Source: an uncultured Saprospiraceae bacterium
GTDB lineage: Bacteria; Bacteroidota; Bacteroidia; Chitinophagales; Saprospiraceae
Length of the DNA: 64,000 bases
Reading direction: 5' to 3'
Assembly: GCA_937951615.1 (NCBI GenBank)
Contig: CALFBH010000042.1
Coordinates: 1 to 64,000 of the forward strand
This document shows, in pieces, positions 1 through 64,000 of this stretch. A program made the translations under genes and the position numbers. The notes beneath the pieces were generated by a model, which did no database searches, had not been told where the DNA came from, and was given only the letters and a program-made list of their open reading frames with translations. How positions within the stretch are numbered: the stretch's first letter is position 1; every line of letters begins with the position of its first letter.

Positions 1-28
1 GTCAGTTTATTTAAGGCCGAATTAAAAC

Positions 29-59
29 TTGATATAACTTCAGCTGCCAGATATATTTG
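29..59 (+). promoter_or_regulatory. Bacteroidota-type promoter candidate
   Basis: TTG at 29-31 is followed after 20 bases by TATATTTG at 52-59, matching the -33/-7 arrangement TTG-N19-21-TAnnTTTG known for this phylum. It would start transcription near 66 and leave a leader of about 120 bases before the first gene at 188. Only the sequence match supports it. Confidence 0.5.
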
Positions 60-187
60 CATAAGCATTTGATTTTAGCAACTGACAATATACGATTTAT
101 TTACATTTAAATGGGTAGGTTATTTTTTTCGCCTTCCCTTACTTAACAGACACTCATGGTTTTGAGTGTAAAAATAATGATTGAATT

Positions 188-1165
188 ATGAAAGAATTGA
201 TTTTTTGCATTCTGTTTTTCGGCTTTCTAAATAGTGCGAATGCGCAGAATAACCCTTTAATAGACCCCGTCGATGTAAATCCACCTCTTCCGAAACATGT
301 AGGAGGGAGTGTTAGCGTGGATGTCAATAATCTCATTTCTACACAGGGTGCACAGCAATTGCTTGACAATTTAGGGGCGGTAACTGTTCATTATCCGATT
401 CAAAGCTATTACTCAAATCCGACTCCTGAGCTTATTAGCTTCATCAGAAAAGCTACAGAGAAAGGCTTGCTGAAAGGGCAGGTTTCTGGAAATAGTATGT
501 CAGTTGTGCTGACAGGCAAAGGAAGTGAATTACTGGTAGAAACTGAAAGTCGAAGAGGGATTACTGTCTGGCATCTTGCTGTTGGATTATGCGAGCATCC
601 TTTGGCTGCACATACTACTTTAGGCACGAGTACTGGTCGTCTGGGGCAAACCCTCACCTTTTCCCTCAATATTGACATCAATACAATACTGGGTGAAATT
701 TTGGGTTTTCGCCCAGAAGACAGAAAAGACAACTTTACAGTAGATTTGATTCCGACTTCAAGTGGCTGGATTATCGACCAAACCTCACTTAATCTCCCTA
801 TCAAACAGGCATCGGCTTCTTCTGTAGGCAACTTCCTGCTTCGAGTACATAAATTTGTCAAAGCACTACCTAAGCAATTACAGGGTAAAACCTGGACGCG
901 CCAGCATAAAAAAGAGGATAAAAGATATAGATATACCTTTAGAGCTGATGGAACCTGTACTTATTATGATGCCAAAATAAGTAAGAAAAAGAAGGGGGCA
1001 TACAACATTAAAAGCAATCGGGTCTTTATTAGTTTTCTTGATGGCGATAAAATGACCTTGACCGTCGACTATAAAAAGTATGGAGATGACTGGTTGGCCA
1101 TGGTGCCTAAAGGCGGTGTGATTTGGTCGGTGAGTGCTTGGAAATTTTATGCTACGCCAGAATAA
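188..1165 (+). CDS. Exported protein of unknown function
   Basis: 325 residues. A clear signal peptide (residues 1-19, ending in NANAQ) shows export. The mature part starts with a proline-rich linker. A central region of about 190 residues has no motif I recognise. The last 95 residues are rich in Lys, Tyr and Trp and alternate short beta-like stretches (a W-T-R-x-H opening, an F-R-x-D-G-T-C-x-Y-Y-D segment, and a final W-K-F-Y), resembling the small lipocalin/META-like beta folds common as C-terminal modules in Bacteroidota, but this is only a visual impression. It is the first of a same-strand series of small genes, 40 bp before an outer-membrane-type protein. No function is proposed. Confidence 0.75.
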   Translation: MKELIFCILFFGFLNSANAQNNPLIDPVDVNPPLPKHVGGSVSVDVNNLISTQGAQQLLDNLGAVTVHYPIQSYYSNPTPELISFIRKATEKGLLKGQVSGNSMSVVLTGKGSELLVETESRRGITVWHLAVGLCEHPLAAHTTLGTSTGRLGQTLTFSLNIDINTILGEILGFRPEDRKDNFTVDLIPTSSGWIIDQTSLNLPIKQASASSVGNFLLRVHKFVKALPKQLQGKTWTRQHKKEDKRYRYTFRADGTCTYYDAKISKKKKGAYNIKSNRVFISFLDGDKMTLTVDYKKYGDDWLAMVPKGGVIWSVSAWKFYATPE

Positions 1166-1205
1166 ATTTATATAAAATATTTTCTTAACGCATAATACAC
1201 GAAAT

Positions 1206-1988
1206 ATGAAATATGTTATTTTTTACGGTCTATTTGTTTTGTTTTCCATCAATGTCATTGCGCAAGACAGTGGTACTCATGTCTATCTGGATAACAATAC
1301 AGGCTGGTCTCTTACTGTAGGACTCAATCTTCAACCATTAAACGTTGATGAAAGCTCAGTTGATTTTAGGTATGTTGACGAGTCTCCTTCAATGGATAAT
1401 ATTCAAAGTTATTTTTCCCTTAATTCTCGCAAACGAAGTTTTGGACTCAATTTAGGTGTTGAGGCAGATTTATCGAACCGACTACTTGCTGGACTTAGTT
1501 TGGACTTGGTTAGAAGCTCAGAAGCCAGCCTTTTTGGCGTTGATTTAGGCATAGGGTATCCTATGGGGAAAAATAATTTTTTCTTTATTCCCCGTGCTGC
1601 ACTGACTTTAGGTACAGGAAGTGTAAAATTAGGTGACATCAATAATAATGATGTATATATTCAGGTTAATGATACCAAATTTTACTCTCAAACTGTTGCT
1701 ACCCGATACAAAAGAGGCTTTTTAGGAGGTAAGTTTGGAGCAGGTATTGCTGTAGGGGTCACGCCTAATGTTGATCTGACACTCAATGCGGGATATAAGC
1801 TTGCTATAGCCACAAGTGAAAATCTTACATTCACAGGAAAAGATCAAGAAGATCAGTCACAAACTGAATTGGAACCATTGTCACAAAATAATATCTACCT
1901 CAACATTAACGGCGTACAATCAGATATTAATGCGCTTAGCTTTATGGGGATTTATGGTAATGTTGGGGTTGCTATTCATTTTAATTAG
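1206..1988 (+). CDS. Outer-membrane beta-barrel-like protein
   Basis: 260 residues with a signal peptide (cleavage likely after residue 19, at VIAQ/D). The mature sequence has many alternating hydrophobic/polar strands with Gly and aromatic residues (for example G-x-N-L-G-V-E-A-D-L and K-R-G-F-L-G-G-K-F-G-A-G-I), and it ends with a strand finishing in H-F-N. This is typical of small 8- to 10-stranded outer-membrane barrels (OmpW/OprF-like fold or Bacteroidota outer membrane beta-barrel family). It follows the first exported gene by 40 bp and precedes a small membrane protein by 21 bp, so the three may be co-transcribed. Ligand or role cannot be told. Confidence 0.7.
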   Translation: MKYVIFYGLFVLFSINVIAQDSGTHVYLDNNTGWSLTVGLNLQPLNVDESSVDFRYVDESPSMDNIQSYFSLNSRKRSFGLNLGVEADLSNRLLAGLSLDLVRSSEASLFGVDLGIGYPMGKNNFFFIPRAALTLGTGSVKLGDINNNDVYIQVNDTKFYSQTVATRYKRGFLGGKFGAGIAVGVTPNVDLTLNAGYKLAIATSENLTFTGKDQEDQSQTELEPLSQNNIYLNINGVQSDINALSFMGIYGNVGVAIHFN

Positions 1989-2009
1989 AATTAAAAATAA
2001 AGCCACAGT

Positions 2010-2450
2010 ATGAAAAAGCAAGACATAGACACTTTTCCCTTGATTGTAGCAATTATTGGATTTATCGCATTCTTTCTACCTTGGATAGGAGGTGGTTTTA
2101 TTGGAGAGCATTCAGGCTACCATTTATTATCCTATGGAAGAGAAGTGAATGTTAACGAAGCCTGGCTTTTAATTCTTTTACCCATATCATTTGCTATTGT
2201 TGCCGTATCAAAAACAGGATTACTTAAGACGATTAATCCAGCGATTTTAAAAATCATCGAGTTAATACCAATAGCTTTAATCATGATAGCAACATACAAA
2301 TTGTTAAGTTTTTTAGGGCTTAATATAAATGATGTAGATAATTTGGGAAAAGATATTTTCAAAATTTTCAAAATAGGGTTTCTACTTACGTTGATTGCTA
2401 GTGTGTTAATTGCATTTGCACCAAATGATAGACAAACGCCGCCAATATAG
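2010..2450 (+). CDS. Small multi-pass membrane protein, unknown function
   Basis: 146 residues with about four hydrophobic segments (roughly residues 9-28, 52-68, 78-98 and 118-138) and a short polar tail, so an integral inner-membrane protein. A Gly-rich polar loop lies between the first two segments. I recognise no family signature. It starts 21 bp after the beta-barrel gene on the same strand. Confidence 0.65.
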   Translation: MKKQDIDTFPLIVAIIGFIAFFLPWIGGGFIGEHSGYHLLSYGREVNVNEAWLLILLPISFAIVAVSKTGLLKTINPAILKIIELIPIALIMIATYKLLSFLGLNINDVDNLGKDIFKIFKIGFLLTLIASVLIAFAPNDRQTPPI

Positions 2451-2531
2451 AAGTGGGGTGGACACTATGAAAGAGCGTATTTTCTAATCTTATTATCAAA
2501 CGATATTCTCATCATTAAAAAATAAAACAAC

Positions 2532-2975
2532 ATGGGATTTTTTAACAACATTTTGGGCGGAACTGATTCAACCGCGTCATTGACAAAAGAGGAATCATTT
2601 ATTGGAATATTGCTCGCTGCGGTTGCAGCAGATGGAGTTATTACTGATGAAGAAGTAGCTGACTTTAATTCATTTGTAACGAAAGCGAAAACACTCCGCG
2701 GTGTTAGTGGAAGGCAATTTAATGGAATGATTGACAAACTATTTAAGATATTAAGACGCAAAGGAGTTGGTACTTTAGTTGAATTATCTACTCAAAATCT
2801 TAGTTCTAATCTTCGGGAAAGCACTTTTGCGATGGCCTGTGATTTGCTTTTTTCTGATGGTGAAATTGATATTGATGAGCAAAAATTACTCGAAGATTTA
2901 AAAGTAAAATTGGAGATAAATGATACTTTGGCTACAAAAATAGCTGAGGTTATGGTTATTAAAAATAAAGCATAA
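2532..2975 (+). CDS. TerB-like protein
   Basis: 147 residues. The sequence shows the TerB (tellurite-resistance B/DjlA N-terminal) helical pattern: a hydrophobic helix ending in A-A-D-G-V-I-T-D-E-E (about residues 30-42) and a second similar turn F-S-D-G-E-I-D-I-D-E-Q-K-L-L (about residues 108-122). Each has an acidic D-G-x-[IV]-[TD]-x-[ED]-E metal-binding-type motif. TerB folds are all-alpha acidic proteins, often linked to stress or membrane-associated systems. No other ter genes are present, so a tellurite role is not supported. The start was chosen at the ATG after the A-rich leader. Confidence 0.75.
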   Translation: MGFFNNILGGTDSTASLTKEESFIGILLAAVAADGVITDEEVADFNSFVTKAKTLRGVSGRQFNGMIDKLFKILRRKGVGTLVELSTQNLSSNLRESTFAMACDLLFSDGEIDIDEQKLLEDLKVKLEINDTLATKIAEVMVIKNKA

Positions 2976-2986
2976 ACTCAATTGTT

Positions 2987-3130
2987 ATGAAAAAAGTAAT
3001 AGGATTGTTGTTTGCTCTTGCAAGAGGCTGGAAATGCTGCAATTGTCGCGAACCTCATTATGACGGAGAATTTACTTGCAATTATTGCAAACATGAACAA
3101 TGTGCAAAGTGTAAAACCTTCCAGCTTTAA
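2987..3130 (+). CDS. Tiny cysteine-rich zinc-ribbon-like protein
   Basis: An ATG at 2987 opens 47 codons ending at a TAA at 3128-3130, only 11 bp after the TerB-like gene. A short hydrophobic N-terminus is followed by three cysteine pairs: CCNC (about residues 17-20), CNYC (31-34) and CAKC (39-42), as in rubredoxin/zinc-ribbon knuckles. The same frame continues past the TAA with another C-x3-C (from 3134) before a TAG, so the present protein may be a truncated remnant of a longer zinc-ribbon protein. Role unknown. Confidence 0.4.
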   Translation: MKKVIGLLFALARGWKCCNCREPHYDGEFTCNYCKHEQCAKCKTFQL

Positions 3131-3186
3131 CAATGTTCCAAATATTGTATAGGGAAGCCGAAAACTATATAGAGTAGGCATAAACA

Positions 3187-3339
3187 TTTGAATATATTAT
3201 TATAAGTCTTGAAGTACCTCCTATTAAGCATGACCAATCCAAAATAGTCACCTGCCCTGACTGAAAAGGAAAAGGAAAAAAGGATGGTAAAACCTGTAAT
3301 CTCTGTGGCGGGAAAGGGAGGACTGAAGATAAAGACTAA
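3187..3339 (+). pseudogene. Remnant of a DnaJ-type zinc-motif protein with in-frame TGA
   Basis: A frame open from 3184 to 3261 and continuing after a TGA to TAA at 3337-3339 reads C-P-D-stop-K-G-K-G-K-K-D-G-K-T-C-N-L-C-G-G-K-G-R. This is the C-x2-C-x-G-x-G ... C-x2-C-G-G-x-G pattern of DnaJ-like cysteine-rich repeats, but the second cysteine is a TGA (3262-3264), one base from TGC. There is no ATG in frame upstream. I read it as a decayed gene. A recoded selenocysteine is not supported by any visible structure. It sits between the tiny cysteine-rich gene and the next membrane protein. Confidence 0.4.
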
Positions 3340-3362
3340 ATTATTATAATACAACTAACATC

Positions 3363-3836
3363 ATGCAAGAAGAAAGTAACATAATATATCTTAGAGACAG
3401 TCTTGCATTCCTTAAAGACGGACGTATCAAATACAACAGAGATAAAGCTGCATGGTACACCTATGATAATATCGTAGCGTGGAATATATACAGAACCTCT
3501 GTTATGGATATGTTTAATATGGAAGCATGGAAAGGAATGGCAGGGCTTGTAATTATAGGTTTAATAGTTAATTGGTTAGCACCTTTACTGATAACAGTTG
3601 CATATTTACTTTTAGTCGCTTTTTATTACTTCTATGGTTTGACAAAACTCCAGTATTGGTTCAAGTTTGTCTTCGATGATGGATTGATTGTTGAATCTTA
3701 TGTTAGCCCGGTTTACTTCTTTTCAGAAGAAGGAAAAAAGTGGAGTAAATACTATTTTAATCTTCACAAGTATCTGCCTAAAGATGGCAGGTACATGGCC
3801 GCCAAAATAGATTTTTCTAAAATGGAAGTACTCTAA
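3363..3836 (+). CDS. Small membrane protein, unknown function
   Basis: 157 residues. A polar N-terminal region of about 55 residues (rich in Tyr, Asp and Trp) is followed by a long hydrophobic stretch (about 58-93, enough for two membrane passes) and a C-terminal polar domain with many aromatic residues. No signal peptide and no recognised family. The ATG at 3363 is the first in the frame and follows the broken zinc-motif remnant by 23 bp. Part of the unknown small-gene run that ends near 4076. Confidence 0.6.
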   Translation: MQEESNIIYLRDSLAFLKDGRIKYNRDKAAWYTYDNIVAWNIYRTSVMDMFNMEAWKGMAGLVIIGLIVNWLAPLLITVAYLLLVAFYYFYGLTKLQYWFKFVFDDGLIVESYVSPVYFFSEEGKKWSKYYFNLHKYLPKDGRYMAAKIDFSKMEVL

Positions 3837-3869
3837 AAGTATCAACTGATTGAATACAATACATAAGAA

Positions 3870-4076
3870 ATGAAAAAGAAAATAAAAGTAAAAACAAACC
3901 AAGGAGAGCGAATTTATCGAATAGATATTAGCTCTGGTAAACATTTCTGCTATAAAGAAAAAACTTTTGGCTTAGACAAAATAGGAGAATCAAGAAGCCT
4001 GGAAGATGCTTTGTCTTTAATAAGGCTACATGCCACTTCTAACTTTGGTGGAGTCAAAAATATTCAAATTGAGTAA
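3870..4076 (+). CDS. Short hypothetical protein
   Basis: 68 residues, very basic at the start (M-K-K-K-I-K-V-K), soluble, with a predicted mixed beta/alpha pattern. It has no recognised motif. It is the last gene of the plus-strand run and is followed at once by a strong inverted repeat that would end transcription, which supports its being a transcribed gene. Confidence 0.5.
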   Translation: MKKKIKVKTNQGERIYRIDISSGKHFCYKEKTFGLDKIGESRSLEDALSLIRLHATSNFGGVKNIQIE

Positions 4077-4085
4077 TTTAAATTC

Positions 4086-4136
4086 CCTTAACTAAAAACG
4101 CCGCATTGAAAATCAATGCGGCGTTTATAGTTAAGG
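4086..4136. terminator. Long bidirectional terminator hairpin
   Basis: AAACGCCGCATTG (4096-4108) pairs with CAATGCGGCGTTT (4114-4126) around a 5-base loop, and outer arms CCTTAACTA/TAGTTAAGG extend the pairing. It lies between convergent genes (3870 plus and 4184 minus) and has A/T tracts on both sides, so it probably serves both. Confidence 0.8.
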
Positions 4137-4183
4137 AAATCAGTAATTCCCAGATTCGTAATTCGTAATTAACCCATTCCAGA

Positions 4184-6532
4184 TTAATTCCCTCCTTCCT
4201 CATAAGGCACTTCCAACTCCGGCGGCAGGCTCGTCACCTTACCTAGAATCGTAAACTCTGTCCGACGATTCAACTGACGACCGGCAGGATTATCCGAGCC
4301 ATCGGGATTATCATTGGGTGCAATAGGATTCAACTCGCCATAGCCTTTAGGCACTAAGCGGGTTTCGGGAATATTATTTTCTACCAAATAATCTACCACA
4401 CTTTTTGCTCTGCGCTCTGACAAGAGTTGGTTGTAACTGGTTCCACCTCGACTGTCTGTATGTGAACCCAACTCGATTTTCAAGGTCGGATTATCATAGA
4501 GTAGTCGCAGCAACTTATTCAGTTCGGTGATAGACTCTGAGCGTAGCGTTGCTTTATCGTAATCGTAATAAATATTCTTCAACTGGAAGGTCATGCCCTT
4601 CTTATTCAGCTTCATATAAATATCTCGCGAAATGCGCGTCTGGTCGGTCAGACCGACGGTGCTGATGTCTTCCGTACTGGTATTCAGGTAACCTTCTTTT
4701 TTGGAAATGATTCTGAAATTCTTATCCGCAGGCAGGAAAAAAGAATAGGAACCATCTGCACCAGAAATCACACTTTGTACTTTTCTCAACTTTCCTTCAG
4801 GAGTAATTTCATATAAAGTAACCTCTGCACCTGGCAGGATTTCTACACTTTTACCATCATCTGAATAGACGATACCATTGACCTGCAAACCAGTTTTAGA
4901 GACACAAATGTCTTGCGTGATTTTCGTGTCTTCTTCAATGCCGATCGTATTCACAGGCTTGGCAACAGGAATATAACCTGCCTGCTCTACCACGAGAACA
5001 TAACGTTTGTCCACAGGCAGATTTTCAAAAACATAGCCTGGCTTCGAAACTTGAGAAGCGACCAGTTCTTCTTTGCCATTGGGCAATTGTTCGTATAAAT
5101 CAACTTTAATGCCCGTCAGTGGAGCTTTGTCGTAAGAATCGTAATCACATAATGTTCCCTTGATGGTCACCACTGGTGGAGCTGGTTTTTTGGGAACAAA
5201 ATTATAAATATCATCACAACAGGTCGGATTGTCTACCCCATACGCTCCCGCTCGATTGGACACCATAAAACCTTCATCTCTATTTTCCGTCAGGATAAAA
5301 TACATATCATCTGCACCGGAATTGATGGTATGTCCCATATTCACTGGAGCGCGATAAGTATTGCCGTCCAGTACTGCACTGAACACATCGTAGCCGCCAA
5401 AGCCCGGCAGTCCATTGGAACTATAATACAGGATATTTTCTTCGACATCAAAATAAGGGGTTGTTTCATTAAATTCAGTATTAATCCTTCCGCCTAGATT
5501 GGTCGCCTCACGATAGGTGTTCTCGCCCGTTCTGATGGTGTACCAAATATCCGTTCCGCCAAAACCATCGTCTCGGTCAGAAGTAAAATAGATGTATTCC
5601 TGATTTAAATAATCCACGACAACAGGCGTGGTTGTTTCGCCTTCCTCTGCGTTCACTTCTAGCCCTAACATCACAGGTTCTGCCCATTCTGCATCAACCA
5701 TGCTGCTCACATAGATCCTACATTTTACCAGATTATTGTCTTCTGAAGGACAACGGGTAAAGTAAAAACGCTGACCGTCTTTGGAGTAGCTTCCATGTCC
5801 GGTGTGTTCTGTATCCAGATTAAAAGGACCAGCCAATTCTTCCTGATACACCCAGACTCCTTCTTCTTTTCTTGCGGTATAAATCTTCGACTTGGTTTTG
5901 TCTTTGTCTGTCGCAATATATTCATCAGCACGAAGCGAAGAAAAGATCAAATAGTTATTATAAGCTGGCAAAGGTGCAAATTCTGTATAAGCACCATTGA
6001 TGGTGTTTGTCAGAAAATCGACAGATTCGTCCAGTTTATAATCGGTCTCTTTGGGGCCGGCAAGAAATAATTCGCAACCTGCAATGTGGGTTTCTACAGT
6101 TTCCTGAAAAATGCCTAAATCCTCTCCCTCATAGCCTTGTATGAAAATATTAAATTGCTCAATGGCTTCCCGACACTGCCCGTCCTGCTTCAGCATTTCA
6201 GCATAGTGGTAGCGGAGTTGTGGGTATTGTAAAATAGAATCCGAGCCAGGTATTTCCAGTAATTGTCCGTAATACTGAGCCGCCAGATTATAGCCTCTTG
6301 CCCGGTTGTAGGTATCTGCCATCAGCAAAACATACCGCAATTCGTCTGGCTGTGCTTCCACGACTTTCTGGATGTAATCCACGGCATTATAATAACTAGA
6401 TTCTTCTAACAGTGCGTAGGCTTTTTCCAGATATTCTTCCCAGGTATATTCATCAATCCCCACCTGCGCAAAGGCTGTCAGCCCAGAAAACAGGAAAGCA
6501 ATGAGTAATATCGTGTTTTTTATAATTGTCAT
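4184..6532 (-). CDS. OmpA-family protein with TPR, beta-propeller and regulatory-like domains (PorE-like)
   Basis: 782 residues. A signal peptide ends near residue 22 (AFAQ). Then come TPR-like helices (about 25-150), PD40/WD40-type propeller repeats (about 170-445, with motifs such as I-Y-F-T-S-D-R-D-D-G-F-G-G-T-D-I-W), two carboxypeptidase-regulatory/Cna-type beta domains (about 455-545 and 550-635), and a C-terminal OmpA peptidoglycan-binding domain (about 650-770) with the H-T-D-S-R-G ... N-x-x-L-S-x-R-R-A signature. This order matches PorE of the type IX secretion system, which anchors the machine to peptidoglycan; that is family knowledge. It lies directly after a PorP/SprF gene and a giant adhesin, all on one strand, so it is likely the periplasmic or cell-wall partner of that surface system. 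Many such paralogues exist per genome, so it need not be the core PorE. Confidence 0.85.
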   Translation of the reverse strand: MTIIKNTILLIAFLFSGLTAFAQVGIDEYTWEEYLEKAYALLEESSYYNAVDYIQKVVEAQPDELRYVLLMADTYNRARGYNLAAQYYGQLLEIPGSDSILQYPQLRYHYAEMLKQDGQCREAIEQFNIFIQGYEGEDLGIFQETVETHIAGCELFLAGPKETDYKLDESVDFLTNTINGAYTEFAPLPAYNNYLIFSSLRADEYIATDKDKTKSKIYTARKEEGVWVYQEELAGPFNLDTEHTGHGSYSKDGQRFYFTRCPSEDNNLVKCRIYVSSMVDAEWAEPVMLGLEVNAEEGETTTPVVVDYLNQEYIYFTSDRDDGFGGTDIWYTIRTGENTYREATNLGGRINTEFNETTPYFDVEENILYYSSNGLPGFGGYDVFSAVLDGNTYRAPVNMGHTINSGADDMYFILTENRDEGFMVSNRAGAYGVDNPTCCDDIYNFVPKKPAPPVVTIKGTLCDYDSYDKAPLTGIKVDLYEQLPNGKEELVASQVSKPGYVFENLPVDKRYVLVVEQAGYIPVAKPVNTIGIEEDTKITQDICVSKTGLQVNGIVYSDDGKSVEILPGAEVTLYEITPEGKLRKVQSVISGADGSYSFFLPADKNFRIISKKEGYLNTSTEDISTVGLTDQTRISRDIYMKLNKKGMTFQLKNIYYDYDKATLRSESITELNKLLRLLYDNPTLKIELGSHTDSRGGTSYNQLLSERRAKSVVDYLVENNIPETRLVPKGYGELNPIAPNDNPDGSDNPAGRQLNRRTEFTILGKVTSLPPELEVPYEEGGN

Positions 6533-6645
6533 GTTTTTTTTATAAAAATGAATGAATGGGGGATGAGTGAGCGAATGAATGAATGAATGATTGATTCTGA
6601 TTTATACATTTTCTGATTCTCTGATTCTCTCATTCTCTCATTAAC

Positions 6646-7668
6646 TTAGTTGTATCGAATAGCTGGTAAAATAGGTTCAACTTTGGTCGCTTTTCTAAAT
6701 ATTTTCAATAAAGAAAACTCCAATGCGCCACGTCCGTTAGAAGCTGCCTGCAAGTCAGACACATTAAAATCATAACTCACACCAACATCCCAATCCTGAA
6801 AACGCAAACCCACTATAGCAATACCTGCATCAGCCAAACGATACTCGCCGCCCAGATAAAAAGAAGCCTTTGACTTAGGCGAAATCAACAAATCCAATAA
6901 TAGTCCACCAACCAGTTCACTGGCTTTTGCTTGGTTTTGGTACAGTACTTTCGGTTCTATTGCAATACTATTACTCAATTTGAAACGCAAATCACCATGT
7001 ACAACCAGACGTAAAGGCAATTTATTAGATTCATTAATAAAAGTTTCTGTAGGCTGAGAAAGGTGATACAAACCTGCACCTATTTTGAAACGGGTTTTTG
7101 CAGAAGGAAAGCCTGCCAGCGTCAGCCCAAGTCGAAAATCAGGATTATAAACACTCGTATTGTCAAATACCTCTCCGCTTGCCATCCCTGCATCCAATTC
7201 ATCACCATTAAACTGACTGGCAAATAGAATTTCATCTACATCCAATCGCTTATTCATCAGTCCGCCCTGCAAACCAACAGACAGGTAAAGTTTCTCATTT
7301 TTAGAAACATCTATATGATAAGCTGCGGAAAGCATCAGATTGAAGGTTTGTAATATACCTCCACTGCTGCGATCATTCATCAGATTGATGCCCAAACCAA
7401 GTGAATTGGGCTTGCCATCTTTTCTGAGAATGTTCATATCAAAACCAATAGACGGCGTTTCATAAACCGGCTTATTGCTAATGGTCGTCCATTGGCGACG
7501 ATACATCGCATTCACCCGATATTTACCGACGATATGTCCGGTCAAAGATGGGTTGAGCAATAAAGGAGACTGATAAAATTGTGAATAGTGAATATCCTGC
7601 GCTTTGAGTTCGCTTGTACTAAAAGCTATGCACAAACAGACAAGAGCACTTGTAAAAATATATCTCAT
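6646..7668 (-). CDS. PorP/SprF family type IX secretion membrane protein
   Basis: 340 residues from the ATG at 7668, chosen because it begins a good signal peptide (residues 1-23, ending LKAQ). The frame also runs upstream through an 8-bp repeat array, but that extension is low-complexity and unlikely to be translated. The mature protein begins Q-D-I-H-Y-S-Q-F-Y-x-S-P-L-L-L-N-P-S-L-T-G, the hallmark of the PorP/SprF family, and continues as a beta-barrel with G-L-G-x-x-L-M-N-D-x-S-G-G. PorP/SprF proteins sit in the outer membrane and attach secreted adhesins to the cell surface; SprF is needed for SprB export. It lies between the adhesin and OmpA genes, matching the usual adhesin-SprF-OmpA arrangement. 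Confidence 0.92.
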   Translation of the reverse strand: MRYIFTSALVCLCIAFSTSELKAQDIHYSQFYQSPLLLNPSLTGHIVGKYRVNAMYRRQWTTISNKPVYETPSIGFDMNILRKDGKPNSLGLGINLMNDRSSGGILQTFNLMLSAAYHIDVSKNEKLYLSVGLQGGLMNKRLDVDEILFASQFNGDELDAGMASGEVFDNTSVYNPDFRLGLTLAGFPSAKTRFKIGAGLYHLSQPTETFINESNKLPLRLVVHGDLRFKLSNSIAIEPKVLYQNQAKASELVGGLLLDLLISPKSKASFYLGGEYRLADAGIAIVGLRFQDWDVGVSYDFNVSDLQAASNGRGALEFSLLKIFRKATKVEPILPAIRYN

Positions 7669-7694
7669 GTTAAGTTTTTTATTAGAATGAAGTG

Positions 7695-7758
7695 TGTTGT
7701 GGTGTTGTGGTGTTGTCGTGTTGTCGTGTTGTCGTGTTGTCGTGTTGTCGTGTTGTCG
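7695..7758. repeat. 8-bp tandem repeat array (TGTTGTCG x 8)
   Basis: Six perfect copies of TGTTGTCG (7711-7758) preceded by two TGTTGTGG variants (7695-7710). It lies in the 150-bp gap between the adhesin stop (7819) and the PorP/SprF start (7668). A small hairpin (GTTTTGC-TTC-GCAAAAC, 7760-7776) follows, and related CAACAC words occur at 7785-7816. Confidence 0.9.
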
Positions 7759-7818
7759 TGTTTTGCTTCGCAAAACGAATACTTCAACACCTCAACACGA
7801 CAACACCTCAACACATTC

Positions 7819-10800
7819 CTAACGTATCAATACAAAATCACCTTTTAGGACTTCTTTGTCTCCGCCATTAATACGATATTCGAGTACATAGACAAAAGTA
7901 GCAAGTGGTTGTTTCGCTCCTTTATACGTGCCATCCCAACCTGGAGGATTCGGATTGTCATATACTTTTTCGCCCCAGCGATTCCAAACGGTCAGTGATA
8001 AAATCTCTACGGGACCATCTATGACCGGATAGAAATAATCGTTCTCACTTGGTCCGTTGCCACCTGGTGTAAAACCACCCGGCACAACAACCACACTTGG
8101 ATCAACTGCCGTAATGGTCACTTCATCTGTTGCGATACAACCATCCTCACTTACAAAGGTGACGGTATAAGTCGTCGTCTCAGTTGGCTCAGCATCAGTA
8201 ATCGCTGAATTTGGATTACTGAGACCAGTAGTTGGTGTCCATTCAAATGTGCCATTTGCACCACTGCCTACTGTTGCAGTCAATGTTGTGCTAGAGCCAA
8301 TTTCTATTTCTACATCTTCACCAGCATCTACGGTTGCATCATCGAAAGTACTGAGGCTAATGTTATCCTGTGCTGCTGCACAGCCATTTGCATCCGTGAC
8401 TGTTACGGAATATGTTCCATCTGCCAGTCCCGTCAAATCTTCTGTCGTTTCTCCATTTGACCAATCGAAGGTATAAGGCGGAGTACCACCACTTACAGTC
8501 AGGTCTATTTCACCCTGGCTTTCGCCAATACAGGTTTGTGTAACAGCAGTCAAATCAACTGCTAAAACCGCAACAGGCTCCGTGAGTACGATAGTCGTCC
8601 CAAAAGTTTCCATACACAAGACCATGTCCTCAATATATACCGTATAACTACCCGGAGGCAAATCAGTAAAAGTGTAAACAGAATCTATGCTTTGCACCAA
8701 TGTAACACCACCATCAATAGAGAATTGATATGGCGGAATACCTGTTGCTGTAATGGTGATTGTTCCATCATCTGCGCCATTACAATTCGGGTCAGTCGCA
8801 TCCACAGCGATAATTCCAAACTCATCACATTCAGGATCCATCAGGGTGACTGTTCCACTGGCTTCACAGCCATTGGCATCCACCACAAGGATATTACAAG
8901 AACCTGCCATTAAACCAGCAATATGGAAATCGCCACCACATTGTGGGCCAGGTCCTGCTATCACTGTTCCGCAGGTAGCAGTTACAGTATAAGGTGGGAT
9001 ACCGCCCATTGGTGTAATACAAATTTCGCCATCACTACCGCCAATCACGCTTGGATTCACAAGGGTCGGTGGTGCAGTAAGCAATACAGGTTCGTCTATA
9101 ATAATCGGATTACTGACATAGCCTACCGTACATCCACTCGCATCTGTCACAGCTACGGTATAACTACCTACATTCAAACCAGTAAAGAGGAATGAAGTGT
9201 CTGTGAAAGTCGAAGGATTGGCGCCTCCAAAAATAGAGTAATCGTAAGGTGGTACACCTCCTGTTACAAAAATCTCAATCGTTCCATCAGGAACTGGGTT
9301 GCTTTGTTCGCTGACATTACAACTATTATCTGTTGGTACAACTGTCGTGACCATAAAGCCAGAACAATCAGGCTCTTCTATCGTGACATTAAATTGGTCG
9401 GTACAGCCATTCATGTCTTCTATAGTGACAACATAAGTGCTGTCAGGCAGACCTGTAATTTCAAAATTCGCATCGCAAGTACCCATGACCTGCGTTATCG
9501 TACCTAAGTTCGGCGCAATGCTCACATTATAAGGCATTGTACCTCCATTGATGCAAATCAATAATCGCCCATCGCTACCTCCTAGTGTACTGACATCAAA
9601 TGAATCCACAACGACCACAAGCGGGTCGGGTTGTGTGATGATAGCTGGATTGCCACTGTATGAGTTGGTACAACCCACTGCATCGGCCAAAACAACATCA
9701 TAAGAACCAGCAGGTAAACCAGAAAATGTATTCGCTGGCTGGAAAGTCATTCCACCATCAATACTATATTCAAATGGCGGATTGTCTCCACTCGCAGTAA
9801 CTGTAAGCGAACCATTAGAATCTCCATTACATAATGCACTGGTTGTGGTTACATTATCCACGCTCAATACACAGGATGGGTCATTAACGATTTGTGTTGT
9901 CGTAATAATACAACCATTAGCGTCTTCTACGGTAACTACATATTGTCCGGCTGGTAATCCGGTAATATCAAAATTGCCATCACAGGTCGTTGAGCCGAGA
10001 TTATTTATAGTACCCGCTACGGGGTCAATCGTTGCCGTATAAGGTGCCGTACCGCCATTTACACAAACTTCAATTTGTCCGTCAGAACCTCCAAGTGTGG
10101 AAGCATCGGTAACGGTTGTTTGTACGGAAAGTGGATCTGGTGCGGTAATGAGGACTGGATTACTGATGTACGAATTGGTACAACCCCGCTCATCAATCAC
10201 TGCCACTACATAAGAACCTTCAGATAAATTATCAAAAGTATAAGGTGTCGCATTGGTCACCACATCTGGTATGCCGTTTCCGACAGAGTAAGTAATTTCA
10301 CCTACTGCGCCGAGCACTTCAATGGTAATACTTCCATTTTCAGTATCGTTACAATCTTCGTTTGTTGTTGTTACCTGACCGATTGTGAATGCTGAACAGT
10401 CTGGTCCTTCTACATCAATCATGAAGGTTTCTTCACAGCCATTCGCATCTGTTACTGTTACCGTGTAAGTGCCTTCAATCAGACCAAGAATTTGGTAATT
10501 CTGGTCGCATGAACCGGCTACTGTAGTCAGGAAGCCTGTATTTGGAGAATAGCTGACACTATAAGCTGGTGTACCGCCATCTACACAAATATCAATAATA
10601 CCGTCATTTCCGCCGACTGTCGTTGTTGGTGTCTGAGTCGAGGCAACCGTCAGTTCTACCGGATTGTCCAGTACTACTGGATTATTGGAATAAACAAATT
10701 CGCAATTCACTGCATCTTGTAAAACAATATCATAAGAACCTGATGGCAGGTTATCAAATGTAAATGGACTTGCACCTGTCATGAAAGTCGCTCCATTATC

Positions 10801-13800
10801 AATCGAATAACTAATCGCTCCATTGCTACTAGAAGCTGTAATCGTAATCGCTCCATCACTTCCATTATAACAATTCACTTCGGAAATATTAATGGCATCT
10901 ACACTCAGATCACAAGCTGGAGGATTCACCGTTGCAGAAGTCATTACTGTACATTCGCCAGTTGCATCTACTACTGTGATATTACAGGTCGTTTCAGGTA
11001 ATCCTGTTACATAAAAATCACCGCCACAACTTGGTCCTGAACCTGTCAGTACTGTACCGCAATCGGCAGTTACCGTGTAAGGTGCTGTGCCGCCTGTCAC
11101 GGTAATACAAACTTCACCATCTGTTCCACCAATTGTCGTTACATCAAATACACTGGTAGAAACCGCCAATGGGTCAGGTTCAGTGATGATGACCGGATTA
11201 CTGATATATGAATTGGCGCAAAGCCGCTCATCCTGTACAAAAAGGTTATAAGAACCAGCAGGTAAGTTTTCAAAAGTATAAGGATTGGTCATCGTGATTA
11301 CATCAGAAATACCATTTCCAATAGAGTAAGTAATTTCCCCCTGACCATTCAGTACTTCTATGGTAATACTAGCATCGTCAGATTCATTACAGGTTTCATT
11401 AACCGTTGTGACCAAACCAATATTAAAATCAGCACAATCAGGATCACTGACTGCAACATTTGGAATTGTATCTGTACAGCCATTGGCATCCAAAATAAAA
11501 ATATCATAGACGCCCATCGTCAGACCAGATAGCTCATAATTGGCATCACATGGTCCTGCAACTGGTGTAAGTGTTCCGGTATTCGGTGCCCAGGTAATAT
11601 CGTAAGGCGAAGTTCCGCCATTTACACAAATTTCAATCAGACCGTCATTGCCACCTACAGTAGAAACATCCGTTACTGTTGCTGTACCTTCTGGTGTATC
11701 AAAAGTAATCACTGTAACAGTATCAGACAAACTACAGTTGCCTTGTCCAATCGTCCAGATGAAATCATTAGAACCTGGAGGCAGGTTATCCACTGTTACT
11801 GTTGGTGAATTTGGTCCCGGATCGTAAGACACACCTGCGGGTCCTGTCCACATACCTGTTTCATCAGCCAGTGGCGTATTTCCCATAAGGGTAAAAGATT
11901 CAATATCACAAATCGACTGCCCGGTCATTGTAGAAATCTCAGGCAGTGTTGGTTCGTTATTCGTCACTGTGACGTTAGCCGAAGAAGGTGGGCAATTTCC
12001 ATTGCTAATTGTCCAGGTCAGTGTATTTGTGCCTTCTGGCAAATCAATAACGGTAGCCGTAGGCGAATTGGCATTAGGATCAAAGGTCACACCTGCTGGG
12101 CCTGTCCATGTCCCCATTTCATTTCCTGTCGGTGCATTTCCTTCTACTACAAAAGTATCGTCATCACACACTTCCTGTCCTGTTGCTGTTGCAATGGCGG
12201 CTACTGTGGTGACTTCATTATTGGTTACCGTAACACTAGCATCCGTAGACGGGCAATTTCCATTGGTAATTGTCCAGGTAAAAGTACTTGTGCCTGTTGG
12301 CAAATTATCTACGGTAACTGTTGGTGAATTAGGACCAGGCGTGAACGTAGCACCAGTCGGGCCAGTCCATGTTCCGACCTGACTACCCGTTGGTAGATTT
12401 CCTTCTAATACAAAATTATTTTCATCACAAATTTCCTGTCCGTCCGCTGTTGCGATGGCTGAAACTGTGGTGACTTCGTTGTTAATCACATCAATACAAT
12501 CTACTGTGGAAGTGTTGACACAACCGCCTCGGGTCACTGTCCAGCATAAAGTACTCGTGCCTGGTGGCAGGTTGTCCACTGTTGCACTAGGGTCGTTGGG
12601 GCTTGGACTGAAAGTCACGCCCGGAGGACCGCTCCATGTTCCTGTTTCTTCAGGTAGTGGTGTATTCGCTTCTACGCTAAAATTATTTTCATCGCAGACT
12701 TCCTGATTGTCAGCAGTTGCAACTGCAGCTACTGTGGTCACTTCGTTATTCGTTACATCAATACAAGCCACTGTAGAAGTATTCACACAGTTTCCTCTGG
12801 TGACTGTCCAGCATAAAGTACTTGTACCTAGTGGTAAATTATTTGCTACTGCATTTGGATCATTTGCATTAGGATCGAAGGTGACACCTGCTGGTCCACT
12901 CCATGTTCCTGTTTCTTCTGGTAAGACTGTATTTGCTGATAAAGCAAAACCATTTTCATCACAGACTTCTTGTCCGTCTGCTGTTGCGATAGCGGCTACT
13001 GTGGTGACTTCGTTATTGGTTACATCAATACAAGCTTGTGTGGACGGGCAGTTTCCTCTTGTAATAGTCCAACATAGCGTACTTGTACCAAGCGGAAGAT
13101 TATCTACAGTCGCATTAGCTGAATTGGCATCAGGTGAGAACGTAACACCCTGTGGGCCGCTCCATGTCCCTGTTTCGCCAGGAAGTGGTGTGTTTGCTTC
13201 TACAGTAAAGCCATTTTCATCACAGACTTCCTGTCCATCTGCTGTGACAATTGTAGAAATTGTAATGACTTCATTATTGGTGATAATAACACAATCCTGT
13301 GTAGGTGGGCAATTTCCTCTGGATATCGTCCAACATATTTCGTTGTCACCAGCCAATAGTCCGTCTACAGTCGAGTTAGGGTCATTAATATCAGAAAAGC
13401 TTACTCCGGTTGGGCCAGTCCATGTCCCTGTTTCGCCAGGTTCGGGTATATTACCTTCTATAGAGAAGTTACTTTCATCGCAGACCTCCTGACTTGAAGT
13501 AAGGACATCTGCATTGGTTTGTACTTCATTATTGGTAATGTTAACCGAGATAGATTTTGTGGGGCAGTTTCCACGAGAAATCGTCCAGGTCAGTATGTTT
13601 GATCCCGGCTGTAATCCGCTAACGGTAGGAGATTCTGAATTAACTGGTGAAAAAGTAACCCCCGGCGGGCCACTCCATGTACCTGTTTCACCTGGTATTA
13701 ATTGATTATTGATATTGGCGAATATTCCAAAAAATCCATCTGTCACACAACTTTCCAGTGTCGAATTAGGCTCTATCTCTGGATTTGTAATAACTTCATT

Positions 13801-14397
13801 ATTGGTGACTGTAATAGAGGCAGGTTGTGCTGAGCAGCCTCCTTTTCTAATTGTCCATAAAATAATATTATTACCTGGTTGCAGATTATTTGCAATAGCA
13901 TTGGGGTCATTATTACTTGGCGCAAAAGTCACCATATTATTATTAGAACTCCAAGTTCCAATTTCCCCTGCAAGAAGTACCTGATTAGCTGCAAGCTGAA
14001 AGTTATTTTCATCACATACCTCCACATTATTGGGTGTCGTGATAACTGGTGTAGTTTGCACTTCATTATTCGTCAGGACAATACTTGCAGTACTACAAAG
14101 TCCACTGGCATCAAAAATAGACCAAGTAAGGGTATTGTCACCGGGAAGTAGTGCTGTAATAAAAGTCATCGGATTGCTGGCATCTACAAATGCAGTCCCG
14201 GTAGGGCCTGTCCACATTCCTGTTTCGCCAGATTCTGGATCTGCTGCAGCCACAGGAAAAATTTCATTACAAACTTCCTGACTCTGTGTTAAAATAGTGG
14301 CTGTACAGGGGGGATTTTCGTTATTGCCGTATAGCGTAGAAGCATAGAACGGCAATAATAAAAAGCATAATAAAAGCGGGTAAATCTGCCTCATCAT
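7819..14397 (-). CDS. Giant T9SS-exported SprB-like adhesin
   Basis: 2192 residues. Signal peptide at residues 1-24. Residues about 30-890 are ten copies of an ~86-residue beta module with the pattern E-V-C-D-E-N-x-F ... G-E-T-G-T-W-[ST]-G-P-x-G-V-x-F ... L-P-x-G-x-x-x-L-x-W-T-I-x-x-G-N-C ... T-N-N-E-V. Residues about 890-2010 are alternating SprB-repeat modules (about six of type S-T-x-G-G-x-D-G and seven of type C-N-x-x-x-D-G-x-I). The end (about 2100-2192) is a gliding-motility-associated C-terminal domain of type B, with P-G-G-F-T-P-G-G-N-G-P-x-N-D and V-W-N-R-W-G-E-K-V-Y. This domain directs export by T9SS. The family includes SprB, the gliding adhesin of Flavobacterium. It is first in a minus-strand operon with PorP/SprF and an OmpA protein. 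Surface adhesion or motility is inferred. Confidence 0.92.
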   Translation of the reverse strand: MMRQIYPLLLCFLLLPFYASTLYGNNENPPCTATILTQSQEVCNEIFPVAAADPESGETGMWTGPTGTAFVDASNPMTFITALLPGDNTLTWSIFDASGLCSTASIVLTNNEVQTTPVITTPNNVEVCDENNFQLAANQVLLAGEIGTWSSNNNMVTFAPSNNDPNAIANNLQPGNNIILWTIRKGGCSAQPASITVTNNEVITNPEIEPNSTLESCVTDGFFGIFANINNQLIPGETGTWSGPPGVTFSPVNSESPTVSGLQPGSNILTWTISRGNCPTKSISVNITNNEVQTNADVLTSSQEVCDESNFSIEGNIPEPGETGTWTGPTGVSFSDINDPNSTVDGLLAGDNEICWTISRGNCPPTQDCVIITNNEVITISTIVTADGQEVCDENGFTVEANTPLPGETGTWSGPQGVTFSPDANSANATVDNLPLGTSTLCWTITRGNCPSTQACIDVTNNEVTTVAAIATADGQEVCDENGFALSANTVLPEETGTWSGPAGVTFDPNANDPNAVANNLPLGTSTLCWTVTRGNCVNTSTVACIDVTNNEVTTVAAVATADNQEVCDENNFSVEANTPLPEETGTWSGPPGVTFSPSPNDPSATVDNLPPGTSTLCWTVTRGGCVNTSTVDCIDVINNEVTTVSAIATADGQEICDENNFVLEGNLPTGSQVGTWTGPTGATFTPGPNSPTVTVDNLPTGTSTFTWTITNGNCPSTDASVTVTNNEVTTVAAIATATGQEVCDDDTFVVEGNAPTGNEMGTWTGPAGVTFDPNANSPTATVIDLPEGTNTLTWTISNGNCPPSSANVTVTNNEPTLPEISTMTGQSICDIESFTLMGNTPLADETGMWTGPAGVSYDPGPNSPTVTVDNLPPGSNDFIWTIGQGNCSLSDTVTVITFDTPEGTATVTDVSTVGGNDGLIEICVNGGTSPYDITWAPNTGTLTPVAGPCDANYELSGLTMGVYDIFILDANGCTDTIPNVAVSDPDCADFNIGLVTTVNETCNESDDASITIEVLNGQGEITYSIGNGISDVITMTNPYTFENLPAGSYNLFVQDERLCANSYISNPVIITEPDPLAVSTSVFDVTTIGGTDGEVCITVTGGTAPYTVTADCGTVLTGSGPSCGGDFYVTGLPETTCNITVVDATGECTVMTSATVNPPACDLSVDAINISEVNCYNGSDGAITITASSSNGAISYSIDNGATFMTGASPFTFDNLPSGSYDIVLQDAVNCEFVYSNNPVVLDNPVELTVASTQTPTTTVGGNDGIIDICVDGGTPAYSVSYSPNTGFLTTVAGSCDQNYQILGLIEGTYTVTVTDANGCEETFMIDVEGPDCSAFTIGQVTTTNEDCNDTENGSITIEVLGAVGEITYSVGNGIPDVVTNATPYTFDNLSEGSYVVAVIDERGCTNSYISNPVLITAPDPLSVQTTVTDASTLGGSDGQIEVCVNGGTAPYTATIDPVAGTINNLGSTTCDGNFDITGLPAGQYVVTVEDANGCIITTTQIVNDPSCVLSVDNVTTTSALCNGDSNGSLTVTASGDNPPFEYSIDGGMTFQPANTFSGLPAGSYDVVLADAVGCTNSYSGNPAIITQPDPLVVVVDSFDVSTLGGSDGRLLICINGGTMPYNVSIAPNLGTITQVMGTCDANFEITGLPDSTYVVTIEDMNGCTDQFNVTIEEPDCSGFMVTTVVPTDNSCNVSEQSNPVPDGTIEIFVTGGVPPYDYSIFGGANPSTFTDTSFLFTGLNVGSYTVAVTDASGCTVGYVSNPIIIDEPVLLTAPPTLVNPSVIGGSDGEICITPMGGIPPYTVTATCGTVIAGPGPQCGGDFHIAGLMAGSCNILVVDANGCEASGTVTLMDPECDEFGIIAVDATDPNCNGADDGTITITATGIPPYQFSIDGGVTLVQSIDSVYTFTDLPPGSYTVYIEDMVLCMETFGTTIVLTEPVAVLAVDLTAVTQTCIGESQGEIDLTVSGGTPPYTFDWSNGETTEDLTGLADGTYSVTVTDANGCAAAQDNISLSTFDDATVDAGEDVEIEIGSSTTLTATVGSGANGTFEWTPTTGLSNPNSAITDAEPTETTTYTVTFVSEDGCIATDEVTITAVDPSVVVVPGGFTPGGNGPSENDYFYPVIDGPVEILSLTVWNRWGEKVYDNPNPPGWDGTYKGAKQPLATFVYVLEYRINGGDKEVLKGDFVLIR
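8100..11700 (-). repeat. SprB-type repeat region of the adhesin
   Basis: Alternating modules of about 80-90 codons, each with a G-G-T-x-P-Y or Y-S-I-D-x-G core and D-A-x-G-C motifs. The coding DNA has diverged (about 6 plus 7 modules), unlike the more regular upstream block. Confidence 0.75.
11700..14310 (-). repeat. Ten ~86-codon repeats in the adhesin N-terminal half
   Basis: Each unit carries C-D-E-N, G-T-W-[ST]-G-P, W-T-[IV] and T-N-N-E-V landmarks. Units 5-8 are closest to each other in wording (G-Q-E-V-C-D-E-N, G-T-S-T-L-C-W-T), which suggests recent duplication or homogenisation in the middle of the array. Confidence 0.85.
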
Positions 14398-15179
14398 AAG
14401 ATTGTTGTTTTGTTATATTTTTGGACTCTAGAAAATATCTAAATTGTGTGTCGAAAGTAAAAAATTGCTCTTTTGCAATAAGGTAAGGTGGTCAATTTTT
14501 TGTTTTTCGCTCCACTTTATAGCGAAAGGATGGTCGATTTTACTCTTTGTATTTGTGAAAAATCTTAATTAAGTGTTAAGACGCTGTTTTAAGCACATAA
14601 GTACAGTTAAATAATTTTGATTTGCCCAGACGCTATATCACGTTATCAATTAAGCATCTAAATCCATTCGGTATTTAATATAAATCAAAAGTCAATGCAT
14701 GGTCTATGGAAATAATGGATAACCATTTGGTATTTAGTCGCAAAAATAGGTAAAATAAGCTGCATTGCACCAAATAAATAAAGGAATTAAGTGTGGAAAT
14801 TTACTGGAGTCTTACAGAGAAAAACAGCGGTAAACAGCACTTTGAACGGTCAGGTTTAAAATTTGGTGGCATGAGTTGCTTTTAGTAGTATCTTTAAAAT
14901 TTCTACTTCTTGAAAACAAAATAATCTAAATTCATCTTAATCCTGTAAAAAGAGCATAAAGCTCTTATAACCTACGAGATAGGAGTCCTGACTGTTTCAT
15001 TTTTTTTATATTAATTTTACAAATAATTCAAAAATAACGAACACTTCGAATGATGTTAATTTATTGTTAATAAAAAATGATTCAGAAATAATAAATAAGC
15101 AATATCACTTCTTACCTTTGAGGACTGTACGTATTATATTTTTACGCTAAATTTTATTACCAAAATCAAGACACAACGT
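14398..15179. other. Long intergenic region between divergent adhesin and TonB-receptor genes
   Basis: About 780 bp with no gene I can support. It holds a short hairpin (AAGAGC-ATAAA-GCTCTT, 14950-14966), a promoter candidate at 15113-15120, and AT-rich sequence. The length is unusual for this window and would allow regulation of both surface genes. Confidence 0.7.
15113..15120 (+). promoter_or_regulatory. TAnnTTTG promoter element
   Basis: TACCTTTG lies 60 bp before the start codon of the TonB-dependent receptor. No TTG box is seen at the expected distance upstream, so the call rests on the -7 box alone. Confidence 0.4.
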
Positions 15180-18100
15180 ATGAAAAAAATACAACTATTG
15201 AAAACAATCAGTTTATTACTAATTGTCTCTTTATTTTCAACAGTCCTTTCTGCACAAGGGGTGACGACCGCCTCTATCAATGGAACAGTTAAAGATACTG
15301 GTGGAGAGACTTTAATTGGAGCTAGTGTTATTGCGATACATGTGCCATCCGGGTCACAGTATGGCACAGTAACTCGTGTAGATGGTGGTTACACCTTACC
15401 AGCAATGCGTGTAGGTGGACCTTATACCATAACGACCAGCTATGTAGGCTTTCAGGATAAAGTGGAAGAAAATATTTACCTTTCACTTGGTCAGGAATTT
15501 AGCCTGAACACTAAATTATCAGATACTTCAGTAGAACTGGAGGGAGTAACAGTAGTTGCTCAAAAAGCTGGTGTACTGAATTCTGAGCAAACTGGTGCAG
15601 AAACACGTATTGGTGAAGAAGTCATCAGTTCTGTGCCGACCGTAAATCGGGATTTTAATGATTTCATAAAACTTACTCCACAGGCTACTACTACTGCCGA
15701 TGGTGGTATTTCTATTGCGGGTACCAATAATCGCTACAACTCCATTTTTATTGACGGAGCTGTCAATAATGATGTATTTGGACTTTCTGATCAGGGAACA
15801 AATGGCGGTCAAACGGGCATTACCCCTATTAGTATTGATGCAATTCAAGAATTTCAGGTCGTACTGGCACCTTATGATGTACGTCTGGGTGGTTTTGCTG
15901 GTGGTGGTATCAATGCCGTCACGCGCAGCGGCTCTAACAAATTTGAAGGTTCAGCTTATTTTTTCACAAAAAATGAGAATTTTGTTGGAAAGACACACCG
16001 CTATATTTTTGATCCTGAAAAAGAACTGAGCGATGCTTCACTAGATTCTTTACGCACAAAAGTAGATGACTTTTCTGCCAATACTTATGGTGTGCGTCTT
16101 GGTGGTCCGATTATCAAAAACAAAGTATTTTTCTTTGTCAATGCTGAATTGCAACGCGACCAAACACCGCAGCCTTTCGACTTTTCAAACTATGAAGGCA
16201 CTTCGAGTGAAGCAGACCTGAATTCACTAGCTGATTATATCAATTCCAATTATGGCTACGATGCAGGTGGATTTTTAAATAATACCAGAGAATTACAGGG
16301 AGAGAAAATTCTGGCACGTCTGGATTTCAACTTGGGCAATACCACAAAACTGAAAGTGCGTCATTCCTATACAAGAGGTACTTCTATTGGTCCAAGCAGA
16401 TCAAGCAATCGGACGATTAATTTTTATAATGGAGGTGTGTTGTTTCCAAGTACCACCAATTCAACCGCTGTAGAGTTGAATAGTGTTTTTGGTTCATCTG
16501 CTTCCAATGACCTGATTATTGGTTTTACCAGCGTATTTGATGATCGTGATCCTATGGGAACTGATTTTCCAAGACTGACCATCAATGATGGTAGTGGTCA
16601 GATTCGCCTAGGTAGTGAAGTCTTTTCTACTGCAAATCAGTTGAAAAACAAGACTTTTACACTGACGGATAATTTTAGTTTGTACAAAGGAAAACACACG
16701 CTTACCTTTGGTACACATAATGAATTTTACAACATTTACAATCTCTTTATTCGTCAGAATTTTGGAGAATATGAGTTTGGTTCTGTCAATGATTTCATCA
16801 CTGGCGCACCTCCTGTAGATTATGTCAGCAGTTATTCGCTCGTTGATGATTTGCGGGGAGATGGCTCTGAAGCTGGCGCAAGTTTTAATGCGCTTCAACT
16901 TGGATTTTATGCACAGGATCGTTTTGCGGTAAGCGAAAGACTTAAGCTGACTTATGGTCTGCGTTTAGATATACCGCTTTTCCTGGATAATCCAGTAGCA
17001 GATGATAATTTCAATCAAAATACACTACCTGCAATACGCACAGCTTATGCAGGAGAGACTGAAATACTGGATGCATTAGATGGTGCCGAGGCTGGACAAT
17101 TGCCGCAGGCTTCGCTTATGCTGAGTCCAAGAATTGGTTTCAATTATGACCTGAAAGGCGACAAGGCTACAGTCATTCGTGGTGGTTTGGGTGTATTTAC
17201 CAGCCGTGTGCCTTTTGTATGGCCGGGCGGTTCATTTGCAAATAATGGACTGACTGTAGGTGGCACTTTCTATAATGGTTTTGACTCTACATTTGTTTTC
17301 AATCCTGATATTGCTTCACAGCCGCAGGCAACAGATTTTGGTGCTGAAGATGCCGTTCCTTCTGGACAAATTGACTTTTTCAGTAAAGACTTCAAATATC
17401 CACAGGTTTTCCGTGCGAATATTGGTGTAGATCAAAAGCTGCCTGGTGGTTTTATTGGTGGATTTGAAGCCATTTATACCAAAACACTGAATAATGTGGT
17501 GTATTATAATTTGAATATCAAACCTTCATCAGAAAGTCTTTCTGGTGCAGATGCACGTCCATTATTTGATCGCTTTGATCCTGTAGATGATACTTATACC
17601 AGAATTATACTGGGTGATAATACCAATAAAGGTTATGGTTATAATCTGACGATGCGCTTAGACAAGCCTTTTGACAATGGTCTATTGGCGAGCCTTTCTT
17701 ATTCATTGGGTGATGCCTGGGCAATCAATGACGGAACTTCTTCACAAAACTCTTCGCAGTGGAGATACATGGAAAATTCAGGTGGTAGAAATTATCTGAA
17801 TCTATCGCGTTCTGATTTTTCAGCAGGGCTGCGCTTTAATGGTTTGCTTTCTTATCAAAAAGATTTCAATGACTTCCTCGGCTTGACCGCTTCTGTGTTT
17901 TATGAAGGTCGTTCGGGCAGACCCTACTCTTACATCTATAATGGACGCGTATCTAATGGCGATTCTAGTTGGGAAGATTTGATTTTCATTCCTGCTGATG
18001 CCAGCCAGATTAACTTGGCTGATCCAGCAGACTGGGAAGCTTTGGATGCTTTTATTCGCAATGATAAATACTTGAGTGCCAACAGAGGACAGTTTGCAGA

Positions 18101-18428
18101 GCGCAATGGCGCAAGACTGCCTTTTGAGCATAATTTCGACGTTAAACTTGCCCTTAATGTAGGTGCCAAAGTAAGCGAAACAACAAATAAAGTACAGGTT
18201 TCTCTGGATATTCTCAATTTTGGAAATTTATTGAATAGTAGCTGGGGCGCGAAATACTTTGCTCGAAATGATGCTGTTAATATCATTAATCTTGAAGATA
18301 TCGACAATGTTGCAGGAGAAAATATAGCTACTTATTCTTTCAATGCACCAAATGGTGATGTATGGAATGTAGATGATTTCGTTTCTCGCTGGAGAATGGT
18401 TTTGGGAGTACGGTATATTTTTGAGTAG
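15180..18428 (+). CDS. Oar-like TonB-dependent outer-membrane receptor
   Basis: 1082 residues. A signal peptide at 1-25 (VLSAQ) is followed by a carboxypeptidase-regulatory-like domain at about 30-112 (A-S-I-N-G-T-V-K-D-T-G-G-E-T-L-I-G-A-S-V), then a plug domain at about 118-235 (V-N-R-D-F-N-D-F-I-K-L-T-P, with G-G-I-N-A-V-T-R-S-G-S-N at its end), then a large beta-barrel to a C-terminal aromatic strand (G-V-R-Y-I-F-E). The layout and motifs match Oar-type receptors of Bacteroidota and Myxococcota rather than SusC, and no SusD partner gene follows. Its substrate is unknown; Oar proteins have been tied to protein or peptide uptake and secretion. It is followed by a strong terminator, so it is probably transcribed alone. 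Confidence 0.88.
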   Translation: MKKIQLLKTISLLLIVSLFSTVLSAQGVTTASINGTVKDTGGETLIGASVIAIHVPSGSQYGTVTRVDGGYTLPAMRVGGPYTITTSYVGFQDKVEENIYLSLGQEFSLNTKLSDTSVELEGVTVVAQKAGVLNSEQTGAETRIGEEVISSVPTVNRDFNDFIKLTPQATTTADGGISIAGTNNRYNSIFIDGAVNNDVFGLSDQGTNGGQTGITPISIDAIQEFQVVLAPYDVRLGGFAGGGINAVTRSGSNKFEGSAYFFTKNENFVGKTHRYIFDPEKELSDASLDSLRTKVDDFSANTYGVRLGGPIIKNKVFFFVNAELQRDQTPQPFDFSNYEGTSSEADLNSLADYINSNYGYDAGGFLNNTRELQGEKILARLDFNLGNTTKLKVRHSYTRGTSIGPSRSSNRTINFYNGGVLFPSTTNSTAVELNSVFGSSASNDLIIGFTSVFDDRDPMGTDFPRLTINDGSGQIRLGSEVFSTANQLKNKTFTLTDNFSLYKGKHTLTFGTHNEFYNIYNLFIRQNFGEYEFGSVNDFITGAPPVDYVSSYSLVDDLRGDGSEAGASFNALQLGFYAQDRFAVSERLKLTYGLRLDIPLFLDNPVADDNFNQNTLPAIRTAYAGETEILDALDGAEAGQLPQASLMLSPRIGFNYDLKGDKATVIRGGLGVFTSRVPFVWPGGSFANNGLTVGGTFYNGFDSTFVFNPDIASQPQATDFGAEDAVPSGQIDFFSKDFKYPQVFRANIGVDQKLPGGFIGGFEAIYTKTLNNVVYYNLNIKPSSESLSGADARPLFDRFDPVDDTYTRIILGDNTNKGYGYNLTMRLDKPFDNGLLASLSYSLGDAWAINDGTSSQNSSQWRYMENSGGRNYLNLSRSDFSAGLRFNGLLSYQKDFNDFLGLTASVFYEGRSGRPYSYIYNGRVSNGDSSWEDLIFIPADASQINLADPADWEALDAFIRNDKYLSANRGQFAERNGARLPFEHNFDVKLALNVGAKVSETTNKVQVSLDILNFGNLLNSSWGAKYFARNDAVNIINLEDIDNVAGENIATYSFNAPNGDVWNVDDFVSRWRMVLGVRYIFE

Positions 18429-18478
18429 GTAATTGGTAACTGGTTATTCGTAACTGGTAATTGGTTATTATATAGATA

Positions 18479-18513
18479 AAAAAGTCCCGACTTCTGCGAA
18501 GTCGGGACTTTTT
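18479..18513 (+). terminator. Rho-independent terminator
   Basis: AAAAAGTCCCGACTTC (18479-18494) pairs perfectly with GAAGTCGGGACTTTTT (18498-18513) around a 3-base loop, ending in a T run. It follows the TonB receptor. It lies only 19 bp before the next start codon, so the next gene may be read from a promoter overlapping it or by readthrough. Confidence 0.9.
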
Positions 18514-18531
18514 ATCTTGAAAATTTGAAGT

Positions 18532-19182
18532 ATGAAAAAAATAATCATAGCAGGGGCAAGTGGCATGGTCGGAGGCATTATCCTTAGGGAAAGTCTTCAA
18601 TCCGCAGACGTAGAACAAGTAAGGGTAATTGTCAGACGGACACAGGGCATCAGTCATCCAAAATTAGTAGAAGTCATTCACAAAGATTTTCTCGATTTTT
18701 CAGGTATTAAGGAACATTTTGAAGGACAAGATATTGCGCACTTCTGCATTGGCGTATATACTGGTGCTGTGCCCGATGCACAATTCAAAACCATCACCGT
18801 CGATTTCGCACGATCCTTTGCCGATGCTGTAAAAAATGGGAGTCCAAATGCGACTTTCTGTTTTCTAAGCGGTGCCGGTGCCGACCTGAAAGAGAAGAGC
18901 CGGATTTCTTTTGCGAAATATAAAGGCATGGCTGAAAATCATCTTAGCTCACTAGACTTTCAGGGCTTGAACATCTTTCGTCCGGCTTATATTTATCCCG
19001 TAGAAAAACGGGAAGAACCCAATTTCTCTTACAGGCTATATCGCAGACTTTATCCAATAATGAAAGCCATTTATCCATCAAGTGCGATTACATCTGAACG
19101 GCTCGGGAAAGCCATGTTTACAGCCGGAATGAATGCTGAAAATTATGGTGTTTTGGAAAATACAGACATTAAAAAGCTGTAG
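18532..19182 (+). CDS. NAD(P)-binding atypical short-chain dehydrogenase family protein
   Basis: 216 residues. The N-terminus K-K-I-I-I-A-G-A-S-G-M-V-G (residues 2-14) is a Rossmann GxxGxxG nucleotide-binding motif. The small size, C-F-L-S-G-A-G-A-D near residue 105, the K-Y-K-G-M-A-E segment, and R-P-A-Y-I-Y-P near 145 place it with atypical SDR proteins of the NmrA/HTATIP2/YbjT type, which bind NAD(P)H and often lack known activity. A Y-x3-K catalytic pair may be replaced by the K-x-K region, so enzymatic activity is unsure. It stands alone between a terminator and a convergent sigma factor gene. Confidence 0.8.
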   Translation: MKKIIIAGASGMVGGIILRESLQSADVEQVRVIVRRTQGISHPKLVEVIHKDFLDFSGIKEHFEGQDIAHFCIGVYTGAVPDAQFKTITVDFARSFADAVKNGSPNATFCFLSGAGADLKEKSRISFAKYKGMAENHLSSLDFQGLNIFRPAYIYPVEKREEPNFSYRLYRRLYPIMKAIYPSSAITSERLGKAMFTAGMNAENYGVLENTDIKKL

Positions 19183-19210
19183 CAATTTAGGAATGAGGCT
19201 AAAAATAAAA

Positions 19211-19272
19211 AACCTCCCAGCGGGGAAGCTGGAAGGTTCGTTCTATATTGTTTTCGGCGTATTCTCCGAAAA
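19211..19272. terminator. Two hairpins between convergent genes
   Basis: AACCTCCCAGC/GCTGGAAGGTT (19211-19221, 19228-19238, one mismatch) and TTTTCGG/CCGAAAA (19251-19257, 19266-19272) lie between the plus gene ending at 19182 and the minus gene ending at 19327. A further imperfect GACCTGATAGATTT/AAATCTGTTAGGTC pair follows at 19281-19312. They probably end both transcripts. Confidence 0.55.
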
Positions 19273-19326
19273 GATGGAATGACCTGATAGATTTAAAAAA
19301 TCTGTTAGGTCTTAATTGGTGTCAAA

Positions 19327-19911
19327 TTAATGAAAAGTCATATTACTCTCAGCCAACATTTTTCTCATATTAATGAGCGCGTAACGCATTCTGCCTAAAG
19401 CAGTATTAATGCTCACACGAGTCAGCTCTGCAATTTCTTTGAAACTCAACTCCGCATAATGGCGCAAAACCACAACTTCTCGCTGTTCAGGAGGAAGTTG
19501 ATCTACCAATTGACGGATAGAAGAGTGTTTTTGTCCGCGAATCATTTCACCTTCCGCATTGCGTTCGGGTGATTCCAGCACATCGAAAATATCAAATTCT
19601 CCATTGCTGGTCGTTTTTATCGGTCTACGTTTGTTCCGACGAAAATGATCTACACACAAGTTGTATGAAATACGCAAAGCCCATTGCAGGAATTTGCCTT
19701 CATCATTATACTTGCCTTTGCGGATAGTATCAATAATTTTAATGAACGTGTCCTGAAAGATGTCATTAGCTGTGCTATCATCTTTCACAAACATGTAAAT
19801 TGAAGTATAAATTTTACTCTGATGGCGAGCCAGGAGTACTTCAAAAGATTTTTCATTGCCATCCAGATAATTCCGGATTAATTGTCGATCGTTAAGGGAT
19901 GTAACTTGCAT
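19327..19911 (-). CDS. ECF-type RNA polymerase sigma factor
   Basis: 194 residues. Region 2 (about 18-90) has D-I-F-Q-D-T-F-I-K-I and A-L-R-I-S-Y-N-L-C-V-D-H-F-R-R-N-K-R-R, typical of the -10-recognising helix. Region 4 (about 130-182) has L-P-P-E-Q-R-E-V-V-V-L-R-H-Y-A-E-L-S-F-K-E-I-A, a helix-turn-helix. There is no adjacent anti-sigma factor gene, which makes it a general ECF of the kind common in Bacteroidota with unknown targets. It is divergent from uvrA across a 450-bp gap. Confidence 0.92.
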   Translation of the reverse strand: MQVTSLNDRQLIRNYLDGNEKSFEVLLARHQSKIYTSIYMFVKDDSTANDIFQDTFIKIIDTIRKGKYNDEGKFLQWALRISYNLCVDHFRRNKRRPIKTTSNGEFDIFDVLESPERNAEGEMIRGQKHSSIRQLVDQLPPEQREVVVLRHYAELSFKEIAELTRVSINTALGRMRYALINMRKMLAESNMTFH

Positions 19912-20364
19912 AGTTCTACAGATTTACTTTGTAACTTTACGGGAAATAACCAACACCAAGACAGCTTGTCCTGAAAGAACGTTATCAAAATATGTTGGAA
20001 TGTAAAAGTGTAGAATTTTTATCCTTATACGAATCTATTTTAATTGAACAATAAAAAAGTCTGTTTACAGTATTAATATACCAAATATCATACCGAAGTA
20101 ACCCTTTTGTCGGAATTTTAAGCCATTTTATCGAAAAAATTGACTTTCGACCGATTTGAGTCGGTTTTGGAGCATTTTAAAAGAGAACAAAAGCGAGCCG
20201 AATTGAGTTTCATTCATGCGGCAAAGCTGCTAATCAGCAACTAAACGAGCAAACGCTGTTTTCGACTTGATTAATTGATTAACTCAAATAACCTTTGAAT
20301 TTGCATTTGATGTTTGAATTTGTATTTCAAACGCAAATAACGCAACAATATTGCAAGAAACCAG
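19912..20364. other. Intergenic region between divergent sigma factor and uvrA
   Basis: About 450 bp, AT-rich, with no supportable gene. Before uvrA there is a low-complexity run of TTTGAATTTG-like words (20296-20338). I see no exact TAnnTTTG box on either strand here. Confidence 0.6.
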
Positions 20365-23151
20365 ATGAAAAATGAAATTTCCATTCAGGGCGCAAGAGCC
20401 AACAACCTCAAAAACATCAGTGTCAGCCTGCCGCGCAATCAACTCATCACCATTACTGGTGTATCGGGTTCTGGCAAATCTTCGCTGACTATCGACACTT
20501 TATATGCTGAAGGACAACGCCGTTATGTCGAAAGCCTTTCTTCTTATGCCCGTCAGTTTTTGATGCGCATGAAAAAACCGGATGTCGATTTTATCAAAGG
20601 TATCTGCCCGGCAATTGCGATTGAACAAAAAGTCAGTACTCGCAATGCCCGCTCGACTGTCGGTTCTTTAACCGAAATCTATGATTACCTGCGTTTATTG
20701 TATGCCCGTATTGGCAAAACCTACTCACCCGTTTCCGGGGATATCGTCAGAAAACATGAAGTTACTGATGTTGTAGATTTTATCTTCTCTTTTAAAGACA
20801 ATACTAAAGTACGACTTTTTGCCCCAATAAAACCTCATCCTGACCGCACCTTTAACGAGACTTTAACCCTTTTGTTACAAAAAGGTTATACTAGGATTTT
20901 ATTGGAAAAAGAACTTGCACAAATCGAAGATATCCTAAATGGAGAACGCAAAATTTCCAAAAAGATACAGGCTTCAAAACTTATATACGTTCTGATTGAC
21001 CGTTTCGTTGCCTCTAAGGACAAGGAAAACATGAAGAGGGTTGCAGATTCGGTACAAACTACTTTCGTAGAAAGTCGTGGCGAGTGCCTCGTGGACGTCA
21101 TGGAACACGAACAACAGACCTTCAATAACCGCTTCGAACTCGACGGTATCTTGTTTGAAGAACCTACGCCACATCTATTCAATTTCAATAATCCTTATGG
21201 TGCCTGCAAAAAATGTGAAGGCTATGGGAAAGCCATTGGTATCGACGAACATAAAGTAGTCCCCAATAAAAGCCTCTCCGTATATGAAGGTGCAGTTGCC
21301 TGTTGGAAAGGCGAAAAAAACGGACAATGGCGCGAAAAATTTGCCCGCGCAGCCATTCAGATTGATTTTCCGATTCATCGCGCTTATCGCGAATTGACCA
21401 AAGCAGAAATACAAGTGCTGTGGCGAGGCGACAAAAAAAATAAAATACAGGGCATTGATGCTTTTTTTGAAAAACTGCAAGCCAAGACCTATAAAATTCA
21501 AAACCGGGTGATGCTGGCTCGCTATCGCGGCAAAACAGATTGTCCCGTTTGCGAAGGAAAGCGACTACGAGTAGAGTCCACTTACGTGAAAATTGGCGGC
21601 AAGTCTATTACCGATTTGGTGGATATGCCGATTGTCGATTTACGTCAATTCTTCAATCAACTGGAATTATCGGAACACGATCAAACCATTGCCAAAAGGC
21701 TCATTCTAGAAGTCTCCAATCGACTTGGCTTCATGCACGATGTCGGACTGGCTTATCTAAGTATTGGCAGATTATCCGCTACACTAAGCGGCGGCGAAAC
21801 CCAGCGCATCAACCTGACCCGTACACTAGGCAGCAACCTCACCAGCTCGCTCTACATCCTCGACGAACCCAGCATCGGACTCCACCCACGCGATACGGGC
21901 AGGCTGGTCGATGTTCTCAAGTCGCTTAGAGATTTGGGCAATACAGTGGTCGTCGTTGAACACGAAGAAGAGGTCATCAAAAATTGCGATTATCTGGTCG
22001 ATATTGGTCCAGCAGCCGGTATTCATGGCGGCGAAGTTATTTTTGCTGGTCCCTATAAAAAAATCTACAAAGAAGCCAAAGATAGTCTGACCGCCGCTTA
22101 CATGAGTGGTCGCATGGAAATCCCATTGCCCAAAATTCGCCGAAAGGCAACTAACTTCCTCACGATAAAAGGCGCAAGACAACACAACTTGAAAGATTTT
22201 GATGTCCAATTTCCGCTCGGCACACTGACTGCTGTGTCTGGCGTATCTGGCTCTGGCAAAACGACTTTAGTCAAAAAAATACTCTATCCCGCCCTGAAAA
22301 TCCACCTTGAGCAAGTCACGCCCATCAAGCCCGGCGAACACGATACACTGGAAGGCGATCTCAGTCAGGTTACACAGGTAGAAATGGTGAATCAAAACCC
22401 TATCGGCAAATCATCACGCTCTAATCCAGTCACCTACGTCAAAGCCTACGACGGCATCCGCAAGCTCTTTGCCGACCAGCAGCTTTCCCGCATACGCGGC
22501 TTTTTGCCCAAGCATTTCTCCTTCAATGTAGAAGCGGGACGCTGCGAAGCCTGCAAAGGAGAAGGCGAGATTACGGTAGAAATGCAGTTCCTAGCCGATG
22601 TCAAGCTCGTCTGTGAAGACTGCAATGGACAACGTTTTCAACAGGACGTACTTGATGTACAATACAAAGGCAAAAGCATTGCCGATGTACTGGATCTCAG
22701 CATAGAAGAAGGGCTGGAATTTTTTGAAGGCAATAAAGACATCACCAGCAAGCTACGCCCTTTGTTTAATGTTGGTTTGGGTTATGTGAAGTTGGGGCAG
22801 TCGTCTAGTACCTTGAGTGGAGGCGAAGCTCAACGGGTCAAACTGGCTTCCTTCCTCGCCAAGGAACGCACGAGCGAACGCATCATCTTCATCTTCGATG
22901 AGCCGACAACTGGACTCCATTTTCACGATATTCAAAAACTCTTAGACGCACTGAATGCCCTAGTAGAAAAAGGACACACCGTCATCGTCGTCGAGCATAA
23001 TATGGAAATCATCAAGTCAGCCGACTGGGTGATCGACCTAGGACCAGAAGGCGGTAATCCGGGTGGCAATTTAGTTTTTGCAGGCACGCCGGAGGATTTA
23101 GCCAAATGCAAGGCTTCGCATACTGGGAAGTATTTGAAGGAGAAATTGTGA
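20365..23151 (+). CDS. uvrA: Excinuclease ABC subunit A
   Basis: 928 residues, close to the usual UvrA length (about 940). Two ABC ATPase modules are visible. The first Walker A is G-V-S-G-S-G-K-S-S near residue 36, with L-S-G-G-E-T-Q-R-I near 475. The second Walker A is G-V-S-G-S-G-K-T-T near 628, with L-S-G-G-E-A-Q-R-V near 815. Zinc-binding C-x2-C pairs occur in each half (Y-G-A-C-K-K-C-E-G, C-P-V-C-E-G, C-E-A-C-K-G-E-G, C-E-D-C-N-G). UvrA dimers scan DNA for bulky lesions and load UvrB in nucleotide excision repair, in the cytoplasm. The gene stands alone; its start follows a short run of TTTG-rich leader. Confidence 0.98.
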   Translation: MKNEISIQGARANNLKNISVSLPRNQLITITGVSGSGKSSLTIDTLYAEGQRRYVESLSSYARQFLMRMKKPDVDFIKGICPAIAIEQKVSTRNARSTVGSLTEIYDYLRLLYARIGKTYSPVSGDIVRKHEVTDVVDFIFSFKDNTKVRLFAPIKPHPDRTFNETLTLLLQKGYTRILLEKELAQIEDILNGERKISKKIQASKLIYVLIDRFVASKDKENMKRVADSVQTTFVESRGECLVDVMEHEQQTFNNRFELDGILFEEPTPHLFNFNNPYGACKKCEGYGKAIGIDEHKVVPNKSLSVYEGAVACWKGEKNGQWREKFARAAIQIDFPIHRAYRELTKAEIQVLWRGDKKNKIQGIDAFFEKLQAKTYKIQNRVMLARYRGKTDCPVCEGKRLRVESTYVKIGGKSITDLVDMPIVDLRQFFNQLELSEHDQTIAKRLILEVSNRLGFMHDVGLAYLSIGRLSATLSGGETQRINLTRTLGSNLTSSLYILDEPSIGLHPRDTGRLVDVLKSLRDLGNTVVVVEHEEEVIKNCDYLVDIGPAAGIHGGEVIFAGPYKKIYKEAKDSLTAAYMSGRMEIPLPKIRRKATNFLTIKGARQHNLKDFDVQFPLGTLTAVSGVSGSGKTTLVKKILYPALKIHLEQVTPIKPGEHDTLEGDLSQVTQVEMVNQNPIGKSSRSNPVTYVKAYDGIRKLFADQQLSRIRGFLPKHFSFNVEAGRCEACKGEGEITVEMQFLADVKLVCEDCNGQRFQQDVLDVQYKGKSIADVLDLSIEEGLEFFEGNKDITSKLRPLFNVGLGYVKLGQSSSTLSGGEAQRVKLASFLAKERTSERIIFIFDEPTTGLHFHDIQKLLDALNALVEKGHTVIVVEHNMEIIKSADWVIDLGPEGGNPGGNLVFAGTPEDLAKCKASHTGKYLKEKL

Positions 23152-23189
23152 CGCAGGCATCCTGCCTCTACAGCCCTATATGTCCTGTA

Positions 23190-23351
23190 ACAAATTGCAC
23201 AAATGCCCATAAATAAATTATCGGCTACCAAATCGACCGTCACTATCTTGAATAGCATTTCAACTTGGACAGCTTTACAAAGTGTCGTAGACACGGTTTA
23301 TCTGGTAGCCAATGGTTTTAACCATGGGCGAATGGAAATTGTGCAAATTGT
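23190..23351. repeat. Imperfect inverted-repeat element (~160 bp)
   Basis: The left side carries CAAATTGCACAAATGCCCAT and GGCTACCA (23191-23230). The right side carries the inverted TGGTAGCC, ATGGGCG and AATTGTGCAAATTGT (23303-23351). An internal palindrome ATGGTTTTAACCAT lies at 23312-23325. It fills the gap between uvrA and the EamA gene and has no protein I trust. Confidence 0.5.
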
Positions 23352-23400
23352 AATATACGCATCAGCCCTATATCCCATTTGTCCCTATAGCTAAAAAGCC

Positions 23401-24303
23401 ATGAAGAACAAAACAAAAATAAACCCAGCTGTTTTTCTGCTTTTAGGGGCAGCCACTTTCTGGGGCTTAAATTTCCATGAAGCAAAAATTATGCTGAAGT
23501 ATGTTCACTTCATGGAAGCGGGTTTTTGGCGATATATATTTGGGGTCGGCTTTCTTTTTTTGCTTCAAATGCGTTCTGGGCTATGGCAGTCATTTCGGGA
23601 AGTCAGAAAAGTAGGGTGGACAGGGATATTATTAGTCGGCTTGGTGGGTGTTTTCGGGTTCAATGTATTCTTCTTTTGGGGGCTAAAATACACCTCTGCC
23701 CTGAATGCCGCCCTGATTATTGGACTTACGCCCGCCACGACGCTCTTAATGAGCAAGTGGCTCTTAAAAACCCCAATATACAGACGACAGAAAATAGGTA
23801 TGATCATCGCTTTTACAGGCGTCGTTTATCTACTTTCCAAAGGTCGTCCTGACCTCTTATTACAATTAAAATGGTCGGTCGGGGACTTATTGATTCTAGT
23901 TGCCAATCTTTTGTTTGCCGTGCAAAATGTCTGGATAAAAAAATACGCGCCGGCATATAATAACAACCTCTTTTTTACTTTGCTGACGGCTGCGCTTCCT
24001 TTACTGGGCTTCGCGCTCTTTATGCCTGTATTGGGTGGTTTCCATGCACCGCCCTTCGCGCAATACGATTTCTGGTTGTCTGCTATTGGGATGGGGATGC
24101 TGGGCACCTGTCTGGCTTACCTGTTTTGGAATAGAGGTGTCCAGCAGTTGGGCGCGGCTAATGCCGGGCTTTTTATCAATGCCGTGCCTTTGGCAGCCGC
24201 TATTTTTGCTGTCTTTTTCGGAGAACAACTGGAGCTTTATCATGCCTTTAGTGGCGGTTTGATTTTGTTGGGTTTGTTTTATGTGCAGCGCGCAACCGAC
24301 TAA
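23401..24303 (+). CDS. EamA/DMT-superfamily transporter
   Basis: 300 residues with about ten hydrophobic segments in two similar halves, the standard EamA (drug/metabolite transporter) duplication. The family signature N-x-x-x-x-K ... E-A-x-x-W-R-Y is visible near residues 22-44 (W-G-L-N-F-H-E-A-K and E-A-G-F-W-R-Y). A second-half glycine- and proline-rich segment near 225-265 (G-T-C-L-A-Y-L-F-W-N-R-G-V, then G-L-F-I-N-A-V-P-L) is also typical. Such inner-membrane proteins export or exchange small metabolites; the substrate is unknown. It is flanked on both sides by inverted-repeat elements (23190-23351 and 24324-24460). Confidence 0.88.
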   Translation: MKNKTKINPAVFLLLGAATFWGLNFHEAKIMLKYVHFMEAGFWRYIFGVGFLFLLQMRSGLWQSFREVRKVGWTGILLVGLVGVFGFNVFFFWGLKYTSALNAALIIGLTPATTLLMSKWLLKTPIYRRQKIGMIIAFTGVVYLLSKGRPDLLLQLKWSVGDLLILVANLLFAVQNVWIKKYAPAYNNNLFFTLLTAALPLLGFALFMPVLGGFHAPPFAQYDFWLSAIGMGMLGTCLAYLFWNRGVQQLGAANAGLFINAVPLAAAIFAVFFGEQLELYHAFSGGLILLGLFYVQRATD

Positions 24304-24323
24304 ACAGGTTGATCGGAAACACT

Positions 24324-24460
24324 GTACTGACGACTTTAGCCGTCAAGTGAAATAGGCTCACCCACCTGCTGTCGCAGTTCACTTCGTCATAAGTCCACTG
24401 GACTTATGGTTTTCTCGCAGAAAACTGCACTACGTTCATGACGGCTAAAGTCGTCGGTAC
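24324..24460. repeat. Nested-hairpin inverted-repeat element (137 bp)
   Basis: Outer arms GTACTGACGACTTTAGCCGTCA (given as positions 24324-24345) and its inverted copy at 24439-24460 match in 21 of 22 bases. Inside is a perfect 10-bp palindrome CATAAGTCCA-C-TGGACTTATG (24388-24408), and CGCAG/CTGCG-like pieces lie between. It has no coding capacity and the look of a MITE or REP-type element. Confidence 0.7.
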
Positions 24461-24497
24461 GGTATTACACATCAACATTTTTCGCAACTCATTCTTT

Positions 24498-24528
24498 TTT
24501 GCTTACCTTTAAGTGTATTTTAACTTTG
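24498..24528 (+). promoter_or_regulatory. Promoter of the nuclease gene
   Basis: TTTG (24498-24501), 19 bases, then TAACTTTG (24521-24528) is a full match to the Bacteroidota consensus TTTG-N19-TAnnTTTG. The predicted start near 24535 lies about 38 bp before the ATG at 24573. Confidence 0.65.
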
Positions 24529-24572
24529 AAAAGTAACTGCTTTTTGATCCTATTTGAATAAAACGCCAACTG

Positions 24573-26417
24573 ATGAAACTTGAACAAGTACTCAATTACA
24601 CCAACTCATTTGAGAAAAATGCCTTCCTGAAAATCATTGACAACGTCCTTTCTAGCAAACCCAAAAATTATAAAAATATTGAGAAGATATTGAACCAGAC
24701 TGATGGGCAATTAAAAAATGCGGATAGTAAAAGTATTGCTGATGTTCTGTCTTTAATGGATGAAGAATTTGCACTTGTAATCCAGAAAGAATTTACAAAC
24801 ACCGTCACTCAATTAGATATCATCACAGATATTCTTACTAGGGATGGCAATTCTATGATGAAACGGGAATGGTTAGCTCGTCTTTATGAAAAAGAGGTCA
24901 AAAAAATCAAATCGAAACTAAAGGAATTTAAAACGCTTATTGACGATGAAGATAGTGGCAATTCAAGGGTTCGAGACTATAGAATATATCGGGAATGCCT
25001 CCAAACAGCTTATACCAATGACCAAGAAAATAATCAGGAAAATAAGATTACAAAAGACGAACAATCTATACTAATCACATTGGCTAAACAATTGGATTTG
25101 TCTCAGGAAGAGGTCAAATTGATTAACTATATGATTGTCCCTTTAAAACCATTAGACATTGATGAAATCATCAAATACCTAACTAAAATTGGTGTCGTTT
25201 TCTATTCTCGAAAAAACCATCAGGTTTATGTGGCTGATGAGATAATTGAAATGTTGAGAAAGATAAGAGGTAGAGAAGTTGCTGATAAAACCTTCCGAAG
25301 AATTTTAAGAAACCTCAAAGACAGCCAGATAAATCTACTTGCACGAAAACACAATATTGACAGGAAACTCGATCGTTCCAATAAAATCAAGGAAATTATA
25401 AAAGAGGGTATCTCTCTGACAAGTGTTCTTACCAATGGCATATTTAAGGATGACGTAAAAAAATCTGAAAAAAGAACCTTTTTAAACGACCTTATTGAGG
25501 GGAAACTGAAAATAAGCGAAACTATAAGAGGGGCTTCATTTGAAGCTAAAATGGAAAACTTAATTCACTATCTAAAAAATAAAAACCAGGAAGATAAAGT
25601 CAGTATTTCAATCAATGGTTATGAAAAACTGATAACGGATTTGAGTAAAAGCGTGAGACGCTTGAATCGCTTATTAAAAGATGAATTTGAATTACAAGAA
25701 TCTGAGGTGCTGAATGCAAAATTTTTATTGAACTATAATATCAAGCCCATTGATGTTCTTTATCTAATCGAGAAAGACGAATTGAAAACCTTTTGTCAAA
25801 AACACGAAATCTCCATCAGAGGAAATGAGGTTCAAAATGTCTTGGAAAGATACAAAGATGCCGATGATTTACTATTGGACAATTATACCAATATTGCAAA
25901 TCGCGATTTAAACACCTTAAAGGAAAATGGCATTGATATAAAAGAGAGTGAGTTGGGAATTAAGTTTGAGGATGTCACAAAAGTAATATTCAAACAACTG
26001 GGTTTTGATGTTGATGATACCTTGAAAAAAGACATCAGTGACGCTAAAAACAAAGTTGATATTATCCTGAATTTGGGCGGAAATGATATCATCATAATTG
26101 AATGTAAGTCTATAAAAGAAAAAGGTTTTAACAAATACAGCTCTGTATCAAGGCAGGTGAAAGCATACATTGACATCTCCACTAAAAAAGGATATAAAAT
26201 AACAAAAACCTTTATTATAGCTCCAAATTTTTCTGATGATTTCGTTAAAGAATGTGGACTCGATTACGAACTTAATCTTTCCTTAATAACTGCAGCATCA
26301 CTCAAAAAAATTCTGGAAGAATTTGCAGAATCTCAACTGGATGTTTTTCCTTACAAACTACTATTAAGGGACGTTGTTGTAGATGAAGAAAGGGTGATTA
26401 AGGCAATAAAGAAATAA
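24573..26417 (+). CDS. Large protein with C-terminal PD-(D/E)XK (Mrr-like) nuclease domain
   Basis: 614 residues, soluble, Lys- and Glu-rich. The first ~450 residues are mostly helical and match nothing I recognise. Residues about 455-590 look like a restriction-endonuclease fold of the Mrr type: an opening G-I-K-F-E-D-V-T-K-V-I-F-K-Q-L-G-F-D-V, then the catalytic D496, and E510-C-K512 (V-D-I-I-L-N ... I-I-E-C-K-S), with a Q-V-K-A-Y helix after. Mrr-like domains cut DNA and are frequent in defence proteins. It has its own promoter and is convergent with an ATPase that also ends in a nuclease-like motif. No methyltransferase is nearby. DNA cleavage and a defensive role are inferred; the long N-terminal part may sense or bind the target. 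Confidence 0.7.
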   Translation: MKLEQVLNYTNSFEKNAFLKIIDNVLSSKPKNYKNIEKILNQTDGQLKNADSKSIADVLSLMDEEFALVIQKEFTNTVTQLDIITDILTRDGNSMMKREWLARLYEKEVKKIKSKLKEFKTLIDDEDSGNSRVRDYRIYRECLQTAYTNDQENNQENKITKDEQSILITLAKQLDLSQEEVKLINYMIVPLKPLDIDEIIKYLTKIGVVFYSRKNHQVYVADEIIEMLRKIRGREVADKTFRRILRNLKDSQINLLARKHNIDRKLDRSNKIKEIIKEGISLTSVLTNGIFKDDVKKSEKRTFLNDLIEGKLKISETIRGASFEAKMENLIHYLKNKNQEDKVSISINGYEKLITDLSKSVRRLNRLLKDEFELQESEVLNAKFLLNYNIKPIDVLYLIEKDELKTFCQKHEISIRGNEVQNVLERYKDADDLLLDNYTNIANRDLNTLKENGIDIKESELGIKFEDVTKVIFKQLGFDVDDTLKKDISDAKNKVDIILNLGGNDIIIIECKSIKEKGFNKYSSVSRQVKAYIDISTKKGYKITKTFIIAPNFSDDFVKECGLDYELNLSLITAASLKKILEEFAESQLDVFPYKLLLRDVVVDEERVIKAIKK

Positions 26418-26435
26418 ACTTAAGGACTGCTAAAT

Positions 26436-27857
26436 TCAAAACAAATCCCCCATCCCCACCACATTATCCACTAGTCCAATACTATGCTCATTCGGTAGCA
26501 GTCCGAAGGTGGTGATGAGGACGATAAAGACCTGTTTTTTAGTCTTAGAAGCTTGACGGAAAATGCGGCGTTTGCGGCGTAGCGTGTCGGCATCGACTTT
26601 GGTCAGGGCAAACTGGTCATTATAAAATTTCATTTCACAAAGCGAAATCACATTGTCCTGTCGGTCAATCAGCAGATCTATTTGTGTGCCTTCCTGTTTT
26701 GGAGTGGCTTTGGTGAAAAAGCTAAATTCCTGCGTATAAACTCCTGCAATACCGAGGGCAGTTTTGATTTTATCAATGTGTTGTAGGCAGATATTCTCGA
26801 AGGCATAGCCGCTCCAGGACTTCCACGACTGGGTCTGGCTCAATGCCTGCCAGTTGCCTGCTACATTCGCGGAAAGCGGCTGGATATATTTCAAATAAAA
26901 CAGGGAATAATTATCAATCAATCGAAAAAGTCTGTCTTTCTTCTTTTTGTATAAAGGCACATAAGAAGCGATAAAACCAGACTGTTCCAGTTCTTTGAGA
27001 ATCGTGGTCAATCCTCCTCCATCTTTCATTTTTGTAGCTGCGAGAATATCTGTACGACTGAGTCCAGTCCAACTTGACGCTAGTGCGCTGACGATGTTTT
27101 CATAACGTTCAGGATGCGTAAACAATGAGCTGTATAAATTTTCAAATTCCGTCCGTAGTAGTCCTTGCGGATGAAAGCAGATGTCGTTGATGTTTTGTAC
27201 GGCACTTCGCCCGCCTTCCACCTGGTCGAGATAATGAGGGATACCGCCCATCGTCATATAAAGTTGTATCAATTGATAATCATCAAAAGAAATATTTCTG
27301 GATTGAAAATAGGCTTTCGTTTCTGCAAGGGAAAAAGGCGGCAGAAGTATTTTTCGGGTAACGCGATTATGCAAGCCACCTTTATTATTGATGATTTTTT
27401 TAATCATCCAGGCAGTTGCCGAGCCGCATATTACGACAATGATATTACTCTTGGAAGCATAGCTGTTCCAGAAATAACTAAAGCCAGTCAGAAAGTCAGA
27501 TTTTGCCGTTGCCACCCAGGGTAGTTCGTCAATAAACACTACTTTTTTTCGCTTGACCTTCGGAAGAGCTTCTAAGTATTGCCTTAAAACATGAAAGGCT
27601 TCTAACCAGTCAGCGGGCGTCTTCGTCAGTGGTTTTGCTAATTGAGTGGCGTTTAGGCTGTAAGTGAAATTTTGTAGTTGTTGCTCTCTGCTTCCATCTT
27701 TCAGCCCTACCATTTCAAAATCTATCTGAGGTTCAAAAAAAGTCCTGATGAGATAGGTTTTCCCCACCCGCCTTCTACCAATAACGGCAATAAGTTCAGG
27801 CTTTTTCGAGACTAATGCCTTTTTAAAGGTGCTAATTTCTTTTGTTCTTCCTATCAT
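26436..27857 (-). CDS. ATPase of the ATPase_2/DUF234 family with nuclease-like C-terminus
   Basis: 473 residues from the ATG at 27857, chosen because it begins M-I-G-R-T-K-E-I, the usual family start; an upstream in-frame ATG would run through an operator-like palindrome and lie upstream of the predicted transcription start. Walker A is G-R-R-R-V-G-K-T (27-34) and Walker B V-V-F-I-D-E (106-111). A winged-helix-like region occurs at about 255-325. The C-terminus has D394, E408 and K410 (Q-I-D-L-L-I-D ... C-E-M-K-F), the PD-(D/E)XK pattern seen in DUF234-type proteins. These are AAA+ STAND-like ATPases of unknown role, common in archaea and Bacteroidota and often variable between strains. It ends 18 bp from the convergent nuclease gene. 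Confidence 0.85.
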   Translation of the reverse strand: MIGRTKEISTFKKALVSKKPELIAVIGRRRVGKTYLIRTFFEPQIDFEMVGLKDGSREQQLQNFTYSLNATQLAKPLTKTPADWLEAFHVLRQYLEALPKVKRKKVVFIDELPWVATAKSDFLTGFSYFWNSYASKSNIIVVICGSATAWMIKKIINNKGGLHNRVTRKILLPPFSLAETKAYFQSRNISFDDYQLIQLYMTMGGIPHYLDQVEGGRSAVQNINDICFHPQGLLRTEFENLYSSLFTHPERYENIVSALASSWTGLSRTDILAATKMKDGGGLTTILKELEQSGFIASYVPLYKKKKDRLFRLIDNYSLFYLKYIQPLSANVAGNWQALSQTQSWKSWSGYAFENICLQHIDKIKTALGIAGVYTQEFSFFTKATPKQEGTQIDLLIDRQDNVISLCEMKFYNDQFALTKVDADTLRRKRRIFRQASKTKKQVFIVLITTFGLLPNEHSIGLVDNVVGMGDLF

Positions 27858-27867
27858 TTTCAAGTAT

Positions 27868-28019
27868 ATAAGTTGCTTAATGTACACAAAAATACATAGA
27901 TTCCGCAACTTATTCAACCTATAATCTGCGGAATGTCCCTCGAAATCATGTGATTCCGCAACTTATACACCTCATAAGTTGCGGAATCCACCCCAAAAAC
28001 GTGCGATTCCGCAACCTAT
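27868..28019. repeat. Phased array of 15-bp inverted repeats, 53-bp period
   Basis: Direct arms GATTCCGCAACTTAT begin at 27899, 27952 and 28005 (the last with one change), exactly 53 bp apart. Inverted arms begin at 27868 (degenerate), 27921 (degenerate) and 27974 (perfect), also 53 bp apart. Each complete unit is 15 + 7 + 15 bp plus a 16-bp linker. The middle unit is a perfect 15-bp hairpin. Linkers are partly similar to each other (CA/AAA-rich), so this is a degenerate tandem repeat, not a CRISPR. Confidence 0.85.
27887..27917 (-). promoter_or_regulatory. Promoter of the ATPase gene, embedded in palindromes
   Basis: On the minus strand TTG (27917-27915), 20 bases, then TATTTTTG (27894-27887) matches the Bacteroidota consensus. 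The -33 TTG falls in the loop of the first palindrome and a further half-palindrome (27868-27882) lies at the expected transcription start, about 25 bp before the start codon. A protein binding the palindromes would block this promoter. Confidence 0.65.
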
Positions 28020-28532
28020 CCCTGCAATTATAGCTTGGATTTGCCTGCGTGCGTATTATTAATACTTTGGAATTTGGAATTTTTCTTTTGGAATTTTCAA
28101 CTCTAGGCTGGTCAGGCTGGAAGCCTGAAGTGCTTTTGGCAGTTTAGCAAACTTTGCCTTTCTCTGGTCGAAAATACGGATACAAATTTAAATTCAAAGA
28201 GGAATAAATTTTGCATCTCTGCGAGAAAAATAATGAGGTACAAACTAAAAAACAGGTCATCCACTAAGTCATAATTCTCTGATTTATAATTCTTAATTCA
28301 ATAAAACCAGCTTCATTCGGTATGATTTTTGCTATTCTCGCGTTTTTTTCATAATTTGACGTGACAATCAGCGTTTATTTACGTTTAAAGGTAAGTCTAT
28401 CACTTGGGATATTAGTGCTTGGGATATTGGGATATTAGTTAATTGGCAAAAAAGATGTTGCGCAGCAAAATCAAAAGCCCCCAATATCCCAATCAACCAA
28501 ATATTCCAATCAACTAATTCAACTAGGAACAA
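28020..28532. other. Intergenic region before rpoN
   Basis: About 510 bp without a gene. It contains repeated short words: TTTGGAATTT (28067-28095), and GGGATATTAG/GGGATATTGG (28407-28438) with their inverse CCCAATATCCCAATC (28481-28495), which could pair across about 50 bases just before rpoN. No exact TAnnTTTG box seen near the rpoN start. Confidence 0.6.
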
Positions 28533-30104
28533 ATGAGTGGGATACGTCAGAATTTAAGTCATAAAATGCTTCAAAAGCTGTCGCCGCAGCAAATACAGTT
28601 GATGAAACTGTTGCAGGTGCCAACAGCGGCATTAGAGCAGCGTATTAAGGAGGAAATGGAAGGCAATCCTGCTTTGGAAGAGGGACTCGAAAACGAAGAA
28701 GGACAGGAAGAAACTGTGTTCAACGAGAAAAAAGAGAAGGAAAAGGAGAAGGAAAAAGAAAAAGAAGAAGCTAAGACTGAAGCTGAACAAGAACCCGAAG
28801 ATACCCGCGATGAGGATGTAGAATTTAGCGATTATCTAGATGATTATTTGGAAGACGATACTGCAAATTATAAACTTCAGGCGAATAATTACTCCAGCGA
28901 TGAGGAAGATAAATCCATTCCTATTCCAGTAGAAAATACCTTTCACGAATATTTGGAAAGTCAGTTGGGCTTAGTCAAACTGGATGAGCATGAAGAACGA
29001 GTGGCCAAGCAGATCATCGGTAGTATAGATGATGATGGCTATCTGCGCCGCGAGCCTATTGCGATAGTCGATGATTTGGCTTTTTCGCAAAACATTATGA
29101 CTACGGAAGAGGAAGTGGAGCGAATGTTAATCGTTGTACAACGCTTTGAACCATCGGGCATCGGCGCACGGGATTTGCAGGAATGTTTGTTGATACAATT
29201 GCGTAGAAAATTGGCGGAAGAAGGCGACGACGAAAAACTGGACTTCGAGAATATCAATCGCGCCATTGAAATGCTGGATAAACATTTTGAAGAATTTTCT
29301 AAAAAGCATTACGAAAAACTGCAAAAACAACTTAGCATCAAGGAGAGCGAGCTGAAACAAACCATTGACGAAGTACTCAAACTCAATCCCAAACCCGCTA
29401 GTGGCTATGCATCTGGTGGCAATCGGATTACACAATATATTGTGCCCGACTTCCTGATTCATAATAGAGATGGCGAACTTGAACTGACGCTTAACACCCG
29501 TAATGCACCCGATTTGCGCATTAGTGAGCATTATAAAGAAATGCTAAAATCCTATGGCAGCAATAAGACACAAGAAGGCAAACGGAGAAAACGAAATAAG
29601 AAGGAGAAAGAAGCCGTCATGTTTATTAAACAGAAAATAGACGCTGCCAAATGGTTTATTGATGCTATCCGCCAACGCCAACAGACGATGTACAAAACCA
29701 TGTACTCTATTCTTCAATATCAATACGATTTTTTCCTGACGGGCGACCAAAAACGCCTGCGTCCTATGATCCTGAAAGACATTGCAGAAATTACCGGACT
29801 AGACATTTCAACGGTTTCTCGGGTAGCCAACAGCAAGTATGTACAAACCGAATTTGGCACAAAACGCCTGAAAGAATTTTTCTCAGAATCACTGCAAACA
29901 GATTCTGGCGAGGAAGTTTCTACGCTGGAAGTCAAGAAAATTCTGATGGAACATATTGAAGAAGAAAATAAGAAGAAGCCTTTGTCGGATGAAAAACTGA
30001 AAGACGCACTCCGCGATGCAGGGTATAATATTGCCCGCCGAACAGTTGCTAAATACCGAGAACAATTGAATATTCCAGTAGCGCGATTACGGAAAGAACT
30101 TTGA
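28533..30104 (+). CDS. rpoN: RNA polymerase sigma-54 factor
   Basis: 523 residues. The N-terminal activator-interacting region is glutamine- and leucine-rich (residues 1-50, with L-S-P-Q-Q-I-Q-L-M-K-L-L-Q and N-P-A-L-E-E). An acidic/Lys-Glu linker follows (about 55-130), then the core-binding domain (about 130-330), and the DNA-binding domain with a helix-turn-helix. The C-terminus carries the RpoN box, A-R-R-T-V-A-K-Y-R-E near residue 502. Sigma-54 directs RNA polymerase to -24/-12 promoters and needs enhancer-binding ATPases to melt DNA; none of those is in the window. The linker contains an unusually repetitive (K-E)n run of about 14 residues. Confidence 0.97.
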   Translation: MSGIRQNLSHKMLQKLSPQQIQLMKLLQVPTAALEQRIKEEMEGNPALEEGLENEEGQEETVFNEKKEKEKEKEKEKEEAKTEAEQEPEDTRDEDVEFSDYLDDYLEDDTANYKLQANNYSSDEEDKSIPIPVENTFHEYLESQLGLVKLDEHEERVAKQIIGSIDDDGYLRREPIAIVDDLAFSQNIMTTEEEVERMLIVVQRFEPSGIGARDLQECLLIQLRRKLAEEGDDEKLDFENINRAIEMLDKHFEEFSKKHYEKLQKQLSIKESELKQTIDEVLKLNPKPASGYASGGNRITQYIVPDFLIHNRDGELELTLNTRNAPDLRISEHYKEMLKSYGSNKTQEGKRRKRNKKEKEAVMFIKQKIDAAKWFIDAIRQRQQTMYKTMYSILQYQYDFFLTGDQKRLRPMILKDIAEITGLDISTVSRVANSKYVQTEFGTKRLKEFFSESLQTDSGEEVSTLEVKKILMEHIEEENKKKPLSDEKLKDALRDAGYNIARRTVAKYREQLNIPVARLRKEL

Positions 30105-30156
30105 TTGCTTGTTTGGGCTTGATTCGTAATTCGTAATTAACCCATTTGTAATTAAA

Positions 30157-30753
30157 TTAGCTTTCAGGATAATAAAAGAAATTATCGATTAGAATATTCC
30201 CGGAATAAGCTGGTTTTCTGACAAAATATGCTTCGAGAATCAGCGCATTGCAGTTTATCTCTAAAGGGGACAGTTGAAATTCATACCGCTTCCACTTCGT
30301 TTCTTGTATAGGCGGAGATGTCCATAACACTTCAGTATCTGTACCGTCTTTACTTTGTCCCGAAATTCGTAATGCTACTGCTTGTGTATAAGTTTCTGTC
30401 AAAGAAGCAAAGGTATTTGAGCGGGCTAAGTCTATGCTATATTGGTAAGTACGTCCCTTCTTTAGCGGAGTTGTTAGTGTTTGATAACAGGATTCCCAAG
30501 TATTTCCATTCGACAATTCTATACCACGTGTAATAAGGCTGATATAAGTATCTCCATCGGCAGGAACAGTATTGACTTCCCAAGATCCGGGTTGCGTATC
30601 GGCTGTACTATATAATCCATAATGTTCCCATTCGGGCGGCAACTGACTATCACCAGGCTTACCTTCAAAGGATGGATTCTTTATGTGCTGAGCATTCAAC
30701 TGAAAATTGAACATCAGGCAGAAAAATAAAACGGGAATGAATTGTCTCTTCAT
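30157..30753 (-). CDS. Exported carbohydrate-binding-module-like protein
   Basis: 198 residues with a signal peptide (1-21, L-N-A-Q). The mature part begins I-K-N-P-S-F-E-G and ends G-N-I-L-I-D-N-F-F-Y, the start and end of the jelly-roll CBM4/9-type or discoidin-like domain seen in many Bacteroidota exported proteins (N-P-S-F-E at the start and L-[IL]-D-[ND]-F at the last strand). There is a single domain and no T9SS sorting tail, so it is probably periplasmic or loosely surface-bound. No enzyme partner adjoins it. Confidence 0.7.
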   Translation of the reverse strand: MKRQFIPVLFFCLMFNFQLNAQHIKNPSFEGKPGDSQLPPEWEHYGLYSTADTQPGSWEVNTVPADGDTYISLITRGIELSNGNTWESCYQTLTTPLKKGRTYQYSIDLARSNTFASLTETYTQAVALRISGQSKDGTDTEVLWTSPPIQETKWKRYEFQLSPLEINCNALILEAYFVRKPAYSGNILIDNFFYYPES

Positions 30754-30765
30754 GATTTAAATGGC

Positions 30766-30916
30766 TAGTGCCTCGATTTATAAATACTTGACCACTTAAT
30801 CGGCTTCTTTTTCCGTTACTCTGCGTTATTCACTAGTCAAGTAGCTACGGCTATCATCCTTCCTCATGCCTTGATTAACGAAAAAAATTATCAGTTATTT
30901 ATAAAACGAGGCATTA
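30766..30916. repeat. Terminal-inverted-repeat element (~150 bp)
   Basis: Arms TAGTGCCTCGATTTATAAATA (positions 30766-30786) and its inverse (30896-30916) match at 19 of 21 positions. Inside is a shorter pair ACTTGAC/GTCAAGT (30786-30792 and 30836-30842). No coding sequence. It fills the gap upstream of two minus-strand exported genes. Confidence 0.6.
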
Positions 30917-31047
30917 GGGGTGTAAACGGCTGACACTAAGAAAAAATTGTATCACAAAATAGACTTTATTTTCCTTTCTTTATTGATTTTTAAGATAATA
31001 TTATTTTTTTATCCATATATTTTTGTTGAAAAACACTTGATAGTTTC

Positions 31048-33087
31048 CTACTTTGGCACACTAGAATACCCGCCATTATTCCCCACCCAAAGGGCTTTGT
31101 CGGCACCATTCACATCGCCATCTTGATTCAGGTCGGCAGGAAGATAGATATTGAACAAACCATTCGCACTGTTCCAGATACTTTTGTCTCCTCCATTAAT
31201 ATCATAACCCGCTGGGTCACTTGAGTCTATATCGCCTGCCAGCAAAGCCCATTCGCCGGAAGGCAATTGTTTTTGTCCGTAGCTGCCTGGTGTTGTATAA
31301 CTATCTGCTGAACGAAAATCGTAACTTAATACATTATTGACTACCGTAACGGCTTGTGGCGTCATGGCAGGAATATGATTGCGGTGTTGCACCACGATAT
31401 ATACTGGTGTATCAAAACCGCTAGGCAAAATATTATCATTGGAGAAATAAATACAGCCATCGGACTGAAGCAAACCAGCTGCTTTTGCGACCTCGCTTTC
31501 TGCCGAAATATCCGTCCTGAACGACACCAATACCCAGTCTACGATGTCAGTACCTTGAAGTGTTTCTGTTCCTGTATAATTCCAGGGCGGCTGATTATAG
31601 GATTGTTCGGAAGGCAGTAGGTTGATGGTTTCCAATGTATTGTTCATCTTGCCTGCTGAGGCATCATAAGTACCTTCCAGCCAGGCACAGATATTCAATT
31701 CAAGGGGCGCATTGATGTTACAATCCAGCTCGGTGACCTGTACATTATCAAAATATACATTGGTCAGATTACTACCAAAATTGAACTCCAGTGAAGAAGC
31801 TGTGGAATATTCCGTCATGGTAAAAGTCAGTTCATAACTCTGCATGGTGGTCGTTAGTTGTACCAAGTCATTATAGTATAAATCGTAAGGCGGGTAATCG
31901 AGTGTGGCTTTTACATTAAGGATTCGATTTGCTTCTGCACGGGCGTCAAAATTAATGCGATAAGTTTTCCCAACTTCAAAAGTCAGTGAACCATTGCCTT
32001 TTTTGATGCCTGCTGATGTACCCGTAATATCCACATAAGCCTCTCCATTTTGAATCGCCATTTCACAATTCCAATCCGACCATTGTTGCAGATCTGTGCT
32101 AAAGTCTCCATTATCAATCAATGGACATTCTGGTCCGGTAGGTATATTGACGTAAGGATGAACAGCTTCTGTCCCAATAATAACATCATCAAAATAAATC
32201 GTTGCTGTACCACAGCCCTCTGGCCCGGTGATATGATCGGTATAATTGCCAATGCCAAACACCACTTTTTCCGTAAGGAAGGTCACCACATTATTAGCTT
32301 CTAATATCAATTCGCCATCCTGCCAAAACTTGACTTCGCCATTTGGCGTATAAGAATCGGAGGCTTTATAATATGCTTCTATATGAAACCATTCGCCTAC
32401 TGGGATGGGTTTGTAAGTATTACCTTGCTCGTAAGCGGAAGGTGTATTTTCTTTGGTGTAAAGGTAAAACGACATCTCATCGGTATCGTCATGGTGTTCA
32501 ACATTTAGGGTAAATATGGGATCATTGCTGCCATTCGATGCAATGGATTTGAATTGAAAAACATTCCACCAGCCGCCGTCACCAGGATCATAAGGCGGAT
32601 ATTTATTTGGATTATACCTATGTGGCATATAAAACCAAGTGCTGTAATAGACCTCTGTCGGGAGAAGTTCGCCTCCATTGTCCCAGGCCGTATCAGTCCA
32701 GCGCATTAGCCGGACTGCACGTGAGCCATTTTGTGCTTCGCAGGCATTGGTAATTTGAGTCAGCATACTATAATCACCGGAATGGGCTACGACATCAGAT
32801 GCTGCTGAGGTCACTTCGCTGAGTCCAGTATTAAAAATTCCACCGCCGGGATATTGGTAATCGCACATCGTCCATTCGCAGGTATCGCCTTGCTCGTGTT
32901 CGGCTTGCCAGAGGATGCCGTCCTGCACATTTTGTGGGAGGCTTGGAATCCATAATTGACTTGTCGAAACTAGTTTCGATTCGTCACTTTCATTGTCGAT
33001 TACACAATAAGTAGTCGTAAAATCTGGTGTCGCGCTTAGCCATAGCATGGCTATAAAACCAATTGTAGTCATTGTTTTAATCATCAT
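31048..33087 (-). CDS. Exported multi-domain polysaccharide-lyase-like protein with dockerin-like end
   Basis: 679 residues with a signal peptide (about 1-22). Residues about 50-315 form a beta-jelly-roll resembling heparin-lyase/LamG-type enzymes (W-Y-S-T-W-F-Y-M-P-like segment, W-W-N-V-F-Q-F-K, F-H-I-E-A-Y-Y-K, and D-D-V-I-I-G at its end). About 320-465 is a CBM4/9-like domain (N-G-D-F-S-T-D-L-Q-Q-W to Y-F-D-N-V). From about 475 comes a Bacteroidota C-terminal module (L-E-G-T-Y-D, L-L-P, P-W-N-Y-T-G-T-E, V-D-W-V-L-V, Q-H-R-N-H). It ends in two Ca-binding dockerin-like repeats (D-L-N-Q-D-G-D-V-N-G-A-D). No standard T9SS tail follows. Catalytic residues cannot be assigned, so polysaccharide cleavage is a guess. 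Confidence 0.65.
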   Translation of the reverse strand: MMIKTMTTIGFIAMLWLSATPDFTTTYCVIDNESDESKLVSTSQLWIPSLPQNVQDGILWQAEHEQGDTCEWTMCDYQYPGGGIFNTGLSEVTSAASDVVAHSGDYSMLTQITNACEAQNGSRAVRLMRWTDTAWDNGGELLPTEVYYSTWFYMPHRYNPNKYPPYDPGDGGWWNVFQFKSIASNGSNDPIFTLNVEHHDDTDEMSFYLYTKENTPSAYEQGNTYKPIPVGEWFHIEAYYKASDSYTPNGEVKFWQDGELILEANNVVTFLTEKVVFGIGNYTDHITGPEGCGTATIYFDDVIIGTEAVHPYVNIPTGPECPLIDNGDFSTDLQQWSDWNCEMAIQNGEAYVDITGTSAGIKKGNGSLTFEVGKTYRINFDARAEANRILNVKATLDYPPYDLYYNDLVQLTTTMQSYELTFTMTEYSTASSLEFNFGSNLTNVYFDNVQVTELDCNINAPLELNICAWLEGTYDASAGKMNNTLETINLLPSEQSYNQPPWNYTGTETLQGTDIVDWVLVSFRTDISAESEVAKAAGLLQSDGCIYFSNDNILPSGFDTPVYIVVQHRNHIPAMTPQAVTVVNNVLSYDFRSADSYTTPGSYGQKQLPSGEWALLAGDIDSSDPAGYDINGGDKSIWNSANGLFNIYLPADLNQDGDVNGADKALWVGNNGGYSSVPK

Positions 33088-33402
33088 TATTATTTTCTCA
33101 CAGTTCCTAAGGGAGATTAAGAACGTGTTTAGATTTTCCTCAATTGGTAGGCAGGTAGTATAAAGGTAAAAAGTAATACTGGTTTATCTTTTTACCTTTT
33201 TTACCTTAAATACTTAATATGAAAATATTTTTATCTTATAAATCAATGATTATAAGTAAGATTAGATTTTCTTTAAAAGAATAGAACTCAGGGCATTAAA
33301 AATACTGCATTTTTGTTTGCGTGAATATATCTTTAGTTTTGTATCGATAGCGCACTATACGGCTTGTATTCTTAAACTGTTCTCGGCATAAATAAATCAA
33401 AA
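33088..33402. other. Intergenic region with a hairpin
   Basis: 315 bp between divergent genes. AAAGGTAAAAAG (33162-33173) pairs with CTTTTTACCTTT (33188-33199), followed by T's. Near 33328 there is TATCTTTA, one base from the -7 consensus. No gene is seen. Confidence 0.5.
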
Positions 33403-34686
33403 ATGAAAACGATAAACATAATAATATTTTTCATATTTACCTCGATTTTAGCTCAGTCGCAGATTGAAAATTACGTTATCTTTTGCGGTAAATTTTTCAA
33501 TTCAGAAAAAGCAATTTTTGAAAAAAATAAATATATACTCGCCACTAATGACAAAGTCATTTCGGTCAAAGATGAATACGAACCCAAAAGTAATGATAAG
33601 TATCTGGATTTAAGCGATTACACCATTATGCCTGGTCTGATTGATTGCCATACTCACTTCCTTCATAATGAATACTTTAATGGGAAAACAAAAAAGCTGG
33701 AGATAGATAGTCTAATATTTCAGAATGAGGATTACAGAAATCAATTGGGTGAAAAAAACCTTACTGCTTACTTAAACGAAGGATTTACCAGTATCAGAGA
33801 TTTAGGCAATAGTGGGAACTTTCTTGAAAAAGAATTTAAAGATAAAAATGCCAAAGATTTTCAATATCCAAGCATATACAGTTCAGGCAAAGGAATTGTA
33901 TTTCAAAGAGGGCAATTTCCAAAGAAGTTTGAAAAATATGAGCAGGATGAATATTTGATCATTCATGACTCCCTATCCATCCAAAATGCAATTAATCAAC
34001 TGGAAAATGAAGGTGTAGATTTAATTAAAGTATATGCCGATAATGCACCTAATAAAGAACTAATGCCTCCGCACTTATTCAGTTACATTGTTGAGGAATC
34101 ACACAAAAGAGGGTTTAAAATTACAGCCCATGCGATATACGACCGTTCCATTAAAAATGCAGCTTTGGCAGGCGTAGATTGCATAGAACATATTTATGGA
34201 ATCAGTGATGCTACAATGGATTTAATTAGAGAGAAAGGTATAACCGTTGTACCCACTTTTGAAGATAAGTACTCCGTAAGCAAAATAATTAAGCATGCTC
34301 CGAAAAACAAGTTCCTATTAAGAATTTTCATGCCTATTGAGCTTAAAAAGAATAGAAAATTACTAAAAAAACTGCACGATAATAAAATCAATATTTGTAC
34401 CGGATCAGATGCTTATCTTGATGATAGAGTGGTCGAATCAAGAGGTAAGTCTGCCAAAAGTGGTATTTATTGTTTAATTGAAAGTAAAATTCCAATGAAT
34501 GAAGTTTTACAAATGGCCACTTATAATGGATCAATTCTATTAGGCGAAAAAGGAAAAATAGGACAGATTAAAAAAGGAGCTTATGCGGATATAATTGCAG
34601 TAAAAGGAGATGTTCAAAAAAACAAGAATCTTTTGAAAGAGATTCGTTTCATTATGAAACGAGGTGTAGTAATTAAACATGAATAA
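33403..34686 (+). CDS. Exported amidohydrolase-family metal-dependent hydrolase
   Basis: 427 residues with a signal peptide (1-19, L-A-Q-S-Q). The metal-binding motif D-C-H-T-H-F is at about 83-88, followed by R-D-L-G-N-S-G, a lysine region I-K-V-Y, the histidines of A-H-A-I-Y (about 243) and E-H-I-Y-G (about 260), and the catalytic aspartate region G-S-D-A-Y (about 333). The C-terminal G-K-I-G-Q-I-K-K-G-A-Y-A-D-I-I strand is standard. This is the imidazolonepropionase/prolidase-like branch of exported amidohydrolases in Bacteroidota. The substrate, perhaps dipeptides, is not fixed. Base use looks more A-rich than neighbouring genes. Confidence 0.85.
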   Translation: MKTINIIIFFIFTSILAQSQIENYVIFCGKFFNSEKAIFEKNKYILATNDKVISVKDEYEPKSNDKYLDLSDYTIMPGLIDCHTHFLHNEYFNGKTKKLEIDSLIFQNEDYRNQLGEKNLTAYLNEGFTSIRDLGNSGNFLEKEFKDKNAKDFQYPSIYSSGKGIVFQRGQFPKKFEKYEQDEYLIIHDSLSIQNAINQLENEGVDLIKVYADNAPNKELMPPHLFSYIVEESHKRGFKITAHAIYDRSIKNAALAGVDCIEHIYGISDATMDLIREKGITVVPTFEDKYSVSKIIKHAPKNKFLLRIFMPIELKKNRKLLKKLHDNKINICTGSDAYLDDRVVESRGKSAKSGIYCLIESKIPMNEVLQMATYNGSILLGEKGKIGQIKKGAYADIIAVKGDVQKNKNLLKEIRFIMKRGVVIKHE

Positions 34687-34854
34687 GTCACAGAAAAGAC
34701 TGTTCCCTAAACCCCAATCCGATTCAAAACAATCTGCCAATAAGAATTGCCGATAGGAATATTATCAGCACCAATCTGAATAAGATTGCCCTGAATAGAT
34801 TTTACTTTTTGAATATTGATACTTGAATCCAAGCGTTAATTCTATATGATTGCT

Positions 34855-34862
34855 TATTTTTG
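34855..34862 (+). promoter_or_regulatory. TAnnTTTG promoter element for pepT
   Basis: TATTTTTG lies 75 bp before the ATG of pepT at 34937. No TTG box is seen 19-21 bp upstream. It also argues against the longer upstream start of the frame, which would lie at the promoter itself. Confidence 0.4.
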
Positions 34863-34936
34863 TGCTCATTAATTTTTGGGCAAAAAACGTATTTAGCCAC
34901 GGGATTTGCCGAATTGTTTTAATATACTTACAACTT

Positions 34937-36178
34937 ATGCAAATAAATCACACTGTAAAATCCCGATTCCTAAAATACGTTCAGATCGACACACAATCTG
35001 ACCCATTGTCCAAGACGATTCCGTCCACGGAAAAGCAAAAAGACCTAAGCAAAGTCTTAGTAGAAGAATTGCAGGCAATGGGCATCAGCGATGCGCATAT
35101 AGATGAGTGGGGCTACGTATATGCCACCATTCCTGCCACTACGGCTAAAGAAGTACCCGTTTTATGCTTCTGCTCACATGTAGATACTTCGCCAGATTCG
35201 AGTGGAACGAATGTGAAGCCGATTGTCCATGAAAACTATGATGGGAAAGACATTGTATTGCCGGATGATAAGACTCAAATCATAAAAGTAGCCGACCATC
35301 CGCAATTAAAAAACCAAATCGGCAATGATGTCGTCACTGCTAGCGGACTTACTTTACTTGGGGCAGATGATAAGGCAGGCGTAGCTTCTATCATGGATGC
35401 CGCACATTTTTTTATGAGCCATCCTGAAGTCAAACATGGCAAAATACGCATCCTCTTTACGCCGGATGAAGAAATTGGTCGCGGTGTAAATAAACTGGAC
35501 ATGGAAAAGTTGGGCGCAGACTTTGGTTATACTATCGACGGCACGACAAAAGGCTCACTGGAAGACGAAACTTTTTCAGCAGATGGTGTGAAGATAACGG
35601 TACATGGTGTGAGTCAGCATCCCGGTTTTGCCAAAGGGAAAATGGAAAGTGCGATTAAAGCAGTTGGAGAAATTATAGCTCGACTACCCAAAGACCGACT
35701 GTCGCCAGAAACAACAGAAGGCAAAGAGGGTTTTGTGCATCCAGTTCGCATAGAAGGACTTGTAGAAAAAGCCAGCGTGACCTTTATTGTCCGAGATTTT
35801 ACCGATGAAAAACTGGAAGCCCATGAAAATGAATTGCGTGCAATTACAGATGAAGTGATGAAAAGTTACCCGAATTCCAAAGCTGAATTTGTCGTCACTG
35901 AGCAATATCGCAATATGAAAAAAATGCTGGATAAATATCCACAAGTCGTGGCTTTCGCCGAACAAGCGATCCAACGCGCAGGAATGACGCCCAAAAGAAG
36001 CAGCATTCGCGGTGGGACAGATGGCTCGCGCCTGTCTTTCATGGGGCTGCCTTGTCCCAATATTTTTGACGGTGGACATGCTTTTCACTCTAAGCACGAA
36101 TGGGTATCGGTACAAGATATGGAGAAGGCGGTGGAGACGATTGTCAACTTGTGTCAAATTTGGGAAGCGGAGGCTTGA
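34937..36178 (+). CDS. pepT: Peptidase T (tripeptide aminopeptidase)
   Basis: 413 residues from the ATG at 34937, matching the usual length (about 408); the frame opens earlier, but the family starts near this point. Zinc-binding motifs are visible: F-C-S-H-V-D-T-S (first ligand), L-G-A-D-D-K-A-G-V-A (bridging Asp), P-D-E-E-I-G-R-G (catalytic Glu and ligand), D-G-T-T-K-G-S, and near the end R-G-G-T-D-G-S-R-L-S-F and N-I-F-D-G-G-H-A-F-H-S-K-H-E-W. The M20B enzyme removes N-terminal residues from tripeptides in the cytoplasm. It is alone on its strand between an amidohydrolase and an IVS-type protein gene. Confidence 0.95.
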   Translation: MQINHTVKSRFLKYVQIDTQSDPLSKTIPSTEKQKDLSKVLVEELQAMGISDAHIDEWGYVYATIPATTAKEVPVLCFCSHVDTSPDSSGTNVKPIVHENYDGKDIVLPDDKTQIIKVADHPQLKNQIGNDVVTASGLTLLGADDKAGVASIMDAAHFFMSHPEVKHGKIRILFTPDEEIGRGVNKLDMEKLGADFGYTIDGTTKGSLEDETFSADGVKITVHGVSQHPGFAKGKMESAIKAVGEIIARLPKDRLSPETTEGKEGFVHPVRIEGLVEKASVTFIVRDFTDEKLEAHENELRAITDEVMKSYPNSKAEFVVTEQYRNMKKMLDKYPQVVAFAEQAIQRAGMTPKRSSIRGGTDGSRLSFMGLPCPNIFDGGHAFHSKHEWVSVQDMEKAVETIVNLCQIWEAEA

Positions 36179-36231
36179 AGAATTGTATAATTGTGTGATT
36201 GTGAAATTGTATTGGGGATGTATTTGGTATT

Positions 36232-36609
36232 TTAGAACTTTAATTTTTCGTCAGTGAATTTGATTAATCTTCTTAGGGCGGGGTCTATTTTCTGTAACTG
36301 TTCGATAATATACTGATATTCCTTTTCTTCGATCAATTTTCTTTTTCTTGACTTTTCATTCCAATCAAAACACTCTTTGATAGAACCTTGACTATATCGA
36401 TAAAATTTAATTTTGTCTTTTTTGTGGTAGCGGCCAAAACCTTCAGCAATATTGGCAGAAATACTATCTGCTGCGTTTACAAATTGACTGCCTAAGGTCT
36501 TTTTAGCAAACCATTCCCATTCGCTGATGATATCCCAAATATAGTTAGACAAATGAAAGGCTATTTTATATGATTCAATATCATTGAGTTGTAAGTATTT
36601 TTTGTCCAT
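36232..36609 (-). CDS. Four-helix-bundle (23S rRNA intervening-sequence-type) protein
   Basis: 125 residues from the ATG at 36609, chosen for the family length (about 120) and because the upstream extension has no family resemblance. The helical sequence E-S-Y-K-I-A-F-H-L-S, with G-S-Q-F-V-N-A-A-D-S-I-S-A-N-I-A-E-G-F-G-R-Y and Y-R-Y-S-Q-G-S-I-K-E, is the clear signature of this family. It was first seen as ORFs inside rRNA intervening sequences but is common elsewhere in Bacteroidota. Its function is unknown. It stands in a gap between pepT and an 8-bp repeat array, with no rRNA gene near. Confidence 0.88.
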   Translation of the reverse strand: MDKKYLQLNDIESYKIAFHLSNYIWDIISEWEWFAKKTLGSQFVNAADSISANIAEGFGRYHKKDKIKFYRYSQGSIKECFDWNEKSRKRKLIEEKEYQYIIEQLQKIDPALRRLIKFTDEKLKF

Positions 36610-36772
36610 TATTGAGTGATGATTTGATTGTATGATTGAGGAATTGTCATTACATTTTTTTTTTGTAAAAAAAACTCTTTTTAATAGGATGTAGTGCTGT
36701 TTTGTTGTTGAATATAGCGATTTTAAAGTCATATTTGAAACATGTGTGTGTAATTTCGCCGAAGGTGAAATT

Positions 36773-36844
36773 ACACAATTACACAATTACACAATTACAC
36801 AATTACACAATTACACAATTACACAATTACACAATTACACAATT
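36773..36844. repeat. 8-bp tandem repeat array (ACACAATT x 9)
   Basis: Nine exact copies of ACACAATT (36773-36844), ending one base before the stop codon of the downstream reductase gene (36846-36848). The array is preceded by a hairpin GTGTAATTTCGCC/GGTGAAATTACAC (36748-36776, one mismatch) that shares its first repeat letters. The perfect copies suggest recent slippage. Confidence 0.92.
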
Positions 36845-36845
36845 T

Positions 36846-37850
36846 TCAAAGCCAGCCTTCCCGCTTATACCAATCCAAAGTCCGACTCAGACCTTCCCGC
36901 AAAGTCTGCCCTTCGCTATAGCCCAGTTCCCGCATAGCTTTCTCCGAGCTGCACGACCAGGAAACCCGCGTCATTTCACGAGCTTTTTCAATGTGTAGGG
37001 TAGGGGGCTTGGAAGCAAATTTGCCAAAAAACTGAGAGACGGCGCCGACCACATAAATCATTGCGTGCGGAATGCGGACTTTTATCGCTCTTCCGCCCAA
37101 CAAATCAGCAATTATGTTATTCACATCTTCTATAGAATATTCAGCCTGTTCCGAACCTAGGAAATAAGTTTGCCCAACAGCTTTTTCGCTTTCTGCGGCA
37201 AGGACAAAACCATTTACCAAATCGCGGACATAGACCAAACTGAGGAATTTGTCATTAAATCCAACTAATCCTTTCAGTCCTTTTTTTATCGTTTTAAATA
37301 AAAGTAAAACCTCTGTATCCCGCTCGCCATATACCACTGGAGGGCGGATAATGGTGATAGGGAGTTTATCCATATAAGTATGGCTGAGTTTTTCCTGTTC
37401 CACTTTGCTTTTGCCGTAGGTGCTGGCAGGGGCAGAAGGCGTTGCTTCAGTGACTGGATTGCCGGGAGTAGCCGAGGCACTGGCAGCCAGGCTACTAGTG
37501 ATCAATATTTTCTGAATACTGGGAATGCCTATGGCAGCATCAAGAACATGACGGGTCGTTTCTACATTGCCTTTATAAAATAAGTCCGGCTTTTTTGCGG
37601 TGACCACACCAGCAATGTGAAAAATATAAGTTGCGTCCTGGAAAACAGCATGTAAGTTTTCGACATTGGACAATCCGCAATCGTGAAATTCTACCTCCAA
37701 GTCCTTCAGCCAGCGCAGGTTACTGGTTTTGCGAATAATACATTTTACACGATAACCTCTGCTCAGTAAAAGCTCGACCAGGTGACTTCCGACAAAGCCA
37801 TTGGCACCAGTAACAACGGCAATGGGCTTATTTTGATGATTTGCTGACAT
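36846..37850 (-). CDS. NAD(P)-dependent epimerase/reductase, likely ceramide-pathway CerR-like
   Basis: 334 residues, extended SDR. Nucleotide-binding G-A-N-G-F-V-G (18-24), H-I-A-G-V-V near 90, active-site S-S-L-A-A and Y-G-K-S-K (catalytic Tyr and Lys near 165-169), then R-P-P-V-V-Y-G-E-R-D. It begins 200 bp from a divergent serine palmitoyltransferase gene. In Caulobacter the ceramide-synthesis gene cerR encodes a protein of this SDR type; that knowledge plus the location suggests reduction of a sphingolipid precursor (for example 3-keto-dihydrosphingosine or ketoceramide). The role is inferred. The family also includes dihydroflavonol-4-reductase-like enzymes. A tandem repeat touches its stop codon. 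Confidence 0.8.
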   Translation of the reverse strand: MSANHQNKPIAVVTGANGFVGSHLVELLLSRGYRVKCIIRKTSNLRWLKDLEVEFHDCGLSNVENLHAVFQDATYIFHIAGVVTAKKPDLFYKGNVETTRHVLDAAIGIPSIQKILITSSLAASASATPGNPVTEATPSAPASTYGKSKVEQEKLSHTYMDKLPITIIRPPVVYGERDTEVLLLFKTIKKGLKGLVGFNDKFLSLVYVRDLVNGFVLAAESEKAVGQTYFLGSEQAEYSIEDVNNIIADLLGGRAIKVRIPHAMIYVVGAVSQFFGKFASKPPTLHIEKAREMTRVSWSCSSEKAMRELGYSEGQTLREGLSRTLDWYKREGWL

Positions 37851-37912
37851 TTTTTATTATAAAATGGTTACATGAGTTATAAAATAGAGAACTAAATTAA
37901 TCAAAGGTGTAT

Positions 37913-37947
37913 AAGACCTGACAGGTTTTCAAAACCTGTCAGGTCTT
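37913..37947. terminator. Perfect 17-bp hairpin in a divergent promoter region
   Basis: AAGACCTGACAGGTTTT (37913-37929) pairs with AAAACCTGTCAGGTCTT (37931-37947) around one base, then T's. It looks like a terminator but follows no gene; it lies between two diverging genes and ends 5 bp before a TATCTTTG box. It may be a repeat element or operator. A weaker relative of the same wording lies at 19281-19312. Confidence 0.6.
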
Positions 37948-37952
37948 TTATG

Positions 37953-37960
37953 TATCTTTG
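37953..37960 (+). promoter_or_regulatory. TAnnTTTG promoter element
   Basis: TATCTTTG directly after the 17-bp hairpin, 90 bp before the serine palmitoyltransferase start. No -33 TTG at the right spacing. Confidence 0.4.
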
Positions 37961-38050
37961 CAAACAGTCAGGTATCACAGACTAAACTAATTACTCTAAC
38001 CTAATTTCGCTCTATTAATTTGTAGCGAAGCTAACTAAACCACAAGATAA

Positions 38051-39271
38051 ATGGATAATACACAATCCACGACAAAAGCCCTGGGTTTGTTCAAAAAGTG
38101 CTATGAATTTACCCGTGCAGATGAGGTCAAAGCCGCAGGAATCTATCCGTATTTTCGACCTATCGAAGAAAGTGAAGGCCCTGTTGTGAGTATGGAAGGC
38201 AGACCGGTTGTGATGGCAGGGTCTAATAATTATCTGGGACTCACTACACATCCAGAAGTGAAAGAGGCTGCTATCAAGGCATTGGAAAAATATGGTTCCA
38301 GTTGCTCTGGCTCTCGCTACCTGACTGGCACAATAGATTTACACATTGAACTGGAAACAGAGTTGGCAGCTTTCATGGGCAAAGAAGCAGCATTATTGTT
38401 CAGTACCGGATATCAGACCGGACAGGGTGTGATTGCGCCGCTGGTTGGCAGAGGGGATTATATTCTCTCTGATAAGGACAATCATGCGAGTATTGTCACT
38501 GGAAATTTACGAGCAAAAGGAATGAATGTCAATGTGTTGCGCTATAATCACAATGACATGGACAGCCTGGAGCGTCGCTTGAAACAAACTGAAGAAGGGG
38601 CGGGTAAGTTGATTGTGACAGACGGTGTTTTTAGTACCTTTGGTAATATCGCTGACTTAGGCGGACTGAATGAACTGGCTCAACATTATGGAGCGCAAGT
38701 CTTGGTAGATGATGCCCATGCATTTGGTGTTATCGGGGAAGGCGGACGTGGAACTGCCAGTGAATTTAATATTGCAGATCAGGTAGATATGACGATGTGC
38801 ACATTTTCTAAAACCCTTGCTTCGCTTGGCGGTTTTGTCGTAGGAGAAGAGCGGGTAATCAATTATTTGAAACATCATTCTTCTGCACTTATTTTTTCTG
38901 CTTCGCCAACACCAGCTTCTGTAGCTTCTGCTTTGGCGGCATTGAAAGTCTTGCAGCGTCAGCCTGAACTGGTGAATAAACTGGCTTATAATGCAGATAA
39001 AGTTCGCAAAGGACTGACCGAACTGGGTTTCCATGTATTGCCCGGACGTACTGCAATTGTTCCTGTGATTATTGGTGACGATACCAAAGCGTTCCGTTTA
39101 TGGAAAGGCTTGTATGATGCGGGTATTTTTGTCAATGTATTTATCTCACCAGCTACGCCTCCAGGCAAAGCAATGATGCGTAATAGTTTTATGGCTTCTC
39201 ACGAAGATGAGCATTTGGATTATGTAATTGATACTTATGCTAAGGTGGGGAGAGAATTGGGAATTATTTAA
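38051..39271 (+). CDS. Serine palmitoyltransferase-like alpha-oxoamine synthase
   Basis: 406 residues. It belongs to the PLP-dependent alpha-oxoamine synthase family: G-S-N-N-Y-L-G-L near 56, H-A-S-I near 150, D-D-A-H-A-F-G near 222, and the PLP lysine in T-F-S-K254-T-L-A-S-L-G-G. The N-terminal G-I-Y-P-Y-F-R-P is the feature I associate with Bacteroidota serine palmitoyltransferases rather than glycine C-acetyltransferase (Kbl) or BioF. The enzyme would join serine and an acyl-CoA (or acyl-ACP) to 3-ketodihydrosphingosine, the first step of sphingolipid synthesis. It faces a reductase gene in a divergent pair, and acpP and fabF lie about 1-3 kb beyond, though these are not an operon. Kbl function cannot be excluded. 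Confidence 0.82.
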
Positions 39272-39430
39272 AAAAATTACTTTGTAATAGTCTGGTCGAT
39301 AGTCGGCGGTCGATAGTCCATAGCTGTTCCATTATTCATTTTGCTTTGCAAAATGTGTATGACATGTAACAGTTGTGATATTGTTGAATCTCAGCCATCG
39401 ACTATCGTCCATGGACGATGGACTAAAATT
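39272..39430. other. Convergent gap with short inverted words
   Basis: Contains CATTTTGC-TTT-GCAAAATG (39338-39356), GGTCGATAGTC repeats (39292-39318), and ATCGACTATCG and GTCCATGGACGATGGAC near 39403-39422. These hairpins probably end the transcripts of the synthase and rnc. Confidence 0.5.
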
Positions 39431-40186
39431 CTAAACTTCCAGCACCTCAGTAATTTCAACGCCGAGTAGTTTCAACGCTCTTTTGGAAGCCAGTTGCTCT
39501 GCGCTTTTTTTGCTGAAGTCTTCGGCGGTAGCTATGTCCTCGCCATCTACCATAACGGCTACTCTGAATCGGTCGCGATTATCGAATTTAAATTTAGACA
39601 GGACTCGATAAGAAACGACTTTACTGGTTTTCTGACACCATTCTAGCAGTTGACTTTTATAATTATCATCAAAAGTTTCCAACTCTCGGATATTCAGATA
39701 GCCCTTCATTATTTTGTAAATCACAAAACGACGAGTCCGGTGATAACCGACATCTAGATACACCGCACCGACCAGTGCTTCTAAGGCATTGCCAAGCATG
39801 GAATGACTGACATTGTCGACACCATTCTGAATCAAAAACACGTCGAGTCCCATTTGATCTGCAATATCATTCAATGATTTTCGCTTGACGATTTTGGAAC
39901 GCATTTTAGTGAGAAAACCCTCATCTCTAGTCGGGTATTTTTTGAATAAATATTCAGCTACAATGGTACCCAAAATAGCATCACCGAGGTATTCCAAGCG
40001 TTCATTATTCTGGCTGACCTGAATACCATGTGCGTAAGACTTATGTAGAAAAGCGAGTTTGTACAAGCCCAGATTGGCGGGAATAAAGCCCAATAACGAG
40101 CTTAGAGAGCGGACGAAATTTTTGTCCGTTGAATAGTAATAATTAAAAATTCTCCTGATAAATCTCAAAATCAATATAAACTGCAT
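39431..40186 (-). CDS. rnc: Ribonuclease III
   Basis: 251 residues. The catalytic signature N-E-R-L-E-Y-L-G-D-A-I-L-G (about 63-75) and a second acidic site G-N-A-L-E-A-L-V-G-A-V-Y-L-D (about 134-147) are plain. The C-terminus (about 175-245) is a double-stranded-RNA-binding domain (S-Q-L-L-E-W-C-Q-K ... S-K-K-S-A-E-Q-L-A-S-K-R-A-L). It processes rRNA and other structured RNAs in the cytoplasm. It follows fabF and acpP on the same strand, a common Bacteroidota gene order (acpP-fabF-rnc), with a 287-bp gap to fabF. Confidence 0.96.
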   Translation of the reverse strand: MQFILILRFIRRIFNYYYSTDKNFVRSLSSLLGFIPANLGLYKLAFLHKSYAHGIQVSQNNERLEYLGDAILGTIVAEYLFKKYPTRDEGFLTKMRSKIVKRKSLNDIADQMGLDVFLIQNGVDNVSHSMLGNALEALVGAVYLDVGYHRTRRFVIYKIMKGYLNIRELETFDDNYKSQLLEWCQKTSKVVSYRVLSKFKFDNRDRFRVAVMVDGEDIATAEDFSKKSAEQLASKRALKLLGVEITEVLEV

Positions 40187-40473
40187 TGCAAAAGCATAGC
40201 GATTAGCGATACTTTCAAGTCAATAACATCAGCATGCCATCCAGAATTATTATCTGGTAGCTTCGTTTGGTGGTTATAAGTAATGTTGTCCAATTACTTA
40301 TTAATGTATAGCCATTATATTAGAGGGTGTGTGGAGAAGGAGATAAGGCTGTCGATTTTGGGTGTGGAGAATATTATAATTACCCACACTCAAATACCAA
40401 ACATATCCTTCTGCACGCTATAAAGTTATTATTTTTTTTGATTCAAAGACAGTTTTCCCCAAAAAATATGATT

Positions 40474-41724
40474 TTAGCCTTCCCATTTTTTGAAAATGAC
40501 GGAGGAATTATGTCCTCCAAAACCAAAAGTATTGCTCAATGCAGCCCGGACAGTTCGCTTTTCAGCTTTGTTAAAGGTTAGGTTTAACTGCGAATCAATT
40601 TCTGGATCATCTGTAAAATGATTGATGGTTGGTGGTATAATATCGTGTTTTACTGCCAAGATACAGGCGGCAGCTTCTATAGCTCCTGCTGCACCGAGTA
40701 AATGTCCTGTCATAGATTTGGTAGAGCTGACATTTAGTTTGTATGCCCAGTCGCCAAATACTTTTTGAACAGCTTTAAGTTCTGCTACATCGCCAAGTGG
40801 AGTAGAAGTTCCGTGTACATTGACATAGTCGACATCTTCGGCTTGCATGCCAGCATCCTGTAAGGTGAGTTGCATGACAGATGCTGCACCAATGCCTTCT
40901 GGATGTGGTGCAGTGATATGGTGTGCATCGGCAGTCATACCGCCACCTACGACTTCTGCATATATGGTTGCGCCGCGTTTTTTGGCGTGTTCGTATTCTT
41001 CCAGTACCATAGCTGCTGCGCCTTCACCGAGTACAAAACCATCACGGTCTTTGTCGAATGGGCGAGAAGCGAGTGCCGGATTATCATTGCGTTGAGATAA
41101 GGCTTTCATCGAATTGAATCCACCAATTCCGACTTCGGTAATGGCGGCTTCCGACCCACCAGTAATCATAACATCGGCTCGCCCAAGACGGATATAGTCG
41201 AAGGAATTGATGAGTGCATGGGTGGCTGAAGCACAGGCAGATACGGTTCCATAATTGATGCCCTGAAAACCATATTTGATAGAAATATGTCCAGGAACAA
41301 TATCAATAATCATCTTTGGAATAAGGAAAGGATTGAAGCGGGGTGTACCGTCTCCTACTGCAAAGTCCAAAATTTCTTTTTGTAAAGTGCTAAGACCGCC
41401 TATACCTGCACCCCAAATAACACCGGCACGGAGTGGGTCGGTATCTTTGATGTCTAGTTTTGAGTCTAGCATAGCTTCTTCGGCAACAACCATAGCGTAT
41501 TGTGCGAATGGATCAAGACGGCGGGCTTCACGGCGATGCATAAAATCCTCTGCATTGAAGTTTTTGACTTCACATGCAAATTGTGTTTTGAATTTTGCAG
41601 CATCAAAATGTGTGATAGGAGCAGCACCACTGACTCCTTTACAAAGTGCTTCCCAATATGCAGGCGCAGTATTGCCGATAGGAGTTAGTGCGCCAAGGCC
41701 AGTAACAACAACCCTTCTACTCAT
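40474..41724 (-). CDS. fabF: 3-oxoacyl-ACP synthase II
   Basis: 416 residues, the usual length. The active-site cysteine is in V-S-A-C-A-S-A-T-H (near 165), the first histidine in V-N-V-H-G-T-S-T-P-L-G-D (near 305), and the second in K-S-M-T-G-H-L-L-G-A-A-G (near 340). The enzyme condenses malonyl-ACP with acyl-ACP in fatty acid elongation. It is just downstream of acpP, from which a hairpin separates it. Confidence 0.97.
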   Translation of the reverse strand: MSRRVVVTGLGALTPIGNTAPAYWEALCKGVSGAAPITHFDAAKFKTQFACEVKNFNAEDFMHRREARRLDPFAQYAMVVAEEAMLDSKLDIKDTDPLRAGVIWGAGIGGLSTLQKEILDFAVGDGTPRFNPFLIPKMIIDIVPGHISIKYGFQGINYGTVSACASATHALINSFDYIRLGRADVMITGGSEAAITEVGIGGFNSMKALSQRNDNPALASRPFDKDRDGFVLGEGAAAMVLEEYEHAKKRGATIYAEVVGGGMTADAHHITAPHPEGIGAASVMQLTLQDAGMQAEDVDYVNVHGTSTPLGDVAELKAVQKVFGDWAYKLNVSSTKSMTGHLLGAAGAIEAAACILAVKHDIIPPTINHFTDDPEIDSQLNLTFNKAEKRTVRAALSNTFGFGGHNSSVIFKKWEG

Positions 41725-41758
41725 AGAAAAATGTGTTTAGAATAAAGTCTAAATAGAG

Positions 41759-41786
41759 AAATGCCGGGCAAAAACGCCCGGCATTT
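41759..41786 (-). terminator. Hairpin between acpP and fabF
   Basis: AAATGCCGGGC (41759-41769) pairs perfectly with GCCCGGCATTT (41776-41786) around a 6-base loop. On the minus strand it follows acpP. It has only a short A/T tail, so it may end part of the transcripts or protect the acpP message, which is usually needed in excess. Confidence 0.7.
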
Positions 41787-41797
41787 GAATGAAAAAG

Positions 41798-42055
41798 TTA
41801 TTCTTTTTCTGATGCTTTCTTAGCAGAATGCTCTTCTAAGTATTTTACAGCATCACCAACAGTAGCAATGTTTTCTGCTTGATCGTCTGGAATTGAAATG
41901 TCAAATTCTTTTTCAAATTCCATGATGAGTTCCACTGTATCCAGAGAATCAGCACCTAAATCGTTGGTGAAACTGGCTTCCATTGTGATGTCAGAGGCAT
42001 TTACAGCCAATTTGTCCACAATGATTTTAGTCACTCTATCTTTGATGTCAGACAT
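41798..42055 (-). CDS. acpP: Acyl carrier protein
   Basis: 85 residues, very acidic, with the phosphopantetheine site [12 protein letters not shown] (Ser near residue 37). It carries acyl chains in fatty acid synthesis. The C-terminal tail is a little longer and Lys/Glu-rich (K-K-A-S-E-K-E) compared with the E. coli protein. First gene of the acpP-fabF-rnc set, divergent from pyk across about 400 bp. Confidence 0.97.
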
Positions 42056-42454
42056 GATTTAAAGATTTAATTGTAAAATCTAAACAACACATTTAAAAGA
42101 AATTCTTTATAATAAATTGATAATGAAACTGTTAATTGTGTTGCTAATTAATAAAAAGGTTTGTTTTGTCAAATTTGGTGCAAATAACGCTATTAGTCGC
42201 TTGATTACCAAAAAAAGCTCCCGATAAAATCTACTTTTATGCTTTTATAATAAAGTCTAATGGGAACGCATTTTTCAACGTACTGCAAACTCTAATTGTT
42301 CATCTCCGTAAAATTAATTATAAATTAATACAATTTGAACAGTATTGTAAAATCTTTTGCGGACATTAGTGTAGCATTTACAATAAGTGTCTCCTTTAGA
42401 GGATTGAATATAAATGCTTATTTTGCAAAAAATTACCTGAAATAAAATAAGAAT
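42056..42454. other. Divergent intergenic region (acpP/pyk)
   Basis: About 400 bp, AT-rich, with no gene. Near pyk there is TATTTTGC (42419-42426), one base off the TAnnTTTG consensus; no good box was found for acpP. Confidence 0.5.
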
Positions 42455-43888
42455 ATGGACGTAAGAAGAGAACAATATACGAAAATTGTAGCAACAGTAG
42501 GTCCTGCCTCGCAGGGCTATAGCCCTTTATTGGCATTGGTACGGGCAGGCGTGGATGTCTTTCGACTCAATTTTTCGCACGGCACACATGAAGACCATCT
42601 CAAGGTCATCAATGATGTCATGTATATCAATAGCAAATACAATTTACACGTTTCTCTGTTGGCAGACTTGCAAGGTCCAAAACTTCGAGTCGGAAAAATG
42701 AAGAATGGGAGTCTGCCCATTGCACCGGGTGATGTACTGACTTTTACGAATGAAGAATGTTTGGGAACGAAGGAGAAAGTTTATATGAGCTACCCGCAAT
42801 TTGCTTCTGATGTGAAAGCAGGGGAGAAGGTGCTGATAGATGATGGAAAGATAGAAATGGAGGTTTTGGAAACCAATGGAAAAGACAAGGTCAAATTAAA
42901 AGTATTATATGGAAACGAATTGTCTTCTAATAAAGGCGTAAACCTACCCCAAACAAAAATTTCTCTACCTTGTCTGACGGAAAAAGACCTGAAAGATCTG
43001 GATTTTATTGTACAGTATCCTTTTAATTGGGTAGCCTTGTCTTTTGTGCGGAAAGCCGCAGACCTTGTCGATTTGCGTAATCGACTAGCCGCTAAAAAAC
43101 ATCCGGCAAAAATTATTGCTAAAATAGAAAAGCCGGAAGCAATTACCAATCTGGATGCTATTATTGAAGAGACGGATGGTGTCATGGTCGCGCGAGGTGA
43201 TTTAGGTGTAGAAGTACCTATGGAGCGACTGCCTATGCTGCAAAAAACAATAGTCGAAAAAAGTCGCCAGAGGGGGCGTCCGGTCATTGTAGCCACACAA
43301 ATGATGGACAGTATGATAACCAATCCCAGCCCGACTCGTGCAGAGATTATTGATGTTGCGAATGCTGTACTAGATGGTACCGACGCAGTGATGCTGAGTG
43401 GAGAAACATCTGTTGGGCAACATCCGCTGAAAGTCGTGCAGGCTATGGTGCGCATCATAAATGAAGCCGAGCAATATGAAGGCATCTATTTTAGAGGTAT
43501 TTCACCACAGACAGGCTCGCGTACATTTTTATCTGATGCGATTTGTCAGACGTCCTGCCAGTTGGCACAACAGGTAGACGCCCGCACGATTATTGGGATG
43601 ACCAAGTCGGGCTATACAGGTTTCAAATTGTCCTGCCATCGACCCAAGTGTAGTATCTATATTTTTTCCAATGACATGCATATTCTGAGTACGCTGAACC
43701 TGGTTTGGGGCATTCGGGCATTTTATTATGATAAATTTACGTCTACGGATGATACCATTAAAGATGTGCAGGAAATTCTGAAAAACGCAGGATTACTCAA
43801 AGCGGGAGATGTGGTCATCAATACAGGAAGTATGCCGATAGGAGACAGAGCGCGAACCAATATGCTCAAAGTTTCTAAGGTGGAATAG
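42455..43888 (+). CDS. pyk: Pyruvate kinase
   Basis: 477 residues. Motifs: K-I-V-A-T-V-G-P-A-S near the start, R-L-N-F-S-H-G-T-H (36-44), D-L-Q-G-P-K-L-R, the active-site I-I-A-K-I-E-K-P-E-A (about 223-232), M-V-A-R-G-D-L-G-V-E, and A-T-Q-M-M-D-S-M. It makes pyruvate and ATP from phosphoenolpyruvate in glycolysis. The length without an extra C-terminal domain is standard. Followed after 74 bp by a pterin dehydratase gene on the same strand, with low-complexity AATTACGAAT words between. Confidence 0.97.
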   Translation: MDVRREQYTKIVATVGPASQGYSPLLALVRAGVDVFRLNFSHGTHEDHLKVINDVMYINSKYNLHVSLLADLQGPKLRVGKMKNGSLPIAPGDVLTFTNEECLGTKEKVYMSYPQFASDVKAGEKVLIDDGKIEMEVLETNGKDKVKLKVLYGNELSSNKGVNLPQTKISLPCLTEKDLKDLDFIVQYPFNWVALSFVRKAADLVDLRNRLAAKKHPAKIIAKIEKPEAITNLDAIIEETDGVMVARGDLGVEVPMERLPMLQKTIVEKSRQRGRPVIVATQMMDSMITNPSPTRAEIIDVANAVLDGTDAVMLSGETSVGQHPLKVVQAMVRIINEAEQYEGIYFRGISPQTGSRTFLSDAICQTSCQLAQQVDARTIIGMTKSGYTGFKLSCHRPKCSIYIFSNDMHILSTLNLVWGIRAFYYDKFTSTDDTIKDVQEILKNAGLLKAGDVVINTGSMPIGDRARTNMLKVSKVE

Positions 43889-43962
43889 TTTAATTACGAA
43901 TGACGAATGAGTTAATTACGAATTCCTAATATCCCAATCACGAATCACCAATCACCAAACAG

Positions 43963-44205
43963 ATGTGGACAGAAGAAAATAACCAACTGAAGTGCAGTTT
44001 TCAATTCAAAGACTTCAAAGCAGCTTTTGCTTTTATGACGGAAGTCGCATTTTATGCAGAACAGCAAAATCATCACCCGAATTGGAGTAATGTGTATAAT
44101 ACGGTGCATATTCATCTGAATACCCATGATGCTGGGAATGTAGTGACGGAAAAAGACCACAAACTGGCTAAAGCAATTGATGCGGTGTATGTTAAATATC
44201 AATAA
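43963..44205 (+). CDS. Pterin-4a-carbinolamine dehydratase
   Basis: 80 residues. The core [22 protein letters not shown] (about 45-65) is the family active-site region, with the His-His-Pro catalytic motif. The length is slightly short of the ~95 of other members because the N-terminus is trimmed. The enzyme dehydrates 4a-hydroxytetrahydrobiopterin formed by aromatic amino acid hydroxylases; a hydroxylase is not in the window. The start at the ATG 43963 fits. Confidence 0.9.
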
Positions 44206-44251
44206 AGTTACAGCGGAGAGACCGCTGCGCTGCGAGAAGTGAGACCATGCC

Positions 44252-45043
44252 TCAATCCAATATTCGATTCATTTCTGCAATAAATTGGGGACTTTGGCTT
44301 ATATTATTGTGTCCATATCCTTCTAGCGTATGTAATTGAATGTTGGGATTCGATTGCTTTAATTTCAAAGCATGTGTATAGGGGACTACATTGTCTTTAG
44401 TGCCATGAAAAATGATGATCGGTAAATTTGTTTCTTTTATATGTTGGTTTGTCCTTAATTTATATTTTATCAAAAATCCTGGGACGATAATTGCTTTTTC
44501 TTTTATTAAGGATTCGAAACTTGCATAAGGAGAATTTAAGAGCAGTTTTTTAGGCTTATTCTTTATGGCAATTTGGACAGCTATTCCACTACCGATGGAT
44601 GTTCCTGATACGATGATATTTTCTTCTTTGTAAATTTCTTTTACATAATCATATACCTTTTGACCATCCTTTATCAATTGATTTTCACTGATTACTTTTC
44701 CATCACTTTTTCCATAACCACGATAATCTACGTATAAAACATCATAATTGTTTTGTAGGTAAATGTCTGAACCTTGTCCCCATCCATTTATTGCTCCGGC
44801 ATTTCCGTGGAAAAATAATATGACGCCTTTAGTTTCATTTGATTTAAAAAGTACTGTATTTACTTGGATGTCATCTTCTACAAATAAATCTATTTCTTCA
44901 AATTGATTTGAAAATTGAAATTGATATTCTTTTGATAACTTGGTAGGCCGAAAGAATATTTTTTCCTGGACAAAATACAATACAATAAGTGATAATAAGT
45001 ATATTCCCAAAAGAAGTAGAATGATATTCATTAGCATTTTCAT
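44252..45043 (-). CDS. Membrane-anchored alpha/beta hydrolase
   Basis: 263 residues with one N-terminal hydrophobic helix (4-26) that would anchor it. Fold motifs: F-F-H-G-N-A-G (oxyanion loop, about 78-84), V-D-Y-R-G-Y-G-K-S, nucleophile elbow G-T-S-I-G-S-G (Ser near 147), acid in F-H-G-T-K-D-N-V-V-P-Y (near 217), and His in G-Y-G-H-N-N (near 244). The family (BEM46/ABHD13-like) hydrolyses unknown esters or amides. The gene is AT-rich compared with neighbours. Confidence 0.88.
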   Translation of the reverse strand: MKMLMNIILLLLGIYLLSLIVLYFVQEKIFFRPTKLSKEYQFQFSNQFEEIDLFVEDDIQVNTVLFKSNETKGVILFFHGNAGAINGWGQGSDIYLQNNYDVLYVDYRGYGKSDGKVISENQLIKDGQKVYDYVKEIYKEENIIVSGTSIGSGIAVQIAIKNKPKKLLLNSPYASFESLIKEKAIIVPGFLIKYKLRTNQHIKETNLPIIIFHGTKDNVVPYTHALKLKQSNPNIQLHTLEGYGHNNISQSPQFIAEMNRILD

Positions 45044-45096
45044 AATGTGTGTAAATACTTCGATATTCGATATTCAGTGTTCATCTGTTCGATATT

Positions 45097-45723
45097 CTAA
45101 ATCAAGCCTTCCCGCACCAACAAATCTTTGATATCCATTTGCTCATGCGGATGCCAGATACCCTGAATACCTACATTGATGGCTGAAGTGATGTTGTCCT
45201 TATTATCATCAATGAAAACTGTTTCGCGGGCAAGGAGTCCGCCTTCATTGAGGACATGGTGGTAGATGGCCGGATCGGGTTTATGATAACCAATATCGTG
45301 AGAATACCAGGCTTTGGTAAAATAGCCTTCAAAATTTTTGACACCATGTTTTTCCAGCAGCATTTTTTTGACATAACGAATGTGAATGGCATTGGTATTA
45401 CTCAATAGATATACCTTGTATTTTTTACTTAATTCTTCCAGTATATCCAGTCGGTGACGGGGGAAATCCATCAAGACCTGATTCCAGGCATGTTCGACCT
45501 GTTCGATACTTAATGTAGGGGTGACAGCAGATTGAAAAAAGTCAAAGAAATCTGCTTCGCTGATTTTACCCGTTTCAATGCGAATGTGCAAATTATTTTC
45601 CTTACTTTTTTGGTACGTTTTATCAAACTTATTGCCTAATAAATCCCTGAAAGCCTGCCAAGTACGTTCCATATCAATATCTAATAAGACATTGCCCAAA
45701 TCGAAGATTACATTTTTTATCAT
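45097..45723 (-). CDS. HAD-superfamily phosphatase (YihX-like)
   Basis: 208 residues. HAD motif I is V-I-F-D-L-G-N-V-L-L-D-I-D (residues 5-17), motif II L-L-S-N-T-N (about 107-112), motif III Lys near 150 (H-K-P-D-P-A-I-Y), and motif IV F-I-D-D-N-K-D-N (about 172-179). The D-L-G-N-V form and overall pattern match YihX-type HAD-IA phosphatases that act on sugar phosphates. It acts in the cytoplasm and its substrate is not fixed. It is followed on its strand by the alpha/beta hydrolase after 54 bp of GATATTCGATATTC-like words. Confidence 0.88.
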   Translation of the reverse strand: MIKNVIFDLGNVLLDIDMERTWQAFRDLLGNKFDKTYQKSKENNLHIRIETGKISEADFFDFFQSAVTPTLSIEQVEHAWNQVLMDFPRHRLDILEELSKKYKVYLLSNTNAIHIRYVKKMLLEKHGVKNFEGYFTKAWYSHDIGYHKPDPAIYHHVLNEGGLLARETVFIDDNKDNITSAINVGIQGIWHPHEQMDIKDLLVREGLI

Positions 45724-45803
45724 AAAAAAACTTGATTATTATGAACGCAAAGATGTAAATTTGCGTTCATAAAGGGAAACTCAGTGAGAGTTTTCTACAA
45801 CTG

Positions 45804-45877
45804 GGGCCTATAGCTCAGTTGGTTAGAGCAACGGACTCATAACCCGTTGGTCCCTGGTTCGAGTCCAGGTGGGCCCA
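45804..45877 (+). tRNA. tRNA with CAU anticodon (Met or Ile2)
   Basis: 74 bases. Acceptor GGGCCTA pairs with TGGGCCC with one G-U, the D-arm is GCTC/GAGC, the anticodon loop CTCATAA gives CAU, and the T-arm is CTGG-TTCGAGT-CCAG. CCA is not encoded. CAU is read by initiator and elongator methionine tRNAs and, after lysidine change, by tRNA-Ile2. The body wording (GGGCCTATAGCTCAG) resembles the Ile/elongator type rather than an initiator. The top of the anticodon stem, position 31 A against 39 C, does not pair. A terminator follows. Confidence 0.93.
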
Positions 45878-45878
45878 C

Positions 45879-45916
45879 AAAGTCCTTCTTTACATTTTGT
45901 AGAGAAGGACTTTTTT
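45879..45916 (+). terminator. Rho-independent terminator after the tRNA
   Basis: AAAGTCCTTCT (45879-45889) pairs with AGAAGGACTTT (45903-45913), followed by T's, right after the tRNA gene. Confidence 0.88.
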
Positions 45917-46101
45917 ATTTGAATGTCGAATAATGAATATCGAACACCGAATGTCGAAATATTATACGCACTTCGACATTCCCGATTAACATACGCCGTC
46001 TGTTGATTTAAGATAGATCGTATTGGACATATTGATGAAAAGCAAAGAAAAATCAGCGACAAATCAATGCCGCTGATTCGTATTTAAGGAACTATAAAGA
46101 T

Positions 46102-49065
46102 CTATTGTTTCACAAATTTCTTCGAAATACTTCCTTTGTCAGAAATAAGCTGAATAAAATAGAAGCCATCTTGAAGATTACTCACATTAAGTTGGATTGC
46201 CTGTTCGCCTTTCAATGCTTGTATGGAGTGCTGTTGTGCAATTCTACCATTCAAGTCAATCACAAACAATTCAGCTTGTATATCTGTCAATGTTGTAAAA
46301 TTTAAACTGAGTTCTTCACGTACTGGATTAGGGAATACATTCATAGCAATGATCATGTCCTCTAATTTCAATGTGTTTGTGGTACTTGTGCTAGCTTTCT
46401 CTACCATATCATCTTCATTGCTAAAGAGATCATTATTTTCAGGTAGTGTAATATTATTACTATTGGTACAGCCGCTAATGATGATGTCGTCCAAATATAT
46501 CCAGTCAGAATTGCCGGAAGCATCGCAGCGGAAACGCAATTTTGTTGTTGAACTAAATGGTCCGGGAATCACTACGGCATCATTTTTACGTTCTCCGTTA
46601 TTAAATTCATCACCGTGATTCCATTCTTCTACAGTCGTAAAAGAAGCTCCGCCGTCGCTAGAAATCTGTAACCAAAAATCTTCGTTGGTATTGTCCATAC
46701 TTCTGGTGATATAAGAAAATTCTACGGTCAATTCTTCATAAGCTGTTAGGTCGAGATTGTCTGTTGTGGTGGTTGAAGTGACATTATTATCGCGTATGCG
46801 AACACATTGAACACCACTATTGGCATAAGATGAATCGTAAGTATTTCTGCGACAGTCAGATCCTCCATCATTCCAGATGCCCCAGTCGTTTTCAAAGTCA
46901 TTAGTATCAATAATGTTGTTTTCGCAGCTTGCTTCTGAACCAGCTATAAATACTGCGGTATAATCTTCTACTTCGCCGTAATCAAAATTTCCACAGGAAG
47001 AAGTTGGGGCAGTATTATAGCGCATCGTCACTCTAAGTCGGGTCACATTTGTTGCGGATGCCAAAACTGTGAAATTTCCGCTAACGCTTGTCGTAGAAGG
47101 ACCTGCTGAAAATACTTCTTCTCCTGCATCTTCAAAATCGCCATCGTTATTATAGTCGATCCATATTTTGTAAAATTCATTATAAGTAGAGCTTGAGAAT
47201 CCTGGAGTAATGCTGACATTTGCTGTATCTCCTGCTTCCAAAATAATTTCATCTGCGGTAAAATCACTATAACCTGATGCACCTGTGTTTTTGGTAAAAT
47301 CTCCAATGGAAACACTTGCCATCCATTCATAGCTGAAGTCGTTGCCTTGCGCAGCACAATAGGAGATTGTCGGGTCTTCACCGTCACAGGTATTGGCACT
47401 TCCTACGCCTACTGCATACCAGGCATCTGTGGTGGCAAGGACTTCGTCGGAACAAGCCCCAAATAAATCTTCAGCAGCCTGAATGGTGTAGGTGCGAGCG
47501 GCAGAATAATTGGAATTGGAAGACAGGTAAATGGCTTCTGCACGATAAGCTATTTGAGCTGCATCGTCAATGCCGATGCCTGTTACGCTGTACGCTGCAC
47601 CATTATCATTTGTACCTGTTTTTCCTTCGGATAAGATGTAAAACCAATGATTGATAACACCACTGTTATAATGTACACCTCCATTATCGCCTGAACCTGT
47701 GTACCAGTTTGTGCCTCCGTAAGTATCAGGTTGTCCTTGTGATTTTGGGTTGCTCATGGAACGAAGGGCTACGCTTTGCAGACTAATATCTTCACCAATC
47801 GCCCAGGCATCTTTTCCGGGTTCGGCAAAACGCTCTACACAGGCGCCCCAGATGTCGCTGAAGCCTTCATTTAGTGCGCCTGATTCGTAGGAATACACGA
47901 GATTGGCGGTATAAGTACAAACAGCATGTCCAATTTCATGAGCGGCTACATCAATGGAAGTCAGTGGGGAGAAATAATTAGCTCCATCGCCATAGGTCAT
48001 GCGCTGACCATCCCAGAAAGCATTCTCATAATTGGCATCATAATGTACATAACTGATGATGGTCGCGCCTGCATCATTATAGCTGTTTCTATTAAATTTA
48101 CTTAAAAAATAATCATAAGTTGCTTGTGCGCCATACTGTGCATCTAGTGCAGCATTGTCTTTTTCTGCATTGTCCCACTCGGCTGCTGTCCAGTCGTTAT
48201 CGTCATCCGTGAAATCAAGGGCATTGGCGTAATTTGTCCCTTCATTCATATCATAAGTAAACACCCCGCCACCTCTGCTGTAGTCGCGTAGGCGAAAACT
48301 GCTGTTATAACTATCTGTTGTAATGGTTTTTGTGCCGCTATATTTTGTGGCTACTGTTCCAGTGGCTTCTACATGTTTTATAATGGCATTGCTGTGAACA
48401 ATTTTTCCAGACTGCGCATCAACATATACATACTCCCGGCTTCTTGGCTGGTCTGCATAAATGTCAAATTTGTAAGCGAGAACTGGTTTGCGATAAGCTT
48501 TTCTATTTTTTCGGTTCTTATAATTTTCTATAATGACCAATTCACCTTCGGGATAAAAAGTAGCGTTATTATTGGCTTGTTCCGTTTTTATCCAGGCTTC
48601 GTTTTCGAGTGATTGCCACATGTAGGTAGTTGCGCCGACCTGAGTGAGGGCGGCTTGCAAAGCAGCATTTTTGCTGAGTCCGGGCGTGGTATTGAGTTTG
48701 TCAATTTTTTTAAACTCGCCACTTAGCATTTGAATTCGCCCATTCTTTGCATGTGCAGTGTAAGTGCCGTATTCTACTTTTATGCCTTTATAGTATTGTT
48801 GAAATTTTTGATGTTGAATACCAATCTCATCTATTTGGTCTTTTTGTAAAACAAAAGTTTCGGCTTGTTTCAAATCCAAATATTGTTCAAAGAGGTCATT
48901 AACTTCAGTGAGTTGATAATTTTGATCGGCTTTAAATTTTAAAAGCGCAGGAGAACCGTTGTGGTCATCGATGCGCTTTTCTAATGTTGAGCGATTCTGA
49001 GCAAATATTTGTGTAAAACAGCAGCTTGTCAAAAAAAGTGTTAGTAAAAGTCCTGTCTTTCTCAT
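46102..49065 (-). CDS. Secreted M4 (thermolysin-like) metalloprotease with T9SS sorting domain
   Basis: 987 residues from the ATG at 49065, chosen because it starts a clear signal peptide (M-R-K-T-G-L-L-L-T-L-F-L ... F-A-Q). Order: FTP/PepSY propeptide (about 25-230), M4 catalytic domain (about 270-580) with zinc site A-H-E-I-G-H (His near 376) and the downstream N-E-G-F-S-D (Glu near 400), a GEVED beta domain (about 590-735, with I-D-Y-N-N-D-G-D-F-E), a jelly-roll/MAM-like domain (about 740-885), and a type A T9SS C-terminal domain (V-F-P-N-P-V-x-E-E-L near 914 to the end). The enzyme would be secreted to digest protein outside the cell. The propeptide and sorting tail are removed during export. 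Confidence 0.95.
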   Translation of the reverse strand: MRKTGLLLTLFLTSCCFTQIFAQNRSTLEKRIDDHNGSPALLKFKADQNYQLTEVNDLFEQYLDLKQAETFVLQKDQIDEIGIQHQKFQQYYKGIKVEYGTYTAHAKNGRIQMLSGEFKKIDKLNTTPGLSKNAALQAALTQVGATTYMWQSLENEAWIKTEQANNNATFYPEGELVIIENYKNRKNRKAYRKPVLAYKFDIYADQPRSREYVYVDAQSGKIVHSNAIIKHVEATGTVATKYSGTKTITTDSYNSSFRLRDYSRGGGVFTYDMNEGTNYANALDFTDDDNDWTAAEWDNAEKDNAALDAQYGAQATYDYFLSKFNRNSYNDAGATIISYVHYDANYENAFWDGQRMTYGDGANYFSPLTSIDVAAHEIGHAVCTYTANLVYSYESGALNEGFSDIWGACVERFAEPGKDAWAIGEDISLQSVALRSMSNPKSQGQPDTYGGTNWYTGSGDNGGVHYNSGVINHWFYILSEGKTGTNDNGAAYSVTGIGIDDAAQIAYRAEAIYLSSNSNYSAARTYTIQAAEDLFGACSDEVLATTDAWYAVGVGSANTCDGEDPTISYCAAQGNDFSYEWMASVSIGDFTKNTGASGYSDFTADEIILEAGDTANVSITPGFSSSTYNEFYKIWIDYNNDGDFEDAGEEVFSAGPSTTSVSGNFTVLASATNVTRLRVTMRYNTAPTSSCGNFDYGEVEDYTAVFIAGSEASCENNIIDTNDFENDWGIWNDGGSDCRRNTYDSSYANSGVQCVRIRDNNVTSTTTTDNLDLTAYEELTVEFSYITRSMDNTNEDFWLQISSDGGASFTTVEEWNHGDEFNNGERKNDAVVIPGPFSSTTKLRFRCDASGNSDWIYLDDIIISGCTNSNNITLPENNDLFSNEDDMVEKASTSTTNTLKLEDMIIAMNVFPNPVREELSLNFTTLTDIQAELFVIDLNGRIAQQHSIQALKGEQAIQLNVSNLQDGFYFIQLISDKGSISKKFVKQ

Positions 49066-49306
49066 AGGTAGAGGAGATTTTGATTGCGTAGAAGAAATGA
49101 TGTTTCTATTAAAGTGCGTTGCTGTCTTCTGGATGTGAATCTGCTGCAAATATTAGGTTTAAACTTAATGGATTGTTAATTCAAGGGCAGCTTATGTGAC
49201 AATAAAAATGACTGCCAAAGTGCTTTTTGTTGGATATATTATGTTCATTTTTTTAAATTAGAGCAGGATATTTTAGCGAAATATTTACATTTTTGTATTT
49301 TGTGAA

Positions 49307-51313
49307 ATGAGTAAGAAGAAACCAACGAAGAAAGCACAAGTCCGGAAGGTGAATCCGCAAAAAGGGCAGTCTCGCAAAGCGGCAAAGGCAAAAGGAAAAA
49401 AGGCAAGTAGCCAAGTGAGAAGTTCGTCGACTGCCTGGTGGAAAGATACCCGTACATTGCTGATGTTGTTGGGAATTCTGGTCCTTACTTTTGTATGTTT
49501 TACGCCTTCCTTACACGAAAATTTTACCAATTGGGATGACCAGGATTATGTGACGGAAAATCCTTATGTGGTGAATCTGGATGGAAAAAGTATCAAGGCG
49601 ATGTTTACGCAGTCTATTGCAGCAAATTATCATCCGCTGACGATTCTTTCTTTGGCAATGAATTATCAAATGACTGGCTTAAATGCCAGTTCGTATCATT
49701 GGACCAACCTGATTTTGCATCTCATCAATACCTTTCTGGTTTTCTATTTTGCTTTTTTATTGTTCAATCGAAAAGCTGCCGGGGCTTTATTGGTGGCTTT
49801 CCTGTTTGCGGTACATCCGATGCACGTGGAGTCTGTTGCCTGGGTCGCAGAGCGTAAGGATGTCTTATATACCCTGTTTTTTGTGTGGGCTTTGATTACT
49901 TATTTGCAATATCTTTCTAGTAAAAAAATGTCTTTATATGTAGCGACATTGGTCCTCTTTGTGTTGTCCTGTCTATCGAAACCAACAGCAGTGATGTTGC
50001 CGATTATCTTGTTATTGGTAGATTATCTGAAGCATCGCGACTGGAAGATGAAGGTCTTGCTGGAAAAACTGCCGTTTTTTATCGGTGCAGTTATTTTTGG
50101 TTTTATTACCGTCAATATCCAAAGCAAATCGGCGATAGGAGATTTTGAAACACATTCCATTATTGAGAAATTTTTATTTGCTGCTTATGGTACTTTTATG
50201 TACATCGCTCAGATGTTCGCGCCTTTCAAGTTATCTGCTTTTCATCCTTATCCAGTAGCTGGGACGACTTTTTCAAATCCTGTTTTTTATCTGGCTTTGG
50301 TGGCTGTGCTGGCTTTAGCGGGACTGGCATTTTGGTCGCTGCGCAAGACGCGGGTGGTCGCTTTTGGTTTGTTGTTTTATGGGGCAATGATTGCGCTGAC
50401 TTTGCAGTTTGTGCAGGTAGGAAGTGCTTTGATTTCTGATCGTTATACTTATGTGGCTTATATTGGCCTGTTTGTGATTTTGGGTTGGTTGTTGAATGAA
50501 TTTTTAGGCAAAGAAAACTTGTCGGATGGAAAGCGTTATGGTGTGCTGGGAGCAGTAGGTGTTGTGGGCTTGTTGTTTTGTTTCCTGACGTTTAATCGCT
50601 GTGCGATATGGCAAAACAGTGGTAATTTATGGACGGATGTATTAAAAAGTTATCCCGATTCTAAGATTGCACATAATAATCTGGGCAATTATTATGTAGA
50701 TGATTTAAAACAAAATGATAAAGGAATGGTGCATTTGAATAAGGCGGTAGAACTGGATCCTGGTTATTATAAAGGACGGGTTGCGCGAGGGAAGTTATTT
50801 CGAAGAATCAAAAAACATCCTGAAGCACTTGCTGATTATAATGTAGCTATTGGACTCAAGCCCAACGATGATGAAGCCTATAATAATCGGGGCAATATTT
50901 ATTTTGAAACACAGCAATACGACAAAGCCTTAGCAGATTACCAGAAAGTCATGGAGATTAACCCAAGTGAAGCGAAAGCTTATGGAAATAGTGGAGCTAT
51001 TTATTTTCAAAGGGGGAATTTTCAAAAAGCCTTGGAATTATTGGATAAAGCCCTTGCGCTGAATCCTGGTTATCAAGATGCGCTGGTCAATCAGGGCGTC
51101 ACTTATGCAAAGGTCAATCAGCCACAAAAAGCTATAGAAAGTTTTAATAAATACATGCGACTCCGTAATGATAATGCGCGGGCTTATTATTGGCGAGGCA
51201 TGGAATATGCGAAACTGAATCAGCGTCAAGAGGCGTTGGAGGATTATAATCGGGCGATACAGATGAATCCGAACAGACCAGAGTTTTTTGAAGCACGCAA
51301 AGCACTACAGTAA
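49307..51313 (+). CDS. TMTC-like membrane protein with C-terminal TPR repeats
   Basis: 668 residues. A basic Lys-rich tail (1-42) precedes about nine to eleven transmembrane helices (45-440). The first periplasmic loop has N-W-D-D-Q-D-Y-V, like the acidic site in eukaryotic TMTC O-mannosyltransferases and bacterial GT-C relatives, and H-P-M-H-V-E-S-V-A-W-V-A-E-R-K-D follows at about 172-187. Residues about 450-665 are six or seven TPR repeats (A-Y-x-N-x-G-x-x-Y-x-x-x-x-x-x-x-K-A-x-x-D-Y). Transfer of a sugar to exported proteins, with TPRs as scaffold, is inferred from the architecture. The upstream 49260-49306 stretch holds TTTACATTTTTG, near the promoter consensus. Confidence 0.82.
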   Translation: MSKKKPTKKAQVRKVNPQKGQSRKAAKAKGKKASSQVRSSSTAWWKDTRTLLMLLGILVLTFVCFTPSLHENFTNWDDQDYVTENPYVVNLDGKSIKAMFTQSIAANYHPLTILSLAMNYQMTGLNASSYHWTNLILHLINTFLVFYFAFLLFNRKAAGALLVAFLFAVHPMHVESVAWVAERKDVLYTLFFVWALITYLQYLSSKKMSLYVATLVLFVLSCLSKPTAVMLPIILLLVDYLKHRDWKMKVLLEKLPFFIGAVIFGFITVNIQSKSAIGDFETHSIIEKFLFAAYGTFMYIAQMFAPFKLSAFHPYPVAGTTFSNPVFYLALVAVLALAGLAFWSLRKTRVVAFGLLFYGAMIALTLQFVQVGSALISDRYTYVAYIGLFVILGWLLNEFLGKENLSDGKRYGVLGAVGVVGLLFCFLTFNRCAIWQNSGNLWTDVLKSYPDSKIAHNNLGNYYVDDLKQNDKGMVHLNKAVELDPGYYKGRVARGKLFRRIKKHPEALADYNVAIGLKPNDDEAYNNRGNIYFETQQYDKALADYQKVMEINPSEAKAYGNSGAIYFQRGNFQKALELLDKALALNPGYQDALVNQGVTYAKVNQPQKAIESFNKYMRLRNDNARAYYWRGMEYAKLNQRQEALEDYNRAIQMNPNRPEFFEARKALQ

Positions 51314-51330
51314 AACAGGTATCCTGACTG

Positions 51331-52233
51331 TCACTGAGGCACAGGCAGGATGTCTGTGATACTGTCTAAGAAGGAAATAGTATTTGCAAGGCTTTCTAAA
51401 GGGATAGCTTGTTTTGGGAGCTTGATTTTTGTCTCTGTCGATTGATGGCCAGAAAGCAGAATTTTAACTTTTGGAAATTGGGTAGATAGATTATTGATAT
51501 AATCCTGATGTGATTCTTTCAAAGCAGGGGAGAGGATGGTATAAATGTATGCTGGGTGATGTATTTTATAAGGGACTTCCAATTCTTCAAGAGGAATATT
51601 CTGTCCGAGGTAGATGACTTTATGCTGGCGGGTTTTTAATAAGAAATGAACGAATAATAAAATCAACTCTTGTATTTCGCCTTCTGGCAAATAGAGCAAA
51701 AAAGTTTTGGCAGTATTGCTGGTTGGGACAGGCAGCTTATCTAGGGCAACAATAATTTTCTGACGAATCAGAGAGGTAATAAAATGTACCTGTGCCGGCT
51801 TGATTGAGCCAGTTATCCATAAAACAGTGAGCTTGCTGAGAAAAGGATTGATGACATCAATCATGGTGTTTTCCAGTCCCATCTGAGAGATATGGGTAGA
51901 AATGATGCGGTCAAACTTATACTCGTCCATCTCTATCATGGAAATAGTCAGTGCATCAAGTTGTGTGCTGTGTTCGGGATTAACCTCAGAAATTTCGGCT
52001 ACTTTTTCAGAAATTTCTTCCGTTCGCATTTTAGCAATCTTCGAGATTTTGATGCCATTGCGATTAAGCAATCCTACATTTAGTAAAAAGTGAAGGTCGT
52101 CGTCTGTATAATAGCGAATATTGGTATCGGTACGACTTGGACTAATCAGTTCATAACGCTTTTCCCATATCCTGATGGTATGCGCTTTGATTCCGGAAAG
52201 TTGTTCCAGATCTTTTATGGAATAAATAACCAA
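51331..52233 (-). CDS. MerR-type regulator with degenerate cobalamin-binding domain
   Basis: 300 residues. An N-terminal MerR winged HTH (1-70, with I-K-D-L-E-Q-L-S-G-I-K-A-H-T-I-R-I-W-E-K-R-Y) is followed by a helical bundle (about 90-165) and a Rossmann-like B12 domain (about 176-300). This is the CarH/LitR layout, light sensors that use coenzyme B12. Here the W-x9-E-H motif is W139-x9-V149-H150, and the E-x-H lower-ligand site reads G-E-I-Q188-E-L, so the cobalt-binding histidine is a glutamine. Light sensing through B12 is therefore unlikely; it may be apo-active or bind another ligand. No carotenoid gene is near. Confidence 0.85.
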   Translation of the reverse strand: MVIYSIKDLEQLSGIKAHTIRIWEKRYELISPSRTDTNIRYYTDDDLHFLLNVGLLNRNGIKISKIAKMRTEEISEKVAEISEVNPEHSTQLDALTISMIEMDEYKFDRIISTHISQMGLENTMIDVINPFLSKLTVLWITGSIKPAQVHFITSLIRQKIIVALDKLPVPTSNTAKTFLLYLPEGEIQELILLFVHFLLKTRQHKVIYLGQNIPLEELEVPYKIHHPAYIYTILSPALKESHQDYINNLSTQFPKVKILLSGHQSTETKIKLPKQAIPLESLANTISFLDSITDILPVPQ

Positions 52234-52319
52234 GTTGTCGTATTGTATTGAAGCTTTGTAAGCAAAAAACTAACTTTATAATATTCGGATAAACAGGAAA
52301 ATAAAAAAAAGGTTCAGAA

Positions 52320-52796
52320 TTATGGAGATTCGGACAGTTCTGTTCGGATTTGCTCCTGAAATTTTTCTACTGAACCAGATACCTGATTGATCACTTCAAA
52401 AAAAGCATCCAGTTTTTTCTGCGGCACATCTTCTATGATGGCGTCATTGAGTTTGTAAACTGCTTTGAGTGCGATTTTACGCATCTGTTGGCCATACTCC
52501 GTAGGGCAGATATAGACTTTCCGTTTATCGACATGGTCTTTTCGCCGTGTGACCATGCCCATGTCTTCCATTTTTTTGAGGGTACGAGAGAGGCTATTGG
52601 GTTCCATGCCCATACGTGGTGCTATCTTGGTGACGGGAGTCCCGCTTTCTTCATGCAGGGTCAGCAATACAAAACCCATGGAGAGTGTAATCCCATATTC
52701 GGATGCCATTTCATTATATACCCTCGCAATCTCATGCCATGCCGACCTGATTTTGTGTAAAACAACTTCCTCTGCCAGCTTTGTAAAATCATCCAT
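52320..52796 (-). CDS. MarR-family transcriptional regulator
   Basis: 158 residues from the ATG at 52796, chosen since the upstream extension is repetitive and lies in the promoter region. It has a dimerisation helix, then the winged HTH about residues 50-105: G-T-P-V-T-K-I-A-P-R-M-G-M-E-P-N-S-L-S-R-T-L-K-K-M-E, and the wing R-R-K-D-H-V-D-K-R-K-V-Y-I. MarR proteins bind palindromic operators as dimers and respond to small ligands. A hairpin palindrome abuts its likely promoter (52893-52931). It lies upstream of and on the same strand as the MerR-type gene. Confidence 0.92.
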   Translation of the reverse strand: MDDFTKLAEEVVLHKIRSAWHEIARVYNEMASEYGITLSMGFVLLTLHEESGTPVTKIAPRMGMEPNSLSRTLKKMEDMGMVTRRKDHVDKRKVYICPTEYGQQMRKIALKAVYKLNDAIIEDVPQKKLDAFFEVINQVSGSVEKFQEQIRTELSESP

Positions 52797-52892
52797 AAAT
52801 AAATAAAGTTTAAAAATTCCAAAATGGAAAATTCCAAATTCCAAAGGAATTTAAAAATGTACACACAGCCCAACTCACATAATGAGCAATCC

Positions 52893-52900
52893 CAAAGATA
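52893..52900 (-). promoter_or_regulatory. TAnnTTTG promoter element for the MarR gene
   Basis: The minus strand reads TATCTTTG at 52900-52893, about 97 bp before the start. A 13-bp perfect hairpin lies only 2 bp upstream of it. Confidence 0.5.
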
Positions 52901-52902
52901 GA

Positions 52903-52931
52903 AAAAAAGCAATGCGCTGCATTGCTTTTTT
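52903..52931. terminator. Strong hairpin upstream of the MarR promoter
   Basis: AAAAAAGCAATGC (52903-52915) pairs perfectly with GCATTGCTTTTTT (52919-52931) around GCT, with A and T runs at each end. It lies between divergent genes and ends no known transcript, so it may be an operator or the end of a small RNA. Confidence 0.65.
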
Positions 52932-53136
52932 ATGTGATTTGTAATTTCCAGATTCGTAATTTGTAATTTTGCTAAAAAGTCAGGGCATTGTCAAATGAAA
53001 GGTGTCTAATAATATGTCCATATAATTCCGTATTTTGCGCAGCCATTTTCATTCAAACTTGGTACGGTTTTCGGTAAAGTATGGATGAGAACACATTTAA
53101 TTGACAATTTTTCAAATTTAAAAACCATAAAATTTC

Positions 53137-53829
53137 ATGAAGAATCTGATTGTACTGTTATGCTTTGTGCTGGTTAGCGGTTTCGCAATGGCTCAGGGTG
53201 CCCAAAAAGCTTATGTAAAAACTGTTGATCCGCAAGCAAGCGAAATCGTCAAGTTTGAAGTTAATCACCCGGTCGGTGTGCAGGAATGGGATGAAGAAAC
53301 CCTCCGTATTTTGGTAGATGTTACCATCAATAATGCCAATGACCAAATACTCGAAAGCCTGATGGAGGCTGGTCGTTACAAAGTATCTACAGAAAAAGTA
53401 GATGGAAAATTTGTCGTCGGCATTCCTGGCTTGAAAAAAGAAGTAAAAGTACGTGGCGAAGTATTGGACGAAGAAGTAGCCATTGTTATTTTTGTTCCTC
53501 GTTATATAAAAGTAGAAACGACTCAGGAAGGAACATCTACGACAGTAGAGGTGAGAAAAGAAATCGATCAGGCATTGGTGGCTGCTGGCATGAATGCTAA
53601 AGGCGACAATACACTGCCGGGTTTTGAAATTTCTTTCGACCTGAAAGCTACAGAACCAGGCGCAGGTATTATTTCTGATTCTGCAGACGCTCCTGCTCAC
53701 GAAAAAAATGCACAACTGATTAAAGAGTTGAATTCAGAAATTGCGGCTAAAAATGAAGAGTTGATGGATTTGGTTAATCAACTGGCTGAGCTACAACAAA
53801 AGTTGGAAGCTGCTTATGGTGATAACTAG
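53137..53829 (+). CDS. Exported protein with C-terminal coiled coil, unknown function
   Basis: 230 residues. Signal peptide 1-19 (A-M-A-Q). The central part (about 25-165) is strand-rich and charged, with pairs such as V-K-F-E-V-N-H-P-V-G-V-Q-E-W-D and V-K-V-R-G-E-V. It somewhat resembles head-GIN/DUF4097-type adhesin folds, but I do not trust the match. The last ~45 residues (E-L-N-S-E-I-A-A-K-N-E-E-L ... L-Q-Q-K-L-E-A-A) are a heptad coiled coil. It probably acts in the periplasm or outer membrane. Followed by a hairpin terminator. Confidence 0.7.
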   Translation: MKNLIVLLCFVLVSGFAMAQGAQKAYVKTVDPQASEIVKFEVNHPVGVQEWDEETLRILVDVTINNANDQILESLMEAGRYKVSTEKVDGKFVVGIPGLKKEVKVRGEVLDEEVAIVIFVPRYIKVETTQEGTSTTVEVRKEIDQALVAAGMNAKGDNTLPGFEISFDLKATEPGAGIISDSADAPAHEKNAQLIKELNSEIAAKNEELMDLVNQLAELQQKLEAAYGDN

Positions 53830-53899
53830 TCATTGGTGATTGGTTGATTGGTGATTGGTTTGATTACTTTCGCCGAATCAATAGACCACAAGATTTATA

Positions 53900-53931
53900 A
53901 AAAAGGCTGTCGAATTTTCGATGGTCTTTTT
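53900..53931 (+). terminator. Hairpin terminator
   Basis: AAAAAGGCTGTCGA (53900-53913) pairs, with three G-U pairs, with TCGATGGTCTTTTT (53918-53931) and a T tract. It lies after the coiled-coil gene. Confidence 0.65.
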
Positions 53932-54016
53932 TATTCTTCCGTAATGAGAGAATGAATGAACTTGATTCGTTGGGGGCACTCAGCATTCTCTCATTTTCTT
54001 TTTGTACTTTAGCCCC

Positions 54017-55435
54017 ATGCGCTTTTTATTTCAGCCTATAGACATAGCTACACTAGCCTTTTTTCGGATTGCCTTTGGGGTATTGGGTTTTGTGGATATT
54101 GTTGGTACGATATTGCACAAAGAAACCCGTGAGAATCTTAGTCAGGCTGATTTTCATTTTAAATATGCTGGCTTTGAATGGATTCCAGCTCCGCCAGAAT
54201 GGGTACTGTGGATACTGGCTGTGTTGATGCTGATTTGGTCGGCTGGGATTGCGCTGGGCTATTATTATAAATGGTGTATGACACTTTTCGCGCTGGCTTT
54301 TTCTTATCTATTTCTCATTGAAGCCACGCAATACCTGAATCATGGGTACTTGTTTGCCGTGATGGGCTTCTTGATGATCTTTTTACCTGCCAATCGCTGC
54401 TTTTCGCTGGATGCACAAAGAAATCCTGAACTCTATTCGGACACCACAGCGAGGTGGCATACCTGGATATTGGCTTTCCTGATGGGTGTGGTCTATTTTT
54501 ATGGTGGATTAGCCAAACTGAATGGCGATTGGCTTCATGCACAGCCGCTAAAAATCTGGTTAAAAGCCAAACAAAATCTTTTCTTGATTGGAGATTTGAT
54601 TTCGCAGGAATGGGTGGCCTGGGCGATGAGCTATGGAGGTGTAGCGCTGGATTTGCTGGCAGTTCCTTTACTTTTATTCAAACGGACACGATGGATAATT
54701 TTTGTCTTTATTTTGTCTTTTCATTTTATAAATACGCTGATTTTTCAAATTGGTATTTTCCCATTATTGTCTATTGCGCTTACGTTGCTTTATTTTTCGC
54801 CCGATTGGCCGCGGAGGTTGGTTTATCGGTTTTTCAAAAAATATAAAGCTTCTCAGTTATCCTCTCCATTTCGACTTCGCTCAATGCAGGCCTTCAATGG
54901 GGGAGATCATGAATTTCAAGAAAAAGACGGCAGTTCAAAACCCATTCTTTTTCTTGATAATTATCAAATGCCAGGTCTTGCAAAGCAAAGGTGGATTACT
55001 GGTGTTTTGCTGGTTTTCTGTTTGTATCATTTGTTAATGCCACTACGCCATCACCTCATTCCCGATCATGTTGCCTGGACAGAAGAAGGGCATCGCTATT
55101 CCTGGCGCATGATGCTACGCGGCAAGTCAACTAACGGATATTTATTGGTAAAAGACAAAGATACAGGCAAAGAATGGCGTGAAACAGGCAGCAAGCACCT
55201 CACCAAACGCCAGAAACGCAAAATGCGCAGCAATCCTGAATTGATATTGCAATATGCACATTATCTCCGTGATGTTTATAAAAAGGAAGGACAGGACGTT
55301 GCTGTTTATTCTTTTATAAAAGCAGGTTTGAATGGCAGAAAAAGACAATTATATTTGGATTCGACTGTGGATTTAACGCAGGAAACTTATCCGCTTTTTG
55401 GTCGGGCGGAGTGGATAGAGCCGATTGTTTGGTAA
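54017..55435 (+). CDS. HTTM/vitamin-K-dependent gamma-carboxylase-like membrane protein
   Basis: 472 residues from the ATG at 54017, used since the upstream in-frame start is a TTG with a poor context. Five to seven transmembrane segments lie between about 10 and 280. Family features are D-I-A-T-L-A-F-F-R-I-A-F-G near the start and, near 155-172, G-V-V-Y-F-Y-G-G-L-A-K-L-N-x-D-W, the HTTM signature. The remaining ~150 residues form a soluble domain with R-H-H-L-I-P-D-H-V-A-W-T-E-E-G-H-R-Y-S-W-R-M-M. Bacterial relatives have no proven carboxylase substrate. A spacer of about 55 residues between the two parts is low-complexity and may be an insertion. Confidence 0.85.
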   Translation: MRFLFQPIDIATLAFFRIAFGVLGFVDIVGTILHKETRENLSQADFHFKYAGFEWIPAPPEWVLWILAVLMLIWSAGIALGYYYKWCMTLFALAFSYLFLIEATQYLNHGYLFAVMGFLMIFLPANRCFSLDAQRNPELYSDTTARWHTWILAFLMGVVYFYGGLAKLNGDWLHAQPLKIWLKAKQNLFLIGDLISQEWVAWAMSYGGVALDLLAVPLLLFKRTRWIIFVFILSFHFINTLIFQIGIFPLLSIALTLLYFSPDWPRRLVYRFFKKYKASQLSSPFRLRSMQAFNGGDHEFQEKDGSSKPILFLDNYQMPGLAKQRWITGVLLVFCLYHLLMPLRHHLIPDHVAWTEEGHRYSWRMMLRGKSTNGYLLVKDKDTGKEWRETGSKHLTKRQKRKMRSNPELILQYAHYLRDVYKKEGQDVAVYSFIKAGLNGRKRQLYLDSTVDLTQETYPLFGRAEWIEPIVW

Positions 55436-55498
55436 GCAAAAAATGCCAGGCAGCTTTGAAACTACCCGACACTTTTTTTAAACACAATTGTTATGAGA

Positions 55499-57676
55499 TT
55501 ATTTTGCTAAAATCATCTTCTTTGTCTTCATTTTTTCACTTACCTGTATAGTATAATAGTACATGCCCGGGGGATAATTACTACCGTCAAAGGTTATGGA
55601 GTGTGTACCTTTATCTTTTTTATCACTACTCAAAAGCATAGCGATTTTTTTGCCCGTTACATCAGATACAAATAGCGTGACGGGAGAATCGTTAGATAAT
55701 GTATATTCTATGGTAGTTTGCCCTGTGAAGGGATTGGGATAGTTGCGGAGCGATACTGGTTCGTTTTCGTCGTTTTCGCTTTCAATAATTTCCTGATGTA
55801 ATCTTTCACCGGAAGTACCACCACCACCACCACAACCATCATTAAAAGCAAGAAATATACTGCCTTCTTCGGCCATGAAACCTGTAGTTAGCGTAATACT
55901 ATTTCCTGCAGTAAATACGGCGGATGTGCCTGAAACCACAACTCCTGAAGTTGTGATATTATTAATGGCTTCGTAAATACCACCTGGTATATTATCCGCA
56001 TTTGCATTTGCCTGAATATTTGTGATATTGGGCGGACAGGTTTCAAAACACACACTAGAGTTACAAGCGCAGTATAGCATGTAGTTACCACTATCATAAC
56101 GATCTTTTGCAGGAATAGAACCAGCACCAAAAGTGGTACCTGGTCCAAGCGTCGGAAAGGCATAATATTCTAAAAAATCAGGTTTAAGCGTATGGTATAA
56201 TGACGGAGGTAAAGGCACAGAAACTGTTCCATCTGGTATGCTATTATCCACATTAATATTGCTGTGAAACCAGGTGTTTTGTACAGAGGGGTCTATATCA
56301 ACCTGATTTTCCGGCGGACTAGCTGCAAGTTCATTTGCAATAACATTCTGGTGATGAGAATGATCACTTACTCTTATATAATCGGTTTCTACACGGTTTC
56401 TGAACATTGTATTTCCGGGACCAACAGGTCCCCAATGGTCTGAGAAGGTGGCTTCCTGTACAATATTTCCTTCAAATAAATTCATCGTCACGAAATGCCC
56501 ATGCATAGAGATACAGGGAGGAGGGTCATTTGCTGTAGTTGCATTATCATACCAGTAAGGGGCAGTACTATAATTATAACCAAAGACATTGCCAGTTGCT
56601 CCCACTCCAAGAAGCATGGAATGGCGAAGACGCTTAAATATGTTGTTTTCTACCAAAATAGAAGTGGCATGCCGTACTACGGTCACACCATACCCATATC
56701 CGCCTTCATGGTCGTGTGAGTCGAAAAAATAAGAATCACGAACCTCACAATCCATTGCTCTTGCAATAGCAACATGAGCCTTATAAGTCTTATAACTATT
56801 AACGTTCCTTACCCAGCATCGTGCAGCATTTTTGATTTTAATTGTTGCCCGGTCGCTATTGTCCACCTTTACTATATATAGATTTTCAATACCTACATCT
56901 GTTTTGAAATGAACCCGGCGTGCCCGGGGATTTAAAGCAGGATTGAATCCATAAAAAATTGGTCTATCCAGATAAATTGTATTGCCTGATTTTTTTGTAA
57001 CTACAAAGTACTGCCCGACAGCCTCCTGTGCCCAAGGTTGATTCCACGGCGGTTCTGCACCTATTGGTTGGGTGTACATCAAAACAGGATCGTTGTCCTG
57101 TTCTATTTCCAAAAAATCACCTGCCGAAAAAACGGCAGGATTATTTACTGTAATTGAAGTGCTTCCTTTTGTAAAACCTGCACTAACCTGTTCAAAATCA
57201 CCATAATCATAATATTGTGATGGTGTGGCAATATCAATACAACCAGGAGGATCAATTATAGTATTAGGGGAAATATTAAATTTAAGTATAGTATTATTAG
57301 GACATTCTCCACGAAGCACCCTGCCTTCTGGCATAATAATACTGCCATTGATGAAATAAGTGCCGGTAGGTACGAATACTACTCCGCCGTAGCCAGCAGC
57401 GGATAAGGCATTGTGGAAAGCAGTTAAGTTGTTATTGGTTGTGCTTCCGTCTCCCTGAGCACCATAGTCGAGTACGTTTACAGTATTAGGTAAGTTTGGA
57501 ATTCCGTTGGGTACACCGGCTTTTGACCAATCTACGCTGTAATTATTTAGTACTGAATTATACTGCGCCTGTGCTATATTTTGGAACAATAAGAATATCG
57601 TCATAATCATTATCACAGTTGTCAAATGTCCAGTATTTATCGGTGATTTTAACTGAAAAATATATATCATAATCAT
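55499..57676 (-). CDS. Secreted pectate-lyase-superfamily beta-helix protein with T9SS tail
   Basis: 725 residues with an N-terminal hydrophobic signal sequence (about residues 18-38, A-Q-A-Q). Residues about 65-480 fit the right-handed parallel beta-helix of pectate-lyase-superfamily/GH28-type proteins: V-L-D-Y-G-A-Q-G-D-G-x-T-x-N near 69-82, A-F-H-N-A-L-S-A, then many V-x-N-N-I-F-K-like turns and an N-I-V-Q-E-A region. About 550-610 is a Gly/Ser/Thr-rich strand module with a T-T-G-F-M-A-E motif and a Gly-rich spacer. The last 80 residues are a type A T9SS domain (N-Y-P-N-P-F-T-G-Q-T-T, ending M-Y-Y-Y-T-I-Q). It may cut or bind polysaccharide; no catalytic residues can be named. It starts 24 bp after the upstream stalk gene. 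Confidence 0.82.
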   Translation of the reverse strand: MIMIYIFQLKSPINTGHLTTVIMIMTIFLLFQNIAQAQYNSVLNNYSVDWSKAGVPNGIPNLPNTVNVLDYGAQGDGSTTNNNLTAFHNALSAAGYGGVVFVPTGTYFINGSIIMPEGRVLRGECPNNTILKFNISPNTIIDPPGCIDIATPSQYYDYGDFEQVSAGFTKGSTSITVNNPAVFSAGDFLEIEQDNDPVLMYTQPIGAEPPWNQPWAQEAVGQYFVVTKKSGNTIYLDRPIFYGFNPALNPRARRVHFKTDVGIENLYIVKVDNSDRATIKIKNAARCWVRNVNSYKTYKAHVAIARAMDCEVRDSYFFDSHDHEGGYGYGVTVVRHATSILVENNIFKRLRHSMLLGVGATGNVFGYNYSTAPYWYDNATTANDPPPCISMHGHFVTMNLFEGNIVQEATFSDHWGPVGPGNTMFRNRVETDYIRVSDHSHHQNVIANELAASPPENQVDIDPSVQNTWFHSNINVDNSIPDGTVSVPLPPSLYHTLKPDFLEYYAFPTLGPGTTFGAGSIPAKDRYDSGNYMLYCACNSSVCFETCPPNITNIQANANADNIPGGIYEAINNITTSGVVVSGTSAVFTAGNSITLTTGFMAEEGSIFLAFNDGCGGGGGTSGERLHQEIIESENDENEPVSLRNYPNPFTGQTTIEYTLSNDSPVTLFVSDVTGKKIAMLLSSDKKDKGTHSITFDGSNYPPGMYYYTIQVSEKMKTKKMILAK

Positions 57677-57700
57677 TATTTTAAATAGATGTGAAATGAT

Positions 57701-59104
57701 TTACTTTTTGTTAATCTGCTCCTTCAAGTGCTCATTTTCTTCTTTCAATTGTTCTACCTCTTTCTTCATTTCAATCAAGTGCAGCCACAATTCCTCTACC
57801 TGACGCAATAGCGTAGCATCCATTTCCACCATATCCACACCATCTTTTTCTACTTGTTTTGCAGAAGGTACATTAGGCAAGTGCTTATTGACGTTTACAA
57901 ATTCTTCGACTTCCGTAATGCTGTTTAACTCATAGTCTTCCTCAAATACATAGTCTGCCCATTCTGTAGAACCGACACTCGCTACTTTTACTTTTTCAGT
58001 CAGGATGCCTTCATCTACGTAAAGTTTGTAACCAACTGGTCTGGTGACATCTCCTATTGCTACTGTGCCATTAAAGGTTAGTTCATCTGTATTGAAATCT
58101 CCATATATCAGAGGTTTAGTAGTATTGCTGGCATCTATGTACAATTTATAGTTACCTGTTTCCTGATAACCAGCCCGATAACCGATAAAAACATTACGAC
58201 CGCCGGTTGTATTATAACCTGCCTGATATCCTATGTAGGTGTTATCGCTTCCGCTTACATTCATCTTGCCTGTGTCGTAGCCCATGAAAGTATTTCTACT
58301 TCCTGTTTTGTTTTCGAAGCCTACGCTGTTTCCTGAAAAAGTATTGTATCCGCCGGTAGTATTCCTGTACCCTGAATTAGTTCCTGTAAAAGTATTAGAC
58401 AGCCCTGTGGTATTCAGGCGTCCTGAATTGACACCGAGAAAAGTATTATAGTTAGCGGTAGTGTTGGAAAAGCCCGCTCTATAACCTACGAAAGTGTTGT
58501 ATTGTGCGGTTGTATTATTATAGCCCGCCTGATAGCCAAGAAAGGAATTATAAGCTCCGGTCTTATTTAAATAACCGGTTGACCGTCCCAGAAAAGTATT
58601 AAAATTTCCTGTTGTATTTCTATAACCTGCTACACGACCTATAAAGGTATTATAACTTCCTGCGCTATTAAACCTGCCTGCATATTGACCGATAAAGGTA
58701 TTGTCTGTTCCTGTCGTATTTTGATGCCCCGAGTAAGAACCCATAAAAGTATTGAAAGCACCTGATGTCGTGGCAAAACCAGCCGAGCGTCCTACGAAGG
58801 TGTTATTACTTGTGGTATTATTATAACCGGTGTAACGCCCGATGAATGTATTAGAGGCGCCTGTTTTGTTCTGATTACCTGCTGTTGATCCTATAAAAGT
58901 ATTGGAATGACCTGATGTATTAAGCAGGCCTGAATTTTGTCCGATGAAGGTATTGTATCCACCAGTATTAGCAGCTCCAGCATTGCCGCCTACAAAAGTA
59001 CGAGCAGAGCCACTCGTGCCACTGCCAGATCCAGCATTATACTGTGCATAAGTAAAGGTCGATGCAAAAAGCATGGGGAGTAAAAAATAAATTAAAGTTT
59101 TCAT
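57701..59104 (-). CDS. Exported 17-residue-repeat stalk protein (copy 1)
   Basis: 467 residues. Signal peptide 1-20. Residues about 35-310 are some 17 units of a 17-residue repeat, N-T-F-[ILVM]-G-x-x-[AS]-G-x-x-N-T-T-G-x-x, which suggests a stacked beta-solenoid with an Asn/Thr ladder, comparable in style to YadA-type head repeats. After a short strand segment, residues about 350-467 have A-D-Y-V-F-E, L-N-S-I-T-E-V-E-E-F-V, H-L-P-N-V-P-S-A-K-Q-V and a final heptad coiled coil, as in tail-fibre/S74-type C-terminal modules of Bacteroidota. No T9SS tail. Probably a trimeric surface fibre; this is inference. It heads a two-gene set with the beta-helix protein. Confidence 0.75.
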   Translation of the reverse strand: MKTLIYFLLPMLFASTFTYAQYNAGSGSGTSGSARTFVGGNAGAANTGGYNTFIGQNSGLLNTSGHSNTFIGSTAGNQNKTGASNTFIGRYTGYNNTTSNNTFVGRSAGFATTSGAFNTFMGSYSGHQNTTGTDNTFIGQYAGRFNSAGSYNTFIGRVAGYRNTTGNFNTFLGRSTGYLNKTGAYNSFLGYQAGYNNTTAQYNTFVGYRAGFSNTTANYNTFLGVNSGRLNTTGLSNTFTGTNSGYRNTTGGYNTFSGNSVGFENKTGSRNTFMGYDTGKMNVSGSDNTYIGYQAGYNTTGGRNVFIGYRAGYQETGNYKLYIDASNTTKPLIYGDFNTDELTFNGTVAIGDVTRPVGYKLYVDEGILTEKVKVASVGSTEWADYVFEEDYELNSITEVEEFVNVNKHLPNVPSAKQVEKDGVDMVEMDATLLRQVEELWLHLIEMKKEVEQLKEENEHLKEQINKK

Positions 59105-59190
59105 AATTAGTGTTTTTTTAATAAATAATCATTGTTTCAGATGCCCGATAAATTCCGCGGATAATTCATTGAAGCATCTTATCAACGCTA

Positions 59191-59198
59191 CAAATATA
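59191..59198 (-). promoter_or_regulatory. TAnnTTTG box upstream of stalk copy 1
   Basis: The minus strand reads TATATTTG here, about 90 bp before the start. The equivalent site before the paralogue (63489-63496) is TACATTTG inside a similar leader, which supports the call though no -33 TTG is seen. Confidence 0.5.
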
Positions 59199-59382
59199 AA
59201 GGCAATTTTTGGTGTTTTATTTCACTAAAATGGGGTAGAATGCCATTCTATTTTAATAAAAAAAATGTAAAAAATACTGATTATTAAAGATAAAGGACTT
59301 TTTTAATAATAATATAACTTGAACGTCTGATGCGATTATTGAATTTGGTATTAGAGCAGGTTTGGAGACCTTGCCCGCTTAC

Positions 59383-60831
59383 TCATTTTATCATAATTTT
59401 TCCACTATACACTTTCTCCTTATAAAAAAGTCGGTACATATATACACCAGAACTCAGATGCCCCACAGCTATTTTTTTATCTGCTGTCAATAGCTCTTTG
59501 CTGATAGTCCTGCCATTGACATCATAGAATATGACCTGAGTAGTCTCGGAAGCATGAGGTACATCAAAGACAATAAAGTCTTCAGCTGGAATTGGATAGA
59601 CGTCAAAAATTGATTGCTCGGTGTGGTCAATATCTACGGTACATGTGCCTGCTCCACCATAACAGAAGTCCTCCCAAGGCTCATCGAAGTTGTTGCCGTC
59701 GGAGATACTCTGATTATTACTGTAGAATGCTGTTCCTCCTAATTGCCAGCAAAGCGGAGTCAGATTCGCGTTATAACAACCACTAAGTTGATTGTTCTTA
59801 ATCTTTAAGTACTGTAGACTGCTAAGGCTACCGATTTCAGGAATAAAGGTGCCTGTTATGTTATTATCAGATAAATCTAAATAATTCAAGTTGCTTAAAT
59901 TTTCGATTTCGGGAGGGATACTGCCTGTTATATTATTATAAGATACATCTAAAGAAATCAACTTGTCTAAATTTCCGACTTCAACAGGGATTGTACCCGT
60001 AAATTGGTTTCCTCTTAAAATCAATAATCCCAAACTATCTAAATTTCCAATTTCAACAGGGATAGCCCCCGTAAACTGGTTATTTGGCAGTCGTAGAACT
60101 CGTAGATTTATTAAGTTTCCAATTTCAGGAGGAATGTTTCCGCCAATTTCATTATCACCTAAATACAAATGTGTCAGACTTGTTATGTTTGTAATTTCAA
60201 CCGGAATAGTACCGGAAAATTGATTATTGCTGAGGTATAAGCCTGTCAGGTTTGTTAAGTTCCCAATTTCAGGTGGGATAGTACCAGAAAATTGATTGCC
60301 CGCGACATACCAGTAGGTCAAATTGCTTAGATTACCAATTTCCGGCGGAAGGCTGCCACTAAGCTGATTGCTGTTTAAATCTACTCTCTCCAGATTACTT
60401 AAATTACCAATTTCTGGCGGAAGGCTGCCATAGAGGTTGTTATTGTGCAGGTATAAGTGGGCTAGGTTGCTTATATTACCAATTTGCGGCGGAATAGTAC
60501 CTGTCAAATCATTTCCATTGGCACCTGAACCGAATAGGTCTTCATTACAATTGCTTAATCCATCCATGTCAATACAAATCACACATCCATTAGCGTCCGT
60601 TGTTATTCCAAACCATGTGCTGACATCCGTACCTGTAGGCATCGTGGGATTTGCTATAAGAGTACTCGCAGTAGGCCATCCTGTATTGTCGTCCCAGTTG
60701 CCACCATTAGTGCTTAAATATAATGCCCGTAAGCCAGTATAATCATCTTCCTGACAGTTAGAAAAAGCATGAATTGAATTCGGCAAAATCAGGCTGAATA
60801 TAAGGATACAAATATTGAATTTTGTTTTCAT
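59383..60831 (-). CDS. Secreted leucine-rich-repeat protein with T9SS tail
   Basis: 482 residues. Signal peptide 1-22. An N-terminal cap (about 25-105, with W-D-D-N-T-G-W-P) leads to about ten 24-residue leucine-rich repeats (about 108-355), L-x-x-L-x-L-x-x-N-x-[FLI]-[ST]-G-x-[IL]-P-x-E-I-G-N-L, the plant-specific type also found in bacterial surface proteins. The end (about 405-482) is a type A T9SS domain (V-Y-P-I-P-A-E-D-F ... G-V-Y-M-Y-R-L-F-Y). It probably binds proteins or carbohydrates at the cell surface. A cysteine region (N-A-N-L-T-P-L-C-W-Q) follows the repeats. Confidence 0.92.
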   Translation of the reverse strand: MKTKFNICILIFSLILPNSIHAFSNCQEDDYTGLRALYLSTNGGNWDDNTGWPTASTLIANPTMPTGTDVSTWFGITTDANGCVICIDMDGLSNCNEDLFGSGANGNDLTGTIPPQIGNISNLAHLYLHNNNLYGSLPPEIGNLSNLERVDLNSNQLSGSLPPEIGNLSNLTYWYVAGNQFSGTIPPEIGNLTNLTGLYLSNNQFSGTIPVEITNITSLTHLYLGDNEIGGNIPPEIGNLINLRVLRLPNNQFTGAIPVEIGNLDSLGLLILRGNQFTGTIPVEVGNLDKLISLDVSYNNITGSIPPEIENLSNLNYLDLSDNNITGTFIPEIGSLSSLQYLKIKNNQLSGCYNANLTPLCWQLGGTAFYSNNQSISDGNNFDEPWEDFCYGGAGTCTVDIDHTEQSIFDVYPIPAEDFIVFDVPHASETTQVIFYDVNGRTISKELLTADKKIAVGHLSSGVYMYRLFYKEKVYSGKIMIK

Positions 60832-60924
60832 TTTATGTCGTCATTTTAATTTTAAAAATTAGGTTGAATGGAATACTCGTTTTGAAAATACTCACTGATT
60901 TTATCACTCGCATAATTCAATTAT

Positions 60925-61614
60925 CTATTTGACCAAAACCATTTTTCCCGTCTTGATTGCCTTGCCTGCCTGTATGGTGTAATAATACATGCCTGCCGGA
61001 TAAGGATTGCCGTCAAAGACAAGCTGGTGATTGCCTTTGAGCATAGGCTTATTGTCGATTAGTCTGGCAATTTGCTTACCAGTCATATCAGAAACGAATA
61101 AAATGACTTCTCCATCTTCTGGTAGATCAAACACTATTGTGGTCTGTCCGGTGAATGGGTTTGGATAGTTTTTAATGCTGAGCGCAGATGGAGGTATAGC
61201 ATTTTGATCTACTACTGAAAAAACTGTTGACGAAGCTTCTGGACTCCCAACTTTTTCTTCATTATGCTCAACGACACCATCCGTCGGCATTTGAGACATA
61301 TTATTCGTCGGATCACCCGTAAAATTGACAGTACAACCGTAAATTTCGCCCCTGAAGACCATGTTATTGGTAGTAGCATCTGCAAAAAATCCAGGCTGTA
61401 ACTGAGCATAAGTACCTGCACGGTAGGAAACATCCAAATTGGGAGCTATGGTTATATCAGAAATAATTTCATTCTCTGCCTGATATATACCAGTAGTCAC
61501 AGTACTTCCTAAAGCAGTAGAGTGATATATAGATGTGACACAATCAAATATTTGAGCCATCACCAACTTACTCATGCAGACATAAATCAATGTTATTAAA
61601 ATATACTTTTTCAT
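60925..61614 (-). CDS. Secreted protein with T9SS tail, unknown role
   Basis: 229 residues from the ATG at 61614, where a signal peptide begins (M-K-K-Y-I-L-I-T-L-I ... V-M-A-Q). A central strand module (about 30-105) has G-I-Y-Q-A-E-N-E-I and Q-L-Q-P-G-F-F-A-D-A, the same plan as a module in the 55499-57676 protein (G-I-Y-E-A-I-N-N-I and T-T-G-F-M-A-E). The end (about 150-229) is a type A T9SS domain (N-Y-P-N-P-F-T-G-Q-T-T ... M-Y-Y-Y-T-I-Q). It starts 22 bp after the stop of stalk copy 2 and is likely co-transcribed with it. Confidence 0.82.
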   Translation of the reverse strand: MKKYILITLIYVCMSKLVMAQIFDCVTSIYHSTALGSTVTTGIYQAENEIISDITIAPNLDVSYRAGTYAQLQPGFFADATTNNMVFRGEIYGCTVNFTGDPTNNMSQMPTDGVVEHNEEKVGSPEASSTVFSVVDQNAIPPSALSIKNYPNPFTGQTTIVFDLPEDGEVILFVSDMTGKQIARLIDNKPMLKGNHQLVFDGNPYPAGMYYYTIQAGKAIKTGKMVLVK

Positions 61615-61636
61615 CGTTTTTAATTTTAGCATAGGA

Positions 61637-63397
61637 TTATTTCTTCAATTCTGTAAGTTCTACTTTCAAAGCATCATTCTGCTTTTTCAACTCAATAACA
61701 TGCAGCCACAGTTCCTCTATCTGGCGCAGTAATGTAGCATCCATTTCTACTATATCAACACCATTTTTTTCTACCTGTTTTGCGGAAGGTACATTGGGTA
61801 AGTGTTTATTTTCTTTGACGAACTGTTCAACTTCTTCGATGCTATTCAGATTATAATCAGGTTCAAATACATAATCTGCCCATTGTAGAGAAGTGACGCC
61901 GGCTATTCTTACCTTTTCAGTAAGAATTCCGTCTTTTACGTAAAGTTTATACCCTCCCGGTGTAGTCATACTGGATGGGCCGATAGCCACTACATTGTCA
62001 ACATTCACTCTACCTTTAAAATCCGCTTGATTATAAACAGCTAAGCCCCCACTAATATTTGTGTCACCATTAACATCTAATTTGGATTGCGGGCCTGGTG
62101 TCCCAATGCCTACATTTCCGTTAATATCTATCATCATATGCGCCTCTTTTGTTCTGTAGCCCAAACCTAAGCCACCGGCACTTACCTCAATGTTTCCATA
62201 GTCCGTACTATTGTATTCTCTAATGACTAAGCCATAATCACTACCACTAGGTTTCGTTTCAACGAAACCACTACCGCCAGCTCTTAATACCAGATTACCA
62301 CTGCCATAAATGTCATTGCCCGAAACACGCATATCACCGTTGACATCCAATTTATAATCGGGCGCAGGTGTCCCTATACCTACATTACCTACTGAGGTTA
62401 TTCTCATACGTTCAGTTCCTCCGTCATTTTGATTGACTCTGAAGTATAACCCTTCATGGGGATTACTTGCACTACCTGCAGTCACATCAATATACCCGCC
62501 TGAAGACGCACTACTTGTTAAATCACCTCCAAACAGTCTCATACCGTTCTGATTGATATTGGTTGTACCACCCAGATAAATATTGCCTGATGACGGTAAT
62601 CTTAAATTCTTATTGGCATTTAAATTATCATTAACTATTAAGCCTCCTTGTACTAACATATCTTCAAGCACGACTAAATCATCTGTCGCTATAGTATTTG
62701 CTGATATTTGATTATCAACGGTTAAGTTGTTGGTGACTCTTAGTTTACCATTAATCTTCAATTCGCTTGTTGAAAAATTTCCATATATAAGCGGATCAGT
62801 AGTAAAGGAATTAGCTATGTAAAGTTTATTGCTGCCAGTTTCCTGATAGCCAGCCTGAAAGCCAATAAAAACATTGCGATTTCCAAGTGTATTATACCCC
62901 GCCCTGTAACCAAGGAAAACATTATCTCTTCCCGTTACACTATTATAACCAGCACGGAAACCTAAGTAAGTATTTCTGTGGCCATTATTACTCGCTGTAC
63001 TTTTTGTTTTATAACCAGCTTCTGCACCAATGAAAGTATTATGAACACCGATAGTGTTCTCAAAACCAGCTCTATAGCCTATGAAAGTACTATAATCGGC
63101 TGTGGTATTATAAAATCCTGATGAGCGCCCCACAAAGGTATTATAATGTGCCCCTGTATTAGTTGCTCCTGCTGCTCGTCCAATAAAAGTATTGGAAACA
63201 CCCGTAGTATTGTTGATACCCGCAGCTTGCCCTACAAAGGTATTATGTGAACCCGTCGTATTCTTTTGTCCGGCAAAACGCCCCAGGAAAGTATGATAAG
63301 CTCCACTACTACCACTATTCGCTCCCGCATTATACTGTGCATAAGTGAATGTTGATGTAAAAAGCATGGGGAGTAAAAAATAAATTAAAGTTTTCAT
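61637..63397 (-). CDS. Exported 17-residue-repeat stalk protein (copy 2)
   Basis: 586 residues from the ATG at 63397, chosen to match copy 1, whose signal peptide is nearly identical (M-K-T-L-I-Y-F-L-L-P-M-L-F). About nine N-T-F-x-G-x-x-A-G repeats (about 30-190) are followed by a longer region (about 195-470) with phage tail-fibre-like features: N-L-T-V-D-N-Q, S-S-G-N-I-Y-L-G-G-T, two copies of N-V-G-I-G-T-P-x-P-x-x-K-L-D-V-N-G-D, and A-S-G-G-Y-I-D. The C-terminal ~110 residues equal those of copy 1 (H-L-P-N-V-P-S-A-K-Q-V-E-K, then a coiled coil). Likely a trimeric surface fibre. Copy 2 has fewer repeats and an inserted fibre region. Confidence 0.75.
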   Translation of the reverse strand: MKTLIYFLLPMLFTSTFTYAQYNAGANSGSSGAYHTFLGRFAGQKNTTGSHNTFVGQAAGINNTTGVSNTFIGRAAGATNTGAHYNTFVGRSSGFYNTTADYSTFIGYRAGFENTIGVHNTFIGAEAGYKTKSTASNNGHRNTYLGFRAGYNSVTGRDNVFLGYRAGYNTLGNRNVFIGFQAGYQETGSNKLYIANSFTTDPLIYGNFSTSELKINGKLRVTNNLTVDNQISANTIATDDLVVLEDMLVQGGLIVNDNLNANKNLRLPSSGNIYLGGTTNINQNGMRLFGGDLTSSASSGGYIDVTAGSASNPHEGLYFRVNQNDGGTERMRITSVGNVGIGTPAPDYKLDVNGDMRVSGNDIYGSGNLVLRAGGSGFVETKPSGSDYGLVIREYNSTDYGNIEVSAGGLGLGYRTKEAHMMIDINGNVGIGTPGPQSKLDVNGDTNISGGLAVYNQADFKGRVNVDNVVAIGPSSMTTPGGYKLYVKDGILTEKVRIAGVTSLQWADYVFEPDYNLNSIEEVEQFVKENKHLPNVPSAKQVEKNGVDIVEMDATLLRQIEELWLHVIELKKQNDALKVELTELKK

Positions 63398-63488
63398 AAT
63401 CAATGTTTTTAAAAATTGTCAATAATCATTGATTCAGAAGCCCAGCAAATTCTGCGGATAAATTTGTCGAAGCATCTTATCAATGCTA

Positions 63489-63496
63489 CAAATGTA
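63489..63496 (-). promoter_or_regulatory. TAnnTTTG box upstream of stalk copy 2
   Basis: The minus strand reads TACATTTG here, about 92 bp before the start, in a leader similar to that of copy 1. Confidence 0.5.
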
Positions 63497-63647
63497 GCGG
63501 CAATTTTTATTACTTTTTTTCACTAAAAATAAACCAAATATAATGTATGGTGATTTATTTTTTTTGTAAAAATATAATTATGAAGTAGGTATGTTTAGGT
63601 TTGTGTGGATAGAATAATTGAATGTGGAAAATTTCGTATGGTGAAAA

Positions 63648-64000
63648 TTAATTGTGGGTTGAAAAGAACAAGCTCAGCAACTGCTCTGCGCCCTGAAAAG
63701 GCGAAAGCTGCCCAGCAATAACGGCTTGCTCAATGGTATGCAGTTGATCTTTGATTTTTAGGTGTTCAAAAAACTGGCTGTTCAGTCGGTTTTTGATGGT
63801 TTCGTAGAGCCAGAATTTGGCTTGCTCTTGTCGGTGTGTTTGCCAAAAGCCGTTTTCCTGGGTGTCTTTTTTATACTTTAAAATAGTGTCCCAAATATCT
63901 TCAATACCTGTCTGCTGCAAAGCTGAGCAAGTCAGCACCTGCGGTATCCAGCCGCTTGCTTGAGGTGGGTAGAGATGTAGCGCATTTCGATAGGCACTTT
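63648..64000 (-). CDS. meaB: MeaB/ArgK-type GTPase (C-terminal part, runs off the window)
   Basis: About 117 codons are visible on the minus strand and the frame stays open to the window edge, so the gene is cut by the window and not truncated. The readable part, with A-Y-R-N-A-L, then V-L-T-C-S-A-L-x-x-x-G-I-E-D-I-W-D and a long helical end with an F-W-L-Y-E-T-I-K-N-R-L segment, matches the C-terminus of MeaB. MeaB is a G3E-family P-loop GTPase that protects and reloads methylmalonyl-CoA mutase with coenzyme B12. The G motifs lie outside the window. Confidence 0.88.
   Translation of the reverse strand, partial: SAYRNALHLYPPQASGWIPQVLTCSALQQTGIEDIWDTILKYKKDTQENGFWQTHRQEQAKFWLYETIKNRLNSQFFEHLKIKDQLHTIEQAVIAGQLSPFQGAEQLLSLFFSTHN

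What the first reader, a model, noticed from the sequence alone, without database searches (positions are those of the whole stretch)
27857..28041. Phased 53-bp palindrome array fused to the promoter of an ATPase gene
Three direct copies of GATTCCGCAACTTAT start at 27899, 27952 and 28005, exactly 53 bp apart. Inverted copies start at 27868, 27921 and 27974, also 53 bp apart. The middle unit is a perfect 15-7-15 hairpin. A 53-bp step is about five turns of B-DNA (5 x 10.5), so all sites would lie on one face of the helix. The full -33/-7 promoter (TTG-N20-TATTTTTG on the minus strand) sits inside the array, with its -33 box in one hairpin loop. This looks like a multi-operator that binds a dimer cooperatively, possibly the ATPase itself or an unlinked regulator. 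I know of no described element of this form beside DUF234-type ATPases.
Basis: partly seen in the sequence, partly recalled or inferred. Interest (0 to 1): 0.68.

Follow-up and report, generated by a model that had tools for sequence, protein, structure and literature searches.

The report
Self-read private operator of defence ATPases
A widespread bacterial ATPase-nuclease, listed as a phage-defence candidate, carries its own mirror-image DNA address over its promoter; gene copies have different addresses, and sequence statistics predict that the protein reads its address itself through a few residues of its DNA-binding domain.

Summary
The array is real: three 46-bp palindromic units at an exact 53-bp step (27868-28019); at up to one mismatch the 15-mer occurs elsewhere in the genome only at one remnant of such a gene. 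It is not peculiar to this gene. The ATPase is a full-length PDC-S27 protein (PADLOC defence candidate) with 18 matches in this genome. Across the family 190 of 223 upstreams pass for the same geometry (1 of 1115 shuffles), mostly with a -7-like box near the dyad centre (67 of 113) and a 52-53-bp step, but with differing cores. Mutual information pairs core bases with residues 279, 282, 285 and 307, which AlphaFold2 places on the recognition helix and wing of a winged-helix domain. A code frozen on 114 loci predicts base 13 at 116 of 130 half-sites and base 11 at 120 of 132 in new loci; independent pairs agree. Best reading: the ATPase-nuclease is its own repressor on a private operator. Binding is inferred from statistics; repression, release signal and antiphage action are untested. 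In 25 of 187 loci a copy recurs after the stop codon, so the unit may also be mobile.

The parts
27868..27913 (-). operator unit 1 (promoter-proximal dyad; centre 27890.5 inside the -7 box)
27921..27966 (-). operator unit 2
27974..28019 (-). operator unit 3
27899..27935 (.). tail-to-tail junction of units 1 and 2 (7-bp linker 27914-27920 holds the -33 TTG)
27952..27988 (.). tail-to-tail junction of units 2 and 3, the perfect 15-7-15 hairpin
27887..27894 (-). predicted -7 box TATTTTTG of the Bacteroidota-type promoter (consensus recalled)
   Evidence: read from the sequence; family-wide position
27915..27917 (-). predicted -33 TTG, 20 nt upstream of the -7 box
   Evidence: read from the sequence
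26436..27857 (-). ATPase gene, 473 aa, AAA+ (ATPase_2) / winged helix / PD-(D/E)XK motif; PADLOC PDC-S27
27756..27779 (-). Walker A GRRRVGKT (residues 27-34)
   Evidence: six of eight positions invariant in 200 of 200 aligned members; residue 29 is R in 199, residue 31 is V in 173 or I in 27
26904..27074 (-). winged-helix region (residues 262-318) with residues 279, 282, 285 at the recognition helix and 307 in the wing
26628..26678 (-). PD-(D/E)XK motif D394 ... E408-M-K410
   Evidence: D 198 of 200, E and K 200 of 200

Best explanation
The array is the private autoregulatory operator of the ATPase-nuclease beside it. The winged-helix domain in the middle of the protein reads 17-bp half-sites (TATANNNGCNNAANCT type). 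Two half-sites, 13-14 bp apart, flank the -7 box, so a bound dimer would cover the -33/-7 spacer and the start of transcription and should repress the gene. Extra units stacked upstream at about 52.5 bp (five helical turns) put all sites on one face of the DNA and probably allow cooperative binding of several dimers, perhaps through the AAA+ domains. Paralogs have changed their half-site core together with their recognition residues, so that about 18 copies can coexist in one genome, each reading mainly its own promoter. Shown by sequence: geometry, phase, family-wide occurrence, residue-base covariation and its prediction of new loci. Inferred: physical binding, repression, dimer state, ATP as the switch, release on phage infection.
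For: Geometry in 190 of 223 family upstreams (matrix trained on 137 of them; 67 of 76 in the hold-out) against 1 of 1115 shuffles, 0 of 25 stretches taken at rpoN (two of them inside the gene), and 1 of 38 window ORFs of 150 aa or more, that one being this gene. Same-strand half-site step 52 (88), 53 (69), 54 (43), 51 (23) of 365. TAnnTTT[GAT] within 9 bp of the dyad centre in 67 of 113 proximal dyads, 6 of 113 at a shifted control place. Top five of 7888 residue-base pairs by APC-corrected mutual information all in the winged helix: 279/13 0.782, 279/12 0.480, 285/16 0.405, 282/16 0.401, 307/11 0.365; largest value in 300 pairing shuffles 0.267. Frozen code on hold-out: base 13 116/130 (commonest base 52/130), base 11 120/132 (commonest 92/132), Arg285-G16 32/34 (G in 21 of 100 half-sites of other residues). 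Independent pairs: 307/11 and 279/13 rank first of 1684. AF2 topology of a winged helix at 249-313.
Against: No binding or expression data. 33 of 223 upstreams fail the threshold, 3 of the 18 paralogs of this genome among them. Asp279 pairs with T as well as G (40 G, 14 T; 26 G, 6 T, 2 A), and 285 reads base 16 less cleanly among independent pairs (26 of 49 against 13 of 63), so the code is partial. The -7-like box is found near the centre in only 67 of 113, the strict TAnnTTTG in 24 of 113, and 38 matches at +10 come from the half-site's own letters. Copies after the stop codon in 25 of 187 loci are not explained by repression. Of three sites without a gene one is decayed (L389) but two are intact (C58; L060), so selection by the resident gene is not shown. 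The two arms of a locus and related loci are not independent. Of 8 distant phage and plasmid members fetched, three (Wolbachia phage WO, Malaciobacter, Desulfosarcina) show nothing above chance. The AF2 model is middling (mean pLDDT 68, the other four models 52-56; wing 60-66).
Confidence: 0.82

Rival explanations
1. An unlinked regulator binds the palindromes and controls all these ATPase genes as a regulon.
For: The flanking positions (TAT at 21-23, A at 10, T at 7) are shared by most copies, as a common binder would need.
Against: The cores differ between genes (mean core identity about 0.5 between genes, also within a genome, against 0.88 between the two arms of one locus, 135 loci) and covary with residues of the ATPase itself. 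A common regulator predicts one shared site.
Confidence: 0.05
2. The palindromes are the ends of a mobile unit that the ATPase-nuclease recognises to move or excise its gene; promoter control is secondary.
For: The gene is nomadic: beside rpoN in none of 24 other genomes within the up to 1.5 kb of flank held. The own half-site recurs within 300 bp after the stop in 25 of 187 loci, 17 with both arms, 15 starting within 15 bp of the stop (one gene counted twice, L218/L311, and the window's own single arm at +104 is probably chance). Around L247 one relative has an empty site (L388) and one a single partly decayed palindrome (L389). C58 and L060 hold palindromes without a complete gene.
Against: 162 of 187 loci show no copy after the stop at one mismatch. 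No flanking duplication of constant length in 105 genes scanned (a few loci have long flanking repeats, such as 73, 102 and 134 bp). Loss by recombination between two copies explains the scars. The place of the -7 box in the dyad is what an operator needs and an element end does not.
Confidence: 0.2
3. The array is an RNA hairpin or attenuator in the leader.
For: The 15-7-15 palindrome is perfect and would pair in RNA (not folded here).
Against: Units 2 and 3 and half of unit 1 lie upstream of the predicted -7 box and would not be transcribed from this promoter; a -7-like box lies within 9 bp of the dyad centre in 67 of 113; covariation with a DNA-binding helix is not expected of an RNA element.
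Confidence: 0.02
4. The array is a replication-initiator site (iterons or origin box) for an Orc1/Cdc6-like AAA+ protein.
For: The model resembles PAB2304, SSO1545 and Orc1/Cdc6 on origin DNA; phased repeats beside the gene are typical of initiators (recalled).
Against: 18 matches in one genome, a conserved nuclease motif, sites placed at promoters, gene absent from many relatives (23 of 40 genomes without a match).
Confidence: 0.03

Closest known systems
PADLOC phage-defence candidate PDC-S27 (ATPase fused to PD-(D/E)XK)
   Same: Full-length HMM match E 5.3e-195; ATPase plus PD-(D/E)XK as described in PMC12988326 (passages).
   Different: The main text of that paper has no occurrence of palindrom, inverted repeat, wHTH or winged helix, and it calls validation pending for most such candidates.
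BrxR/CapW and RptR repressors of defence islands
   Same: Repressor binds inverted or repeated sites at its own promoter in a defence locus; BrxR has inverted repeats upstream in 193 of 347 homologues (PMC9122601, passages); RptR represses its own promoter through three motifs over the -10 box (PMC12255303, passages).
   Different: There the regulator is a separate protein. Here the predicted reader is the ATPase-nuclease itself, with sites that differ among paralogs of one genome.
Type II toxin-antitoxin autoregulation and C proteins of restriction-modification systems
   Same: Autoregulation of a possibly harmful gene by a DNA-binding partner (named in PMC12255303, passages).
   Different: Separate antitoxin or controller; here one polypeptide.
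Archaeal AAA+ ATPases SSO1545 and PAB2304; Orc1/Cdc6
   Same: Fold neighbours of the model (2FNA, 2QEN, 2QBY), AAA+ plus winged helix (architecture recalled).
   Different: No sequence match in the PDB at E up to 0.01; Orc1/Cdc6 reads origin boxes and has no PD-(D/E)XK (recalled).
IniR of mycobacteria
   Same: SSO1545-like AAA+ ATPase acting in transcription (PMC5760070, passages).
   Different: Its DNA-binding domain is SdiA-like at the C terminus; no palindrome or inverted repeat is mentioned in the main text (0 occurrences).

Membership tests
PDC-S27 (PADLOC PDLC04984) | full-length match to the HMM | tested here: met
   E 5.3e-195, residues 1-474 on 3-473 of 474
PDC-S27 (PADLOC PDLC04984) | ATPase with PD-(D/E)XK nuclease motif | tested here: met
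   (motif, not activity)
PDC-S27 (PADLOC PDLC04984) | antiphage activity | not testable with these tools
   no assay; validation pending for most candidates in PMC12988326
DUF234-type archaeal ATPase (Pfam) | Pfam DUF234 match | tested here: not met
   ATPase_2 and AAA_14 pass their cut-offs, no DUF234 at E up to 0.001; a 40% identical homologue in Wolbachia phage WO is annotated with DUF234
autorepressor with operator over its own promoter | inverted repeat overlapping -33/-7 of its own gene | tested here: met
   (promoter predicted, not mapped)
autorepressor with operator over its own promoter | protein carries a DNA-binding domain whose residues go with the site | tested here: met
   (statistical, not biochemical)
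autorepressor with operator over its own promoter | repression of the promoter by the protein | not testable with these tools
   needs a reporter
transposon or insertion sequence | terminal repeats at both ends | tested here: inconclusive
   second copy in 25 of 187 loci
transposon or insertion sequence | target-site duplication of fixed length | tested here: not met
   no constant duplication among 105 genes

The most novel reading that the evidence does not exclude
Each gene is a self-addressed immune module: one polypeptide is sensor, repressor and nuclease, parked on a private phased operator that keeps it off and in one place, released or turned on its target when the AAA+ domain senses an invader. 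The palindrome, in some loci repeated after the stop codon, also acts as the identity tag by which a copy is kept apart from its paralogs and is gained or lost as a unit. One-residue changes (Asn, Asp/Glu or Ser/Thr at 279; Lys or Arg at 307) re-address a copy, which allows the family to multiply within a genome.
Probability: 0.25. Interest if true: 0.85.

Novelty: new variant of a known kind. Interest (0 to 1): 0.75.

Why it matters
PDC-S27 is a common, uncharacterised defence candidate (3503 archaeal and 4562 bacterial systems in PMC12988326). The finding gives its middle domain a testable function, a set of cognate DNA sites for binding, structure and switching assays, and a natural set of protein-operator pairs with a partly deciphered recognition code. 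It also offers an explanation of how many copies of one nuclease can live in one genome with little cross-repression.

Tried and rejected
Scattered-repeat idea: rejected, only one other place in the genome at up to one mismatch, a palindrome followed by a truncated ATPase-like start. A second operator of this genome, that of L163, searched as an exact gapped pattern, was found only at its own gene. The other paralogs' operators were not searched genome-wide.

Not used as evidence, save that L141, L129 and L101 are among the 137 training loci.

rpoN as functional partner: rejected, ATPase beside rpoN in none of 24 other genomes (25 loci, of which L273 and L288 are cut at contig ends; flanks of five same-genus genomes and one of another genus).

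Fixed target duplications: not found in 105 genes. Some loci have long flanking direct repeats, which in part look like dispersed repeats or lie at contig ends.

Selection for insulation among paralogs: weak only. In one search, of within-genome pairs below 65% identity about 1 of 424 share 7 of 8 core bases, against about 1.3% of between-genome pairs (my sums of the printed bins, not corrected for relatedness); mean core similarity is about the same within and between genomes.

Relatives in viral contigs: none by a close-relative scan. Outside the class, by hand reading: of 8 distant phage or plasmid members fetched (of 28 rows listed), Emticicia and Segatella fit in register, Phocaeicola and a near-identical phage contig fit at base 11 in both arms and at base 13 in one arm only, Butyrivibrio has a palindrome one step off, and three have none above chance. 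Of 14 relatives with an ORF ten have a palindrome of score 9 or more (a level that 10% of shuffles reach) and four none; of the three full-length ones (score 11 each) only L395 fits code and register.

Literature: searches listed no description of an operator or palindrome for this ATPase family; papers not held under open licence, such as the original candidate paper, were not seen.

Rows dropped: training 137 loci, 23 dropped for a weak palindrome, leaving 114; the thresholds were chosen. Hold-out: 88 loci, 87 genes found, 1 too short, 86 tested, 10 dropped as over 80% identical to training or duplicate, 76 kept, 67 with a confident palindrome; those with a residue in the frozen code were scored, 65 loci for base 13 and 66 for base 11.

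Full report
What is there. One search finds three direct 46-nt units at 27868-27913, 27921-27966 and 27974-28019 with a step of exactly 53 bp. The first unit is centred on TATTTTTG (27894-27887, minus strand), and TTG at 27917-27915 lies 20 nt upstream, in the tail-to-tail linker. The gene starts at ATG 27857. In the whole 6.96-Mb genome the 15-mer occurs, at up to one mismatch, only here and as one pair on another contig. That pair is a palindrome followed by a short ATPase-like start (MIERKKE) and then other sequence, the remnant of a copy.

The gene. The protein has Pfam ATPase_2 (E 2.6e-17) and no DUF234 match at E up to 0.001. It matches PADLOC candidate PDC-S27 over its full length (E 5.3e-195). 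In 200 aligned members six of the eight Walker A positions, the Walker B pair D110 and E111, and the E and K of the PD-(D/E)XK motif are invariant, and the motif's D is kept in 198. This genome has 18 matches; 17 of 40 genomes, this one included, have any. It is not tied to its neighbour: in none of 24 other genomes is it found beside rpoN, within the up to 1.5 kb of flank held.

Family-wide operator. I took upstream DNA of members from relatives, the class and the order. In a first set of 106 distinct 200-bp upstreams the best inverted repeat scored 12 or more in 81, in 0.4% of shuffles, and in 9 of 102 stretches after the genes. Anchoring on the dyad centre showed one geometry: half-sites of the type TATANNNGCNNAANCT with their GC step at positions 15 and 14 from the centre. 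With one matrix (trained on 137 of the loci) and fixed thresholds 190 of 223 upstreams pass, against 1 of 1115 shuffles, 0 of 25 stretches at rpoN (L273 and L283 fall inside the gene) and 1 of 38 upstreams of window ORFs of 150 aa or more, that one being this gene. In the hold-out alone 67 of 76 pass. A -7-like box (TAnnTTT[GAT]) lies within 9 bp of the centre in 67 of 113 proximal dyads and in 6 of 113 at a control place; the strict TAnnTTTG in 24 and 0; further matches at +10 come from the half-site itself. In 187 distinct good loci same-strand half-sites are spaced 52 (88), 53 (69), 54 (43) or 51 (23) of 365 intervals, and 118 loci have four or more half-sites in 400 bp. So the 53-bp phase of the finding is a family trait, close to five helical turns.

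Who reads it. The half-site core differs between genes: mean core identity is about 0.5 between genes, also within one genome, and 0.88 between the two arms of one gene (135 loci). I computed mutual information, with average product correction, between 464 protein columns and 17 half-site positions over 114 loci (effective number 89). The five highest of 7888 pairs are residue 279 with base 13 (0.782) and base 12 (0.480), 285 with 16 (0.405), 282 with 16 (0.401) and 307 with 11 (0.365); the next, 0.20-0.23, include residues elsewhere (92, 116, 351). In 300 shuffles of the protein-operator pairing the largest value was 0.267. AlphaFold2 from five sequences (best model mean pLDDT 68, the other four 52-56) shows helices 249-260, 268-275 and 281-292 and strands 296-299 and 310-313, a winged helix with 279, 282 and 285 at the start of the recognition helix (pLDDT 78-81) and 307 in the wing (about 66). 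Fold neighbours are PAB2304, SSO1545 and Orc1/Cdc6 on origin DNA.

The code. In the 114 training loci, read on the strand that points to the dyad centre: Asn279 goes with T13 (68 of 74 half-sites), Ser with C (46 of 48), Asp with G (40 of 54, the other 14 T), Glu with G (20 of 22), Thr with C (10 of 10); Arg285 with G16 (58 of 66); Lys307 with A11 (130 of 144), Arg307 with T11 (37 of 44). On the opposite strand this reads Asn-A, Asp/Glu-C and Ser/Thr-G, which agrees with common contacts of such side chains (recalled chemistry). The window's own gene fits: Asp279 with G13 and G12, Lys307 with A11. The frozen code was then tried on new loci: of 88, 86 could be tested, 10 were dropped as near-copies, 76 kept (median highest identity to training 62%), 67 had a confident palindrome. 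Base 13 was right at 116 of 130 half-sites (commonest base 52 of 130), base 11 at 120 of 132 (commonest 92 of 132), base 12 at 85 of 98 (commonest 65 of 98), and Arg285-G16 at 32 of 34 (G at 21 of 100 for other residues).

Control for relatedness. On a tree made without the winged-helix region (187 loci) I formed approximately independent pairs. When residue 279 differs, base 13 differs in 27 of 45 pairs; when it is the same, in 6 of 74. For residue 307 and base 11 the figures are 18 of 34 and 2 of 72. These two rank first of 1684 residue-position combinations. Asp or Glu against Asn goes with G against T in 12 and 6 pairs, Ser against Thr keeps C in 9, Lys against Arg goes with A against T in 11. 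Residue 285 ranks lower (26 of 49 against 13 of 63).

Distant members. I fetched 8 of the 28 listed phage and plasmid relatives. Read by hand: those of Emticicia and Segatella have the palindrome in register and fit the code; Phocaeicola and a near-identical phage contig fit at base 11 and in one arm at base 13; Butyrivibrio (Bacillota) has a palindrome shifted by one; Wolbachia phage WO, Malaciobacter and Desulfosarcina show none above chance. A Verrucomicrobia MAG contig fits (L395).

Gain and loss. In 25 of 187 loci the gene's own half-site recurs within 300 bp after the stop, 17 times with both arms, 15 times starting within 15 bp of the stop; reversed-sequence control 3 (one gene is counted twice, and the window's own single arm is probably chance). 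At the L247 element one relative (L388) is empty and another (L389) carries a single, partly decayed palindrome without the gene. A two-unit array without an ATPase lies in L060, and the C58 palindrome is intact. These point to gain and loss of the gene with its palindromes, by mobility or by recombination between copies. Whether the gene keeps its site under selection is open, since two of these three sites have not decayed.

Mechanism. Shown: geometry, phase, privacy of the core, and covariation with prediction. Inferred: a dimer on each unit blocks RNA polymerase at the -7 box, stacked dimers bind cooperatively, ATP state and an infection signal change this. Known comparisons: BrxR and RptR repress defence promoters, their own included, through repeated sites (PMC9122601 and PMC12255303, passages), but as separate regulators. 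Passages on S27 in PMC12988326 describe ATPase plus PD-(D/E)XK and no operator. Searches listed no report of it; the library lacks most subscription papers.

Verdict. A real, family-wide, probably self-read operator; new variant of the known kind 'autoregulated defence gene', with an unusual one-protein design and a partly solved recognition code.

Noticed in passing
G000:C58:6170-6215 (L169 4170-4215): Intact palindrome with the near-identical core GTTTCCGCAACTTAT followed by a truncated ATPase-like start; imperfect copies of about 50 bp of the start of the next gene lie on both sides.
   Followed up: partly
L013, L014, L218, L247, L250, L254, L338 and others, just after the ATPase stop: Second copy of the gene's own palindrome 0-30 bp after the stop codon (25 of 187 loci have a copy within 300 bp); function unexplained.
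   Followed up: partly
L389 1428-1476 against L247: Single partly decayed palindrome at the place where a relative carries palindrome-gene-palindrome: probably a scar of gene loss.
   Followed up: yes
L060, about 944-1041: Two-unit array with the window's core between a MerR-like and a hydrolase-like gene (by eye), no ATPase found in the 6.5-kb contig.
   Followed up: partly
L101 upstream of the ATPase (positions -147 to -62): Two different operator-like cores nested in one upstream region (GATTCCGCGAAATAT and TATAAGTTGCG).
   Followed up: no
L029 and L182 flanks: Long direct repeats on both sides of the ATPase gene (134 bp at 97%, 73 bp at 94.5%); L029 lies at a contig end.
   Followed up: no
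window 24573-26417 (+): 614-aa ORF convergent with the ATPase, no Pfam match at E up to 0.001, with an IIIIECK stretch that by eye looks like a restriction-type nuclease motif.
   Followed up: no
L401 and L404 (Verrucomicrobia and Kiritimatiellae MAGs): More distant ATPase_2 relatives, alike in both MAGs, have a strong palindrome of another design (CTCAATAATGTGACA) upstream.
   Followed up: no
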